Source: a virus. From it: 39,057 nt of DNA. Each line of letters begins with the position of its first letter. Position 1 is the first letter of the stretch. The DNA lies in IMG/VR virus record IMGVR_UViG_3300007735_000707, positions 1 to 39,057 of that record; one strand, written 5' to 3'. Shown in pieces: positions 1-39,057 of this stretch. The position numbers were made by a program, and so were the translations under genes. The notes under the pieces were generated by a model. The model saw nothing but the letters and a program-made list of their open reading frames with translations. It made no database searches and was not told where the DNA came from.

Positions 1-127
1 AATCCAGTTCCCTTGAACTGAACCGCTGGTGTGTTGTAAAGTCTACTAGATACCTGCCCACAAACGCAAGTAACTTCATCATCTCGCTCTTCGATTTTGC
101 GATTTATAATTGTCAGTGAATGACACT
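1..127. repeat. Left copy of terminal direct repeat (circular overlap)
   Basis: Identical to 38931-39057 except at position 41 (G here, T there) and position 114 (C here, T there). The repeat ends exactly at the contig end. The reading frame of an FmdB-like gene crosses the junction intact, so the two ends join into one circle. A length of exactly 127 equals a common assembler k-mer size, so this is more likely an assembly overlap of a circular or permuted genome than a packaged terminal repeat (inference). Confidence 0.95.
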
Positions 128-155
128 TACGACATCTGTACTCATAGTTAGGCAT
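1..155 (-). CDS. FmdB-like zinc-ribbon protein, 5' part (continues at 38930-38912)
   Basis: Reading leftward from the ATG at 155 gives MPNYEYRCRKCHS, then CVCG at about residues 30-33 and FKGTGFYSTGG at the end. This is the pattern of the FmdB-type zinc ribbon: MPxYEYxCxxC, then CxCG, then FKGxGFYxT. The gene runs off the left end and finishes at 38912 on the other end, giving 57 residues in all. Its start overlaps the stop of the upstream gene as TAATG. The family is tied to transcription regulation by homology only, and the role in phages is unknown. The two repeat copies differ by one conservative change (Leu39 to Ile) and one synonymous change. Confidence 0.85.
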   Translation of the reverse strand, partial: MPNYEYRCRKCHSLTIINRKIEERDDEVTCVCGQVSSRLYNTPAVQFKGTG

Positions 156-301
156 TATTTATCTACCATTACTCCCACAACGTGGAACCCATTCTTTTTG
201 AAATCTTCAAGTAACTGCATAAATAATTGCTTAGGTATGTGTGCCTCTACAAATAGGTGCTTGTGCCCTAAATCTTTAATGTAAACTCTTTGGTCGTTCA
301 T
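155..301 (-). CDS. Small hypothetical protein, 48 aa
   Basis: The frame begins MNDQRVYIKDLGHKHLF and ends VVGVMVDK. It is packed between coupled genes: its start overlaps the stop of the gene at 298-477 (ATGA), and its own stop overlaps the FmdB-like start (TAATG). No domain is recognised. Predicted content is mixed alpha/beta, with an amphipathic helix QLFMQLLEDFKKNG that could mediate protein contacts. It is supported as a gene by tight operon packing and sensible composition. Confidence 0.7.
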   Translation of the reverse strand: MNDQRVYIKDLGHKHLFVEAHIPKQLFMQLLEDFKKNGFHVVGVMVDK

Positions 302-477
302 TCATCTCTCCAATCCATTGGTGTTGGTGCGGTGCTAATTGCCCCACACTCCTTGCATTCCTGTTTTAAATCGTACCAACCTACTTCTCTTGTCTCTTCG
401 TCCCACATTACTGTCACCACAAACATCTTGCACCCACAAACGCAGGTAAAGATAGGCTTACCTCTTAGGTCTAGCAC
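298..477 (-). CDS. Small zinc-ribbon-like protein, 59 aa
   Basis: Starts with GTG directly after the TAA of the transglycosylase gene, with no gap. It has a Cys-rich N-terminal knuckle (TCVCGCKMF) and a second CxxC (ECKECGA) near residues 41-44, likely a four-Cys zinc ribbon. Between them lies the acidic/aromatic stretch MWDEETREVGWYDL. I recall similar small proteins in actinophages, but I know of no assigned function. It overlaps the next start as ATGA, so it is probably translated by coupling. Confidence 0.75.
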   Translation of the reverse strand: MLDLRGKPIFTCVCGCKMFVVTVMWDEETREVGWYDLKQECKECGAISTAPTPMDWRDE

Positions 478-894
478 TTAGTACCAGCCCCTGTTATGGT
501 GCTTCCAAGCCTTGCAGGGTGTGCCGTAGCGGTGTTCAATGTAGCGATAGGCTCTGAGTATCTGGACTGCTGGGTCTTTACTCTTCTCGCCTAACATCTG
601 TGCTATTCCGTAGGCACTACTGCCCTGCTTGTTCTTGGCTAAGTGGTCGAACTTACTTTCCTTCATAAAGATTTTATAAATGCAGGCTCGCTCTGTTTTA
701 TCCCAACCCCATCCAACTTGGGCATAGCGCATAGCCATTATCTTGTTGGCTTTCTTCTGCTCCGTCGTTGCCTTGGTCTGAACTTTGGGTTTTTCTTTAG
801 GCACTATGTCAAGGTGCACACCCACGTTGTGGGTTGCTGGTGTGATAAGTGCCAAGACGATAAGAGTTGATAGAACTATGGCTCGTTTTCTCAT
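478..894 (-). CDS. Secreted lytic transglycosylase / lysozyme-like protein, 138 aa
   Basis: Probable peptidoglycan-cleaving enzyme. Residues 5-22 form a basic-hydrophobic signal peptide (RAIVLSTLIVLALITPA). The C-terminal domain (about 55-138) has the lysozyme-superfamily pattern: catalytic Glu79 in MKESKFD, then the SSAYGIAQML motif, then the closing RYGTPCKAW and NRGWY typical of actinobacterial SLT-type enzymes. Cys71 and Cys127 could form a disulfide outside the membrane. It lies far from the holin/endolysin cassette at 31.9-32.8 kb, in the leftward operon with WhiB, so it may act at a different time or place. Its start overlaps the WhiB stop by 4 nt. Confidence 0.85.
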   Translation of the reverse strand: MRKRAIVLSTLIVLALITPATHNVGVHLDIVPKEKPKVQTKATTEQKKANKIMAMRYAQVGWGWDKTERACIYKIFMKESKFDHLAKNKQGSSAYGIAQMLGEKSKDPAVQILRAYRYIEHRYGTPCKAWKHHNRGWY

Positions 895-1244
895 TTATCT
901 ATTCTAGCAATCTTTAACCTAACATTCCTTCTATGTCGTTGTTCTGCCTTAACTCTGACCGCTTTAGGGTTGTTAGTTGTCAGTAGATACCGCTCAACTG
1001 TGAGTAACCCGCCCCAGATAGTGCCGTGTCCGCCTGTGTATTCTAGGTTTTCACGTTCAAGTCCTTGCTCTAGGCATTGAACTCTGACTGGACAGATGTT
1101 GCATAACTCTATTGCCTGCACACTTCGTAAGACTTCCAACTGTTGCTCATCTGCCAGCCTTGGATTTTCATAGTGCCATAAGTCAGGGTCTGGGTGCTGA
1201 TTACATTTTCCTTGTGCGTGCCACGTTCGGTCAGGAAGTGTCAT
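891..1244 (-). CDS. WhiB-family transcriptional regulator, 117 aa
   Basis: WhiB-like proteins bind a 4Fe-4S cluster and the host primary sigma factor. All four cluster cysteines are present: Cys14, then Cys48-x2-Cys51-x5-Cys57 in LCNICPVRVQC. The G[VI]WGG turn follows (GTIWGG, about 74-79), then a basic C-terminus rich in Arg/Lys (VKAEQRHRRNVRLK) suited to DNA contact. The family is essentially restricted to Actinobacteria and their phages, which gives the best host clue in the window. It is expected to redirect host or phage transcription. TAATG coupling to the upstream gene. Confidence 0.93.
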   Translation of the reverse strand: MTLPDRTWHAQGKCNQHPDPDLWHYENPRLADEQQLEVLRSVQAIELCNICPVRVQCLEQGLERENLEYTGGHGTIWGGLLTVERYLLTTNNPKAVRVKAEQRHRRNVRLKIARIDK

Positions 1245-1471
1245 TAAATTACCGCCTTTAACTGTGCAACTGGTAGAACATTTACGGCTTCACCCTCGTG
1301 TTCATCTGTCCAAACTAGGTGCGCTTCATCTTGGTTATCGTAGAGCCATTCATCCTGTGTTTTAAAACTCATTGAGTCCCAATCTTTTGGTAGGTCGGTG
1401 CCCTCTGGTAGCCATACATTGACAACCTTCACACCTCTAGTTTCATACACTACTTGGAATTGTTGTTTCAA
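1244..1471 (-). CDS. Hypothetical protein, 75 aa (TTG start)
   Basis: No family recognised. The protein is acidic and rich in Trp (VWLPEGTDLPKDW, DEWLYD, LVWTDEHEGE), with a beta-like start MKQQFQVVYETRG. I chose TTG at 1471 because a clear CAGGAG sits seven bases upstream and no ATG lies near it. The N-terminus overlaps the 3' end of the gene at 1443-1622 by 29 nt in another frame. Its stop is coupled to the WhiB start (TAATG). Confidence 0.7.
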   Translation of the reverse strand: MKQQFQVVYETRGVKVVNVWLPEGTDLPKDWDSMSFKTQDEWLYDNQDEAHLVWTDEHEGEAVNVLPVAQLKAVI

Positions 1472-1622
1472 TTTTGCGCTCCTGTTCTACCTGCTTATCC
1501 TCACAATTAGGACAAGTCAAGGATGAATAAACTGCATAGTCGTACCAGTCGTTACACTCTATGCACGCAATGTAGTCTGAGTCGTCGTAAAATACTGGGT
1601 CATTTAGTTGTGGCTCACTCAT
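1443..1622 (-). CDS. Small CxxC-CxxC protein, 59 aa
   Basis: The frame begins MSEPQLNDPVFYDDSDY and contains ACIECNDWY (CxxC) and LTCPNCED (CxxC), a four-Cys zinc-ribbon arrangement spaced about 17 residues apart. The N-terminus is acidic and the tail after the ribbon is charged. It starts inside the end of the previous gene (8-nt overlap) and carries in its 3' part the AACAGGAG used by the next start. Function unknown; it belongs to the set of Cys-knuckle mini-proteins in this operon. Confidence 0.7.
   Translation of the reverse strand: MSEPQLNDPVFYDDSDYIACIECNDWYDYAVYSSLTCPNCEDKQVEQERKIETTIPSSV
1479..1486 (-). promoter_or_regulatory. Start-associated sequence variant (AACAGGAG)
   Basis: Leftward AACAGGAG located 7 nt before the TTG at 1471; a one-base variant of the repeated GACAGGAG element. 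It decides the unusual TTG start. Confidence 0.6.
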
Positions 1623-1719
1623 CTTCGTCTTCCTCTGTGATAAATCCTAAATCTTTGAGTGCTTGAATTGCTTCGTGTAAAGTCTTGAGTGCTTCTATCT
1701 GTTGTTGTTCTGTGCTCAT
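1615..1719 (-). CDS. Acidic mini-protein, 34 aa
   Basis: A short frame starting MSTEQQQIEALKTLHEAIQ and ending TEEDEDE. It is probably one amphipathic helix followed by an acidic tail. It is preceded by AAGACAGGAG at seven-base spacing and overlaps both neighbours (ATGA upstream, 8 nt downstream), the normal packing here. No function can be assigned; a helix with an acidic tail could bind a protein partner (inference). Confidence 0.65.
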   Translation of the reverse strand: MSTEQQQIEALKTLHEAIQALKDLGFITEEDEDE

Positions 1720-1853
1720 TCATTTTCTCCTGTCTTAAGTGATAAGTGTTCTCTGATTGATAAGTGGATTAAACAATAGAATGAGTTGTCCTGTGGTTGG
1801 TTACAGCAAGTGCTTATCTTGCAGAACTTCATTTTAATTTTTCCGTCACTCAT
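1716..1853 (-). CDS. Small Cys/His protein, 45 aa
   Basis: Starts MSDGKIKMKFCKISTCC and continues NSFYCLIHLSIREHLS: a Cys/His set (C, CC, C, H) that could hold one zinc ion. The start at 1853 is chosen over an upstream ATG in the same frame because AGACAGGAGAATAAA directly precedes it. Its last codons read LKTGENE, where KTGE is encoded by the start-associated sequence of the next gene. Function unknown. Confidence 0.65.
   Translation of the reverse strand: MSDGKIKMKFCKISTCCNQPQDNSFYCLIHLSIREHLSLKTGENE
1727..1736 (-). promoter_or_regulatory. Start-associated sequence AAGACAGGAG
   Basis: Lies just before the start at 1719 and encodes KTGE at the end of the upstream protein. Confidence 0.75.
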
Positions 1854-1854
1854 T

Positions 1855-1998
1855 TTATTCTCCTGTCTTTGGGCAGTCGCCGTATGGGTACTCGTGTGGT
1901 TCTGTGTCTTCACACATACACCAGCCAAACTTATCTACCTGTGTTTCGTGTGTCAACTCTGCTAACTCTGACCAACTTAGTTGTTCTTCTTCTTGCAT
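1855..1998 (-). CDS. Acidic Cys-containing mini-protein, 47 aa
   Basis: Starts MQEEEQLSWSELAEL and contains GWCMCEDTEPHEY and GDCPKTGE. The three Cys and one His may bind a metal. The final residues PKTGE are encoded by the start-associated sequence of the following gene; its stop TAA lies one base before the next ATG. It is preceded by its own AAGACAGGAGAATAAA. Function unknown. Confidence 0.65.
   Translation of the reverse strand: MQEEEQLSWSELAELTHETQVDKFGWCMCEDTEPHEYPYGDCPKTGE
1860..1869 (-). promoter_or_regulatory. Start-associated sequence AAGACAGGAG
   Basis: Followed by AATAAA and the ATG at 1853; doubles as the codons for KTGE plus stop of the upstream gene. Confidence 0.8.
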
Positions 1999-1999
1999 T

Positions 2000-2437
2000 T
2001 TATTCTCCTGTCTTGCAGTTCCAAACACCAAGACGCTTTGCCCTGGCTTGCCTTGCGTAGTTGTCTATTTGTTGTGCGTACTTTCCCCTCATTCCTTGGT
2101 AGAAATAAGGCTTTGCGTATCCATACTTTACGAGTTCAAGATTAAGGTTTCGGTTTCCCTTTGTCAAGTAACCTAGTGCCCTGCCGAACTCGTCAAAACT
2201 ATCTAGGCTTTCATCTCGTATGAGTTTGAATTTCCCATTTAGTTTTAAAAAATTGTGCGTGTATGTCGTTGCCTCTTTGTAGTAACACTCCCCCTTCTCA
2301 GGTGTGTTTATCTGCACCAACCTTACCCAGACCTTGCCAGTATGTATCGTGTCTCCGTCCGTTGCAATTGGAGAGGTCAAGGTCAGGGCTAAGGCTAGGG
2401 CTAGCGTTTGCGTTTTAGTTCCTGTGCGTGGTGGCAT
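2000..2437 (-). CDS. Secreted thermonuclease (SNase)-like protein, 145 aa
   Basis: Probable extracellular or surface nuclease of the micrococcal nuclease fold. The N-terminus TQTLALALALTLTSPIA is a signal peptide. Family motifs follow: DGDT at 27-30, VRLVQINTPE at 38-47 (Arg39, Glu47; the usual Asp of xDTPE is Asn44, as in many SNase relatives with INxPE), and DEFGRALGYL with Arg86. The closing pattern is NLELVKYGYA and LGVWNC. It might degrade host-released DNA or a competitor's DNA (inference). It ends NCKTGE, sharing the KTGE tail with its neighbours. The start at 2437 overlaps a small upstream frame, and the start is less certain than the fold. Confidence 0.85.
   Translation of the reverse strand: MPPRTGTKTQTLALALALTLTSPIATDGDTIHTGKVWVRLVQINTPEKGECYYKEATTYTHNFLKLNGKFKLIRDESLDSFDEFGRALGYLTKGNRNLNLELVKYGYAKPYFYQGMRGKYAQQIDNYARQARAKRLGVWNCKTGE
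2005..2014 (-). promoter_or_regulatory. Start-associated sequence AAGACAGGAG
   Basis: Followed by AATAAA and the ATG at 1998; encodes KTGE plus stop at the end of the thermonuclease-like protein. Confidence 0.8.
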
Positions 2438-2475
2438 TCATTGACTGGTCGTAAGCAGTCTCCGCAGATTGGCAT
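2401..2475 (-). CDS. Candidate Cys/His peptide, 24 aa
   Basis: A very short frame MPICGDCLRPVNECHHAQEL ending in a basic KRKR. It carries CxxC and CHH, a plausible single zinc knuckle. Its ATG overlaps the stop of the gene at 2475-2639 (TAATG), the coupling used throughout this operon, and it overlaps the thermonuclease start by 37 nt in another frame. It may be a real peptide or merely a coupling device that feeds ribosomes to the nuclease start. Confidence 0.45.
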   Translation of the reverse strand: MPICGDCLRPVNECHHAQELKRKR

Positions 2476-2639
2476 TACTCACCCCTGTATTTGATAATAG
2501 TCTGCAAAGTTGTGCAGATTTTGCACTCGCAAGGCTCCCCGCCCATATTCCACTCGAACTCTAGGTGTGAATAGTTATCCTCGTAAATTTCATTTATTAA
2601 TTGCTCGACTGTGTAGGGCTTGGTTTCTGTGGCGTTCAT
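2475..2639 (-). CDS. Small Cys-knuckle protein, 54 aa
   Basis: Starts MNATETKPYTVEQLINEIYE and contains MGGEPCECKICTTLQTI, a CxCxxC knuckle near residues 38-42, ending KYRGE. It is coupled at both ends (ATGA upstream, TAATG downstream). The N-terminal helix plus Cys cluster suggests a small metal-binding adaptor. I recognise no family. Confidence 0.65.
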   Translation of the reverse strand: MNATETKPYTVEQLINEIYEDNYSHLEFEWNMGGEPCECKICTTLQTIIKYRGE

Positions 2640-2959
2640 TCGTTGCCCCGTTCTGTAATCATCAAGCCTGTACGAATCCCCGCTATGAGGCTCCTAAGGG
2701 TGCGCTCCGCCTCTGCCTTGGTTCCGCCTAGGTAATCACTAAACCCGCGAGGTTCCCAATGTCCCGACCCGTATTTACTCCCGCCTGTAAAGTGAATGCG
2801 AAAGGCTCGCCCGTAGGTCTTGCTCCCCTCTTGTAGTACTAGGTGAGGGCGTTTCATTGACTCGTAAGCCTCTGGCACTTCTTCGCCCTCTAATAATGGC
2901 TTTACTAATTCTTCAAGCACGCCAACAAGGCGGTGTAGGTCTTCCATTTTGGTTTGCAT
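2636..2959 (-). CDS. Hypothetical protein, 107 aa
   Basis: No family recognised. Residues 1-35 form a Leu/Glu-rich helix (HRLVGVLEELVKPLLEG). The middle is beta-like (RAFRIHFTGGSKYG, GHWEPRGFSDYLGG), and a final helix is rich in Arg/Ala/Glu (TKAEAERTLRSLIAGI). Two ATGs lie close together at 2959 and 2947; 2959 is preferred because GACAGGAG lies upstream. It overlaps the next start as ATGA. Confidence 0.75.
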   Translation of the reverse strand: MQTKMEDLHRLVGVLEELVKPLLEGEEVPEAYESMKRPHLVLQEGSKTYGRAFRIHFTGGSKYGSGHWEPRGFSDYLGGTKAEAERTLRSLIAGIRTGLMITERGNE

Positions 2960-2960
2960 T

Positions 2961-3053
2961 TTAAAATTCTCCTGTCGTTAGGTCGTCGTCTAGTAGTAAG
3001 CCTGCCAAACATAGCAAGGCTATAGGTGCAAGGGCTAAAAGTAAAGGGGTCAC
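2961..3053 (-). CDS. Single-pass membrane peptide, 30 aa
   Basis: GTG start overlapping the stop of the upstream peptide. The sequence is MTPLLLALAPIALLCLAGLL followed by DDDLTTGEF: one hydrophobic span of about 20 residues, then an acidic tail. The TTGE before the stop is again encoded by the GACAGGAG element. With its neighbour at 3050-3145 it forms a pair of tiny membrane proteins; a holin-like or membrane-anchor role is possible but not shown. Confidence 0.55.
   Translation of the reverse strand: MTPLLLALAPIALLCLAGLLLDDDLTTGEF
2969..2976 (-). promoter_or_regulatory. Start-associated sequence GACAGGAG
   Basis: Precedes the ATG at 2959 and codes for part of the TTGEF tail of the upstream peptide. 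Confidence 0.7.
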
Positions 3054-3145
3054 TTCTTGCCCCTCTCGTGCTTGATTGTGTCAATGATTACGGGAACCCA
3101 CAGCAACAACACCGCCGTGAGGTAGCAGGCTAGTAGGGTGTTCAT
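3050..3145 (-). CDS. Single-pass membrane peptide, 31 aa
   Basis: MNTLLACYLTAVLLLWVPVI followed by IDTIKHERGKK: one membrane span with a basic C-terminal tail, suggesting the N-terminus faces outward under the positive-inside rule. Its ATG overlaps the stop of the gene at 3142-3450 (ATGA), and its stop overlaps the GTG of the next membrane peptide. The paired arrangement suggests co-production. Function unknown. Confidence 0.6.
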   Translation of the reverse strand: MNTLLACYLTAVLLLWVPVIIDTIKHERGKK

Positions 3146-3450
3146 ACGATAACCGCCAAACTTTCCGCAATTGCTCGGCGGGTAAGGTTTTGGTGCTTGC
3201 TTGTTGTAACGCTGAATTTTTGCTCAACTACATACCAAGCCTCATTCGTACGCCAAGCAATAGGCGTCCCGTATGAATAAACAAAATACGTAATGCGGTC
3301 AGATGTCAAATCGTCAACGAATTTTGTTAGTTCTGTGAGGTTAAGGCGTCCGCATCCCTGTGAATAGGTGCTCCCTGTAAGGGCTGACGCCTTGAACTCT
3401 TGCCCTGTTGCTATGTAGTGAATTGCGTCTCTCTGGTTCATTTGTTTCAT
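3142..3450 (-). CDS. Hypothetical protein, 102 aa
   Basis: Starts MKQMNQRDAIHYIATGQEF and ends SKHQNLTRRAIAESLAVIV. The start has a strong AGGAGG at six bases. The central stretch ITYFVYSYGTPIAWRTNEAWYVVEQKF is strongly beta and aromatic. I recall the pattern of an N-terminal sequestering helix, a YGTPIAW beta hairpin and a C-terminal HxxLTRRA in small phage proteins, but without a known role. Overlaps the following membrane peptide as ATGA. Confidence 0.8.
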   Translation of the reverse strand: MKQMNQRDAIHYIATGQEFKASALTGSTYSQGCGRLNLTELTKFVDDLTSDRITYFVYSYGTPIAWRTNEAWYVVEQKFSVTTSKHQNLTRRAIAESLAVIV

Positions 3451-3455
3451 TTTTT

Positions 3456-3488
3456 CCTCCTGTTGTTGTCTTGCTGTGGGTGTTTCCC
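3456..3488 (-). promoter_or_regulatory. Hairpin plus start-associated sequence, module A
   Basis: Reading leftward, a small hairpin GGG-AAACA-CCC (3488-3478) is followed by AAGAC and then AACAGGAGG before the ATG at 3450. It shares the G-rich stem and AACA loop with the modules at 4073-4102 and 4345-4371. No gene covers 3451-3549. Confidence 0.6.
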
Positions 3489-3489
3489 G

Positions 3490-3538
3490 TACCCCGCTAT
3501 AGTCTCGAACTATGCGCCCTCTGTAAAGGGTGCGGGGC
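3490..3538 (-). other. tRNA-like minimal fold in intergenic gap
   Basis: On the leftward strand a 7-bp closing stem (GCCCCGC with GCGGGGT) encloses two hairpins. One is CCCT/AGGG; the other has the TPsiC-loop sequence GTTCGAGAC on an ATAG/CTAT stem. The geometry is a tRNA acceptor plus T arm with most of the rest missing: 49 nt, no CCA and no anticodon arm that I can identify. It could be a degenerate tRNA or a regulatory RNA fold. Confidence 0.45.
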
Positions 3539-3549
3539 TGTGAGTTGCC

Positions 3550-3795
3550 TCACATAGCCTCAATTATGAGCGTCTCCCTGTCTACCTCCTCGCAGAATGC
3601 TCGCGCCTCTTTTAAGGTGTTGAATGTCTGGCGGTAGTCAATCTCTCGCCCGAATGTGTAACGCCCCGCGGTATAGCCTGTGTAGTAGCCTCCCGCCTTC
3701 TTGATGTAGTAGTATTTAAAAACGCGGGTAGTTCCCTCTTCGCTTGTCTGCACTAGCCCTCTAAAATGGTTTGAGAGTTTTGGGTTCCATTTCAT
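3550..3795 (-). CDS. Hypothetical protein, 81 aa
   Basis: Starts MKWNPKLSNHFRGLVQ; the middle is Tyr-rich and beta-like (FKYYYIKKAGGYYTGYTAGRY). The end FNTLKEARAFCEEVDRETL is a helix of a type I associate with many small phage proteins. The protein is basic. Its start overlaps the stop of the zinc-ribbon peptide (TAATG), and it is the last gene before the 99-bp gap holding the tRNA-like fold. Function unknown. Confidence 0.75.
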   Translation of the reverse strand: MKWNPKLSNHFRGLVQTSEEGTTRVFKYYYIKKAGGYYTGYTAGRYTFGREIDYRQTFNTLKEARAFCEEVDRETLIIEAM

Positions 3796-3902
3796 TACTT
3801 CACCGCCTTTTTATGGTTCTTGCGTGTGCATTTCCCGCAAATTTTGTGAGCCGTAAAGGCTAGCAATAGGTCGCTATCGTCTCCGCACTGTAGGCACTTC
3901 AT
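3795..3902 (-). CDS. Zinc-ribbon peptide, 35 aa
   Basis: MKCLQCGDDSDLLL, then HKICGKCTRKNHKKAVK. The two CxxC knuckles 19 residues apart make a classical four-Cys zinc ribbon followed by a strongly basic tail that could contact nucleic acid. Both ends are coupled by TAATG overlaps. Role unknown. Confidence 0.7.
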   Translation of the reverse strand: MKCLQCGDDSDLLLAFTAHKICGKCTRKNHKKAVK

Positions 3903-4063
3903 TACTTAACCGCCTTGCGTGTCTTTAGAACCTTGCGAACTCTCAAGGCTACGATTACGGCGACGCCTAGGGCTAGCCCTCTATTGTCAATGTAAAGGTC
4001 AACTAGTCGGGTCTCAAAATAAAATCCGAACTTATCTAGCCCAATCTCAAAAAATTTTGTCAT
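3902..4063 (-). CDS. Small membrane protein, 53 aa
   Basis: MTKFFEIGLDKFGFYFETRL, then NRGLALGVAVIVALRVRKVL: one membrane span around residues 28-40 followed by a very basic tail (RVRKVLKTRKAVK). An amphipathic N-terminal helix precedes the span. It is preceded by AAGACAGGAGAATAAAGAA and a stem-loop (4089-4102). Topology suggests the basic tail is cytoplasmic. Function unknown. Confidence 0.65.
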   Translation of the reverse strand: MTKFFEIGLDKFGFYFETRLVDLYIDNRGLALGVAVIVALRVRKVLKTRKAVK

Positions 4064-4072
4064 TTCTTTATT

Positions 4073-4102
4073 CTCCTGTCTTAAGGCGGGGCGGTGTTGC
4101 CC
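4073..4102 (-). promoter_or_regulatory. Hairpin plus start-associated sequence, module B
   Basis: Reading leftward, GGGC-AACACC-GCCC (4102-4089) is followed a few bases later by AAGACAGGAG (4082-4073), then the ATG at 4063. Same design as the modules at 3456-3488 and 4345-4371. Confidence 0.65.
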
Positions 4103-4110
4103 TGTCCTTG

Positions 4111-4153
4111 TGCCCCCGTCGGATTGTGAACCCGTAGCCCGTAGCGCGGGGGC
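4111..4153 (-). other. Second tRNA-like minimal fold
   Basis: On the leftward strand a perfect 7-bp stem GCCCCCG/CGGGGGC encloses a T-arm-like hairpin ACGGG-TTCACAA-TCCGA, in which one pair is G-U only on this strand. A 43-nt acceptor plus T-arm shape is left, with no anticodon arm. It lies in the 104-bp gap 4064-4167, just upstream of module B. It could instead be a GC-rich attenuator. Confidence 0.4.
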
Positions 4154-4167
4154 GGTTTTGCCCTTGA

Positions 4168-4338
4168 TTACATTCTCACCCCGCCGATAATGAACCCGCC
4201 CGCTAAGATGTAGTAAAGGTCACTCAAAACATTCTCAATAGTCTGCAACATTTCACCCTCTGCGCCGTATGATTTCTCGGCTTGGATTTGGTTATCAATC
4301 GCGCCCTTGATTTCTTCTAGTGTGAGAGTCTTGTTCAT
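4168..4338 (-). CDS. First gene of leftward operon, 56 aa hypothetical
   Basis: MNKTLTLEEIKGAIDNQIQA and then QTIENVLSDLYYILAGGFI. It begins with a long amphipathic helix and ends in a hydrophobic stretch YYILAGGFIIGGV that could insert in or lie on the membrane. It is preceded by CAAGACAGGAGAACAAA. As the first gene after the control region it would be among the earliest products of this operon. No family recognised. Confidence 0.65.
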   Translation of the reverse strand: MNKTLTLEEIKGAIDNQIQAEKSYGAEGEMLQTIENVLSDLYYILAGGFIIGGVRM

Positions 4339-4344
4339 TTTGTT

Positions 4345-4371
4345 CTCCTGTCTTGTCGGGGCTTGTTCCCC
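4345..4371 (-). promoter_or_regulatory. Hairpin plus start-associated sequence, module C
   Basis: Reading leftward, GGGG-AACAAG-CCCC (4371-4358), then GAC, then AAGACAGGAG (4354-4345) and the ATG at 4338. This is the clearest of the three leftward hairpin-plus-start modules. Confidence 0.7.
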
Positions 4372-4441
4372 TTATGACTTAACTCTCTCACCTTGTTGAG
4401 CGTAAGTCAACCCCAAATCTGGTCATTTGTGGTCAATGTCC

Positions 4442-4457
4442 TGTGAGTTACATCACA
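4442..4457. promoter_or_regulatory. CRP/GlxR-type operator TGTGA-N6-TCACA
   Basis: The sequence TGTGAGTTACATCACA is an exact match to the CRP consensus half-sites, and its centre also fits TGTGAnnTAnnTCACA, the consensus known for the actinobacterial CRP homologue GlxR. It lies about 105 bp upstream of the first leftward start, in the divergent region. A host cAMP-responsive regulator may therefore control the leftward operon. I could not define the cognate -10/-35 with confidence. Confidence 0.55.
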
Positions 4458-4492
4458 CCCGCGGAACCTGTTCCCCTGTTCATTGTGTCGAT

Positions 4493-4502
4493 TTGTCGAC
4501 AA
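4493..4502. promoter_or_regulatory. Palindrome TTGTCGACAA
   Basis: Perfect 10-bp palindrome overlapping a direct repeat of TGTCGA; a candidate operator. Confidence 0.3.
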
Positions 4503-4568
4503 TTGAAGAGTGAGTAAGTGATTGAATGTTCAACTATCTTCCCCTATTGATAGCCCTCAATCCTTAAT

Positions 4569-4603
4569 GACTAGACCCCGCGAATTATGGCAGGGGGATA
4601 GTC
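4569..4603. other. Stem-loop with tandem G-A step
   Basis: GACTAGACCCC pairs with GGGGGATAGTC except for a GA/AG internal step that could form sheared G-A pairs. The loop is about 13 nt. Possible structured RNA or origin hairpin. Confidence 0.3.
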
Positions 4604-4660
4604 GCCTATTAAGTCTTCATAGTTCTGCATTCTTTCCTTGCCAAACTCTGGCATTTAAAC

Positions 4661-4675
4661 CCCGCAGATTGCGGG
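4661..4675. other. Hairpin CCCGCA-GAT-TGCGGG
   Basis: Perfect 6-bp stem followed on the rightward strand by ATTATTATTAATAATAA, itself a palindromic AT run. A weak terminator in either direction or an origin element. Confidence 0.35.
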
Positions 4676-4716
4676 ATTATTATTAATAATAAGACTCTAA
4701 CCCTCAGGTAAACAGT

Positions 4717-4740
4717 TAGACTCAGGAAATCCTCAGTCTA
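4717..4740. promoter_or_regulatory. 24-bp dyad, candidate operator
   Basis: TAGACT-C-AGGA-AA-TCCT-C-AGTCTA is symmetric over 24 bp except for one C/C position in each arm. Its length and symmetry suit a dimeric DNA-binding protein. Confidence 0.4.
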
Positions 4741-4828
4741 TGCATACCTTTTGACCGTAGGGTTGTTTAATTTGCTCACTTACTTGTATATATACTCCCA
4801 TCATAATTTTCTGTTATATTTGCTAAAT

Positions 4829-4849
4829 AGCCCTGTGACCAGGGCTTTT
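4829..4849 (+). terminator. Rightward intrinsic terminator
   Basis: AGCCCTG-TGAC-CAGGGCT forms a 7-bp stem with a 4-nt loop followed by TTT and a TATATATATT run on the rightward strand. No rightward gene lies upstream, so it may end a small RNA transcribed within 4400-4829, or insulate the late promoter. Confidence 0.55.
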
Positions 4850-4909
4850 ATATATATTAGCCCCCCTTATAAATATATTTAAAAATATATTGATATTAAG
4901 TGTTCGGTT

Positions 4910-4938
4910 TTGGTACTTTGAACGGGTTATCTTATATG
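4910..4938 (+). promoter_or_regulatory. Candidate late promoter (terminase)
   Basis: TTGGTA at 4910-4915, 17-bp spacer, TATATG at 4933-4938, facing the terminase. The 22-bp perfect palindrome 4939-4960 lies directly over the expected transcription start. Confidence 0.4.
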
Positions 4939-4960
4939 TAAAGATTAATATTAATCTTTA
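4939..4960. promoter_or_regulatory. 22-bp perfect palindrome
   Basis: TAAAGATTAAT followed by its exact complement ATTAATCTTTA. It sits immediately downstream of the candidate -10, a typical operator position, or is part of an AT-rich origin. Confidence 0.45.
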
Positions 4961-4962
4961 AC

Positions 4963-4994
4963 GGATTAACCTCCGTTTGCTCTACGGTTAATCC
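4963..4994. other. Stem-loop in late leader
   Basis: GGATTAAC and GTTAATCC are 8-bp inverted arms; the inner CCGT/ACGG extends the stem around TTGCTCT. It would form in the 5' leader of the terminase transcript. Confidence 0.4.
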
Positions 4995-5111
4995 TTAATT
5001 AATATATAATATATATAATAATTACCACAGTTATGCCGTCAGGCAGATACCGTTTATTGAGCGTTTTTAAACCTCTACAGAGGGCGACGAGATACACCCT
5101 AGGGGGCACCA

Positions 5112-6977
5112 ATGGGACGCAGACCTGGGATTCAAAACATCCCTAAGCACGAGGCTCAGGAGAAGGTTCTCCTACAACTTGAGCAAGGTTCGACCATCAC
5201 CGCTGCTATGGCATCGGTAGGGCGCAATGACGTTACCTTCCGCCAATGGTCAATGAATGAACCAGCCTTCAAGGAACGGGCAGACAAAGCCCGACTGGTA
5301 GGCAAAGGGGTCATCGCTGACCTAGGCGACCTGAAGGAAATCTCATTCCCTGACTTTTGTGAGCAGTTCCTCGACACTAAACTTTTCCCGCATCACTACA
5401 ACTGGGTAGACCTGATTGAAGGGCGCGAGCCGCGCTGGATGCACCCTGCTATGACCTACGAGCCAGGGGCTATCAACAGAGTGCTCATTAACGTCCCACC
5501 TGAGCACGCCAAGTCCACAGTCATCACGACCAACTACGTGACCTACAAGATTGTGACCAACCCTAACTCACGAGTCATTATCGTTTCAAAGACTCAAGGT
5601 ATGGCACGCAAGTTCCTCGGTGCCATCAAGACAAGACTTAACCACCCAGCCTTTATCAAACTGCAGACCGCTTTTGGTCCTAATGGCGGATATAAGGCAG
5701 ACGCCACTACGTGGTCTGCAGATATGATTTATTTAGGTACAGGACGCGATAGTGGCGAAAAAGACCCAACTGTCCAAGCCCTAGGTTTAGGTTCTCAGAT
5801 TTACGGTGCTCGTGCCGACTTGATTATCGTCGACGATGCTGTGATGGGTTCCAACGCCCACGAGTGGGAAAAGCAGATGGAATGGCTTCAGAAGGAAGTT
5901 ATCACCCGTCTTGGTCGCTACGGCAAACTTATCATCGTAGGTACCAGAGTTTCATCTATCGACCTCTACAAGATGCTTCGAGATGGCTCACAGTGGACAG
6001 GTGGCAAATCACCCTTCACCTATATGGCAATGCCAGCAGTTTTAGAATTTGACGAGAAACCTCAAAATTGGAAAACCCTTTGGGCTAAAACAGATAGACC
6101 CGAAGGAGATGTGGACGAACCTGATGCCGACGGACTTTATCCGAAATGGGATGGACCCGCTCTTTTTACGAGGCGCTCTGAAGTTGCGCCATCTGTCTGG
6201 GCTATGGTCTACCAGCAAGAGGATGTCCAAGAAGACTCAATCTTCTCTCCAACCTGTGTGGCTGGCTCAGTCAACGGAATGCGAAAAAGAGGACCGCTAA
6301 AGGCAGGCAACCCTGGTCACCCTAATCACGTCGAGGGTTACACCATCATCGGTCTTGACCCTGCTATGGCAGGTGCTACAGGTGCTGTGGTTTGTACCTA
6401 CAACAGAGCCGATGGAAAAATCTATGTGCTAGATGCTGTCAATATGACAGAGCCTACGCCTCAGAAGATTCAAAATTTAATCGAAGATTGGGTGGAGAAA
6501 TACCGCCCTCAAGAATTGCGTATCGAAATCAACGCGCATCAGAAGGCGTATGCACTCGACGAAAACTTACGTAACTTTCTAGCAGGTTACGGTACGCAAC
6601 TTAATTCTCACTTTACTGGTAAGAACAAGTGGGACACATCTTTTGGTGTGGCATCTATGGCTACCCTCTTTGGTAACACCAGAGACGGACGATTCCAGGA
6701 CAATAACATTATCGAACTACCAAGCAACGAGGGTTCAGAGGGTCTTAAGACTCTAGTACAGGAACTCATTACCTGGAAGCCAGATACTAAGAACCCGACT
6801 GACGTTGTTATGGCTCTGTGGTTTACGGTCATCCGTATCCGAGAGATGATGCAGAAGTCAAGTCAAGCAGCACAATATCAATCGAACCGCTGGGCAACTC
6901 GTGCTCAACAAGGTCGAAGATTTGCCGTCAACCTAGATGACGCATTCGCAGACCAGTGGTCAGGACAATACGGATAA
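5112..6977 (+). CDS. terL: Terminase large subunit with TerS-like N-terminus, 621 aa
   Basis: DNA-packaging motor. The ATPase domain has a phage-type Walker A VPPEHAKST (128-136) and Walker B LIIVDDAV (237-244). The C-terminal RNase H-like nuclease has Asp416 (IIGLDPAMAG), Glu472 (LRIEIN) and Asp564 (NPTDVVMALW). Residues 13-62 look like a small-terminase DNA-binding segment: a helix-turn-helix with an invariant-type W (VLLQLEQGSTITAAMASVG, then FRQWSMNEPAFKERADKAR). No separate terS is seen nearby, so DNA recognition may be built in. Start is ATG after AGGGGGCACCA; the leader from the candidate promoter at 4910 is about 170 nt. Confidence 0.93.
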   Translation: MGRRPGIQNIPKHEAQEKVLLQLEQGSTITAAMASVGRNDVTFRQWSMNEPAFKERADKARLVGKGVIADLGDLKEISFPDFCEQFLDTKLFPHHYNWVDLIEGREPRWMHPAMTYEPGAINRVLINVPPEHAKSTVITTNYVTYKIVTNPNSRVIIVSKTQGMARKFLGAIKTRLNHPAFIKLQTAFGPNGGYKADATTWSADMIYLGTGRDSGEKDPTVQALGLGSQIYGARADLIIVDDAVMGSNAHEWEKQMEWLQKEVITRLGRYGKLIIVGTRVSSIDLYKMLRDGSQWTGGKSPFTYMAMPAVLEFDEKPQNWKTLWAKTDRPEGDVDEPDADGLYPKWDGPALFTRRSEVAPSVWAMVYQQEDVQEDSIFSPTCVAGSVNGMRKRGPLKAGNPGHPNHVEGYTIIGLDPAMAGATGAVVCTYNRADGKIYVLDAVNMTEPTPQKIQNLIEDWVEKYRPQELRIEINAHQKAYALDENLRNFLAGYGTQLNSHFTGKNKWDTSFGVASMATLFGNTRDGRFQDNNIIELPSNEGSEGLKTLVQELITWKPDTKNPTDVVMALWFTVIRIREMMQKSSQAAQYQSNRWATRAQQGRRFAVNLDDAFADQWSGQYG

Positions 6978-6987
6978 GGATAGCAAA

Positions 6988-7230
6988 ATGGCAAAATCAG
7001 CAGATGCTGCAAAACTAGAAGCAGAAAAAAGAGCAGCAAAAAATAAAGCCCTAGCGTTTTCCGCTAAGGGTAAATTGCAAACTCCTACAGCAGAAGCGGC
7101 ACGTCGTTCCCCAAACAAAGAAACAGTAAGAATTCGTACTAACCCTGGTATTTCGGGTAAGGGTGGTTCAATGGTTGGCGCACTCTACCGTCCAATGGGC
7201 GGTGGCGGAATGTCACAGTACAACAAATAA
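6988..7230 (+). CDS. Small basic virion-region protein, 80 aa
   Basis: Starts MAKSADAAKLEAEKRAAKNK, an Ala/Lys helix, then a Gly-rich tail ending MGGGGMSQYNK. ATG at 6988 is preferred to an upstream in-frame ATG within terL because AAGGA lies at good distance. It sits between terminase and portal, where head-completion or DNA-contacting small proteins often lie. Lysine content resembles the mini-proteins at 21.4-22.5 kb. Function unknown. Confidence 0.75.
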   Translation: MAKSADAAKLEAEKRAAKNKALAFSAKGKLQTPTAEAARRSPNKETVRIRTNPGISGKGGSMVGALYRPMGGGGMSQYNK

Positions 7231-7254
7231 TTTTAAATCTACGTTAGGACAATA

Positions 7255-9039
7255 ATGGCATTATCAATGGAACAGGTAGCAGCGAGAGTCGTCTCTTTAC
7301 GCTACCGTAATAGTGAGCGCGATGCTCGCAACCTTGACGTCCTTGCTGTCCGTAAGGGTCAAATCTCACAGGTTTACCCTGACTTCTTTCCAGATGGCGT
7401 AGATGCCAACGTAGTTGCTAACTTCATTGATGTAGTCGCACGCGACTTGTCAGAGGTTATGGCTCCACTGCCAGCGGTAAACTGCTCAGCAGCAAACTCA
7501 GTTTCAGATAGAGCACGTACATTCGCTGACAAGCGTACTCGTATTGCCTCTAACTACTTCTCCCACTCTGACTTGTCAGTGCAGATGTACTCAGGTGCTG
7601 ACTGGTATATCACATATGGTTTCGTTCCGTTCATTATTGAATTGGACGAAGATGCAAAACTGCCACGTATCCGCATAGAAAACCCGATAGGTTCCTATCC
7701 AGAGTTTGACCGCTATGGACGTTGTGTGGCATTTGCTAAGAAATACCTGATGACATTGGGCGAACTCGTTACTCAGTTTCCAGAGTTTGAAAGGCAACTA
7801 CTTGGTCCTCAAGGATACAAGCAAGACCTTAATAACGAGGTTGAGTTAATTCGCTATTATGACAAAGACCAATCAATCATCTACTTACCAACAAAGCAAG
7901 ACTTAGTTCTTTCTAAGGTTAAGAATCCTCTAGGCAAAATGATGGTTGTTGTTGCACGTAAGCCTTCAGTTGATGGCGAACTACGTGGACAATTCGATGA
8001 TGTTCTAGGTATCCAGTTGCTACGCAACCGCTTTGCGTTGCTTGCAATGGAAGCAGCAGAAAAATCTGTTCAGGCACCTATCGTACTTCCTCAGGATGTA
8101 CAAGAGTTGCAACTTGGTGGAGACGCAGTTATCCGTACTGCTAACCCAGCAGGTGTGCGACGTGTCGAACTTACGCTTCCACAGGGTGCATTTACAGAGC
8201 AGACATTGCTTAACCAGGAACTTCGTGTTGGTACACGTTATCCTGAATCTCGTACAGGTAACATTGATGCTTCAATCGTCACTGGACAAGGCGTGCAAGC
8301 ACTTATGGGTGCATTCGATACCCAGGTCAAGTCAGCACAGGCAATCTTTGCTGCAGCACTACGCGACGTAATCAGCCTCTGCTTTGAAGTTGATGAAGTT
8401 ATTTACCCAGAAGAGAAAACAATTCGCGGAGTAGATTCAGGTTCTCCATATGAAATTTCATACAAGCCAACCAAAGACATCAAGAACGACTATTCTGCTG
8501 ATGTTCGCTACGGTATGCTTGCTGGTCTTAACCCAGCGCAAGGTCTTATCTTTATGCTTCAGGCACTTGGAGGAAAACTCATCAGCCGAGATATGGCTAT
8601 GAGAGAACTTCCATTTACTGTGAACGTAACTCAGGAACTTGAGAAGATTGAAATTGAAGATATGCGTGCCGCATTACTAGGTTCGCTAACTGCCTACACA
8701 CAAGCCATTCCACAAATGGCAACGCAAGGTCAAGATGCTTCAGAAGTAGTACGTAAGATTGCTGCGGTTATCAAGGCACGTCAAAAGGGTCAAGCACTAG
8801 AAGACGCAATTGAAGCCACATTCGCTCCGCAGCAGCAAGTTCCTCCTGCTGGGGCACCAGAAATGGTTGAGCAAACGTCCCCTGCTCCCGAAGGCGTTCC
8901 AGCAGGAGGCGCTATTGCTCCAGGTGGACCAGAGATTGCGCCACCAGAGCAAGCACCACCAGACATTATGAGCATTCTCTCTAGCCTTTCAGGCGGAGGC
9001 GAAGCAAACGCAAGCGTAAGAACCGTAGCACGTAGATAA
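7255..9039 (+). CDS. Portal protein (probable), 594 aa
   Basis: Twelve-fold portal at the packaging vertex, inferred from position after terL, size and features. The N-terminal region (VDANVVANFIDVVARDLSE, SGADWYITYGFVPFIIELDED, IENPIGSYPEFDRYGR) matches the style of podovirus-like portals with a membrane-distal wing and clip. Residues 530-590 form a Pro/Ala/Gly-rich disordered tail. Start ATG follows TTAGGACAATA. Identification rests on overall pattern and synteny rather than one diagnostic motif. Confidence 0.8.
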   Translation: MALSMEQVAARVVSLRYRNSERDARNLDVLAVRKGQISQVYPDFFPDGVDANVVANFIDVVARDLSEVMAPLPAVNCSAANSVSDRARTFADKRTRIASNYFSHSDLSVQMYSGADWYITYGFVPFIIELDEDAKLPRIRIENPIGSYPEFDRYGRCVAFAKKYLMTLGELVTQFPEFERQLLGPQGYKQDLNNEVELIRYYDKDQSIIYLPTKQDLVLSKVKNPLGKMMVVVARKPSVDGELRGQFDDVLGIQLLRNRFALLAMEAAEKSVQAPIVLPQDVQELQLGGDAVIRTANPAGVRRVELTLPQGAFTEQTLLNQELRVGTRYPESRTGNIDASIVTGQGVQALMGAFDTQVKSAQAIFAAALRDVISLCFEVDEVIYPEEKTIRGVDSGSPYEISYKPTKDIKNDYSADVRYGMLAGLNPAQGLIFMLQALGGKLISRDMAMRELPFTVNVTQELEKIEIEDMRAALLGSLTAYTQAIPQMATQGQDASEVVRKIAAVIKARQKGQALEDAIEATFAPQQQVPPAGAPEMVEQTSPAPEGVPAGGAIAPGGPEIAPPEQAPPDIMSILSSLSGGGEANASVRTVARR

Positions 9040-9054
9040 TTGAGGTAGGGGACA

Positions 9055-9591
9055 ATGACAACGATTATCGGTGTTGAATACGCAAATCGCTGTGTAATTC
9101 TTGGCGATTCTCGTATTGTTGGTGACTCAAAGATTTACTCTCACCCAGATATGGTCAAGGTTGTTACTAATGGTAACTATCTTGTAGGAGTTGCTGGAGA
9201 TGTTCGTGCATTACAGGTTGTGTTACACACTTGGAAGCCACCAGTCTTGCTAGCAAAAGATAAAAACAACATCTTTCAGTTTATGGTCAACAAAGTGGCA
9301 CCATCACTTAAGCAATTGCTTACAGACGCTGGTCTACTTGATGCTAAATCACCAGATAAAGACTTTGAGATTAACATAATTGTTGGACTCAATGGCAATC
9401 TGTTTGAAATTGACAGTGACTTTGCAGTATCTCGTAACTCAGAGGGGTATTACGCAATAGGAACTGGTGGAGATTACGCACTTGGTGCACTCTACGCAGG
9501 AGTTACTCCTGAACAAGCAGCAGAAGTTGCTGTAATTAATGACAGTAAGACCGCAGGACCTTTCACTACAGAGACACAGTACAAAAAATGA
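9055..9591 (+). CDS. Proteasome/HslV-like Ntn hydrolase, 178 aa
   Basis: Threonine protease of the proteasome beta/HslV fold. After Met removal the N-terminus is TTIIGVEYANRCVILGDSR: nucleophile Thr1, the Asp17 equivalent in GDSR, and the Lys33 equivalent in DMVKVV. Later family marks are GVAGD, AIGTGGDYALGAL, and the end pattern PEQAAEVAVINDSKTAGPF. The fold is nearly full length for HslV. It sits between portal and scaffold/capsid, where many phages keep a prohead maturation protease, so a capsid-processing role is the leading inference. No HslU-like ATPase is encoded. Start follows GTAGGGGACA. Next gene overlaps by 4 nt. Confidence 0.88.
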   Translation: MTTIIGVEYANRCVILGDSRIVGDSKIYSHPDMVKVVTNGNYLVGVAGDVRALQVVLHTWKPPVLLAKDKNNIFQFMVNKVAPSLKQLLTDAGLLDAKSPDKDFEINIIVGLNGNLFEIDSDFAVSRNSEGYYAIGTGGDYALGALYAGVTPEQAAEVAVINDSKTAGPFTTETQYKK

Positions 9592-9842
9592 GTGAAGAGT
9601 TCCGTGAAGCAGTAGAAGATGCTCTACGTTTGTTAGTAGATACAGACTCTAATGGCAAAGACTACATAGCCTCAGGATGGGTTCTTATATCTGAGTGGGC
9701 TGATTACAATGGTAACCGCTTTCTTCACACAGAAGTCAGCGAAGCAATGACTCCTTGGAACGCAGCAGGAATGATGCGACTTGCCGAAGAGTACAACAGT
9801 GAACTTGAAGATAATTTCTTAGAAGAAGAGGATGACGAATGA
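9588..9842 (+). CDS. Acidic hypothetical protein, 84 aa
   Basis: Starts MSEEFREAVEDALRLLVDT, with a core GWVLISEWADYNGNRFLHT and an acidic end LEDNFLEEEDDE. The core (W.L..E..D..G.R.L, then W.A.GM..LAEEY) resembles a widespread small actinophage protein of unknown role. ATGA overlaps at both ends couple it to the Ntn hydrolase and the next gene, so it could be a partner of either. Confidence 0.75.
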   Translation: MSEEFREAVEDALRLLVDTDSNGKDYIASGWVLISEWADYNGNRFLHTEVSEAMTPWNAAGMMRLAEEYNSELEDNFLEEEDDE

Positions 9843-10321
9843 CAACTGCACCAGAAAATCGTGGTGGCGCCAATGGCGGTCCTCAGTACAACCCAGCAAA
9901 CATCTCTGCTACAGGCGGAGCAGGTGGAACTGGTAAGCAAGCACCTAAGTACATTCCAGGTATGAAAAGTTTAGGCTCAACAGGAGTTGCAACTATGGCA
10001 CAACAGGGTGGCGCACCTATGGCTGGTAACCCAGTCCCTCCAGTAAAGACTCCAACAACTCCAATGGACTCAATGATGTCTGGTCTTGTACCACTTGATG
10101 CTGAGTCAATGGATGACCTACCTATCTCTGATGGTGTAGATATTGGTCGTGGTCGTGGTTCAGAGGCATTGCCAGCACGTTTAACATCTCCGATTAATCA
10201 AGATGAAAACGTAGCATTAATCAAACGTTACTTACCAGACCTAATGAATGCAACTCGTTTACAGGGTGCACCTGATTCATACAAGCAGTTTGTTAACTAC
10301 CTGAAAAACCAGATACTTTAA
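9839..10321 (+). CDS. Virion-region protein with disordered N-terminus, 160 aa
   Basis: Residues 1-80 are Gly/Ala/Pro/Gln-rich and probably disordered (NRGGANGGPQYNPANISATG). The C-terminal third is folded and helical (NVALIKRYLPDLMNATRLQG, SYKQFVNYLKNQIL). Located in the packaging/head block with 4-nt and 1-nt overlaps to neighbours. Likely a virion or assembly protein (inference from context); no family recognised. Confidence 0.75.
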   Translation: MTTAPENRGGANGGPQYNPANISATGGAGGTGKQAPKYIPGMKSLGSTGVATMAQQGGAPMAGNPVPPVKTPTTPMDSMMSGLVPLDAESMDDLPISDGVDIGRGRGSEALPARLTSPINQDENVALIKRYLPDLMNATRLQGAPDSYKQFVNYLKNQIL

Positions 10322-10524
10322 TGAGATGGGTAGAGAATAACTTCTTTGACCACCTAGATAAGTTTGCTAACTCTCTAGGTTATGAAAATTATGAAATAGC
10401 AATTCCTTTGGCAATGGTTCCTTGGGAGTCTCCAGAAGATAGAGATATTTTTATTTTAACTATCACTGGCAATGAAGTACAAGGTGGCAGTCCTGATACA
10501 TTTAAAGCAGGGGAGGTTAAGTAG
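10321..10524 (+). CDS. Small hypothetical protein, 67 aa
   Basis: Starts MRWVENNFFDHLDKFANSLG and continues ENYEIAIPLAMVPW; acidic and aromatic. TAATG overlap with the upstream gene. Its 3' end carries GGGGAGG, the ribosome site for the giant protein that follows. Function unknown. Confidence 0.7.
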   Translation: MRWVENNFFDHLDKFANSLGYENYEIAIPLAMVPWESPEDRDIFILTITGNEVQGGSPDTFKAGEVK

Positions 10525-13500
10525 TGAGTTCATTCTGGGATAGTTTTGTTCAAAATGTTTTAGGTATGAACCGCAAAGACCAAAAGAGACTTGTTGAAGG
10601 TGTAAGCACTCAACTTTCTGGTGCTAAAAAGGCTGTAACAGGTTTGCCTGGATTTGTTTTAGGTCAAACTGTCGTAAAACCAATTTCACAAAATTTACAA
10701 TCTGCAGCACTTAAGGCTGGATATACGCCTGAAGAGGCTGCCGCTGTAGGATTAGCAATTGAAAAAACCAAGGTTGGCGAATACACTTCAAAAGAATCTA
10801 AAAGGTTTATTGAAGGCAGTCTCCAGACAATAGACCCAGTTCTTATTGCTGCAGAGAAAGCAGAAAAATACGTTTTCTCTCCAATTGCTCGTACGATTTC
10901 TACTGCAAATTTATTGTCAGACCCTACAAGTGCGCTTTATAATAGCGATAAGTACGGTAAGGGTTTTCAATTTTCAGATGTTATTGATGCTTATAACCGA
11001 AGCGAAAAAGTTTCTCTTGGTGTATCAATGCTCAAAAGTGGTCTCAATCCACTAGGCTCCTTTGAAAGCCTCGTCTTAAAAAATGGAGGCATTGATGTTA
11101 ATGATGTTGACCTATGGAACGATGAAGACATCAAGAAGAATTTTGAAGAAAATACTCTTGGTCGTTGGATTACTGGAACAAACGATTTCTTAATTAAGAA
11201 TATTGCTATCAATGTTGTCGGTTCAGGTGGCGCTGCAGCAATACGAGCAGGAGCACTCAAGGCTGGTCTTAATACACGCTTTCGAGTTGGTGATGTAAAT
11301 GCAATGCCAGAGGCTGAAAATTTAATTAATCAGCATATTGCATTCCGCAAGTCTGGTGGAACAGAGGGCAACTTAACGGTCTTTGGACAAGACGTTGAAG
11401 ACCTTGCTACCTCAGAAAACATTATTGATATTAAAAGAATTATTAGCAAGCACAGCAATAATCCTCGTCTTCCAGGTCTACTTAGAGATACAAAAGACCC
11501 AGAGTTTGTACGCGATTTAATTTTGGCTGACAAAGCATATGCTCCAGCAGTTGAACGACTTGCTGCTGCAGGTATGCGTGATGACCTGTGGGTACTAGGC
11601 GATGGCAACCTTGTTATTCAGGGCAATTATGCAGCAACTGGTCGCATTCCGTCAATGACTCCTGAGCAGTCTACTCGTGTTCTTGGTGCATTTGACGATG
11701 CTATTAGAAAGAATCCTAAGCATCAAGAAATTTATGATGCGTTTTTAAAGGACATCGAGGACCCACTTACTGGTGGTATGACAATTGAACCAACATTTTT
11801 TGGTAAAAACTATAAGCCAGTTGAGCCAGTTATTGGCGGACCTACGGTTGCTGCTGCTCGTTCTCGTCTTGGAAAGATTAAGACTTCTGTAATTGAGCGC
11901 GACTTCTCTAAAGTTGGCGGATACACACAGACAGTTCTTGGTAGCAAACTACTTAACGGACCATCTACTGTATTAATTAGAACCTTTGGAACAATGATGC
12001 CTAAGGGTTTTATTACTAACTCAGGTGTGCGTCCACTAAATGGCATTGATGAATTAATTGCTACATTTGATGATGTTCCTTTGTTCCGTCGTGGAGACCG
12101 AGTGATTGAAAACCACGAAGGTCGTATGATGACAGTATCTCAGTACCGTACTGAAACAATTGATAGGCTTGTTTCAGCAAAGACTGATGGTGAACGTGCA
12201 GCAATGATTAAGAATTTGAACACTGAAATTATTCGCACAATTTCTTTTACTCGCGGCGAGCGCGATACAAATCTTATTGATACATTTGTAGATAACTTAA
12301 TGCAAGATGTCTATACAGTTCACGGTAACTTAGCCGCTAGAGGAACAGCACTAGACCCAACTGGTGTCAGAATTGTTGTATCTCCTAAGACTCAGGCTCA
12401 ACTTGCAAACTCTATGCCGACTCTTCCATTTGGTGAGTTTGATAGAATGCTTGCACGAGCAATGGCTGGTAAAGGAAATGTTTTAGTCAGTGGCACTCGC
12501 AAAGTTGCAGGTGGAACTCGCGCTGGCGCGAAGGCAATCTTTGAGGCTGGTAACAAAGCATTCTCAATTTCTGCTTTGTATCGTTTCAGTTATATTCCAA
12601 AGAACTCAGTTTTTGAACCACTACTTAGTGGCGTTATGGCTGAAGGAACTGATTTTGCAGGTGCAATGCTTAGGTCATCAAAACAGATTATTAAAAACAA
12701 CGCTAATGTTATAATGCGTAATATTGATAAGTCTAAGACTCTTTTGCCCAGCGCTAAAAAAGAAATTCAACGCGAAGTTGATGCTTTGTCACAACAGTAT
12801 AACGAGGCAGTTAACATACGAGATATTGTTTATGCAAAGTATGAGCAACTATTTGCAGATGTTCCTGGTGTATCTCCAGCGACTAAGCGTGAATGGGCTG
12901 ACAGTGTACGCGACGACCTGCGTGCTGCAGAGAAGATGGTTGATTTTGTTGAAGTAAAACTCAATAAGTACACTGTTGAATACGGCAAGAGTATTGATGT
13001 GCCATCTTTGTACAACTTGCGTCGTAGACTTCAAACACTCAAAGACTTACCAGCAGCAGAACGCGCTAGTGAGCGCTATGCTTCTGAGATTCGTAACGCA
13101 GAATTGCTAATTGCTAAAGCATCTCAGACCATTAATACAATGGCTCCAGAGGTTAATGTACTAGATGCTCAGATTGCGTCTGCATACAAGAGAATTAATG
13201 ATTCATTAAAGGAACTTGGACCAGCAATTAAGAAGCGTGGAGAAATTTTCTCTGTAGCAGATGGTCGATATATCAAGAAGCCTGTATTGCCAGAGTGGGA
13301 AAAGATTGTTACCTCTAATGGTCAGGTAATTGAAATGCCATCTATGAGAAATAAAGATTATCTTGGCGATGGATACTTTAGTGAAATTGCTAACAATAAT
13401 ACAAGAACAATTGAAGTCCTTGGTAACAAAGCAACTGTAGCAAAGTTTAATACAATTTTTAAAAATGGACCACAGAGCATTACCAATGTTGCTGACCCAT

Positions 13501-15719
13501 TATATTTTGATGAGTTGGCTTATGTAGTCAATACATTTATGCGTGGGGATATGCTAGTCGACCAGATTCTTGCTGGTAAGTCAAGAGCACTTATTCTTGA
13601 TTGGGCTTCTACTAATCGGGGAGCATCTTATGCTCGTTCTATGGGTCGCCCAATTGACCAGTTAACGGATATGGTTGATGAGGCATTCTCATATGTTAAT
13701 CGTTATCTGCCGAGTGCTGAGGCAAAGGCATTAGCATCTGCTGGTCCTGTAAAAAAGACAGACTTAGAGCAAATCTTGGCTGACAAGTTAGACCAAATGG
13801 TTGGTATTCAGCCACTTGACGTACCTTATGGTAGACCAACCAACTTAGTTAAAGGCATAAATGAAGCAGTTGACTCTGCAATGGCTAAAGCCTGGAGAGC
13901 AATGGTATTTCCAGAAAACGCTATTCGTGAAGTATGGGGAACTGTTGATTTTAATAAGCGTATGACTGAAAAAGTAAATATGCTTATTGCTCAAGGACAG
14001 CAACCAACCCTTTCAACCGTACTGGCAATGCGACAATCAGTTGCTGCTGAAATGGTTGAGAATGTTAGCAAGGTTTTTTATACAATCCCACGCCAACAAC
14101 GAGGATTATACCTTGCAAGAGTGCTAACCACGTTCCCTAATGCTGCTGCCTCTGGTATCTATCGCTATGGTGGGTTTGCTGTTAAGCAACCTGGACGTAT
14201 TGGTGGATTCCTTAACAGTTACTATGGTCTTTACAATTCATTTGGTGTAGATAAGTATGGCAATCCAGTTGAAAATCCAATGGATGCTGAGTATCTTCTT
14301 ATTCCTGGTACAAAAGAAATGGGATTAAATGATGGTAAGGGTGTAATCATTAGTGCTCGCGCTACTAATTACATTGCTAATCTACCTGGACCTTCATATT
14401 TAGTTCCTTTGGGTCTTGGTCGCGTCTTATCTTGGAAGGTAAGCACAGAAGATGAGATTAAAAAGACTGTTGATAAAACAGTTGGAAAAATTCCTGGATA
14501 CTCATACGATGAATTGTTCCCATACGGAATTGAAACAGATTTAAAGACTCAATTAGGTCGTACATTTACACCTGCTTGGGCACGTAATCTATCTACTGCT
14601 TTGAACAAGAGTACAACAGATGAGATGTGGGTTCAGTCTTTACTATCTGAGGCAAACCGTCAGCAAATTCTTTATGAGATGAAAATAGGACCTAAGCCCA
14701 CAGAAGAAAGTATCCGTAAGGGCACAGAGAGCATCTATCTACGTAAGTTCCGTACACAAATGTTCTCTTTCCTTGGTACGCCTCAATATGTTGAGTCTCG
14801 TCCCGACGCATTATTCTCTGACTATTACTATATGTTATACGAGAAGTATAAGACTAAGACAGACCCTAAGACTGGCAAGCCACTTACTGAAATGCAGGCA
14901 TCTTCTCTTGCAGAGGATGAGTTTCAGAAGCAAATGCGTCTTGCAGGTGGTGCAGACTTCCCAATGGACCGCATCTTTACTGGCGGTGCACGCGATAAGA
15001 TTGCATATTTCCCAGCAAGTCAGAAGGCTTACAGCCGAATTTATGAAGATTTCTCTGGACTTGCTAAAAAACTAGAGCGTCTTGACCCATCACTTGTTGG
15101 GTTGATGACTGCTGACTTGCCAAAAGATTATAGTGTTCAAATTAGCAAGTTCCTTAATGACCCTAATGCAACTCTTCCTGGTGGAACTGTTCTTAACTCA
15201 CAACTTAAGACACCACAAATGGTTGAGGATGAACTTACTAAGTCACGTCTTTGGAAGTCCTATACAGAGTTTAAAGACTCACTAAACAAGGCAGCAAAAG
15301 AACAGTTAAAGGTAGCAAGTTACCTTAGCGTTCCAGAGTTTAAGGACCAACTCAGAGCATATGCTGAGACTCTTGGTGCTACAAGCCCTGAATGGTTTAT
15401 TGAGTATGCAGGTGGCGGAGCCGCTAAGGATAGCGCATACCTACAATCTGTTGGTCTTAAGACACTTGTAAATGATGACAAGTTTATGAAGAAGTTTGGC
15501 AACACACAGTTCTGGACTCACGCTAAAGCATTCATCGAATACAGAGATTCATTTGGCAAGGCTCGACTTTCTGCCCCATCAGGATACAAGGGTCAAATTG
15601 AAGAGCAATGGCAACTATATCTTGAGGAAAGTCTTCCTCTATGGGACCCAACTCTACAAAGAATCATTACACGCTATTACAGCAATGATAGTTTAAATAT
15701 AAAGGAGCCTAAGAAGTGA
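10524..15719 (+). CDS. Giant internal virion protein (probable), 1731 aa
   Basis: The largest gene, about 13% of the genome. No catalytic motif was found by reading. The sequence is helical and mixed-charge with Ala-rich amphipathic stretches, a probable coiled coil around 735-870 (SKTLLPSAKKEIQREVDALS onward), and hydrophobic patches such as NIAINVVGSGGAAAIRAGAL. In podovirus-like genomes such very long proteins next to head genes are usually ejection proteins that build a channel across the cell envelope (T7 gp16-like role, by analogy). GTG start after AGGGGAGG. Followed by two more large proteins of similar style (15716, 16810), suggesting a three-part internal core. Confidence 0.65.
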   Translation: MSSFWDSFVQNVLGMNRKDQKRLVEGVSTQLSGAKKAVTGLPGFVLGQTVVKPISQNLQSAALKAGYTPEEAAAVGLAIEKTKVGEYTSKESKRFIEGSLQTIDPVLIAAEKAEKYVFSPIARTISTANLLSDPTSALYNSDKYGKGFQFSDVIDAYNRSEKVSLGVSMLKSGLNPLGSFESLVLKNGGIDVNDVDLWNDEDIKKNFEENTLGRWITGTNDFLIKNIAINVVGSGGAAAIRAGALKAGLNTRFRVGDVNAMPEAENLINQHIAFRKSGGTEGNLTVFGQDVEDLATSENIIDIKRIISKHSNNPRLPGLLRDTKDPEFVRDLILADKAYAPAVERLAAAGMRDDLWVLGDGNLVIQGNYAATGRIPSMTPEQSTRVLGAFDDAIRKNPKHQEIYDAFLKDIEDPLTGGMTIEPTFFGKNYKPVEPVIGGPTVAAARSRLGKIKTSVIERDFSKVGGYTQTVLGSKLLNGPSTVLIRTFGTMMPKGFITNSGVRPLNGIDELIATFDDVPLFRRGDRVIENHEGRMMTVSQYRTETIDRLVSAKTDGERAAMIKNLNTEIIRTISFTRGERDTNLIDTFVDNLMQDVYTVHGNLAARGTALDPTGVRIVVSPKTQAQLANSMPTLPFGEFDRMLARAMAGKGNVLVSGTRKVAGGTRAGAKAIFEAGNKAFSISALYRFSYIPKNSVFEPLLSGVMAEGTDFAGAMLRSSKQIIKNNANVIMRNIDKSKTLLPSAKKEIQREVDALSQQYNEAVNIRDIVYAKYEQLFADVPGVSPATKREWADSVRDDLRAAEKMVDFVEVKLNKYTVEYGKSIDVPSLYNLRRRLQTLKDLPAAERASERYASEIRNAELLIAKASQTINTMAPEVNVLDAQIASAYKRINDSLKELGPAIKKRGEIFSVADGRYIKKPVLPEWEKIVTSNGQVIEMPSMRNKDYLGDGYFSEIANNNTRTIEVLGNKATVAKFNTIFKNGPQSITNVADPLYFDELAYVVNTFMRGDMLVDQILAGKSRALILDWASTNRGASYARSMGRPIDQLTDMVDEAFSYVNRYLPSAEAKALASAGPVKKTDLEQILADKLDQMVGIQPLDVPYGRPTNLVKGINEAVDSAMAKAWRAMVFPENAIREVWGTVDFNKRMTEKVNMLIAQGQQPTLSTVLAMRQSVAAEMVENVSKVFYTIPRQQRGLYLARVLTTFPNAAASGIYRYGGFAVKQPGRIGGFLNSYYGLYNSFGVDKYGNPVENPMDAEYLLIPGTKEMGLNDGKGVIISARATNYIANLPGPSYLVPLGLGRVLSWKVSTEDEIKKTVDKTVGKIPGYSYDELFPYGIETDLKTQLGRTFTPAWARNLSTALNKSTTDEMWVQSLLSEANRQQILYEMKIGPKPTEESIRKGTESIYLRKFRTQMFSFLGTPQYVESRPDALFSDYYYMLYEKYKTKTDPKTGKPLTEMQASSLAEDEFQKQMRLAGGADFPMDRIFTGGARDKIAYFPASQKAYSRIYEDFSGLAKKLERLDPSLVGLMTADLPKDYSVQISKFLNDPNATLPGGTVLNSQLKTPQMVEDELTKSRLWKSYTEFKDSLNKAAKEQLKVASYLSVPEFKDQLRAYAETLGATSPEWFIEYAGGGAAKDSAYLQSVGLKTLVNDDKFMKKFGNTQFWTHAKAFIEYRDSFGKARLSAPSGYKGQIEEQWQLYLEESLPLWDPTLQRIITRYYSNDSLNIKEPKK

Positions 15720-16810
15720 CACCACTACCACCACCTCCGACGATTGTCATTCCTAAAAAGGAGGAAAAGGGTCCTAAGATTACTTACATCTGGATGCCAG
15801 ATGCAAAGGGTAACTTAGTCAAGGCTGACGCTTCTGTAATCAAGAAGTCATTTGCTAAACTCCCATCTAGTTCACAGGTTGCTTTAACACAATATTTGCT
15901 TACTGTTGCTAACAAGCAACCAACAGATACTGCTCGTCAAGCCCTATGGAATGACATCGTAGATGGTGCTATTGCTGCCTTTAAAGAAGGCAAGAAGCAA
16001 AGTCCTTGGGACGTCTTAGATGTTTTAACCAAGAACTCTCCTGCTGTTAATGGCGAAAGCGTAACCTACACAGAGTACGACCCAATTACTGCCCAGGCGC
16101 TGCTTGGTAAAATTGCAGAAACAATTGGCTTTGATATTAATCAACTTAGTGATGCTGATAAAGCAGAGTTCTTTAATAAGTTAAACACTGAGGCTAAGGC
16201 TTCTGGCAAGACAACTACTCGTAAGGCTGCCACTGGTGGTACAGAGACTGTTGTTACTCCATCACTGTTTAATGCTAAGGACTTTACAGAGTCTTTCTTG
16301 TGGGCAAAGGTCAACTTTGCGGACACAACTAAGTTACCATCTAGCGCAATCACACAGATTTCTTCTCTCAAAAGCATACTTAAGGCTAATGGAATATCTG
16401 ATTTAAGTCAGAAAGAAATCAACGCCCTTGGTGTTGCACTTGCTTCAGGCAAGCAAACTATTGATGCTCTTAAGAAAGACCTAGGAGCCAAGGCTGCACT
16501 ACGTTACCCACTGTTTGCAAAGAGACTACAAGACACTCCTGGCTTAACTGTTATGGATGTTGTCGAGCCATACATTACACAGATGGCTAAGTACTGGGAA
16601 ATTGACCCTAACACTGTTGACCTAGATAATCCAGACCTGGACAAGTTTATCCGTCCAGATGGAACAGCAGGAAATGTACCAATGGGTTCAATCTCTGACT
16701 GGGTTACATATTTAAAGAATCACCCTAACTCAGAAAAAGCAAGTTGGGCAAAAGAAGGTGCACGCGACTCCGCAGTAGGCGTTGCTAGAGCGATGGGATT
16801 CGGAGTATAA
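15716..16810 (+). CDS. Virion/internal protein (probable), 364 aa
   Basis: GTG start overlapping the giant gene's stop. The N-terminus is a Pro-rich linker (MTPLPPPPTIVIPKKEEKG), then helical domains (AKLPSSSQVALTQYLLTVAN). The C-terminus is MGSISDWVTYLKNHP and ends ARAMGFGV. No enzymatic motif seen. Position between two large virion-type genes suggests it is an internal or ejection protein. TAATG coupling to the next gene. Confidence 0.65.
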   Translation: MTPLPPPPTIVIPKKEEKGPKITYIWMPDAKGNLVKADASVIKKSFAKLPSSSQVALTQYLLTVANKQPTDTARQALWNDIVDGAIAAFKEGKKQSPWDVLDVLTKNSPAVNGESVTYTEYDPITAQALLGKIAETIGFDINQLSDADKAEFFNKLNTEAKASGKTTTRKAATGGTETVVTPSLFNAKDFTESFLWAKVNFADTTKLPSSAITQISSLKSILKANGISDLSQKEINALGVALASGKQTIDALKKDLGAKAALRYPLFAKRLQDTPGLTVMDVVEPYITQMAKYWEIDPNTVDLDNPDLDKFIRPDGTAGNVPMGSISDWVTYLKNHPNSEKASWAKEGARDSAVGVARAMGFGV

Positions 16811-18786
16811 TGGCAGACACAACAACCGCATTACGCAAGTTACAGTCTGGTCAAACTTTAACAGATGAAGAAAAAAAATTACTTGGGATGACTGTAACTC
16901 CTACCAAGGCATCAGCATTAACTCAGGCAGAAATCGATGCTAAGACAGCAGAACAAGTTGCTGCTGGTATTAAGAGTACTTCTAAAGAAGCAAGACTAGA
17001 AGGCGAAACATATGCTCAAGCAAATGCTCGTTTAACTCAGGGCTACAAAGACCAACCTAAGCCAGAGTTAACACAAGAGGGTGTTACTGGTGGTGCAACT
17101 CTTGAGTATGTTCGTACTGGTTCAGGCGGTGTTGGTGAGTACAAGGAAGTATATCCAATTGGTACGCCAATTCCAGATACACGTACTACAGTAAGTGGCA
17201 ATGTTTATGATGCCCAGGGAAACCTTATTGCTGGCTCAGGCTTAAAGCCTGGACAAGTTGGAGCAGGCGATAACACTGTTCGATATGGAACATCTGAAGC
17301 AGATAGGTCACCAATTGCAACTATCCGTGAAGGCGGTTCTTCTGCTGGCAAGGATGCAACTGGTAAAGACGTTTACTACAAAATAGAGGGCGATACAGTT
17401 GGCTTCTACTATGCTGACGGTTCAAAAGTACCAACAGATAATCTTATTGGAGTTAAGCAAGCAGTTGATTTTGCTAATGCTGGGAGAAGTGTTCAGGGTC
17501 TCGAAAAAGGAAAGACTCCAGCAGAGATTAAGTATGCAGATTTAATTAAAGCAGAAATGGATAAGGGAGCACAACCTGGCGGTAACGCTTATGTCCGTGG
17601 TGATGTTGTTGTTGTCAACGATTCTAATGGCGTTAGTCTTTATGACCTAAATGGAAACCTTCTTTCTGGTAAAGGTTCTACTAACCAAATCGGCATTGGA
17701 AGTACTGATGGAAGAAAAATTAATATTGCCTCTGTAGGAATATTTGGTTCACCAGAATATAATTTAAATAAAGCATTTAATGTCACAAATGCTGCTACTG
17801 GAATAGGAACAGGAACTGGCGCAGGAACTGGTCTTGGCACTGGTGGTGGGACTATTGTAGATACTGGTGGAAGCACTGGCGGTACAGCATTTGACATCTT
17901 TAAAAATACTTTATCATTATTCTTTGGTCCAGCAGAAATGACCAAGCCTTGGGTTAGCCAACTATATAAAACTGTATCTGGTTTTACTAAGAGTGGCTCT
18001 ACTCCAGAAGAAGCATTTAATATGGCTGTTCTTGAGTCAGAGAAGAACCCAGCAATGGCTGACTTTGCAAAGCGATTTAAAGGAATTTATTCACTTCAGA
18101 AAATGAAGCAAGAGGGTAAGGCAGTTACTGTGCCTACTGTTGCTGAATACTTTGCAACTGAATCAAAGATGGGCGACATTCTTAAGGCGTCTAACTTGGG
18201 TGACTTGGCTAATGAAGAGTTCCTGGGAGATGTTCTTAGTAAAGGTGTATCTGCTACAGAGTTTGGTAACAGAATCACAGCAATCTTTGACCGTATCGAT
18301 ACAGCACCAGATGTTGTTAAGAAGACAGTAGGAAGATATTTTCCAACTCTTGACCGTACTCAACTTGCTAAGGCTTTGGCTTTGGGTGATAAAGGTGCTA
18401 AGCAACTTGAACAAGAACTTGCTGGTTATGAAGTGCTTGCAGGTGCAGGTGCACAAGGACTTGAAGCAAGCACAGCACTTCCTGGTGGAATTACTCTTGA
18501 GCAAGCACAACAGATTGCTAAGGGTGGTGGCACATACGCCAGCACACTAGGACAATTCGGACAGATTGCTGGAGCACGAGAGACAGAGCAGAAACTTGCT
18601 GAGATTTCTGGAGTGAAATCAATAGGAGTTACTGGCTTGACAAGTGCTGTTATTAATAAGTCTGCTACAGAACTTAAGAAACTAGAAGATTTAACTAAGC
18701 AAGAAGAAGCACGTTTTGCTGCTAAGGCTGGAACTATTGGTTCTAAGAGCCTAGCATCACAATCAAGAGCAAACCGCGTAATCTAA
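16810..18786 (+). CDS. Virion/internal protein with Gly-rich hinge, 658 aa
   Basis: Helical N-terminal third, a beta-rich middle with many Gly/Asp turns, a flexible Gly/Thr hinge at about 325-360 (GIGTGTGAGTGLGTGGG), then a helical C-terminal half (AFDIFKNTLSLFFGPAEMTK onward). It ends with a basic Ser/Ala tail SKSLASQSRANRVI. Third of the three large proteins before the scaffold. A role in the internal core or genome ejection is likely by position; no family recognised. Confidence 0.65.
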   Translation: MADTTTALRKLQSGQTLTDEEKKLLGMTVTPTKASALTQAEIDAKTAEQVAAGIKSTSKEARLEGETYAQANARLTQGYKDQPKPELTQEGVTGGATLEYVRTGSGGVGEYKEVYPIGTPIPDTRTTVSGNVYDAQGNLIAGSGLKPGQVGAGDNTVRYGTSEADRSPIATIREGGSSAGKDATGKDVYYKIEGDTVGFYYADGSKVPTDNLIGVKQAVDFANAGRSVQGLEKGKTPAEIKYADLIKAEMDKGAQPGGNAYVRGDVVVVNDSNGVSLYDLNGNLLSGKGSTNQIGIGSTDGRKINIASVGIFGSPEYNLNKAFNVTNAATGIGTGTGAGTGLGTGGGTIVDTGGSTGGTAFDIFKNTLSLFFGPAEMTKPWVSQLYKTVSGFTKSGSTPEEAFNMAVLESEKNPAMADFAKRFKGIYSLQKMKQEGKAVTVPTVAEYFATESKMGDILKASNLGDLANEEFLGDVLSKGVSATEFGNRITAIFDRIDTAPDVVKKTVGRYFPTLDRTQLAKALALGDKGAKQLEQELAGYEVLAGAGAQGLEASTALPGGITLEQAQQIAKGGGTYASTLGQFGQIAGARETEQKLAEISGVKSIGVTGLTSAVINKSATELKKLEDLTKQEEARFAAKAGTIGSKSLASQSRANRVI

Positions 18787-18910
18787 AAATAGAATCCTAA
18801 CGGACCCACCAGCCCCGTTGGCGTATAAGACTGGTAGTGAGAGCCAGACCATTTCCCCGAATGGAACCTGAGGCTTGCGAACTAACTACGAATAGAAGGG
18901 TGGCGTTGCT
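18787..18910 (+). other. 124-nt structured leader before scaffold/capsid
   Basis: No gene fits. It contains AACGG/CCGTT and CCATT-TCCCCG-AATGG stem-loops, and an outer CCACC that can pair with GGTGG near the scaffold start, so a multi-branched leader RNA is possible. A TATAAG near 18822 could be a -10 but lacks a good -35. It may set the high expression of scaffold and capsid. Confidence 0.35.
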
Positions 18911-19387
18911 ATGAGCAACAACTACTGGGACGACGAAGACGATGACCTAGACACAATCGATGAAGCACCTATGGATGGAAGCGACTTACTTAAAAAGTTG
19001 CGAAAAGCCAAGCGTGCTGACGAGAAGCGTATTAAGGAACTCACTGAGCAACTTGAGGGATTTTCCAAGTCGCAGCGTGAGGCAACTGTCAAGTCAGTAC
19101 TAGAAAAGAAGGGCGTCAATCTTAAAGCAGCCCGTTTAGTAATGAAGGACTTGGATGACATTAACGAAGAATCAGTTTCTAACTGGCTCGATGATAATGC
19201 AGACTTGTTCGGACTAACGGTTAACGAAGATAGTTCTGCTGTAAGTCAAGAAGACCGTGCTGCATTACGCAACCAGGACTTGGTTACACAGAACGCAATG
19301 ACCCCTGACCGAGCAAACGATATTGAATACAGAATGCAACAGGCAACGTCTGAAGAAGACATTCTGGCAATTCTACGCTCACAATAA
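18911..19387 (+). CDS. Scaffolding protein (probable), 158 aa
   Basis: Sits directly before the capsid gene. It is small, acidic at the start (YWDDEDDDLDTIDEAPMDG), then has a charged coiled coil (LLKKLRKAKRADEKRIKEL to about 60) and a helical C-terminus. This composition is typical of capsid scaffolds that template the procapsid and are lost at maturation. It may be a substrate of the HslV-like protease (inference). AAGGGTGG precedes the ATG. Confidence 0.75.
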   Translation: MSNNYWDDEDDDLDTIDEAPMDGSDLLKKLRKAKRADEKRIKELTEQLEGFSKSQREATVKSVLEKKGVNLKAARLVMKDLDDINEESVSNWLDDNADLFGLTVNEDSSAVSQEDRAALRNQDLVTQNAMTPDRANDIEYRMQQATSEEDILAILRSQ

Positions 19388-19423
19388 TCATATCCGTTCA
19401 TAGTCACTTGGAGGTGACCGCAT

Positions 19424-20623
19424 ATGCCTAACGCATATACATCCACAGGCTCTACCACTCTTGGTGGTACAGTCGGCGGTGCAGGTCTTGTACAGAAGGC
19501 GTATGACCGTCTTCTTGAGTTCGCTCTCCGCGCCGAACCACTAATTCGTTCAGTCGCAGACAAGACACCAGCACAGCAATCAATTCCAGGCTCAACTGTA
19601 GTTCTACAGAAGTACGTTGACCTAACAGCAGCAACAAGCACATTGACAGAGACAGTTGACCCAGATTCAGTTGCTCTATCAACACCTAACACAGTTACAA
19701 TTACTCTTAACGAGTACGGTAACTCTGTATTGGTAACACGTGCTTTGGAACTCTTCTCTCTAGCAGACGTAGACCCAGCAGTTGCTAACATCATCGCATT
19801 CAACCTTGCAGATTCAATCGACCAGGTTGCAATGACAACACTTAACGGCGGAAGCAACGTAATCTACGGTGGCTCAACTGCTACATCAACAGCAACTATC
19901 ACTGCTGCTGCAACACTAGACTCAGCAGACATCCGTAAGGCTGTTGCTAAGATGCGCTCAAACAAGGCTGCATACCGCAAGGGTTCACTATACTGGACAG
20001 GTATTCACCCAGAAGTTTCACACGACCTTCGTGCAGAGACAGGCGCAGCAGGATGGCGCGACCCACACAATTACTCATCACCAGATAACATCTGGGCTGG
20101 AGAAATTGGACAGTACGAAGGCGCATTCTTCGTAGAGTCACCACGTTTGTACTCTGCTAAGACAGGTGCAGACCAGTCAACACTAGCAACAACAGCAGTA
20201 ACATCAGCAGGAGTTTCAGCCGCATTCACATTCGGCGTTGCTTCATCTTCTGTTATCGCTACACGCGCTGAAGTTGGCGACAAGATTTCAGGTACAGGCG
20301 TCGGTTCAGGCGCAAAGATTACTGCAATTGCAACATCAGGTTCAACAACAACATTTACTGTTGACGTTGCTAACTCTGCTGCAGTTACAGTATCTACAGT
20401 TCTAACTGTTACACCTGTAACTCGCGTTTACTCAACAATCGTTGCTGGAAAGCAAGCAATGGCTCAGGCTGTTGCTGAAGAACCACACGTTGTTATCGGA
20501 CCAGTCGTTGACAAGTTGATGCGTTTCCGCCCAATGGGTTGGTACGGCGTACTCGGCTTTGCACGCTACCGTGAAGAAGCACTGTATCGCATTGAAACAG
20601 GCTCATCAATCGCTGCTCTCTAG
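19424..20623 (+). CDS. Major capsid protein, N4-gp56-like, 399 aa
   Basis: HK97-fold shell protein. The segment NEYGNSVLVTRALELFSLAD (96-115) followed by PAVANIIAFNLADSIDQVAM is the N4 gp56-family signature, and the end VVDKLMRFRPMGWYGVLGFA fits its C-terminal part. Residues about 244-335 are a Ser/Thr/Ala/Val-rich beta insertion (TTAVTSAGVSAAFTFGVASS onward), probably a surface domain on the capsid. The ribosome site GGAGGTGA, an almost perfect anti-16S match six bases before ATG, fits very high expression. Confidence 0.9.
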   Translation: MPNAYTSTGSTTLGGTVGGAGLVQKAYDRLLEFALRAEPLIRSVADKTPAQQSIPGSTVVLQKYVDLTAATSTLTETVDPDSVALSTPNTVTITLNEYGNSVLVTRALELFSLADVDPAVANIIAFNLADSIDQVAMTTLNGGSNVIYGGSTATSTATITAAATLDSADIRKAVAKMRSNKAAYRKGSLYWTGIHPEVSHDLRAETGAAGWRDPHNYSSPDNIWAGEIGQYEGAFFVESPRLYSAKTGADQSTLATTAVTSAGVSAAFTFGVASSSVIATRAEVGDKISGTGVGSGAKITAIATSGSTTTFTVDVANSAAVTVSTVLTVTPVTRVYSTIVAGKQAMAQAVAEEPHVVIGPVVDKLMRFRPMGWYGVLGFARYREEALYRIETGSSIAAL

Positions 20624-20638
20624 TAGTTAATTGACTGC

Positions 20639-20660
20639 AGGGCTAGGGCAATCTAGCCTT
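20639..20660 (+). terminator. Hairpin downstream of capsid gene
   Basis: AGGGCTAG and CTAGCCTT pair around GGCAAT (8 bp, one G-U). No U-run follows, so it is more likely an attenuator or a 3' stabilising hairpin than a full terminator. Confidence 0.4.
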
Positions 20661-20685
20661 GTGGTGAGTTCACTAAGGAGGACTA

Positions 20686-20955
20686 ATGGCTACTTGGCTA
20701 TTCAAAACACCAACAGTACAAGAAGGTCCTATTGGTGGAGCACGTCTATTTTACTTCTATAAATTAGATGTAGGCGTGTCAATCGTAAAACAAAATGGAG
20801 TTTACTCCCAACAGCGCTACATCCTTGACTCAGACCTGCCAACCTTTGAGATGGTGTATCGCGGTGGAAGAAACTACAACGTTGATGACGCAACAAAGGC
20901 AGCATTAATTGCTGGTGGAGTTGGAGTTACAGAGGCAAACTTTACAGAGGTATAG
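20686..20955 (+). CDS. Head-region structural protein (probable), 89 aa
   Basis: MATWLFKTPTVQEGPIGGAR, then FYFYKLDVGVSIVKQNGVYS; beta-rich and compact. Strong AAGGAGG ribosome site. Immediately after the capsid gene, where head decoration or stopper proteins are often placed. No family recognised. Confidence 0.7.
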   Translation: MATWLFKTPTVQEGPIGGARLFYFYKLDVGVSIVKQNGVYSQQRYILDSDLPTFEMVYRGGRNYNVDDATKAALIAGGVGVTEANFTEV

Positions 20956-20961
20956 GGACAA

Positions 20962-21390
20962 ATGGAACACATTCATATCAGCAAGGTTCTTGAGTTTGGA
21001 TTCACAGAGACACACGACTTCAAGGCAATACTGTGGGGATGTTCCCTCTGTGATGCAACACAAGATAAACCATTTGAACACGAAGATATAGAGATTGACC
21101 ACACCAACTGCGATGAAGATTGCTTTGGATGCAAGGTCAAAACCCTGCAGATGAATGCAGGAGATGCAACAAGAGATGTGTCTGACAAGAAGTGGACTGG
21201 AGAACTCAGTGCCTACCGCGATGCGAGGGCACAAGGAATCCAACCAGCAGGAACAACACACAGACACATTGAACAGGCATACGCTGCTAGTGAGGCTCTC
21301 AATAAACCTTACGACGCTAACACGATGCCCAAGGCGCAAGACATCAATAAAAAATCGGTAGAGGTACTCAAAGAAGTGGGAGCAATATAA
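20962..21390 (+). CDS. Cys/His-rich actinophage protein, 142 aa
   Basis: The N-terminal zinc-binding part has CSLCDA, then HEDIEIDHTNC and CFGCK (about 27-57), a multi-Cys/His ribbon. The C-terminal segment SAYRDARAQGIQPAGTTHR resembles a segment I associate with many actinophage proteins after the capsid gene. Function unknown; a small structural or assembly role is possible. Start follows TATAGGGACAA. Confidence 0.75.
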   Translation: MEHIHISKVLEFGFTETHDFKAILWGCSLCDATQDKPFEHEDIEIDHTNCDEDCFGCKVKTLQMNAGDATRDVSDKKWTGELSAYRDARAQGIQPAGTTHRHIEQAYAASEALNKPYDANTMPKAQDINKKSVEVLKEVGAI

Positions 21391-21554
21391 TGTCAGTTAA
21401 AGGCGAGAAGTACAAGTCAAAGTCAATGATGAAGCGTCACGAAAAGATGGAAGGCGCTAAGGAAATGATGATGGAATACGGCAAGAAGAAGATGGTCAAG
21501 AAGGTTGCAAAGAAGGCTGTTGCTAAGAAGACTGCAAAGAAGATGGTAAAGTAA
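21390..21554 (+). CDS. Lys/Met-rich histone-like mini-protein, 54 aa
   Basis: Begins MSVKGEKYKSKSMMKRHEKM and ends in repeated KK-A/V-KK blocks (VAKKAVAKKTAKKMVK). Nearly half the residues are Lys or Met, like histone H1-type tails and bacterial Lys-rich nucleoid proteins. First of five consecutive basic small proteins in the structural operon, suggesting DNA condensation in the capsid or host-DNA binding (inference). TAATG coupling. Confidence 0.75.
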   Translation: MSVKGEKYKSKSMMKRHEKMEGAKEMMMEYGKKKMVKKVAKKAVAKKTAKKMVK

Positions 21555-21911
21555 ATGGCAGCAAATACTCCATCTTGGGCAAAGGGATTACCTAACTACA
21601 CTTTGTACGACAAGTACGATGTTGCTCGTTCATATTTAGTAGACACAGCAGAGACTCCAGCACAGAAGAAGAAACTAAAGGATGACCTTCAGAAACTTCG
21701 CAAGGAATATCTAACTCTTAAAGCAGCGCAGACTGCAACTGGACCTGCTGCAATTAAGGCAATTCAGCAGCGTACATCTGATGCAGGTGTTGCAGCAGCA
21801 GAAGCACAAGCACGTGCTGCTATCGCTAAGAAGTATCCAGGACTTACCATCCCTGAGGTCAAGAAAGCATCAGACCTATCACGTTCAAGAAACAAGAACT
21901 TTACAAAATGA
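21555..21911 (+). CDS. Helical basic protein, 118 aa
   Basis: MAANTPSWAKGLPNYTLYDK, then a long Lys/Leu/Ala coiled coil (AQKKKLKDDLQKLRKEYLTL) and an Ala-rich helix ending KKASDLSRSRNKNFTK. The start directly abuts the upstream stop. Member of the basic-protein cluster. No family recognised. Confidence 0.7.
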   Translation: MAANTPSWAKGLPNYTLYDKYDVARSYLVDTAETPAQKKKLKDDLQKLRKEYLTLKAAQTATGPAAIKAIQQRTSDAGVAAAEAQARAAIAKKYPGLTIPEVKKASDLSRSRNKNFTK

Positions 21912-22093
21912 AGAACAAAGTACAAAAGGTTATGGGTGAGTTTAAGCGCGGAACCCTACACGCAGGGGCTAATCCTAAGGGACCAAAGAAGGCACCTATT
22001 GTTAAATCTCGTAAGCAGGCTATTGCTATTGCTCTCTCTGAGGCAGGCAAGTCAAAAGCGAAAAAGACTGTTAAGAAAGCGAATAAAAAGTAA
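21908..22093 (+). CDS. Lys-rich small protein, 61 aa
   Basis: The core VMGEFKRGTLHAGANPKGPK followed by VKSRKQAIAIALSEAGKSK matches a small phage/bacterial family of unknown function that I recognise by the MGEFKxGxLxxG and SRKQAIAIALSEA motifs. The tail is poly-Lys/Ala. Overlaps its neighbours by 4 and 1 nt. Confidence 0.8.
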   Translation: MKNKVQKVMGEFKRGTLHAGANPKGPKKAPIVKSRKQAIAIALSEAGKSKAKKTVKKANKK

Positions 22094-22347
22094 TGGACCC
22101 AAGACTAAAGCGAGCAGGAGTGTCAGGCTTTAACAAGCCTAAGCGCACACCAAGTCATCCAAAGAAGTCACACGTTGTTGTGGCTAAAGAAGGCGATAAG
22201 GTCAAAACTATTCGCTTTGGTCAGCAGGGTGTTACTGGCGATAAAAAGCCAACAGCACGTCAAGCATCATTCAAGGCTAGGCACGCAAAGAATATTGCCA
22301 AGGGCAAGATGTCTGCTGCCTACTGGGCAGATAAGGTGAAGTGGTGA
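22093..22347 (+). CDS. Basic conserved phage protein, 84 aa
   Basis: MDPRLKRAGVSGFNKPKRTP, a beta core SHVVVAKEGDKVKTIRFGQQ, and the end SFKARHAKNIAKGKMSAAYW. This pattern (LKRAGVxGxNKPKxTP, KTIRFGQ, FKARH...KGKxSxAYWA) recurs in phage structural regions and is of unknown function. Strongly basic; may contact packaged DNA. Confidence 0.8.
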   Translation: MDPRLKRAGVSGFNKPKRTPSHPKKSHVVVAKEGDKVKTIRFGQQGVTGDKKPTARQASFKARHAKNIAKGKMSAAYWADKVKW

Positions 22348-22502
22348 AGAAGAAATCATTCTGGGATACAAAGAATCCTAATAAGAAATCAACACCTTTG
22401 ACTGCTGCACAAAAAGCAAAAGCAAAGGCTAGGGCTAAGGCAGCAGGTCGACCTTATCCAAACTTAGTAGACAACGCGGCAGTTAAAAGAAAGGCTAAGT
22501 AA
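22344..22502 (+). CDS. Lys/Ala-rich mini-protein, 52 aa
   Basis: GTG start overlapping the previous stop by 4 nt. MKKKSFWDTKNPNKKSTPLT, then AQKAKAKARAKAAGRPYPNL and a basic end. The KAKAKARAKAAGRPYPN motif is familiar from basic phage mini-proteins. Last of the Lys-rich cluster; TAATG to the next gene. Confidence 0.7.
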   Translation: MKKKSFWDTKNPNKKSTPLTAAQKAKAKARAKAAGRPYPNLVDNAAVKRKAK

Positions 22503-22768
22503 TGGCTAGTATTCCAGGTTTATCATTTTGTGCTGAACTTAATCGTTTGGCAAATGGTGGTAATTATCCACTAATGACTGCGTTCAAGGAGTCACAAGGC
22601 GCAGCCAATGCTTGGGCTGGGACAACAGGCAAGGGCTTAATTGCTGCTCTGAACTACAAGGCTGATGCTAACCGTCAACCTAATAACTTTAAAAACCTTA
22701 ATGCTATCTGTAACGAGTTAGCATCTACTACTGGACTATCTGCTCTTGCAGCATTGAGGACTATCTAA
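22502..22768 (+). CDS. Structural-region protein, 88 aa
   Basis: MASIPGLSFCAELNRLANGG, then WAGTTGKGLIAALNYKADAN and CNELASTTGLSALAALRTI. Compact helical protein without charge clusters. Its position just before the adaptor, with a 1-nt overlap, suggests a head-tail connector accessory. No family recognised. Confidence 0.7.
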   Translation: MASIPGLSFCAELNRLANGGNYPLMTAFKESQGAANAWAGTTGKGLIAALNYKADANRQPNNFKNLNAICNELASTTGLSALAALRTI

Positions 22769-23685
22769 TGCCAACACTTGAAAGTATGATTGATGAAGTG
22801 CTCATCAATCTTGCAGGTTATACATACCAGCAGGACAGAGCAACTTACATTACACAAAATGTAACCAGTACTCCATCTACTATTGCTAGCCCTACTATTC
22901 TTCAGTTGGCATCTACCGATAATATCGGTAAGGGAACAATTGAAATCGATGAGGAACTCATCTGGTTAGATTCTTTTGACCGCGTATCTAATACTGCAAC
23001 AGTTCCACCTTGGGGTCGTGGCTACCTAGGCACAACAACAGCAGCACATACCGCTGGGGCTAAGGTTACTATCACACCTACATTCCCACGCTACGTTGTC
23101 AAAAAAGCACTCAACGATACTATCGCAGCCTTTGGCTCTAATATCTTTGCAGTCAAGACAACAACATTTACTTTTAATGCAGCACAGACTACCTATGCAT
23201 TCAATGGTTTAAATATCAATAACATTATGACAATTATGTGGCAGGATATTGGACCATCACAGGAATGGTTCCCAGTTCGTCGTTGGTCTTGGGACTCTAT
23301 TGCATCTGATTCAGCATTTGGTTCTAATGCACAGACTGTAACTATCGGTGACTTTGTTCAACCAGGTCGCACAGTTAAGGTCATCTATGCAACTGACCCA
23401 GTGGCGTTTACATCCAATACACAAGACTATGCAACACAAACAGGATTACCTAATTCAACACGCGATGTTGCAATCTTAGGTGCTTCTTATCGCCTGTTGA
23501 CTTACCTAGACCCAGCACGTGCGTCTCAAGTAAGTCCTCAGGCTGATGAGACAGATAGCAAGCGTCCATTCGGTGCATCACAGACTGCTACCAAGCAACT
23601 CTACGCACTCTATACACAACGCCTTAACGAAGAAACAGCAAGACAACAATCCCAGTATCCAATCCGCGTTCACTACAGCCGATAG
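22768..23685 (+). CDS. Head-tail adaptor / tail tube A-like protein, 305 aa
   Basis: N-terminal MPTLESMIDEVLINLAGYTY and late helical part (STRDVAILGASYRLLTYLDP) resemble gp11-type adaptors of podoviruses. Residues about 50-110 form a beta domain with the tail-protein motif PPWGRGYLGTTTAAHTAGAK, also present in the next gene's N-terminus. Likely binds the portal and receives the nozzle protein (29721). Assignment is by pattern and order. Confidence 0.65.
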   Translation: MPTLESMIDEVLINLAGYTYQQDRATYITQNVTSTPSTIASPTILQLASTDNIGKGTIEIDEELIWLDSFDRVSNTATVPPWGRGYLGTTTAAHTAGAKVTITPTFPRYVVKKALNDTIAAFGSNIFAVKTTTFTFNAAQTTYAFNGLNINNIMTIMWQDIGPSQEWFPVRRWSWDSIASDSAFGSNAQTVTIGDFVQPGRTVKVIYATDPVAFTSNTQDYATQTGLPNSTRDVAILGASYRLLTYLDPARASQVSPQADETDSKRPFGASQTATKQLYALYTQRLNEETARQQSQYPIRVHYSR

Positions 23686-23693
23686 GTAAATAA

Positions 23694-25859
23694 ATGACAA
23701 CAAGAAAATATTCCTCACGCTCACAGCAAACTACGCTAGCAGCAGGTATTACAGATACAGCAACAAGTTGTACTGTAGTCTCTGGCTCAGCGTTACTTGG
23801 TGGAGCAACCGTTCCCGCTGGTACAACATTTACTGTTGTCATTGACCCAGATACAGCCCTTGAAGAAATTGTAGATGTCACGGCTGTTAGTACTAACGTA
23901 TTAACAATCACCCGTGGCGTTGAGAATGCAGGTACTGGTCAGGCTCACTCTGCTGGTGCTGCTGTTCGACATATGGCAATTGGTCGTGACTTCCGCGAAG
24001 CCAACCTTCATATTGAAGCAACTGGTGCTTACAACGATGGTACTGGTACACACGCTATGCACGGACTTGGTTCGTCAGATGGTGTGGTAGTAGGTACTGA
24101 TGCTACACAGACTCTTACTAATAAAACTCTTACCGCTCCAGTTCTTACTGGTGCTGGTGTAGATGCAAGCATTGTGTTTGAAGGTAGCACTGCCGATGCA
24201 TTTGAAACTACTCTTACTGTAGTTGACCCAACACAAGACAACACAATTACTTTGCCTAATACAACTGGCACTGTTGCAATTCTTACCGCTACTCAGACAA
24301 TGACTAATAAAACTTTAACAAGTCCTATTATTTCTGGTAGCCCAGTTATTACTGGTTTGTCATCTGCTGGAATGTCAGCATCATCTGCTGCACCTAAAGA
24401 CTATGTTGACTCTATTCTTGGTTCTGCTACTGCAGCATCTACATCTGCTGCATCTGCTGCTACCAGCGCTTCGAGCGCTGCTACATCTGCTACTTCCGCA
24501 GCCACATCTGCGAGTTTAGCACTAACATCTGCTGGTTCTGCTGCGACATCAGCAACAGCAGCAGCAACCTCTGCTGCAAGTGCCGCTACAAGCGCTACAG
24601 CAGCGGCTACAAGCGCGACTAGCGCGGCTGCTAGTGCTACTGCGGCTGCTACGTCTGCTGCCTCTGCAGCGGCGGCTACCTCAGCCGTGGCTACATCGGC
24701 AGCCTCTGCTGCTACCTCAGCAAGCAGCGCGGCTACTTCAGCCAGCAATGCTGCTACATCGGCTTCATCGGCTTTAACATCAGCCAGTTCTGCAGCAACT
24801 AGTGCCTCAAGCGCTGCTGCTTCAGCAGCATCTATGGCAGGTTCTGTTGCTGCTGCTGCTACATCTGCAACTTCGGCTGCAGCCTCAGCAACTGCTGCCG
24901 CAACTAGCGCAACAAGTGCTGCTGCTAGCGCAACGGCTGCAGCAACGTCAGCAACCAGCGCTGCAGCATCTGCAACAACTGCTGCTAACTCAGTAGCAAC
25001 TATTGCTACATATGCATCTAATGCTTTAACTTCAGCCAACAGCGCTGCAACAAGTGCAGCATCTGCTGCCGCATCTACAAGTGCGGCTGCTACTAGTGCG
25101 GCATCCGCTGCTACTTCAGCATCGTCTGCTGCTACAAGTGCAACTGATGCTGCTATAATTTATGACAATTTTGATGACAGATATCTAGGCGCTAAATCAA
25201 CTCCACCTACATTAGACAATGATGGTAATGCACTTATTACAGGTGCTTTGTATTGGAACACCCCTAGCGCTACTATGTTTGCTTGGTCGGGTTCTGCTTG
25301 GGGTTCTATTTCCTCAACTGCAGCAATCTATCGTTACCGTTACACAGCAACTGGCGGAGAAACTTCAAAGTCTGGTCCAGATGATAACGGTTTAACTCTT
25401 TCTTATCTTGTAGGTTATGAGCAAGTATATCTTAATGGTGTGCTTCTTGTGCGCACCCAAGACTATACAGCAACAAGTGGCACAAGTATTACAGCATTAT
25501 CTCCAGCGTTATCTGCAAGTGATGTGCTAGAAATTATTACATTCACAGCATTTGATTTGGCTACAGCAGTTCCTAATACAGCGTACACAGCAAAGGGAGC
25601 AATCCTTGTAGGTACCGCTGCTGGAACTTATGCTGCGCAAGCAGTAGGTAGTAATGGACAAGTTCTTACAGCCAACTCTGCTCAAGCAGATGGAATTGAA
25701 TGGACAACAATTTCAGGCTACTCAGCACCTACTTTAGGTACAACTGTAGTAACATCTGGTGTAACTATTACAACAATTTCAGGATTAACCGACGTAGTAC
25801 TCAACGGTCCAGGAAGTGTGGCAGACGAACTGACACTCATCTTTATGGGCGCACTCTAA
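23694..25859 (+). CDS. Tail fibre with Ala/Ser/Thr repeat shaft, 721 aa
   Basis: Receptor-contacting fibre. Residues 1-110 are an attachment domain with the ITRGVENAGTGQAHSAGAAV motif. Around 130-210 come twin beta segments TQTLTNKTLTAP and TQTMTNKTLTSP. Residues about 242-486 are an almost pure Ala/Ser/Thr shaft built on 7-residue units of the kind SAATSAS. Residues 490-721 form the distal tip. The shaft should form a thin trimeric rod. Start spaced 8 nt after the adaptor. Confidence 0.85.
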   Translation: MTTRKYSSRSQQTTLAAGITDTATSCTVVSGSALLGGATVPAGTTFTVVIDPDTALEEIVDVTAVSTNVLTITRGVENAGTGQAHSAGAAVRHMAIGRDFREANLHIEATGAYNDGTGTHAMHGLGSSDGVVVGTDATQTLTNKTLTAPVLTGAGVDASIVFEGSTADAFETTLTVVDPTQDNTITLPNTTGTVAILTATQTMTNKTLTSPIISGSPVITGLSSAGMSASSAAPKDYVDSILGSATAASTSAASAATSASSAATSATSAATSASLALTSAGSAATSATAAATSAASAATSATAAATSATSAAASATAAATSAASAAAATSAVATSAASAATSASSAATSASNAATSASSALTSASSAATSASSAAASAASMAGSVAAAATSATSAAASATAAATSATSAAASATAAATSATSAAASATTAANSVATIATYASNALTSANSAATSAASAAASTSAAATSAASAATSASSAATSATDAAIIYDNFDDRYLGAKSTPPTLDNDGNALITGALYWNTPSATMFAWSGSAWGSISSTAAIYRYRYTATGGETSKSGPDDNGLTLSYLVGYEQVYLNGVLLVRTQDYTATSGTSITALSPALSASDVLEIITFTAFDLATAVPNTAYTAKGAILVGTAAGTYAAQAVGSNGQVLTANSAQADGIEWTTISGYSAPTLGTTVVTSGVTITTISGLTDVVLNGPGSVADELTLIFMGAL
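24420..25150 (+). repeat. Low-complexity repeat coding the fibre shaft
   Basis: GCT/GCA/TCT/ACA-rich degenerate 21-nt periodicity encoding Ala/Ser/Thr heptads. Third bases vary widely although the protein repeats, so the array is old or under protein-level selection. It may be prone to in-frame expansion and contraction. Opposite-strand frames here are artefacts of composition. Confidence 0.85.
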
Positions 25860-25876
25860 GCGAAAGGTAGTAACTA

Positions 25877-26182
25877 ATGGCTACAACAACTAAAGCGCTG
25901 TTCCGAGGAGCAGCAACAACTACACTAACAACTACCCTATACACGGTACCTTCTGCAACAACTGCAGTTGTAACTAATATTGTTGTTACCAACACTGGTG
26001 CAAGTGGATACACATTTGACTTAGCACTTAATGGTACAAAGTTAGCAGCAGGTGTTTCTATTGCTGCCAACTCAATTGCAACATTTGACATTAAGCAAGT
26101 GCTTGCAGCAACAAATACTATTCAAGGTGGAGCCAGTAATACTGCTGTCAATTTCCACATCTCAGGCGTGGAGGTATCATAA
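25877..26182 (+). CDS. Tail module protein A1, 101 aa
   Basis: Beta-rich: MATTTKALFRGAATTTLTTT, then LYTVPSATTAVVTNIVVTNT, ending HISGVEVS. It is paralogous to the product at 27383 (shared LYTVP, VV.TI.V.N, F...G.E.S). A jelly-roll or Ig-like tail accessory is likely. First gene of the first copy of a duplicated A-B-C module. Confidence 0.8.
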   Translation: MATTTKALFRGAATTTLTTTLYTVPSATTAVVTNIVVTNTGASGYTFDLALNGTKLAAGVSIAANSIATFDIKQVLAATNTIQGGASNTAVNFHISGVEVS

Positions 26183-26183
26183 T

Positions 26184-26939
26184 ATGGGAGTAGCAGTATT
26201 TCCTGCCGCTGGTGGCGGCTTAACTCAAAAATTTCAAACATTTGCATCTGGAACTACATCTTGGACTGCTCCTACTGGAGTAACAACAATTGAATGTTTA
26301 CTTGTTGGCGGTGGCGGAGGTGGTGCTGGAAAAACAGCAAACCCTGGTGATGCAGGTGGCGGAGGTGGTGGTGGACAAGTAGTAAAACAATTTTTAACTG
26401 TTGTACCAGGCACTTCATATTCTGTTGTAATTGGCGCAGGTGGTGCTGGTGGTACAGGTACTGCGGTAGGTAGTACAGGTACAAGTTCAAGTTTTGGTTC
26501 TTTATTAACTTGCGGTGGTGGCGGAGGTGGTGCACCAAGCGGTCTTACTCCCGGCGCAGGTGGTTCTGGAACAAATGCTTATGGTGGCGGATATATGGGT
26601 GGAAGCGGTTGGATAGGTGGTGTGCCTGCTAACGGTGGAAGTTCTGGTGGCGCAACTGGAAATTATGGTTCTGGCGGCGGTGGTGGTGGTGCTGGAGGTG
26701 TTGGTATGTCAACAGATAACTCTGGTTCAAGTGCTTCCGTAGGTATTGGTGGTCCAGCACTTTATGGATTTGGTGGTGGTGGAAATGGTGCTTATGCCTT
26801 AAATAACCAAACAAATATGACCACGAATGCTCGTGCTAATTCTGGCGGTGGCGGAGGTGGGATTGGTTCAGCAAATTCTACTGCTTACAATGGTGGTGCT
26901 GGCGGTTCAGGTTATTGTGAAATTAATTATTGGTCATAA
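26184..26939 (+). CDS. Gly-rich tail adhesin B1, 251 aa
   Basis: MGVAVFPAAGGGLTQKFQTF, then TTSWTAPTGVTTIECLLVGG followed by repeated poly-Gly blocks and a conserved end NGGAGGSGYCEINYWS. Poly-Gly sandwich adhesins at fibre tips (e.g. gp38-like of T4-type phages) bind host surface receptors, and this is the likely role. Start at 26184 chosen because it begins right after the A1 stop; upstream codons in the same frame lie inside A1. Paralogous to 27712. Confidence 0.82.
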   Translation: MGVAVFPAAGGGLTQKFQTFASGTTSWTAPTGVTTIECLLVGGGGGGAGKTANPGDAGGGGGGGQVVKQFLTVVPGTSYSVVIGAGGAGGTGTAVGSTGTSSSFGSLLTCGGGGGGAPSGLTPGAGGSGTNAYGGGYMGGSGWIGGVPANGGSSGGATGNYGSGGGGGGAGGVGMSTDNSGSSASVGIGGPALYGFGGGGNGAYALNNQTNMTTNARANSGGGGGGIGSANSTAYNGGAGGSGYCEINYWS

Positions 26940-26948
26940 GGAGATATG

Positions 26949-27224
26949 ATGGCACATTTTGCAGAAATAAATTCAAACAATGTAGTACTGCGCGTACTAG
27001 TAGTAGCAAATGAACACGAACATCGTGGGCAAGAGTTTCTTGCCAATGATTGTAACTTGGGTGGAACCTGGATTCAAACATCTTACAATGGAAACATTCG
27101 TAACAAGTTTGCAGGAATTGGCGACATCTACGATGAAATCAATGACGAGTTCTATACACCAGTATCTGATGCAGTCAATGTTGACTCAACAGTTAATGAG
27201 CAAACAGCGATTGAAGGTGCATAA
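26949..27224 (+). CDS. Tail module protein C1 (MAHFA family), 91 aa
   Basis: MAHFAEINSNNVVLRVLVVA, then GTWIQTSYNGNIRNKFAGIG and DIYDEINDEFYTPV. This small phage family is usually encoded with tail fibres; the function is not known. I chose the second of two adjacent ATGs because it aligns with the paralogue at 28627 and has better spacing from AAGGAG. Confidence 0.8.
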   Translation: MAHFAEINSNNVVLRVLVVANEHEHRGQEFLANDCNLGGTWIQTSYNGNIRNKFAGIGDIYDEINDEFYTPVSDAVNVDSTVNEQTAIEGA

Positions 27225-27379
27225 TGACTAAAGCCCGCGTAAATGCAGACAACGCATCTGCTGATATTCAAGGCGTAACTGCTGGTACTGGACTTAGCGG
27301 TGGTGGTACATCAGGTACTGTAACGCTTAGTCTTCAAACAGACCCAAACCCGACAGCACTAATGACAATGGGAGCATAA
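27224..27379 (+). CDS. Fibre-fragment mini-protein, 51 aa
   Basis: MTKARVNADNASADIQGVTA, then GTGLSGGGTSGTVTLSL. The GVTAGTGLSGGGTSGTVTL segment is a common tail-fibre repeat, so this may be a leftover fibre piece or a small linker. It sits exactly between the two copies of the A-B-C module, perhaps marking the duplication boundary. TAATG overlap with C1. Confidence 0.6.
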   Translation: MTKARVNADNASADIQGVTAGTGLSGGGTSGTVTLSLQTDPNPTALMTMGA

Positions 27380-27382
27380 CAA

Positions 27383-27712
27383 ATGCCAACAACTTATAAA
27401 GTATTAGGGCAAGTAGCCCCAAGCGCAACAACAGCAACAACTCTATATACTGTACCAGCAAGCACACAGACAGTAGTATCAACTATTGCAGTTTCTAATC
27501 AGGCAGGTTCAGCAGGTTCATACCGTATTGCTATTCGCCCTGCGGGTGAAACATTAGCAGCAAAGCATTACATTGCTTATGACTCTGCTATCACAGCAAA
27601 CAACTCAACTATGATTACTATTGGTGTCACACTTGGTGCAACTGATGTCATTACTGTATATGCATCATCTGCAAGTATGTCATTCAATGCGTTCGGAAGC
27701 GAGATTTCATAA
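27383..27712 (+). CDS. Tail module protein A2, 109 aa
   Basis: MPTTYKVLGQVAPSATTATT, then LYTVPASTQTVVSTIAVSNQ, ending FNAFGSEIS. Diverged paralogue of 25877. Overlaps the Gly-rich gene by one base. Confidence 0.8.
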   Translation: MPTTYKVLGQVAPSATTATTLYTVPASTQTVVSTIAVSNQAGSAGSYRIAIRPAGETLAAKHYIAYDSAITANNSTMITIGVTLGATDVITVYASSASMSFNAFGSEIS

Positions 27713-28614
27713 TGGCTGTATCCTCATTAGTAGCCGCTGGTGGCGGCGTAACTCAAAAAGTTACAGAATTTACAAGTACTGGAACATTTACTGCTCCAGC
27801 AAATTGTACTACTGTAGAAATTTTACTTGTTGGCGGTGGCGGTGGTGGTGGTTCTTGCCGTATAGTTGGCACCGATGCTCGTAACTCTGCTGGCGGTGGC
27901 GGTGGTGGAACTGTAAGAAAAGCAATTTTACCAGTAACTCCTAATACTTCTTATACAGTAACCATTGGCGCTGGTGGTGCAGGTGGTGCAAGCACAGGTG
28001 TTGCTGGCTCTGTTGGTGGAGATAGTTCTTTTGGCGCATTGCTAACTGCATTAGGTGGGGGTAGCGGTGGTGGAAAAAATGAATCTAGCACTCTAGCAGG
28101 AACAAGTCGTGGAACTGCTGGTGGTTTTGGTACATCGGCTGTAAATACTGGTCAGAATACACCAGGGTCTCCTGGAGGTGGCGCTGGTGGTCCTGCTAGT
28201 TGGAATCAAACTGGCACCAATCCATTTGAGGCTTCTTATAATAGTCAATCAAGAACAGTTGCATCCGTTCAAGGCAGTTCTAACACTCCAGGTGTTGGTG
28301 GCGCTTCAATTCCGCCAATCGGTGGTGGAGTAATAACCCAGTTTTCTATTCTTGGTGGTATAGGAATAGATGGTTACGGCGCTGGAGGTCTTCCTGGAAT
28401 AGCGTCTTCTGAAACAGCCTTTATAATTTCAGGCTATAGCGGCGTTCCAGTTACATTTCCAACTGGCAATGGACAAGCAGTAACTGGTGGCTCAGGACAA
28501 GCAAACTCTGGTAATGGTGGCAACGGAGGTTCTGCTTGGGGTGGCGGCAGTTCAATTGTTGGCAATGGCGGTGCTGGTGGTTCAGGTTACTGCCGAGTTA
28601 TATATTGGTCATAA
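27712..28614 (+). CDS. Gly-rich tail adhesin B2, 300 aa
   Basis: MAVSSLVAAGGGVTQKVTEF, then TFTAPANCTTVEILLVGG, many poly-Gly turns and the end NGGAGGSGYCRVIYWS. The ends match the paralogue at 26184 while the central segments differ (for instance NTGQNTPGSPGGGAGGPASW), as expected for receptor-specific loops. About 49 residues longer than B1. Confidence 0.82.
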   Translation: MAVSSLVAAGGGVTQKVTEFTSTGTFTAPANCTTVEILLVGGGGGGGSCRIVGTDARNSAGGGGGGTVRKAILPVTPNTSYTVTIGAGGAGGASTGVAGSVGGDSSFGALLTALGGGSGGGKNESSTLAGTSRGTAGGFGTSAVNTGQNTPGSPGGGAGGPASWNQTGTNPFEASYNSQSRTVASVQGSSNTPGVGGASIPPIGGGVITQFSILGGIGIDGYGAGGLPGIASSETAFIISGYSGVPVTFPTGNGQAVTGGSGQANSGNGGNGGSAWGGGSSIVGNGGAGGSGYCRVIYWS

Positions 28615-28626
28615 GGAGAATAGACA

Positions 28627-28881
28627 ATGGCACATTTTGCACAAGTAGATGAAAACAATACAGTAGTTCGTGTTTTAGTTGTTCCTAATGAAGAAGAACA
28701 CAGAGGCAATGAATACTTAAATGAACTTGGTTTAACTGGAAACTGGATACAAACATCTTTTAATCATAGGATTAGAGGTAAGTTTGCTGGCGCTGGAGAT
28801 ATTTATGATTCAATAAATGATGTGTTTATTGAAGGTCCACAAAATATTGTTACTCCAGAATTGGAAGAGCCAACAGAATAA
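28627..28881 (+). CDS. Tail module protein C2 (MAHFA family), 84 aa
   Basis: MAHFAQVDENNTVVRVLVVP, then GNWIQTSFNHRIRGKFAGAG and DIYDSINDVF; paralogue of 26949 with a different short tail (PQNIVTPELEEPTE). AAGGAGAATAGACA precedes the ATG. Confidence 0.8.
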   Translation: MAHFAQVDENNTVVRVLVVPNEEEHRGNEYLNELGLTGNWIQTSFNHRIRGKFAGAGDIYDSINDVFIEGPQNIVTPELEEPTE

Positions 28882-28930
28882 AACTTATCCCTCAGCACGG
28901 ATTCAAACTGCTCAACTAACATTTGCTTAC

Positions 28931-28960
28931 TTGACAAGGTATGTTACAATAGTGTATAGG
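28931..28960 (+). promoter_or_regulatory. Candidate promoter for glycosyltransferase/nozzle genes
   Basis: TTGACA at 28931-28936, 18-bp spacer, TATAGG at 28955-28960. An alternative is TTGCTT-N16-TACAAT (28923-28950). Lies in the only sizeable gap (28882-28988) of the distal late region. Confidence 0.55.
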
Positions 28961-28971
28961 CAAGCTTGCCT
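28958..28971. promoter_or_regulatory. 14-bp palindromic operator candidate
   Basis: AGGCAAGCTTGCCT is a perfect palindrome overlapping the end of the -10 and the expected transcription start, a classical repressor position. Confidence 0.45.
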
Positions 28972-28988
28972 TAAATAAGGGGACAATA

Positions 28989-29711
28989 ATGGCTAAAGTA
29001 AACAAGGGAACAGTAGCAATAGGTTGGTGTGACAACGGTAATACTGATGGCAAATTCACAGAGGGTATGGTTTCCATAGCCCTTCAAGCACCTGCCAACG
29101 GCATTGAGATTACGCACAGTATGCGAGTACAGGGTAATCAGATTGGTCGTCAACGTCAAGTACTCTTTGATTACTGGGCAGACCAAATCAAAACTGATTG
29201 GCTCTTATGGGTTGACTCAGACATCGTTATAGATATCCACGTACTGGCAAAGGTGTGGGATGCAGCAGACAAGATTGGCAAGCCAGTAGTAACTGGAACT
29301 TACTTTATCTCCAAACAAAACGAAGGCACATTAGCCCAACCGTTTCCTGCGCTTTTCCACAATGTAGACGAACACACAATTCAACACGTACACCCACTGC
29401 CTGAGAATCAAGTAATACCAGTTGACTCTGCAGGTTTTGGTTTCGTCTTGATGCATAAGTCTGTAATACCAGCACTACGTGCCAAGTTCCCAAACCAATC
29501 ATTATTTGCAGAACAAGAAGGTTTGGGAGATAAGTATGTGGGCGAGGACATTGTGTTCTTCCGCAAGATGAAAGAAGCAGGCATTCCGCTATACGCACAC
29601 ACTGGTGCGCTAGTAAAGCATATGAAACGATTCTCATTAGATGCCGATTACTACGGTCTCTTCTGGAGTTGGCAAGCATTAAAGAAGAAAATAGAGCAAG
29701 ACAAACCTTAA
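28989..29711 (+). CDS. GT-A glycosyltransferase-like protein, 240 aa
   Basis: Transfers a sugar from a nucleotide-sugar donor; target unknown. Shows RQVLFDYWADQ, then the metal-binding DxD in LLWVDSDIVI (76-78), the acceptor-side VDSAGFGFVLM, and the ED motif GEDIVFFRKM (186-187), as in GT2-like enzymes. Embedded among tail genes with its own promoter-like sequence, so it may decorate virion fibres or the host surface. ATG follows AAGGGGACAATA. Confidence 0.82.
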   Translation: MAKVNKGTVAIGWCDNGNTDGKFTEGMVSIALQAPANGIEITHSMRVQGNQIGRQRQVLFDYWADQIKTDWLLWVDSDIVIDIHVLAKVWDAADKIGKPVVTGTYFISKQNEGTLAQPFPALFHNVDEHTIQHVHPLPENQVIPVDSAGFGFVLMHKSVIPALRAKFPNQSLFAEQEGLGDKYVGEDIVFFRKMKEAGIPLYAHTGALVKHMKRFSLDADYYGLFWSWQALKKKIEQDKP

Positions 29712-29720
29712 GGAGTCTAA

Positions 29721-31919
29721 GTGGCTGGTCGTGATATTACCGAAGGTCGTCCAACGCGAGCCATCGCAACTGATATTGGTATCGTTTCAGACGGTGCAAT
29801 CTGGCAGAACACTGACATCAACTATGATGTAGCAATTGGTGGACTCCCATTCATCTATGCGATTAGTGATGCACGACCATACATTAGACAGACAGCACCA
29901 TTTCGTAAAGACCAGTTCGACAACCAAACAGAACCAGGCGAGCAATCGCTAACTGGTTGGTGGATTCGTAGCCAGTCTTCTTTCCACGGTGGTACAGGCA
30001 TTGTCTACTTTGACCCACAAACATCTGACCCATTTGGTCACTATCGTTTTGCAGATAGCAAAGGTGTAGATGTATTTAACCAAGGCGAAGTAACTCTACT
30101 GAACAATGTTGCTGCAGAACATATTACTACTGGCAGCATTCGTTCCAATGGGCGACCATTCCAGTCTGTACGTTCTATCAAATGGAACAACACAGCAGGT
30201 GTACTACTCTGGGATGAGTACGATGTAGATAAGATTTCAGCAGACGGAACAATCACTCACTTTATTGATTACAACTCTGGCTCTGCAGCAGCAGTTTATG
30301 GAATTTGTGATGATGGTACCTACGCATATTGGATTACTAATACTGCTACCAAGAAGACTGTTTACAAGAAGCCTCTGACTGGTACCTCAGCATCTACTGC
30401 AGATGTAACCACAATGTTTGATGAAGTTGGATTAGTTGCTAACGCAACTATGGAGTACATCAAAGAGCGTATCGTTATGTGTGCTGATAACAAGGTATAT
30501 GAGTTCTCATCATCTGCCACTCTTATGCCAAGCCCTGTCTATACACATCCATCTACGACTCACGTATTCACATCAGTTGCAGCATCTGGTTCTTCTATCT
30601 ACGTATCAGGCTACAACGGTATCCAGTCAACAATCTTGAAGTTTACTCTGTCAACATCTGGAGTTATGCCTACTCTATCTGCAGCCGTAGTTGCAGCAGA
30701 ACTACCAGTAGGTGAGATTGTCCACAAGATTTACTACTACCTAGGCTTTATGATGATTGGTACCAACAAGGGTATTAGAGCAGCAGCAGTATCTGAAGTT
30801 GACGGCTCTCTTAACTATGGTCCACTTATCGTAGAAACAACTCAGCCTTGCTTTGACTTTGCAGCACGTGACCGCTTCGTATGGTGTGCTACCTCTGTCG
30901 ATGGTGAGCCTGGAGTTATCCGTATGGACCTAGGTACAGAAATAGAAACACTTCGCTTTGCTTACGCTAACGATATCTATTACCCAGGAGTTACAAACCA
31001 TATAACAACAGGCTGCGCCTTTGTTAATGGCACTGAGCAGTTAGCATTTACTACATCTGCTACCTCTGCAGGAACGATTGTTAACAAGGCATTGACTAGC
31101 AATGTGGCAACACTGACTACAAGTGCAGCACATAACCTAGCAGTTAATGATTCTATCTGGGTTGAGGGTGTCGATTCGACATTTAATGGTGAACACATAG
31201 TAACAACTGTGCCAACTACCACAACATTTACATACGCCAAGACTGCTACAAATGTAGCATCTACAGCAGTCACATCTTCTGCAGCAATTGTTGCAACTAC
31301 TGGTTCTGTTTATATGGAGAACCTGTCAGAGTTAGCAATTAATGGATACTTAACTACTGGCAATATCCGCTACAACACACTAGAGAAGAAGAACTTCAAG
31401 CGTCTCTTGGGACGTGGTGACTTTACATATGGTTCTATGACATTAGATACGGTAGATGAAGCAGGCACAGAGTATGACGTCATCTCCTATGACTCATCAG
31501 TTGGTGCACCTGAGGTAACAACATCCTCTCCATCGTCTGCACAAGAGTACTTGGCTTACAAGTTCATTATGTACCGCGATGGTACCGACCCAAGCAAAGG
31601 TCCATTGTTTAAGGGTTATCAAGCAAAGGCAACGATTGCTACTCCACGTCAGCGTGTAGTGCAGTTCCCTGTCTATTGCTATGACATTGAGACTGACCGA
31701 TACAACGTACTACTTGGTTACGAAGGCAGAGCCTTCGACAAGATTCGTTTATTGGAAGACATTGAAGCCAATGGCGACGTGGTTACTTGGCAAGACTTAA
31801 CAACTGGTGAATCTCGTCAGGCTGTTATCGAGCAGGTAACCTTCACACGATTGACCCCACCTGACAAGCGGTTCGATGGCTTTGGTGGAATCCTACAAAT
31901 CACTATCCGTACCGTATAA
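29721..31919 (+). CDS. Tail nozzle / tail tube B-like protein, 732 aa
   Basis: GTG start after AAGGAG. Starts MAGRDITEGRPTRAIATDIG. The bulk is a series of Tyr/Trp/Gly-containing beta repeats (GICDDGTYAYWITN, GSSIYVSGYNGIQS, DRFVWCATSVDGEPG), a propeller-like layout expected for the nozzle of short-tailed phages. Residues about 441-530 form an inserted beta-barrel-like domain with TTSAAHNLAVNDSIWVEGVD and VPTTTTFTYAKTA. By order and size the best candidate for the gp12-like nozzle. Confidence 0.7.
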   Translation: MAGRDITEGRPTRAIATDIGIVSDGAIWQNTDINYDVAIGGLPFIYAISDARPYIRQTAPFRKDQFDNQTEPGEQSLTGWWIRSQSSFHGGTGIVYFDPQTSDPFGHYRFADSKGVDVFNQGEVTLLNNVAAEHITTGSIRSNGRPFQSVRSIKWNNTAGVLLWDEYDVDKISADGTITHFIDYNSGSAAAVYGICDDGTYAYWITNTATKKTVYKKPLTGTSASTADVTTMFDEVGLVANATMEYIKERIVMCADNKVYEFSSSATLMPSPVYTHPSTTHVFTSVAASGSSIYVSGYNGIQSTILKFTLSTSGVMPTLSAAVVAAELPVGEIVHKIYYYLGFMMIGTNKGIRAAAVSEVDGSLNYGPLIVETTQPCFDFAARDRFVWCATSVDGEPGVIRMDLGTEIETLRFAYANDIYYPGVTNHITTGCAFVNGTEQLAFTTSATSAGTIVNKALTSNVATLTTSAAHNLAVNDSIWVEGVDSTFNGEHIVTTVPTTTTFTYAKTATNVASTAVTSSAAIVATTGSVYMENLSELAINGYLTTGNIRYNTLEKKNFKRLLGRGDFTYGSMTLDTVDEAGTEYDVISYDSSVGAPEVTTSSPSSAQEYLAYKFIMYRDGTDPSKGPLFKGYQAKATIATPRQRVVQFPVYCYDIETDRYNVLLGYEGRAFDKIRLLEDIEANGDVVTWQDLTTGESRQAVIEQVTFTRLTPPDKRFDGFGGILQITIRTV

Positions 31920-31934
31920 CTCTTAGGAGCGCAA

Positions 31935-32141
31935 ATGACTGCAGCAAATTGGGCTGGACTAATCGTATCTGTAATAGCAATTGTATCTGCATTTGCTGGT
32001 TCAGTTCGGTGGTTAGTCAAGCATTATCTCTACGAACTTAAGCCCAATTCAGGCTCTAGTCTCAAAGATTCGGTTATCCGACTAGAAGAAAAAGTAGAAA
32101 TCCTTTACCAGATGATGTTACAAAGAGGGAAGAATGAATGA
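31935..32141 (+). CDS. Holin-like membrane protein 1, 68 aa
   Basis: MTAANWAGLIVSVIAIVSAF gives one N-terminal membrane span, followed by a charged helix with heptad pattern (DSVIRLEEKVEILYQMML). Directly upstream of, and ATGA-coupled to, the endolysin. Single-span holins or holin regulators have this layout; an antiholin role is equally possible. Confidence 0.65.
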   Translation: MTAANWAGLIVSVIAIVSAFAGSVRWLVKHYLYELKPNSGSSLKDSVIRLEEKVEILYQMMLQRGKNE

Positions 32142-32605
32142 AGCCTGTTGCAAAGAAAGCCACTCCTGCTGCGATAGCCGTACTACGGCAAGCGACAGCG
32201 CTCAAGCCCAAGCGCGTGAAAGCGTCCGATGGACTCCTGCCGTCCCCAGCACATATCAAACAGAATCCTGACTCTGACCACAACACAGGATATGCAGTAG
32301 ACCTGACACACGACCCAGCAAATGGGATTGATTGCCACGAAATCTACGAGAACTTACAGTCAGACAAGCGAGTTAAGTACCTGATTTTTAAGGGAAAGAT
32401 TTGGTCTGCTAAGAAGGGTGAACTCAAGTACGACGGAGTAAACCAACACAACAAGCATTTACATATATCAATCAACGACACCAGTGGCGATGACACATCA
32501 CCTTGGTTTCCTTGGATGGACAAGCCTAAGTTCTCAACTGCTGACCAAGCCAGGTTAGTAGCCTCAAGACTAAAGCCACTACCTAAGAAGAGAGAGAAAA
32601 AATGA
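32138..32605 (+). CDS. Endolysin, M15-type peptidase, 155 aa
   Basis: Zinc peptidase cutting peptidoglycan peptides. Metal-site motifs: HNTGYAVD (His48 to Asp55, the HxxGxAxD pattern) and the HxH of NKHLHISI (107-109). The N-terminus is basic (KPVAKKATPAAIAV, LKPKRVKASDG), and a basic tail KPLPKKREKK could bind the wall. No separate wall-binding domain. Placed between two holin-like genes. Confidence 0.88.
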   Translation: MKPVAKKATPAAIAVLRQATALKPKRVKASDGLLPSPAHIKQNPDSDHNTGYAVDLTHDPANGIDCHEIYENLQSDKRVKYLIFKGKIWSAKKGELKYDGVNQHNKHLHISINDTSGDDTSPWFPWMDKPKFSTADQARLVASRLKPLPKKREKK

Positions 32606-32814
32606 AAGAACTAATCAAGAAGTTTATTGGTCCAAAGGAAGTAGCAGCATTTAAGTCCTACCTCCGTGCAGTTGCAGCATCAGCCGTGACTATGGGTCTA
32701 GCCCTATTGATGGACATTCAGCCTGAGTATGCAGTACTTATCGGTGGAGTAACCGCTCCATTGGCTAAGTGGGCAGATAAGACTGAAACAGAGTACGGAC
32801 TAGGCTCCAAGTAA
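32602..32814 (+). CDS. Holin-like membrane protein 2, 70 aa
   Basis: Amphipathic basic start MKELIKKFIGPKEVAAFKSY, then two hydrophobic stretches (AVAASAVTMGLALLM and YAVLIGGVTAPLAKW) and a charged tail. Resembles two-span holins located after endolysins in actinophages. Last gene before the late terminators. Confidence 0.72.
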   Translation: MKELIKKFIGPKEVAAFKSYLRAVAASAVTMGLALLMDIQPEYAVLIGGVTAPLAKWADKTETEYGLGSK

Positions 32815-32825
32815 TACCCTTTATA

Positions 32826-32844
32826 CGCCTTCCAAGGCGGTTTT
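32826..32844 (+). terminator. First late terminator
   Basis: CGCCT-TCCA-AGGCG followed by GTTTT, 12 nt after the last late stop. Confidence 0.6.
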
Positions 32845-32853
32845 AAGACACTT

Positions 32854-32897
32854 AGACCCTCAGGTCATAGGATTACCTATGGCTTGGGGGTCTTTTT
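32854..32897 (+). terminator. Strong late terminator
   Basis: An 18-bp hairpin (AGACCCTCAGGTCATAGG with its complement, three G-U pairs, loop ATTA) followed by TTTTTG. Ends the 28-kb late region. Confidence 0.92.
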
Positions 32898-32922
32898 GTC
32901 ATTTCTACGGCGTGTCGCTAAC

Positions 32923-32951
32923 TTGCAGTGGGGTCAGGGTATGTGTATAAT
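32923..32951 (+). promoter_or_regulatory. Candidate early-region promoter
   Basis: TTGCAG at 32923-32928, 17-bp spacer, perfect TATAAT at 32946-32951. The transcript would contain the AT-rich tract, the hairpin 32985-32997 and the long stem-loop 33040-33095 before the nuclease gene. Confidence 0.6.
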
Positions 32952-33035
32952 TAAATTATTAATTAAATATTATTAATTAATATAGGCGCGAAGCGCCGAT
33001 ATAATATATAATTATTATTATATATATAACTTAAT
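32946..33035. other. AT-rich palindromic tract, origin candidate
   Basis: Repeated TTAATTAA/TATTAATTA motifs surround one GC hairpin GGCGC-GAA-GCGCC (32985-32997). Placed between terminators and the replication genes. Could be a DNA-unwinding element or merely a promoter region; the comparable AT tract at 4785-5030 is the alternative origin. Confidence 0.35.
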
Positions 33036-33039
33036 AGAT

Positions 33040-33095
33040 TTACATAGTTCTCCCTTATTGAGTACCCTCCTGTCCTCTAAGGGAGGACTATGTAA
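33040..33095 (+). promoter_or_regulatory. 18-bp stem-loop leader with anti-SD loop
   Basis: Arms 33040-33057 and 33078-33095 pair over 18 bp with a single G-U. The 20-nt loop contains CTCCTGTC (33067-33074), exactly complementary to GACAGGAG at 33105-33112, the ribosome site of the nuclease gene, with a 9-nt linker. An H-type pseudoknot could hide the ribosome site. Confidence 0.6.
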
Positions 33096-33104
33096 CACTT
33101 ACTA

Positions 33105-33112
33105 GACAGGAG
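33105..33112 (+). promoter_or_regulatory. Start-associated sequence GACAGGAG
   Basis: Six bases before the ATG at 33119; can be masked by the loop at 33067-33074. Confidence 0.75.
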
Positions 33113-33118
33113 AAGTCG

Positions 33119-33304
33119 ATGATAAAATTGGATAGTTATGAACTACCAGCACACATAAGTTACTCAGCATTTACAACTTACCTAACCTGTGGCTACCAGT
33201 ATTACCTAGGTAGATTACTGCAGGTCCCAGAGGAACCATCCATCTGGTCAGCAGGCGGACGAGCATTTCACTTAGCAGCAGAGTTGTATGACTATGACAA
33301 CTAA
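33119..33304 (+). CDS. Cas4/RecB-like nuclease, N-terminal part, 61 aa
   Basis: Carries the first motifs of a Fe-S PD-(D/E)XK nuclease: YSAFTTYLTCGYQYYLGRLL with Cys24 (first cluster Cys), then SAGGRAFHLAAE with His51 (motif I). The rest of the enzyme lies in the next frame, starting at 33288 inside this gene. The frames are related by +1. Either two coupled polypeptides form one enzyme, or ribosomes shift frame, or a one-base indel has split it. Confidence 0.8.
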   Translation: MIKLDSYELPAHISYSAFTTYLTCGYQYYLGRLLQVPEEPSIWSAGGRAFHLAAELYDYDN

Positions 33305-33896
33305 CCCACTATGGGAACAAGCGTGGCGTAAGGAGACCGAAGGTCTTGACTTCACCACTGCACGAGTAGCAGGGCGAGCAACCAAACTCAACCCTAACAA
33401 GGAAGATGCTGCTTGGTGGTACGAACAAGGTTCCGTATGGACTGATAACTACATCCTATGGCGCAAGAACAATCCTAACTGGAAAATCTGGACGACACCT
33501 CAGGGTGCCAAGGCTATCGAGTTAGAGTTAAACCCAGTCATCGCTGGAGTACCAGTGAAGATGTTCATTGACAGAATTTTTGAGGTTGACGGTAAGTTAG
33601 TTATTGTCGACTTAAAGACTTCTCGTGCACGTCCTCAATCTGACCTTCAGTTGGGCTTCTACAAAATAGGAGTCGAGATGATGCTGGGTGTGGAAGTCAA
33701 TCTAGGAAACTACTGGATGTCTCGTGAGTCGGGGACAGGAGAGATGATTGACCTAAGTAGGTATACACAGGACACGCTTGAATACTTTGTTGATGGCTTT
33801 GACAAAGCACGCAAGGCTGGTATATTTCTACCGAACCTACAATCGTGCAATTTCTGTGGACTTACAGAACATTGCCAATTCACGAAGGAAAAATAA
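33288..33896 (+). CDS. Cas4/RecB-like nuclease, C-terminal part, 202 aa
   Basis: Contains the nuclease core: Asp95 in VKMFIDRIFEV, Asp108-x-Lys110 in LVIVDLKTSR, and Gln121 in DLQLGFYKIG. The last three cluster cysteines are in SCNFCGLTEHC (187, 190, 196). It lacks motif I His and the first Cys, which are in the upstream frame. The family acts as a 5'-3' or end-processing exonuclease in recombination and replication. The ATG at 33288 lies 14 nt before the upstream stop, suited to reinitiation. Confidence 0.85.
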   Translation: MTMTTNPLWEQAWRKETEGLDFTTARVAGRATKLNPNKEDAAWWYEQGSVWTDNYILWRKNNPNWKIWTTPQGAKAIELELNPVIAGVPVKMFIDRIFEVDGKLVIVDLKTSRARPQSDLQLGFYKIGVEMMLGVEVNLGNYWMSRESGTGEMIDLSRYTQDTLEYFVDGFDKARKAGIFLPNLQSCNFCGLTEHCQFTKEK

Positions 33897-34016
33897 ATGC
33901 ACAAAGTAAGTACACTATCAGCACAAGATGTGTTGGTTGCACTTGAAATGAAAATCATTACTCAAGATGAAGCACGCGAAGCACTAGGCTTTGCAGCAAA
34001 CAAGGAGGACAAGTAA
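33897..34016 (+). CDS. Mini-protein, 39 aa
   Basis: MHKVSTLSAQDVLVALEMKI then TQDEAREALGFAANKEDK. A short two-helix protein. The ATG directly follows the nuclease stop, and its stop overlaps the next ATG (TAATG); its last codons carry AAGGAGG for that gene. Function unknown. Confidence 0.65.
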   Translation: MHKVSTLSAQDVLVALEMKIITQDEAREALGFAANKEDK

Positions 34017-34399
34017 TGGCAGAAGATTGGAAGTTACAGGTCTCTTACAAGACCAACGGTGGGGATATGGTAAATGTCCGTGCTAATACTGCAGATGAAC
34101 TTAGCGTATTGCTAGAGGGAATCTCTGATTACTCAACACAGATTGCAGCAACAGGAAGAATGTTGAACGGTGCAGGAGTGGCAGCCCCTTTGGCGACGCC
34201 TACTTCAACTCCCGTGCAGCAAGCCTCTCCTACCTTCGTAACCGCCCCGACAGCGGAAGCATCAGGTACCACGCCAACGTGTCTTCACGGGGAGCGAAAG
34301 TTCCTATCGGGAATCTCGAAGAAGAACGGCAAGCCTTACCGAATGTGGGTATGTCAGCAACCACAAGACCAAGGGCAGTGCTCACCAGTCAATGGTTAG
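34016..34399 (+). CDS. Zinc-finger protein, possibly DNA-binding, 127 aa
   Basis: Residues 1-50 are beta/alpha (WKLQVSYKTNGGDMVNVRAN). Then comes a Pro/Thr/Ala-rich linker, then a C-terminal zinc ribbon: CLHGERKFLSG ... KPYRMWVCQQPQDQGQC (C-x-H, C, C). It resembles partner proteins found next to Cas4-like nucleases in phages. Single-strand DNA binding is a reasonable guess, not shown. Confidence 0.65.
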   Translation: MAEDWKLQVSYKTNGGDMVNVRANTADELSVLLEGISDYSTQIAATGRMLNGAGVAAPLATPTSTPVQQASPTFVTAPTAEASGTTPTCLHGERKFLSGISKKNGKPYRMWVCQQPQDQGQCSPVNG

Positions 34400-34418
34400 A
34401 CATTGACATAAAGTAGAA

Positions 34419-34465
34419 TTGGTGGAGGGGTATTTATTAGGGGAAGATATCTACCCCTCTTCCAA
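34419..34465 (+). promoter_or_regulatory. 14-bp stem-loop leader with a competing hairpin
   Basis: TTGGTGGAGGGGTA (34419-34432) pairs with TACCCCTCTTCCAA (34452-34465) with one mismatch and one G-U. The alternative AGGGG (34439-34443) with CCCCT (34454-34458) excludes it. Sits just before the GACAGGAG at 34471. TAGAAT at 34414 may be a -10, but no good -35 is seen. Confidence 0.5.
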
Positions 34466-34470
34466 CCAAC

Positions 34471-34478
34471 GACAGGAG
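34471..34478 (+). promoter_or_regulatory. Start-associated sequence GACAGGAG
   Basis: Six bases before the ATG at 34485; preceded by the stem-loop 34419-34465. Confidence 0.75.
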
Positions 34479-34484
34479 AAACAA

Positions 34485-34586
34485 ATGGAAAAAACAATTA
34501 AGTATTTATTACAAGAAGCATATGTAGATGGCTACAAAGATGGATATAACGCTGCTACTGAAGATGCTAAGAAGACTAAAGAATGA
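34485..34586 (+). CDS. Mini-protein, 33 aa
   Basis: MEKTIKYLLQEAYVDGYKDG followed by YNAATEDAKKTKE; a Tyr/Lys/Glu helix. Preceded by the start-associated sequence and coupled to the ATPase gene by ATGA. It may act as a leader peptide controlling the ATPase (inference). Confidence 0.65.
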   Translation: MEKTIKYLLQEAYVDGYKDGYNAATEDAKKTKE

Positions 34587-35365
34587 GAACGCTTGTTCGT
34601 TCTGTAGGTAGAGCAGACATTGGTGGAGAACCACTGCCACCAGTATTTCGTTCACTTGATTCAAACAAAATTATATTCCGTAGAGCAGAAGTCTCTATGC
34701 TTGCAGGTACTCCAGGTGTGGGAAAGTCCACTCTGGCACTGGCTTTAGCCCTCAAGATGAAGGTGCCAAGCCTCTACATTTCAGCAGATACCAACGCACA
34801 CACTATGGCTATGCGTCTTGCATCAATGATTAGCGGTAAGAATCAGACTGATGTTGAGACACTGATGAATAGTGACTACGGCTGGACCAAGGCAACTCTT
34901 ACTAGAGGCGCACACATTGTCTGGTCATTTGAGTCATCACCTACTCTTCAAGATATAGATGAAGAAGTTCAAGCATTTGAAGAACTATGGGGATGTCCAC
35001 CTACTGCAATCTTTGTAGACAACTTAATGGATATTGCCACAGATGGTGGCGAAGAGTTTGCATCAATGCGTGCGATTATGAAGGAGTTGAAATACCTTGC
35101 TCGTGCTACTAACGCTGCTATCATTATTCTGCACCACACTTCTGAGGCTGTACCTGGAAATCCTTGTCAGCCTAGGTCGGCTCTTCAAGGTAAGGTCGCG
35201 CAACTTCCTGCTCTTATCTGTACTCTTGGAGTTGTTGGTACTTCTATGGCTATTGCCCCTGTGAAGAATCGATACGGAAGAGCAGATGCAAATGGAGATT
35301 TGCTAGCGTGGCTAGCATTCAACCCTGAGTATATGTTTATGGACGACATACCAGAGAATGGATAA
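34583..35365 (+). CDS. RecA/DnaB-like replicative ATPase, 260 aa
   Basis: P-loop ATPase of the RecA-fold group that includes RepA/KaiC/DnaB-type helicases. Walker A GTPGVGKST (42-50), Walker B TAIFVDNLMD (141-150), paired His in IIILHHTSEA, and the basic VKNRYGRAD (227-235) as a likely arginine-finger/sensor segment. At 260 residues it lacks the DnaB N-terminal domain. Probably the replicative or recombination helicase working with the split primase downstream. Confidence 0.87.
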   Translation: MRTLVRSVGRADIGGEPLPPVFRSLDSNKIIFRRAEVSMLAGTPGVGKSTLALALALKMKVPSLYISADTNAHTMAMRLASMISGKNQTDVETLMNSDYGWTKATLTRGAHIVWSFESSPTLQDIDEEVQAFEELWGCPPTAIFVDNLMDIATDGGEEFASMRAIMKELKYLARATNAAIIILHHTSEAVPGNPCQPRSALQGKVAQLPALICTLGVVGTSMAIAPVKNRYGRADANGDLLAWLAFNPEYMFMDDIPENG

Positions 35366-35368
35366 GCA

Positions 35369-35566
35369 ATGATAAGAGAAGAAGAAGACGATATGACTCA
35401 GGAGATGCGTGCATTCGTATTGCTTGAGGTCAAGCGTGAGACTGCAGCACTTGTTGAAAAGATTCTAGCAGCCAAGGTACCAGTCACAGATGAGTGGACC
35501 GACGGACTCAACGCTGGATTAGAGTGGGCAGTTCGCATTCTCAACAAGGATAAGAGTGCTTCCTAA
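35369..35566 (+). CDS. Small helical protein, 65 aa
   Basis: Helical: MTQEMRAFVLLEVKRETAAL, then TDGLNAGLEWAVRILNKDK. Two starts are possible, 35369 (MIREEEDD) or 35393 (MTQEM); neither has a strong ribosome site. Lies between ATPase and resolvase. Function unknown. Confidence 0.65.
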   Translation: MIREEEDDMTQEMRAFVLLEVKRETAALVEKILAAKVPVTDEWTDGLNAGLEWAVRILNKDKSAS

Positions 35567-35914
35567 GTGGCGTCTCAAGCCCGTAAACATCGGGGATATC
35601 GTAGTCAAAAAGTACTGGCTAATTATCTGGTTGACAATGGCTTCCCTTATGCTGAGAGTACTGGTGCTGGTCGCAGTGGCACTGATGTTACTGGCACTGT
35701 TGGTATTGATTGGGAAGTAAAGGCACGCACAGGGTTCAACCCCGCTGCTGCAATTGCACAACTGAAAGATAGAGCCAACGAAAAAGATTTAGGCGTAGTA
35801 GTGTTGCGACTCAATGGACAGGGAGAGAAATCTGTGGGTGATTGGGTTATGTTAGTACGACTAGAAGATGGCGTAAAACTATTAAGAGATGCGGGATACG
35901 GTGATAAGAATTGA
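35567..35914 (+). CDS. Holliday-junction-resolvase-like nuclease, 115 aa
   Basis: GTG start directly after the previous stop. PD-(D/E)XK fold of the Hjc-like type: RKHRGYRSQKVLANYLVDNG, then SGTDVTG with Asp, WEVKAR (Glu-x-Lys) and AAAIAQLKDRANEKDLGVVV. Size matches small resolvases. Likely resolves branched DNA before packaging. Overlaps the primase zinc-finger gene by 26 nt, or 14 nt if that gene starts at the GTG 35901. Confidence 0.82.
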   Translation: MASQARKHRGYRSQKVLANYLVDNGFPYAESTGAGRSGTDVTGTVGIDWEVKARTGFNPAAAIAQLKDRANEKDLGVVVLRLNGQGEKSVGDWVMLVRLEDGVKLLRDAGYGDKN

Positions 35915-36278
35915 CAACGACCTACCAAGTATAAGAGCAATACTTGAGCACTATGGTGCCAGTCTAAGGCAGACACACGGGCAGGTAAATCTTAGATGTC
36001 CATTCCATTCAGACACACACCAGTCTGGTAGTGCAAACCTTGATAAGAATATCTTTATGTGCTTTGCTTGTGGTGTACAAGGTAACAGCATTCAAATTAT
36101 TGTGAGACAGGAAGGATTAAATTTCAATGAAGCAAAGCGTTTTGCAGAAAGAATTACTGGGGAAAGCAGCAGCACAGTACGCGGAAAACATTTATCAGGC
36201 GGAAGATTACCTCAGAAGCAGAGGAATTCCACTGGAGATAGCACGTCTGGCATCATTAGGCGTAGTCGCGGAGCCTGA
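35889..36278 (+). CDS. Primase zinc-finger part, 129 aa
   Basis: DnaG-type CHC2 finger: Cys37, His40, Cys58, Cys61 in LRCPFHSD and MCFACGVQGN, preceded by the helical ILEHYGASL. After NFNEAKRFAERITGE (about residue 92) the sequence becomes an unlikely basic tail (GRLPQKQRNSTGDSTSG), which looks like out-of-frame translation of the TOPRIM coding region. The true C-terminus of a full primase continues in the +1 frame at 36127. See the split-primase finding. Confidence 0.85.
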   Translation: MRDTVIRIDNDLPSIRAILEHYGASLRQTHGQVNLRCPFHSDTHQSGSANLDKNIFMCFACGVQGNSIQIIVRQEGLNFNEAKRFAERITGESSSTVRGKHLSGGRLPQKQRNSTGDSTSGIIRRSRGA

Positions 36279-36753
36279 GACAGGGCACGAAGGATTCAAG
36301 GGACGACTATCAATACCCTACATAACTAAGACTGGTGTTGTAGACTTACGTTTTAGAAGCCTTAACCCCGCAGTTGAACCCAAGTATATGGGTATGACTG
36401 GAGCAGAAACTAAGATGTACAACGTGCTAGATGTGGAGCGAGCCAGTGACTTTATTGGAGTTTGTGAAGGTGAGTTGGACACCCTTACTCTTTCTGCTTG
36501 CGTTGGGATTCCTTGCGTTGGAGTACCAGGTGCGAACAGTTGGAAGAAGCACTACACACGATTGTTGGCGGACTTTGAAAGGGTGTTTATATTCGCGGAC
36601 GGAGACCAGCCTGGTACACAATTCGCCACTAGTCTTGCCAGAGAATTACCAGTTACTATCATTCAACTCCCAGATGGACACGATGTTAATTCAATGTTCG
36701 TGCAAGAAGGTGCTGACTACTTCCATCAAAAGATGGGTTTAAATGAACATTGA
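36127..36753 (+). CDS. Primase TOPRIM part, 208 aa
   Basis: TOPRIM catalytic core of a DnaG-like or T7-like primase: Glu115 in IGVCEGELDTL, then Asp158 and Asp160 in VFIFADGDQPG, followed by PDGHDVNSMF. N-terminal lead NIYQAEDYLRSRGIPLEIAR and RLSIPYITKTGVVDLRFRSL fit the primase core. It overlaps the zinc-finger gene by 152 nt. The first about 12 residues may not be native if the protein arises by frameshift. Works with the ATPase at 34583. Confidence 0.85.
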   Translation: MKQSVLQKELLGKAAAQYAENIYQAEDYLRSRGIPLEIARLASLGVVAEPETGHEGFKGRLSIPYITKTGVVDLRFRSLNPAVEPKYMGMTGAETKMYNVLDVERASDFIGVCEGELDTLTLSACVGIPCVGVPGANSWKKHYTRLLADFERVFIFADGDQPGTQFATSLARELPVTIIQLPDGHDVNSMFVQEGADYFHQKMGLNEH

Positions 36754-37114
36754 AGAAGAGCCACCTCACAATCATTGCCACGACTGCAACATAACATTTC
36801 CTGATTCGTTCGCACTGATTGACCACTACCTGGATGAGGATGAAACCTTCGACCCGTACTACCTGTTGCCCTCTGGTTTCAAACTTATGTTAGGGTCGAT
36901 GCTACGGTTCTTATTTGACAACGCAGAAAATCCTGCCCAAATCAAAATGATAACTCAGTCTACTTATGTTACACTATTTGCTAGTGAGAATGGGTACGAC
37001 TTAGTTGATGAGTTGGTTGAGGATATGATTGTCAAGTCTGCACTACAGGACTTTGACCGTGACTTACAACAACTATTAGCGGAGGAACCTAATGACGACG
37101 AAGGCGGAGCGTGA
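36743..37114 (+). CDS. C2H2-like finger protein, 123 aa
   Basis: The N-terminus HNHCHDCNITFPDSFALIDHY has CxxC ... H spacing like a small C2H2 finger. The rest is acidic and helical (DLVDELVEDMIVKSALQDFD, ending EEPNDDEGGA). Overlaps the TOPRIM gene by 11 nt. No known family. Confidence 0.65.
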   Translation: MNIEEEPPHNHCHDCNITFPDSFALIDHYLDEDETFDPYYLLPSGFKLMLGSMLRFLFDNAENPAQIKMITQSTYVTLFASENGYDLVDELVEDMIVKSALQDFDRDLQQLLAEEPNDDEGGA

Positions 37115-37120
37115 GGAAAT

Positions 37121-37504
37121 ATGGCAGATTATTCAGTATCTAACAAACTTGGGTTTAAACGTAGTAAAGACGGAGACTCAGGGAACTTCATTGATGGTTT
37201 CGTTAGCCATTCCGTTGTTGCACGCGAACTCCACCTCGAAGTAAATCTTGGCAACATAACAAAAGAATTATCTGAACTGCTTATATCTAAGCACAAAGAT
37301 TATGGTCCGAAGAATATTTCACAAGCACCAGGCGGTGCAATCAATGGCTTGCGTGTACGTATGCACGATAAGTTGGCACGCATTAATAACTTGATTGACA
37401 GTGGCGCAAGCCCTGAGCACGAATCTCTTGAGGATTCCTTCAAGGATATGGCTAACTATGCAATCATTGGACTGCTAGTTCTAAGAGGCAAGTGGGATGA
37501 ATGA
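37121..37504 (+). CDS. Nucleotide-modification-associated domain 1 (Nmad1)-like protein, 127 aa
   Basis: Pattern LISKHKDYGPKNI, then GLRVRMHDKLARINNLID, then ESLEDSFKDMANYAIIGLLV; this is the hallmark of the family often described as nucleotide-modification-associated domain 1 (DUF1599-like). Such proteins are linked by context to modified bases or dNTP handling; the biochemical role is not settled. GAGGAAAT lies before the ATG. Confidence 0.78.
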   Translation: MADYSVSNKLGFKRSKDGDSGNFIDGFVSHSVVARELHLEVNLGNITKELSELLISKHKDYGPKNISQAPGGAINGLRVRMHDKLARINNLIDSGASPEHESLEDSFKDMANYAIIGLLVLRGKWDE

Positions 37505-37887
37505 AAGAGCAGGAGTTATTTAACTGGTTAAAGGCAGAGCACTTCCCAGATTTAGTACACTCCCCAGAATTATTCGACGGCTTCGACTGCATTACAGATG
37601 AGTATAAGATGTTCATTGAACTTAAGTCTCGCAACACACACTACGATACGTTGCTGCTTGAGAAGAAGAAGTATGACTTCCTTATCACTAAGTCTACTGA
37701 ACTTGGGTTAACACCCTATTACATTAACTACACGCCAGAAGGTGTGTGGTCTTTCCGTCTTGATTTAATTCCTAACATTGTGTGGGAAGACAAGTGGTTG
37801 CCAGTAACAACAGAGTTTGCAAACAAGAACAAGATGATGAAACCAGTTACCTTCCTCAAGATAGTGGATGGGACAAAGATTAAATGA
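37501..37887 (+). CDS. PD-(D/E)XK nuclease-like protein, 128 aa
   Basis: PELFDGFDCITDEYKMFIEL followed by KSRNTHYD: Asp, then Glu-x-Lys (IELKSR), with flanking beta strands, matching a small PD-(D/E)XK domain. The middle EKKKYDFLITKSTELGLTPY resembles the helix-strand that follows the core. Could be an endonuclease for DNA breakdown, recombination or packaging. ATGA-coupled at both ends. Confidence 0.65.
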   Translation: MKEQELFNWLKAEHFPDLVHSPELFDGFDCITDEYKMFIELKSRNTHYDTLLLEKKKYDFLITKSTELGLTPYYINYTPEGVWSFRLDLIPNIVWEDKWLPVTTEFANKNKMMKPVTFLKIVDGTKIK

Positions 37888-38132
37888 CTCACGATGAATT
37901 GCTGATTGAAATCAATCGCAGATTAGAAGTTGCTTTATATAACGGTGACCCACAATCTATTCACGCCCTTCGTGCAGTAGTGGAATTGCATAAGCCTACC
38001 GATAACTATGCTGGAAATGTTTGCGGGTATTGTTTCGGTTTGGCTTATGAATCAACTGGCTTATCAATGGATTATGAAGATTATGTTTATCCCTGCCCCA
38101 CTATTCAGGCTATTGAGAAGGAACTTGAATGA
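37884..38132 (+). CDS. Cys-knuckle actinophage protein, 82 aa
   Basis: N-terminal helix LIEINRRLEVALYNG, then NVCGYCFGLAYEST and VYPCPTIQAIEKELE. The CxxC plus YPCPT pattern is one I associate with many actinophage small proteins, usually near replication genes; the role is not known. Four-base overlaps with both neighbours. Confidence 0.75.
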   Translation: MTHDELLIEINRRLEVALYNGDPQSIHALRAVVELHKPTDNYAGNVCGYCFGLAYESTGLSMDYEDYVYPCPTIQAIEKELE

Positions 38133-38818
38133 CAATCGAGTGGGAGAGAATCCAGAACTGGCAGTATGTAGTTGATGCAGTAAGTTCTGAATACTCACGC
38201 AAGTTTCCAACCATTGACATAGAAGACATCAGACAGTCTCTCTATCAGTGGTTTGTTGAGCACCCAAATAAGTTAGATACCTGGGAAGCAATCGGTGACA
38301 AGGATGCGAAGAACCTTATCTATCGTAGCCTACGCAATCAAGCATTAGATTATTGCAACCATTGGAAAGCAAAGTCTGGTGGCTACGAAACCAGCGATTT
38401 ATTTTTCTATGAAGCAGATATGGTTGAGGCACTCCTGCCTCCTGTACTTCGCGGGGAGTGGGGCGTAACCCACAAGTTAAATCTTGGTAGACCAGGGCGT
38501 CCATCTGCACCTAACGAGGGTGGCAACCTTATGGCTATGATGATTGAGGTTGACTATGCATTCTGGAAACTGCCTAAAGATGACAGGAAGATACTATTCC
38601 TACGCTATGCAGAGTCAATGGAGTTCGGTGACATTGGCAAAGAGTTAGAGATTGGTTCAGAAGATGCGGTGCGGATGCGCCACAAGAGAGCCATTAGAAA
38701 ACTGATTAATAAAATCGGTGGCTTCAAACCATTCCGCGATGATGACGTCGTTCAGTCTGAAGATTCAGGCGTTGATTCTGCTGGGTCTACCCAGAGTGAT
38801 TCACCTACTGAGTCATAG
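38129..38818 (+). CDS. Sigma-70-like protein, 229 aa
   Basis: Possible phage sigma factor or sigma-derived regulator. Residues 30-80 (IEDIRQSLYQWFVEH, NLIYRSLRNQALDYCNHW) resemble region 2. Residues about 165-210 (LPKDDRKILFLRYAESMEFG, IGKELEIGSEDAVRMRHKRA) resemble the region 4 helix-turn-helix. It ends with an acidic Ser/Thr tail. It may direct host RNA polymerase to phage promoters. Its last 67 nt overlap the convergent gene at 38752. Confidence 0.75.
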   Translation: MTIEWERIQNWQYVVDAVSSEYSRKFPTIDIEDIRQSLYQWFVEHPNKLDTWEAIGDKDAKNLIYRSLRNQALDYCNHWKAKSGGYETSDLFFYEADMVEALLPPVLRGEWGVTHKLNLGRPGRPSAPNEGGNLMAMMIEVDYAFWKLPKDDRKILFLRYAESMEFGDIGKELEIGSEDAVRMRHKRAIRKLINKIGGFKPFRDDDVVQSEDSGVDSAGSTQSDSPTES

Positions 38819-38910
38819 AACTCTTCAATCTCTTTACCGCTAGCAAACTGTAACTCTGTGTTGCGTGGCTCACAATTACTGCAACCACCATTCTCACATA
38901 CTGTACACAT
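38752..38910 (-). CDS. Cys-rich small protein, last gene of leftward operon, 52 aa
   Basis: MCTVCENGGCSNCEPRNTEL then GKEIEEFYDSVGESLWVDPA and an acidic end. The CxxC ... CxxC cluster fits one zinc ion. The start at 38910 is chosen because AACAGGAGGATAAG precedes it; an in-frame upstream extension would pass through the FmdB-like gene. Converges on and overlaps the sigma-like gene. Confidence 0.75.
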   Translation of the reverse strand: MCTVCENGGCSNCEPRNTELQFASGKEIEEFYDSVGESLWVDPAESTPESSD

Positions 38911-38911
38911 C

Positions 38912-39057
38912 TTATCCTCCTGTTGAATAGAATCCAGTTCCCTTGAACTGAACCGCTGGTGTGTTGTAAATTCTACTAGATACCTGCCCACAAACGCAAG
39001 TAACTTCATCATCTCGCTCTTCGATTTTGCGATTTATAATTGTTAGTGAATGACACT
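38912..39057 (-). CDS. FmdB-like zinc-ribbon protein, 3' part (duplicate end copy)
   Basis: Second representation of the gene at 1-155, lacking its first nine codons because the contig ends. The last codons FYSTGG and the stop at 38912-38914 are found only here. Differs from the left copy by Leu39 to Ile and one silent change. Confidence 0.85.
   Translation of the reverse strand, partial: CHSLTIINRKIEERDDEVTCVCGQVSSRIYNTPAVQFKGTGFYSTGG
38916..38924 (-). promoter_or_regulatory. Start-associated sequence variant AACAGGAGG
   Basis: Codes for the Thr-Gly-Gly end of the FmdB-like protein and precedes the ATG at 38910. Confidence 0.65.
38931..39057. repeat. Right copy of terminal direct repeat (circular overlap)
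   Basis: Matches 1-127 with two differences (38971 and 39044). Confidence 0.95.

Follow-up and report, generated by a model that had tools for sequence, protein, structure and literature searches.

A non-late start-site motif and a complementary hairpin loop suggest RNA-based control of early genes in freshwater actinophages

The cluster K mycobacteriophages carry SAS, a conserved Shine-Dalgarno variant at the starts of many non-structural genes that are unrelated to one another, with upstream repeats (ESAS) at about half of its sites (PMC3203893, PMC12699233). The inverted repeats of ESAS have been judged to be DNA-binding sites (PMC3203893, PMC12699233). In the K1 phages a single SAS in the opposite orientation was recorded in 2011 as having no associated gene start (PMC3203893). 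The window analysed here, the 39,057 nt of virus record IMGVR_UViG_3300007735_000707, had been annotated from its letters as having an SAS-like sequence limited to non-late genes. This is borne out, and relatives conserve the sequence at genes of unrelated families: like SAS, GACAGGAG stands a few nucleotides ahead of the start in many families of non-structural genes and is absent from host starts.

All eight GACAGGAG start sites of the initial annotation are present (1727, 1860, 2005, 2969, 4073 and 4345 leftward; 33105 and 34471 rightward), as are its three AACAGGAG variants, and an open frame begins 3-9 nt downstream of these sites (Table 1). The variant at 38917..38924 is a distinct, ordinary site, since relatives conserve CAACAGGAGG there. 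The shorter ACAGGAG occurs 15 times in the window against 5.2 expected, a number reached in 0 of 100 shuffles. Beyond the eight start sites there are two further GACAGGAG copies, one intragenic (33734) and one antisense (33067-33074); the latter lies within the rightward early leader and is the sole intergenic copy in the opposite orientation.

Table 1. Positions of the motif copies, structured elements and flanking signals in the window.
Feature	Position	Strand	Context and evidence
Start-associated motif AAGACAGGAGAA	4343..4354	-	gene 4168-4338; exact match; AGGAG-to-start 6 nt
Start-associated motif AAGACAGGAGAA	4071..4082	-	gene 3902-4063; exact match; kept in 13/14 distinct orthologue upstreams
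Motif ACGACAGGAGAA	2967..2978	-	gene 2636-2959; exact match; kept in 11/14 orthologue upstreams
Motif AAGACAGGAGAA	2003..2014	-	gene 1855-1998; exact match and orthologue upstream comparison
Motif AAGACAGGAGAA	1858..1869	-	gene with start at 1852; exact match
Motif AAGACAGGAGAA	1725..1736	-	gene 1615-1719; exact match; GAYAGGAG in 25/36 orthologue upstreams
Motif TAGACAGGAGAA	33103..33114	+	gene 33119-33304; 9 nt 3' of anti-motif hairpin
Motif ACGACAGGAGAA	34469..34480	+	gene 34485-34586; exact match
Variant AACAGGAG	3457..3464	-	gene 3142-3450; GACAGGAG at same place in several close relatives
Variant AACAGGAG	1479..1486	-	gene 1244-1471, TTG start; kept in 2/52 relatives, not conserved
Variant AACAGGAG (AACAGGAGG)	38917..38924	-	gene 38752-38910; CAACAGGAGG in relatives
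Three-way-junction RNA (P1 of 7 bp, P2, P3)	3489..3538	-	flanked by genes 3550-3795 and 3142-3450
Shorter three-way-junction element	4110..4153	-	between genes 4168-4338 and 3902-4063; fold z -1.8
Simple hairpin GGG-AAACA-CCC	3478..3488	-	between three-way junction and start site
Simple hairpin GGGC-AACACC-GCCC	4089..4102	-	between three-way junction and motif
Simple hairpin GGGG-AACAAG-CCCC	4358..4371	-	precedes first leftward motif; also in two relatives
Anti-motif hairpin	33040..33095	+	18-bp stem plus 3 inner pairs (33060-33062 with 33075-33077), 21 bp
Terminal loop UACCCUCCUGUC	33063..33074	+	CUCCUGUC at 33067-33074 exactly complements GACAGGAG
Promoter-like TTAATA-17-TATAAT	32977..33005	+	upstream of hairpin leader; weak (1 found, 1.3 expected from shuffles)
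Intrinsic terminator of late operon	32854..32893	+	sets late operon apart from hairpin leader
Second hairpin, loop with AGGGGAAG	34425..34459	+	upstream of 34471 motif; T-A to C-G compensation in L087

Among the relatives, GACAGGAG is found 3-10 nt upstream of starts in 120 unrelated non-late protein families. Once the loci fetched by the motif are left out, it occurs at 302 of 754 non-late AGGAG-type starts vs 0 of 107 late ones (Fisher p 2e-22); the starts of relatives being non-independent samples, the family count is safer than these start counts. The absence from late genes that had been proposed for the window also holds, with the motif in none of the 34 late genes called there and AGGAG in six. 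Of the 40 AGGAG starts in the 400 kb examined of the host ‘Ca. Planktophila’ LanE-43, none has the motif, and whole-genome host counts are low and near those of a reversed-pattern control, the infB start excepted; these two results rule out a general host ribosome site. Thus none of the outcomes named beforehand as telling against the motif (occurrence in late genes, occurrence in host genes, lack of conservation) was encountered, and GACAGGAG is, judged by this distribution, a dedicated Shine-Dalgarno variant marking the non-late genes of these phages. A scan of genome contigs with a RecA-like alignment found no relative.

The antisense copy forms the loop of a hairpin, which makes the loop CUCCUGUC a perfect complement of the motif. 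The predicted fold has -30.5 kcal/mol (z -3.7), and in 32 relatives 100% of the stem cells are paired, with compensatory changes at 13 of the 18 pairs and a covariation of 0.609 vs 0.232 in the shuffled control; the three inner pairs covary too. The typical 12-nt loop is UACUCUCCUGUC, of which the window has the version UACCCUCCUGUC, and, because the loop hardly varies, loop and motif show G-U tolerance (GAU, GACGGGAG) and otherwise no compensatory change. Loop identity is inflated in the first alignment, whose hairpins had been picked by the anti-motif; this concern is eased by lineage 2 (see below) and by an unbiased census of loops at all loci, where CTCCTGTC/GACAGGAG was the 8-mer with the most different long stems (29). 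Nearly all loci with sufficient upstream DNA have one hairpin per genome. In the window's lineage (lineage 1) a motif-type start almost always follows within 4-17 nt, and the hairpin is a leader, without visible sign of a separate transcript.

The initial annotation had placed the AAGAC part of the motif outside the anti-16S pairing, which is correct for the C and not for the AGA: host 16S rRNA has the ordinary 3' terminus CACCTCCTTTCT, with whose UCU the AGA can pair, leaving the C as the sole mismatch. An altered host anti-Shine-Dalgarno is ruled out by the same 16S end. In the relatives, N in GA[N]AGGAG is C in 302 cases, T in 27, A in one and never G, that is, almost exclusively a base able to pair with the loop's G; GAAAGGAG, a better match to 16S than the motif itself, is nearly missing (1/330). 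Predicted duplex energies of the motif are -9.7 with the 16S tail, -14.2 with the window loop and -15.6 with the 12-nt loop, and a C-to-A change reverses them (-13.4, -8.0 and -9.4, respectively). By these predictions the conserved C lowers pairing with 16S rRNA and makes pairing with the loop perfect. The AA on either side of the motif is also conserved, yet is not complementary to the loop.

In lineage 2, 64/68 loci carry the anti-motif loop 3' of whiB, on a hairpin of terminator type whose stem is 100% paired, with eight compensatory pairs and fold z values of -6.2 and -8.1. Here the loop does not adjoin a motif start, and appears to be carried by a stand-alone RNA of about 100 nt with a promoter-like sequence; 212 of the 482 AGGAG starts in this lineage are of the GAC type. 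Loop and motif co-occur, and in the sublineage L159-L165 both are missing together, the hairpin as well as the GACAGGAG starts.

Exact complementarity between loop and motif in the same genomes suggests a virus-made RNA by which the phage could turn an entire class of its genes on or off. We consider it fairly probable that the loop pairs with the ribosome sites of the early genes, probably in trans, and that this probably represses them. The loop RNA would base-pair with these sites mainly in trans, since the loop, on a 21-bp stem with a linker of 4-17 nt, would hardly have the space to pair with the start beside it, and since lineage 2 seems to carry the loop on a stand-alone RNA. With less confidence, such pairing would block 30S binding, so that translation of the early genes would fall as the hairpin RNA accumulates; late genes would be spared, their ribosome sites being without the C.

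The near-constant motif-type start just behind the lineage 1 hairpin would also suit a leader acting in cis only, governing just the first rightward early gene by an alternative CUCCUGUC-GACAGGAG fold while the other motif copies are just good ribosome sites. This seems unlikely: the perfect stem of 18-21 bp greatly exceeds the 8-bp alternative in stability, the linker is short, the lineage 2 loop lies apart from motif starts, and a C that mismatches 16S and is kept in 120 families is left unexplained. It is quite unlikely, too, that a trans-acting loop RNA has a positive or sponge-like role, protecting early mRNAs, recruiting a factor, or being titrated by the motif copies and so freeing another target. 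The many motif copies facing a single-copy hairpin are in keeping with titration, and the second conserved loop family, AGGGGAAG, which is found in the same operon as the anti-motif hairpin and in the lineage 2 RNA, could pair with CUCUCCU; but the whole Shine-Dalgarno core would be paired, which normally blocks initiation, as with the anti-Shine-Dalgarno NmsR RNAs of Neisseria (PMC5362039).

A protein that reads the motif in the mRNA, be it a repressor of translation or an RNase that, like RegB of phage T4, cuts GGAG within early ribosome sites, is a still poorer candidate, although the motif with its downstream A-rich stretch (GGAGAAUAAAA) does fit the T4 RegB consensus GG*AGRAYARAA (PMC3014915). 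The initial annotation had suggested, as one option, that a phage protein such as one of the Cys-knuckle proteins binds the motif; Pfam yielded no assignment to an RNA-binding family, the 20 non-late window proteins scanned include no RegB-like or credible RNA-binding family, and the genome encodes instead a complementary RNA loop, whose conservation on a covarying stem a protein site does not predict. Finally, AGGAG pairs with 16S, phages shuffle their early genes and common start linkers could aid recombination, so the motif might be no more than a strong Shine-Dalgarno that is flanked by A-rich sequence and was spread by shuffling, with the hairpin a coincidence. The near-absence of the better 16S match, the lack of the motif at late and host starts, and the co-occurrence of loop and motif with their joint loss in one sublineage make this highly improbable, and we return to pairing in trans as the preferred reading.

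A second structured RNA came from the stem-loops described upstream of the leftward intergenic motif copies. Three of these had been said to share an AACA loop; all three are present (3478-3488, 4089-4102 and 4358-4371), but the AACA loop is not conserved, relatives having hairpins of other sequence at the same place, 3' of a conserved three-way junction. The expectation of structured RNA at these copies is therefore upheld, and the stem-loops are, from the covariation, part of a previously unrecorded RNA made up of a covarying three-way junction and a hairpin. The junction at 3489..3538 matches its model (R2) with 67.6 bits, has a fold z of -3.4 and covaries in relatives. Its T-arm-like look had suggested a role as tRNA-like punctuation, although A58 of the T-loop is not kept, and ARAGORN was negative for a tRNA or tRNA-like element. 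Both the anti-motif hairpin and the junction are without an Rfam match: nothing in the window came near the gathering score at E up to 5, loci L005, L018 and L146 gave no match at gathering score, and L018 gave no credible match at E up to 5. R2 and R1 (the model of the anti-motif hairpin) had no match in five host genomes, which, with a positive control lacking there, shows little.

Contrary to the initial annotation, the motif is not unrelated to SAS in sequence: it shares with GGGATAGGAGCCC the core GAYAGGAG, including its single pyrimidine unable to pair with 16S. The outer bases differ (GGG..CCC in SAS, AA..AA here), and at a limit of two mismatches AAGACAGGAGAA falls outside the SAS consensus, GA-AGGAG alone being common to both. 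ESAS consists of imperfect 17-bp inverted repeats of conserved sequence, whereas the upstream elements here, a three-way junction and hairpins, vary in sequence and show RNA covariation. In the K1 phages, the opposite-orientation SAS turns out to lie in a hairpin loop (CCTCCTATCC); the hairpin is long, is found near the right end (at least 107 records), and has a stem that covaries only modestly. K1 mycobacteriophages thus have, at the level of predicted structure, the same loop and motif arrangement for SAS; other K subclusters do not clearly have it, a clear anti-SAS loop not being found in K2, K3 and K5 with their many SAS sites. The reverse CTCCTATC of ZoeJ was ruled out as an anti-SAS, as it is the ordinary SAS of a leftward gene.

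We see roughly even chances that all this reflects a lock-and-key translation regulon, in which a Shine-Dalgarno variant on the non-late genes (the lock) and a complementary phage RNA loop (the key) have been kept together in two freshwater actinophage lineages and arose separately in the K1 mycobacteriophages. Such a regulon may then account for the SAS puzzle, open since 2011. If true, this would be a simple RNA switch, with one small RNA co-regulating many genes, and a concrete way in which RNA could control the early genes of phages as a class, in viruses of very abundant freshwater bacteria. Our literature search found nothing direct on phage anti-Shine-Dalgarno RNAs or cluster K noncoding RNA. 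Class-wide shut-off of early genes via their ribosome-binding sites is familiar from RegB and RegA of T4, although that system is protein-based and has no complementary RNA loop (PMC3014915). The hairpin, on its predicted fold, is a structured RNA exposing a Shine-Dalgarno complement, and so resembles NmsRA and NmsRB of Neisseria, multi-stem-loop small RNAs with a UC-rich loop complementing the Shine-Dalgarno regions of several mRNAs (PMC5362039); here, in contrast, the RNA comes from the virus, and a base matched to it and not to 16S marks the putative targets, so that a single RNA could address an entire class of genes in its own genome.

All of the motif sites listed by the initial annotation, which had flagged a repeated start-associated sequence (GACAGGAG) before non-late genes, are present in the window, and ACAGGAG occurs there at threefold the chance level. 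Among relatives fetched without using the motif, GACAGGAG precedes 302 of 754 distinct non-late AGGAG-type starts versus none of 107 late ones, counts that come from mechanical ORF and start choice in non-independent genomes. When motif-fetched loci are included, the sites spread over 120 protein families that are unrelated to one another. A logo built with one site per family gives AA-GACAGGAG-AA, then an A-rich stretch and mostly ATG. GAC was found at none of 40 AGGAG starts in the 400 kb examined of the isolation host, 'Ca. Planktophila' LanE-43. Where an upstream gene overlaps the motif, the commonest reading, in the window and its relatives, is AAG ACA GGA GAA TAA (90 cases in frame 0, with 34 and 17 for the remaining frames), so that many small proteins end in KTGE. 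The window itself is a near-complete phage genome whose ends are repeated (98%); its close kin, the Planktophila phages LanE43-AprE7 and -AprF5, were the first from freshwater 'Ca. Nanopelagicales' to be brought into culture (PMC10202952).

Coordinates of the features discussed
Feature	Position	Strand or setting
Repeated end	1-127 = 38931-39057	
Non-late genes, block 1	below 4400	leftward
Structural genes	5112 to 32814	rightward
Non-late genes, block 2	above 33000	rightward
Motif overlapped by upstream gene	1858-1869, 2003-2014	(-)
Three-way junction, window copies	3489-3538 and 4110-4153	leftward block
AT-rich stretch	32960-33040	(+)
Anti-motif hairpin	33040-33095	(+), head of rightward early genes
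Two-frame nuclease-like gene	33119-33304 and 33288-33896	(+)
Hairpin with loop AGGGGAAG	34425-34459	(+), upstream of 34471 motif; also L260 and relatives
Long hairpin of motif-less sublineage	L161:9929-9977, L162:9929-9977, L165:4772-4820	directly before RecA-like gene
infB 12-mer AAGACAGGAGAA	L239:1001-1012, L241-L243	LanE-43 and three further Planktophila-type genomes

The sole intergenic opposite-strand copy of the motif in the window (33067-33074) lies within the loop of a long hairpin, and this loop, CUCCUGUC, is the exact complement of the motif. In 32 relatives (31 distinct), whose hairpins were first gathered by their loop sequence, every cell of the 18-bp stem is paired and 13 pairs show compensatory changes, with a covariation score of 0.609 versus 0.232 when shuffled and at most 0.138 in slid controls. 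Three further inner pairs fit, one of them covarying, leaving a 12-nt loop, UACUCUCCUGUC, too invariant for loop-motif compensation to be visible. In a motif-blind census of all long-stem hairpins from all loci, CTCCTGTC/GACAGGAG was the loop 8-mer carried by the most different stems. The hairpin model, R1, hits each genome once and on the strand expected, the conserved loop is present in at least 120 IMG/VR contigs, and no Rfam family matches. Both hairpin and motif are missing from one sublineage of the window's own lineage (L159-L165), which has a different long hairpin (GAAAGAACGCAGTTAC...GTGGCTGCGTTCTTTC) immediately ahead of its RecA-like gene.

The surroundings of the hairpin have features of their own. 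The AT-rich stretch upstream, possibly a promoter or replication element, contains a short hairpin of sequence GGCGC-GAA-GCGCC, which in relatives is GGGGC/GCCCC. The first rightward early gene, resembling PDDEXK_1 (Cas4/RecB-like) nucleases, occupies two overlapping frames that cover 1-48 and 110-247 of the profile, either through programmed frameshifting or as a genuine split.

The host 16S 3' end is CACCTCCTTTCT, against which the C is the only mismatch of AGACAGGAG. The fully matching GAAAGGAG is nearly absent: the base between GA and AGGAG is C in 302 cases, T in 27, A in one and G in none, so the pyrimidine at this position is maintained by something else than pairing with 16S, the argument already made for the T of the start-associated sequence (SAS) of cluster K mycobacteriophages (PMC3203893). 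A loop G stands opposite this odd C, and G-U wobble is possible where it is U. Predicted duplex energies for the motif are -9.7 kcal/mol with the 16S tail, -14.2 with the window loop and -15.6 with the 12-nt loop; changing C to A reverses them (-13.4, -8.0 and -9.4), so the C gives up predicted ribosome pairing in exchange for loop pairing.

A second lineage, whose RecA-like protein is about 50% identical to that of the first, carries GACAGGAG at 212 of 482 AGGAG starts and bears the same loop on a putative stand-alone RNA: a terminator-type hairpin 3' of whiB and convergent to a kinase gene. An extra 5' hairpin usually accompanies it, as does TTGACA/TATAAT-like sequence upstream. The loop-bearing hairpin occurs in 64 of 68 loci (fetched via the kinase), pairing along its stem is complete (100%) with compensatory changes at 8 pairs, and two 104-nt folds give z = -6.2 and -8.1. 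The 5' hairpin bears a loop, AGGGGAAG, that recurs in the window and is a possible pairing partner for CUCUCCU in the anti-motif loop.

The stem-loops noticed earlier in the leftward block are part of a larger module in which a 49-nt three-way junction (model R2) is followed by a simple hairpin and then the motif. In the junction, 97.5% of cells are paired and 12 of 16 pairs are compensatory; most copies in relatives have a GAYRGGAG or AACAGGAG start 17-41 nt downstream, and the hairpin in between varies in sequence but retains its fold. Candidate functions are processing of the RNA, protection of 5' ends or binding of a protein.

The cluster K SAS (GGGATAGGAGCCC) shares GAYAGGAG with our motif. 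In K1 phages a long intergenic hairpin near the right end has in its loop, CCTCCTATCC, the single opposite-orientation SAS (at least 107 records), and K4 has a counterpart, CCCTCCTTCCC; the loop was not found in K3 and two further phages. The predicted energies run parallel (16S -9.4, loop -14.6; with U to A, -12.7 and -10.3). Given this patchy occurrence and the modest covariation of the K1 stem (three pairs changed on both sides, 95.6% paired), the hairpin is a lead for SAS rather than proof. The right-end intergenic region of cluster K phages (L247:9650-10080 in Anaya, and relatives) looks like a noncoding RNA locus: it is conserved, contains several strong hairpins and is for the most part free of annotated genes.

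At the sequence level, the analysis shows the class restriction of the motif, the conserved loop, its covarying stem and the co-occurrence of loop and motif. We infer that the loop pairs in trans with motif-type starts, because with so long a stem and a linker of just 4-17 nt the loop could not easily pair with the start next to it, and because the second-lineage hairpin has no motif start after it. Host infB (translation initiation factor IF-2, GTG start) has as its ribosome site an exact 12-mer, AAGACAGGAGAA, almost absent from other host starts; the phage loop could in principle pair with the infB start as well. Less certainly, loop pairing may repress the early genes, as the bacterial anti-SD loops of NmsRA/B repress their targets (PMC5362039); T4 uses a protein, RegB, to shut off its early mRNAs at this same site (PMC3014915).

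Follow-up and report, generated by a model that had tools for sequence, protein, structure and literature searches.

Among the proteasome homologues of solved structure, BPH (5ovs, 5ovt and 5ovu; PMC5777263) possesses an elongated pore loop, whereas the linker found in HslV is short, and BPH itself displayed no activity on model substrates (PMC5777263). The family was enlarged by Fuchs et al. 2021 with the AAH, CPH and PPH proteasome homologues, which include phage members and have no known function or partner; within that survey no actinobacteria-specific phage was found to carry AAH (PMC8665760). PHROG has a family of such phage proteins (phrog_1040), and single proteins have been annotated as HslV in pSal-SNUABM-04 (PMC7823757) and as ‘BPH’ in RXM (g89; PMC8953757), while for the phages of Planktophila the main text of Kavagutti et al. 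2023 merely mentions genes for host-protein degradation (PMC10202952). Phage proteasome homologues are already known, and the gene considered here is also present in two published genomes (LanE43AprE7 and LanE43AprF5); what we add is its fixed portal-adjacent place, the proteasome-less background of the hosts, the existence of peptidase-less sister lineages, and evidence against a role in the capsid.

We analyzed the IMG/VR virus record IMGVR_UViG_3300007735_000707 over its positions 1 to 39,057 (the whole 39,057-nucleotide stretch, hereafter the window). Its ends (1-127 and 38931-39057) form a direct repeat with 125 of 127 bases identical, which suggests that the genome is complete (through a terminal repeat or overlapping circular ends). 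The features used throughout the text are the following:

891..1244, minus strand: WhiB-like regulator, a marker of actinobacterial hosts (profile match; PMC10202952)
5112..6977, plus strand: terminase large subunit (profile match)
7255..9039, plus strand: portal protein (phrog_104), encoded immediately 5' of the peptidase in every portal locus that has the latter
9042..9051, plus strand: purine-rich ribosome-binding site GAGGTAGGGG, just 5' of the peptidase ATG (read from the sequence)
9055..9591, plus strand: proteasome-like N-terminal threonine peptidase of 178 aa with an ATG start, Met1 presumably being removed to expose Thr1
9588..9842, plus strand: 84-aa protein whose start overlaps the stop codon of the peptidase gene (coupled through ATGA)
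9839..10321, plus strand: 160-aa head-operon protein g160 (phrog_8200), with homologues in peptidase-less relatives
18911..19387, plus strand: scaffold-like protein (weak DUF4355 match), sharing 27-31% identity with its positional counterpart from Streptomyces phage
19424..20623, plus strand: major capsid protein (phrog_1357), whose alignment with the capsid protein of a peptidase-less Streptomyces phage is colinear from the first residue

Further genes recognised in the window encode a sigma factor, pieces of a primase and a DnaB-like helicase. An SNase-family (staphylococcal nuclease) nuclease with an apparently hydrophobic N-terminus is encoded on the minus strand (2000-2437). The region 10524-18786, located between the small head genes and the scaffold, is a variable module of 1731-, 364- and 658-aa proteins whose identity among relatives varies widely, and it probably corresponds to the 8-kb genomic island reported for LanE43AprE7 and LanE43AprF5 (PMC10202952).

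Over 22-31 kb the window is about 91-93% identical in nucleotide sequence to OX376640 (LanE43AprE7) and OX376641 (LanE43AprF5), which are cultured Planktophila phages (PMC10202952), and the peptidase gene recurs in them with 90% and 93% identity, respectively. Because the window so closely resembles cultured Planktophila phages, the assignment of the host class rests on isolates and not on WhiB alone, and the phage represented by the window would be expected to infect a Planktophila-type actinobacterium. Both database entries carry the name ‘Caudovirales sp. ct2KA10’ and list neither a host nor any annotation, so that the known host is hidden.

The peptidase ORF begins with MTTIIGVEYANRCVILGDSR, starts 15 bases after the end of the portal gene, and shares an ATGA (at 9588) between its stop and the next start. 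Comparison with PHROG assigned it to phrog_1040 (‘peptidase HslV family’, E 1e-27), whereas the Pfam Proteasome family (PF00227) was matched by a narrow margin and over the N-terminal 54 residues only (23.7 bits, curated cut-off 22.4). A phmmer search with the peptidase matched chains of both HslV and BPH, and a profile built from 27 relatives returned BPH (5ovu) as its top PDB match, over the whole length including the pore loop (E 4e-7, 32.8 bits). The ORF is real, its similarities lie far above chance, and the protein is a member of the proteasome/HslV/BPH superfamily (Ntn hydrolases). The motifs from which a preliminary description of this DNA had proposed a threonine protease of the proteasome/HslV family were all found in the ORF (9055-9591), and both the family assignment and the full catalytic set were borne out by PHROG, Pfam, the BPH profile match, the full-length fold and the invariant residues.

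An AlphaFold model built from a divergent alignment reached a pLDDT of 89.5 and a pTM of 0.87 (against a pLDDT of 76 with a less divergent alignment). In VIA-align comparisons the model superimposed best on BPH (Z 18.7, rmsd 2.8, 165 residues), followed by HslV (Z 18.4) and the 20S beta subunit (Z about 18), with residues 2-178 covered and with a range over the proteasome-fold structures of Z 17-18.7 and 156-167 aligned residues. Foldseek likewise placed BPH first (E 1.5e-10, TM 0.77), a ranking that holds among the families listed. The model thus predicts the proteasome alpha-beta-beta-alpha fold across the whole chain, and structure prediction against HslV and proteasome beta, which the preliminary description had proposed as a check, gave a full-length match with Z about 18. 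The nearest solved relative is BPH, for which no unfoldase is known.

Both helix pairs are predicted in the peptidase (the helix at residues 67-91 with high confidence), and H2 is joined to the following strand by a long loop, which BPH also has, where HslV has a short linker. One further feature lies here:

9334..9363, plus strand: long loop that follows H2 and is mostly acidic, corresponding in position to the BPH pore loop (from alignments; HslV is gapped here)

Around this loop the alignment of the peptidase with HslV opens gaps of 4 and 7 residues. The segment carries a mean net charge of -1.7 in the family; compared with its relatives, the window protein has a less acidic one. The likeness to BPH extends to the Thr1/Asp17/Lys/Gly set, the elongated loop after H2, the missing propeptide and the missing cognate AAA+ protein, and to the best profile match in the PDB over the full length; the differences are the low identity (about 20%), the location of the phage gene behind the portal, and the less acidic pore loop of the window protein. 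With HslV (ClpQ) the peptidase shares the fold (Z about 18), the Thr1 register, Asp17, Lys33 and the GS/TGG motif, but its pore loop is longer and HslU was found neither in the phage nor in the host. The HslV equivalog models were matched far below their cut-offs (23.1 against 137, and 21.6 against 157.75), and an HslV orthologue was rejected on the equivalog scores, the pore loop and the missing HslU. The phage HslV of pSal-SNUABM-04 also comes without HslU (PMC7823757).

Like the AAH, CPH and PPH proteins, the peptidase is a compact group-I proteasome homologue found in phages. PPH has about 140 aa and lacks H2 (PMC8665760), whereas the phage peptidase has 178 aa and a long H2, and the presence of both helix pairs sets it apart from PPH. 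The superfamily also includes the protein ligase connectase (PMC8665760), and many proteasome homologues have no known substrate, so the protein might be imagined as a highly specific processing enzyme or a transpeptidase of the connectase kind and not a degradative one. We consider this improbable, since the alignment contains no connectase-type insertion between S3 and S4, and since connectase lacks the first helix pair (PMC8665760) while the peptidase is predicted to have both.

The active site was read from the residue register given by the structural alignment of the predicted model, which places residue 2 of the ORF (a threonine) on Thr1; residues are numbered for the mature protein, with the initiator Met removed:

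9058..9060, plus strand: Thr1, catalytic nucleophile, invariant in 72/72 distinct proteins and in the divergent set
9106..9108, plus strand: Asp17, invariant in 72/72 distinct proteins and in the divergent set
9157..9159, plus strand: Lys34 (equivalent to proteasome Lys33), invariant in 72/72 distinct proteins and in the divergent set
9196..9198, plus strand: Gly47, oxyanion hole, invariant in 72/72 distinct proteins and in the divergent set
9460..9471, plus strand: G-S/T-G-G motif (GTGG in the window) with the auxiliary Ser/Thr of the active site, kept in the family (from the alignment)

Not one of the 72 distinct proteins from the 133 loci of close relatives departs from T1, D17, K or G47, and the gene has a median dN/dS of 0.155. 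The same four residues are present in 32 of 32 divergent portal-adjacent representatives, whose identity goes down to 26%, and the invariant positions of these divergent relatives are essentially the catalytic set together with GxG and a small number of structural positions. Relatives from unrelated phages retain T1, D17 and K in all five cases tested and G47 in four of the five. Several very divergent proteasome-like proteins, all of them with T1, D17, K and G47, occupy the portal-adjacent slots of L222, L230, L235 and L238. Judged by this conservation the peptidase looks enzymatically active, and a proteolytic activity would be expected of it.

The nucleophile would lie directly behind the initiator Met. 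An upstream in-frame start is impossible in 123 of the 133 loci, so that the peptidase has no propeptide; the other 10 loci share one GTG, situated at most 3 codons upstream. An overlooked propeptide was ruled out on these counts (123/133 loci without any possible upstream start, at most 3 extra codons in the rest).

The placement of the peptidase within the head operon, already proposed in the preliminary description, is confirmed by the flanking portal, scaffold-like and capsid genes. Of the portal loci, 155 carry the peptidase, and in every one of them it lies directly 3' of the portal gene, between the portal and capsid genes; 133 of them comprise the window, its cultured kin and loci to which the peptidase itself had led, and among the loci of the freshwater clade selected by portal alone, 17 of 17 carry it. 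Mapped on the portal tree, the distribution of the peptidase is explained by two changes, where shuffled data require 21 on average: the whole freshwater clade has the gene, as does a single neighbouring lineage, and the rest of the tree lacks it. In the sister lineages the small head-operon genes follow directly after the portal, without a peptidase: the product of the gene directly behind the portal in L242 is weakly homologous to the 84-aa protein, and homologues of the 160-aa protein are present in L260 and L241 (the 84-aa protein gave no alignment with L260). Such an arrangement is most simply read as the late addition of a single gene, which entered on one or two branches.

A position between portal and capsid genes, held directly after the portal in each of the 155 carrying loci, together with the fact that none of the scanned window ORFs could be recognised as a prohead protease of the serine type, is what a threonine-type prohead protease might show, i.e. 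one recruited to the procapsid in order to trim or degrade scaffold, capsid or internal proteins. This role had been suggested in the preliminary description, and it is not upheld by the comparison with structural relatives that lack the gene. Streptomyces podoviruses (Manuelvirus and kin; L132, L133) are relatives of the Planktophila phages in the structural module and have the same gene order. Their portal and capsid proteins are 44% and 58% identical to those of the Planktophila phages, yet they are without the peptidase, as are the sister lineages with homologous portals and the same gene order; the gene is therefore not retained wherever this capsid system is used. The major capsid and scaffold-like proteins are colinear from residue 1, their first residues coinciding whether the phage has the peptidase or not, and because these starts match those of the peptidase-less Streptomyces podoviruses, the peptidase does not accompany any extra, cleavable N-terminal pro-region. 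Kin of the peptidase in other phages sit among non-head genes, and one of the carriers, DSL-LC01, has separate genes annotated as capsid maturation proteases. Taken together, the colinear capsid and scaffold starts, the peptidase-less relatives and the non-head context of kin elsewhere make a dedicated capsid role unlikely, and a prohead protease is a reading to which we give little weight. Its more particular form, a self-compartmentalised threonine prohead protease incorporated into the procapsid and newly acquired in this lineage, seems to us slightly less probable still; to our knowledge no virus has been described as maturing its capsid or disposing of its scaffold in this way. The major capsid protein has, at about residues 253-329, an insertion of some 80 residues that is missing from the Streptomyces-phage capsid and is possibly a surface domain.

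The located homologues from cultured phages of other hosts lie outside the head operon, in contrast to the fixed post-portal position described here. The homologue of Pumpernickel adjoins thymidylate synthase and MazG, that of Vibrio phage 166E36-1 stands beside PhoH and near ribonucleotide reductase, and that of DSL-LC01 adjoins WhiB, while those of Psychrobacter phage D'Alembert and Arthrobacter phage Hum25 are found beside small genes; in Vibrio phage VpV262 the homologue (ORF47) closes a forward-strand block, with the terminase in the block of opposite strand. A scan of genome contigs with two peptide patterns only recovered no close cellular relatives, and the phage profile matched in 4 of 396 actinobacterial genomes, where the L264 match resembles HslV and that of L266 resembles 20S beta.

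Peptidase and portal do not share one history throughout the group. Pairs of phages with portals 80-88% identical can have peptidases of only 26-42% identity, and pairs with portals 68-71% identical can have peptidases as close as 86-88%, while a portal-like grouping of the peptidases was rejected marginally in a tree test (p-AU 0.047). The catalytic residues were retained through every exchange of the peptidase that we saw. As the 160-aa protein g160 is decoupled from the portal to a similar degree, general gene exchange in the phage group explains the decoupling, and swapping as a peculiarity of the peptidase gene was rejected. The pattern agrees with the high rate of gene flux that earlier work reported in Planktophila phages (PMC10202952). 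Such partial coupling to portal identity might suit a host-facing factor, and the fixed place of the gene between the portal and the large 1731-, 364- and 658-aa proteins (possible internal or ejection proteins) would allow for a peptidase carried in the virion, either close to the portal or inside the internal core, that enters the cell by injection and acts early on a host or anti-phage protein. We regard this as quite unlikely, given that a folded ring would be hard to inject and that g160 shares the decoupling.

Concerning a partner ATPase, no HslU/ClpX-type protein was found among the window ORFs scanned, in which the only ATPases found are the terminase and the DnaB-like helicase, and there is no AAA_2 match in LanE43AprE7 or in four other phages that carry homologues. 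The statement of the preliminary description that the phage encodes no such partner holds for these ORFs and for the AAA_2 search. It had also offered recruitment of the host proteasome ATPase as a possibility, and this fails in the host genomes. LanE-43 and four related genomes contain no PF00227 protein; profile searches of the same five genomes gave no HslU above the cut-off (the weak match being ClpX) and no Mpa/ARC above the cut-off (the weak pup_AAA match being a 689-aa protein of FtsH size). In the order-wide survey 196 of 201 genomes lack any PF00227 member, and the remaining five have two adjacent matches that resemble 20S alpha and beta; since such pairs were detected, the search is able to see actinobacterial proteasomes. 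With neither a proteasome nor HslU or Mpa/ARC by the profiles used, recruitment of a host proteasome ATPase is untenable in LanE-43, and we reject it for LanE-43 and its kin.

Given that HslV and the 20S proteasome are normally ATPase-dependent, the peptidase might still serve as a phage-supplied proteolytic chamber for another host AAA+ unfoldase, namely ClpX or FtsH and not HslU or Mpa. LanE-43 encodes a full ClpX (656 bits), besides the 689-aa pup_AAA match of the size expected for FtsH. ClpX, however, docks on ClpP, a protein whose fold is unrelated to that of HslV. The pore loop and the best profile match are BPH-like, and no co-occurring AAA+ partner was found by Fuchs et al. 2021 for the new proteasome homologues (PMC8665760). 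In our estimation such a chamber is a doubtful proposition.

The reading that we favour over the others, at what we judge to be about an even chance, is that the peptidase may act as an ATP-independent, self-compartmentalising threonine peptidase, gained as an added gene and used in the infected cell, not in capsid maturation. It would probably be made with the late genes, given its arrival as a lone gene 3' of the portal. The host methionine aminopeptidase would remove Met1 and expose Thr1, which would be activated by the Lys33-equivalent and Asp17, while Gly47 and the GS/TG motif would stabilise the intermediate. By analogy to BPH, its subunits would probably form a single or double homo-oligomeric ring, in which the pore loops, and not an AAA+ partner, would select the substrates, so that unfolded proteins, small proteins or peptides could be cleaved without ATP. 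Within the infected cell it would most likely degrade or recycle host or misfolded phage protein, or remove a specific host factor. Several points count against this ATP-independent role in the cell: the fixed post-portal site (155/155) could reflect a head-linked role, BPH itself cleaved none of the model substrates (PMC5777263), the pore loop of the window protein is the less acidic one among its relatives' loops, and the host ClpX could be a partner.

The catalogue of 2021 listed phage proteasome homologues without function, context or partner; here, one of them is placed at a fixed locus in a large family of freshwater actinophages, whose hosts are the commonest freshwater bacteria and mostly lack any proteasome. 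Should the peptidase family turn out to be AAH, the gap left by the actinobacteria-specific phages in the distribution of that group would be closed. Since cultured phages (LanE43AprE7 and LanE43AprF5), a cultured host and natural peptidase-less relatives all exist, the function of a viral proteasome homologue becomes directly testable.
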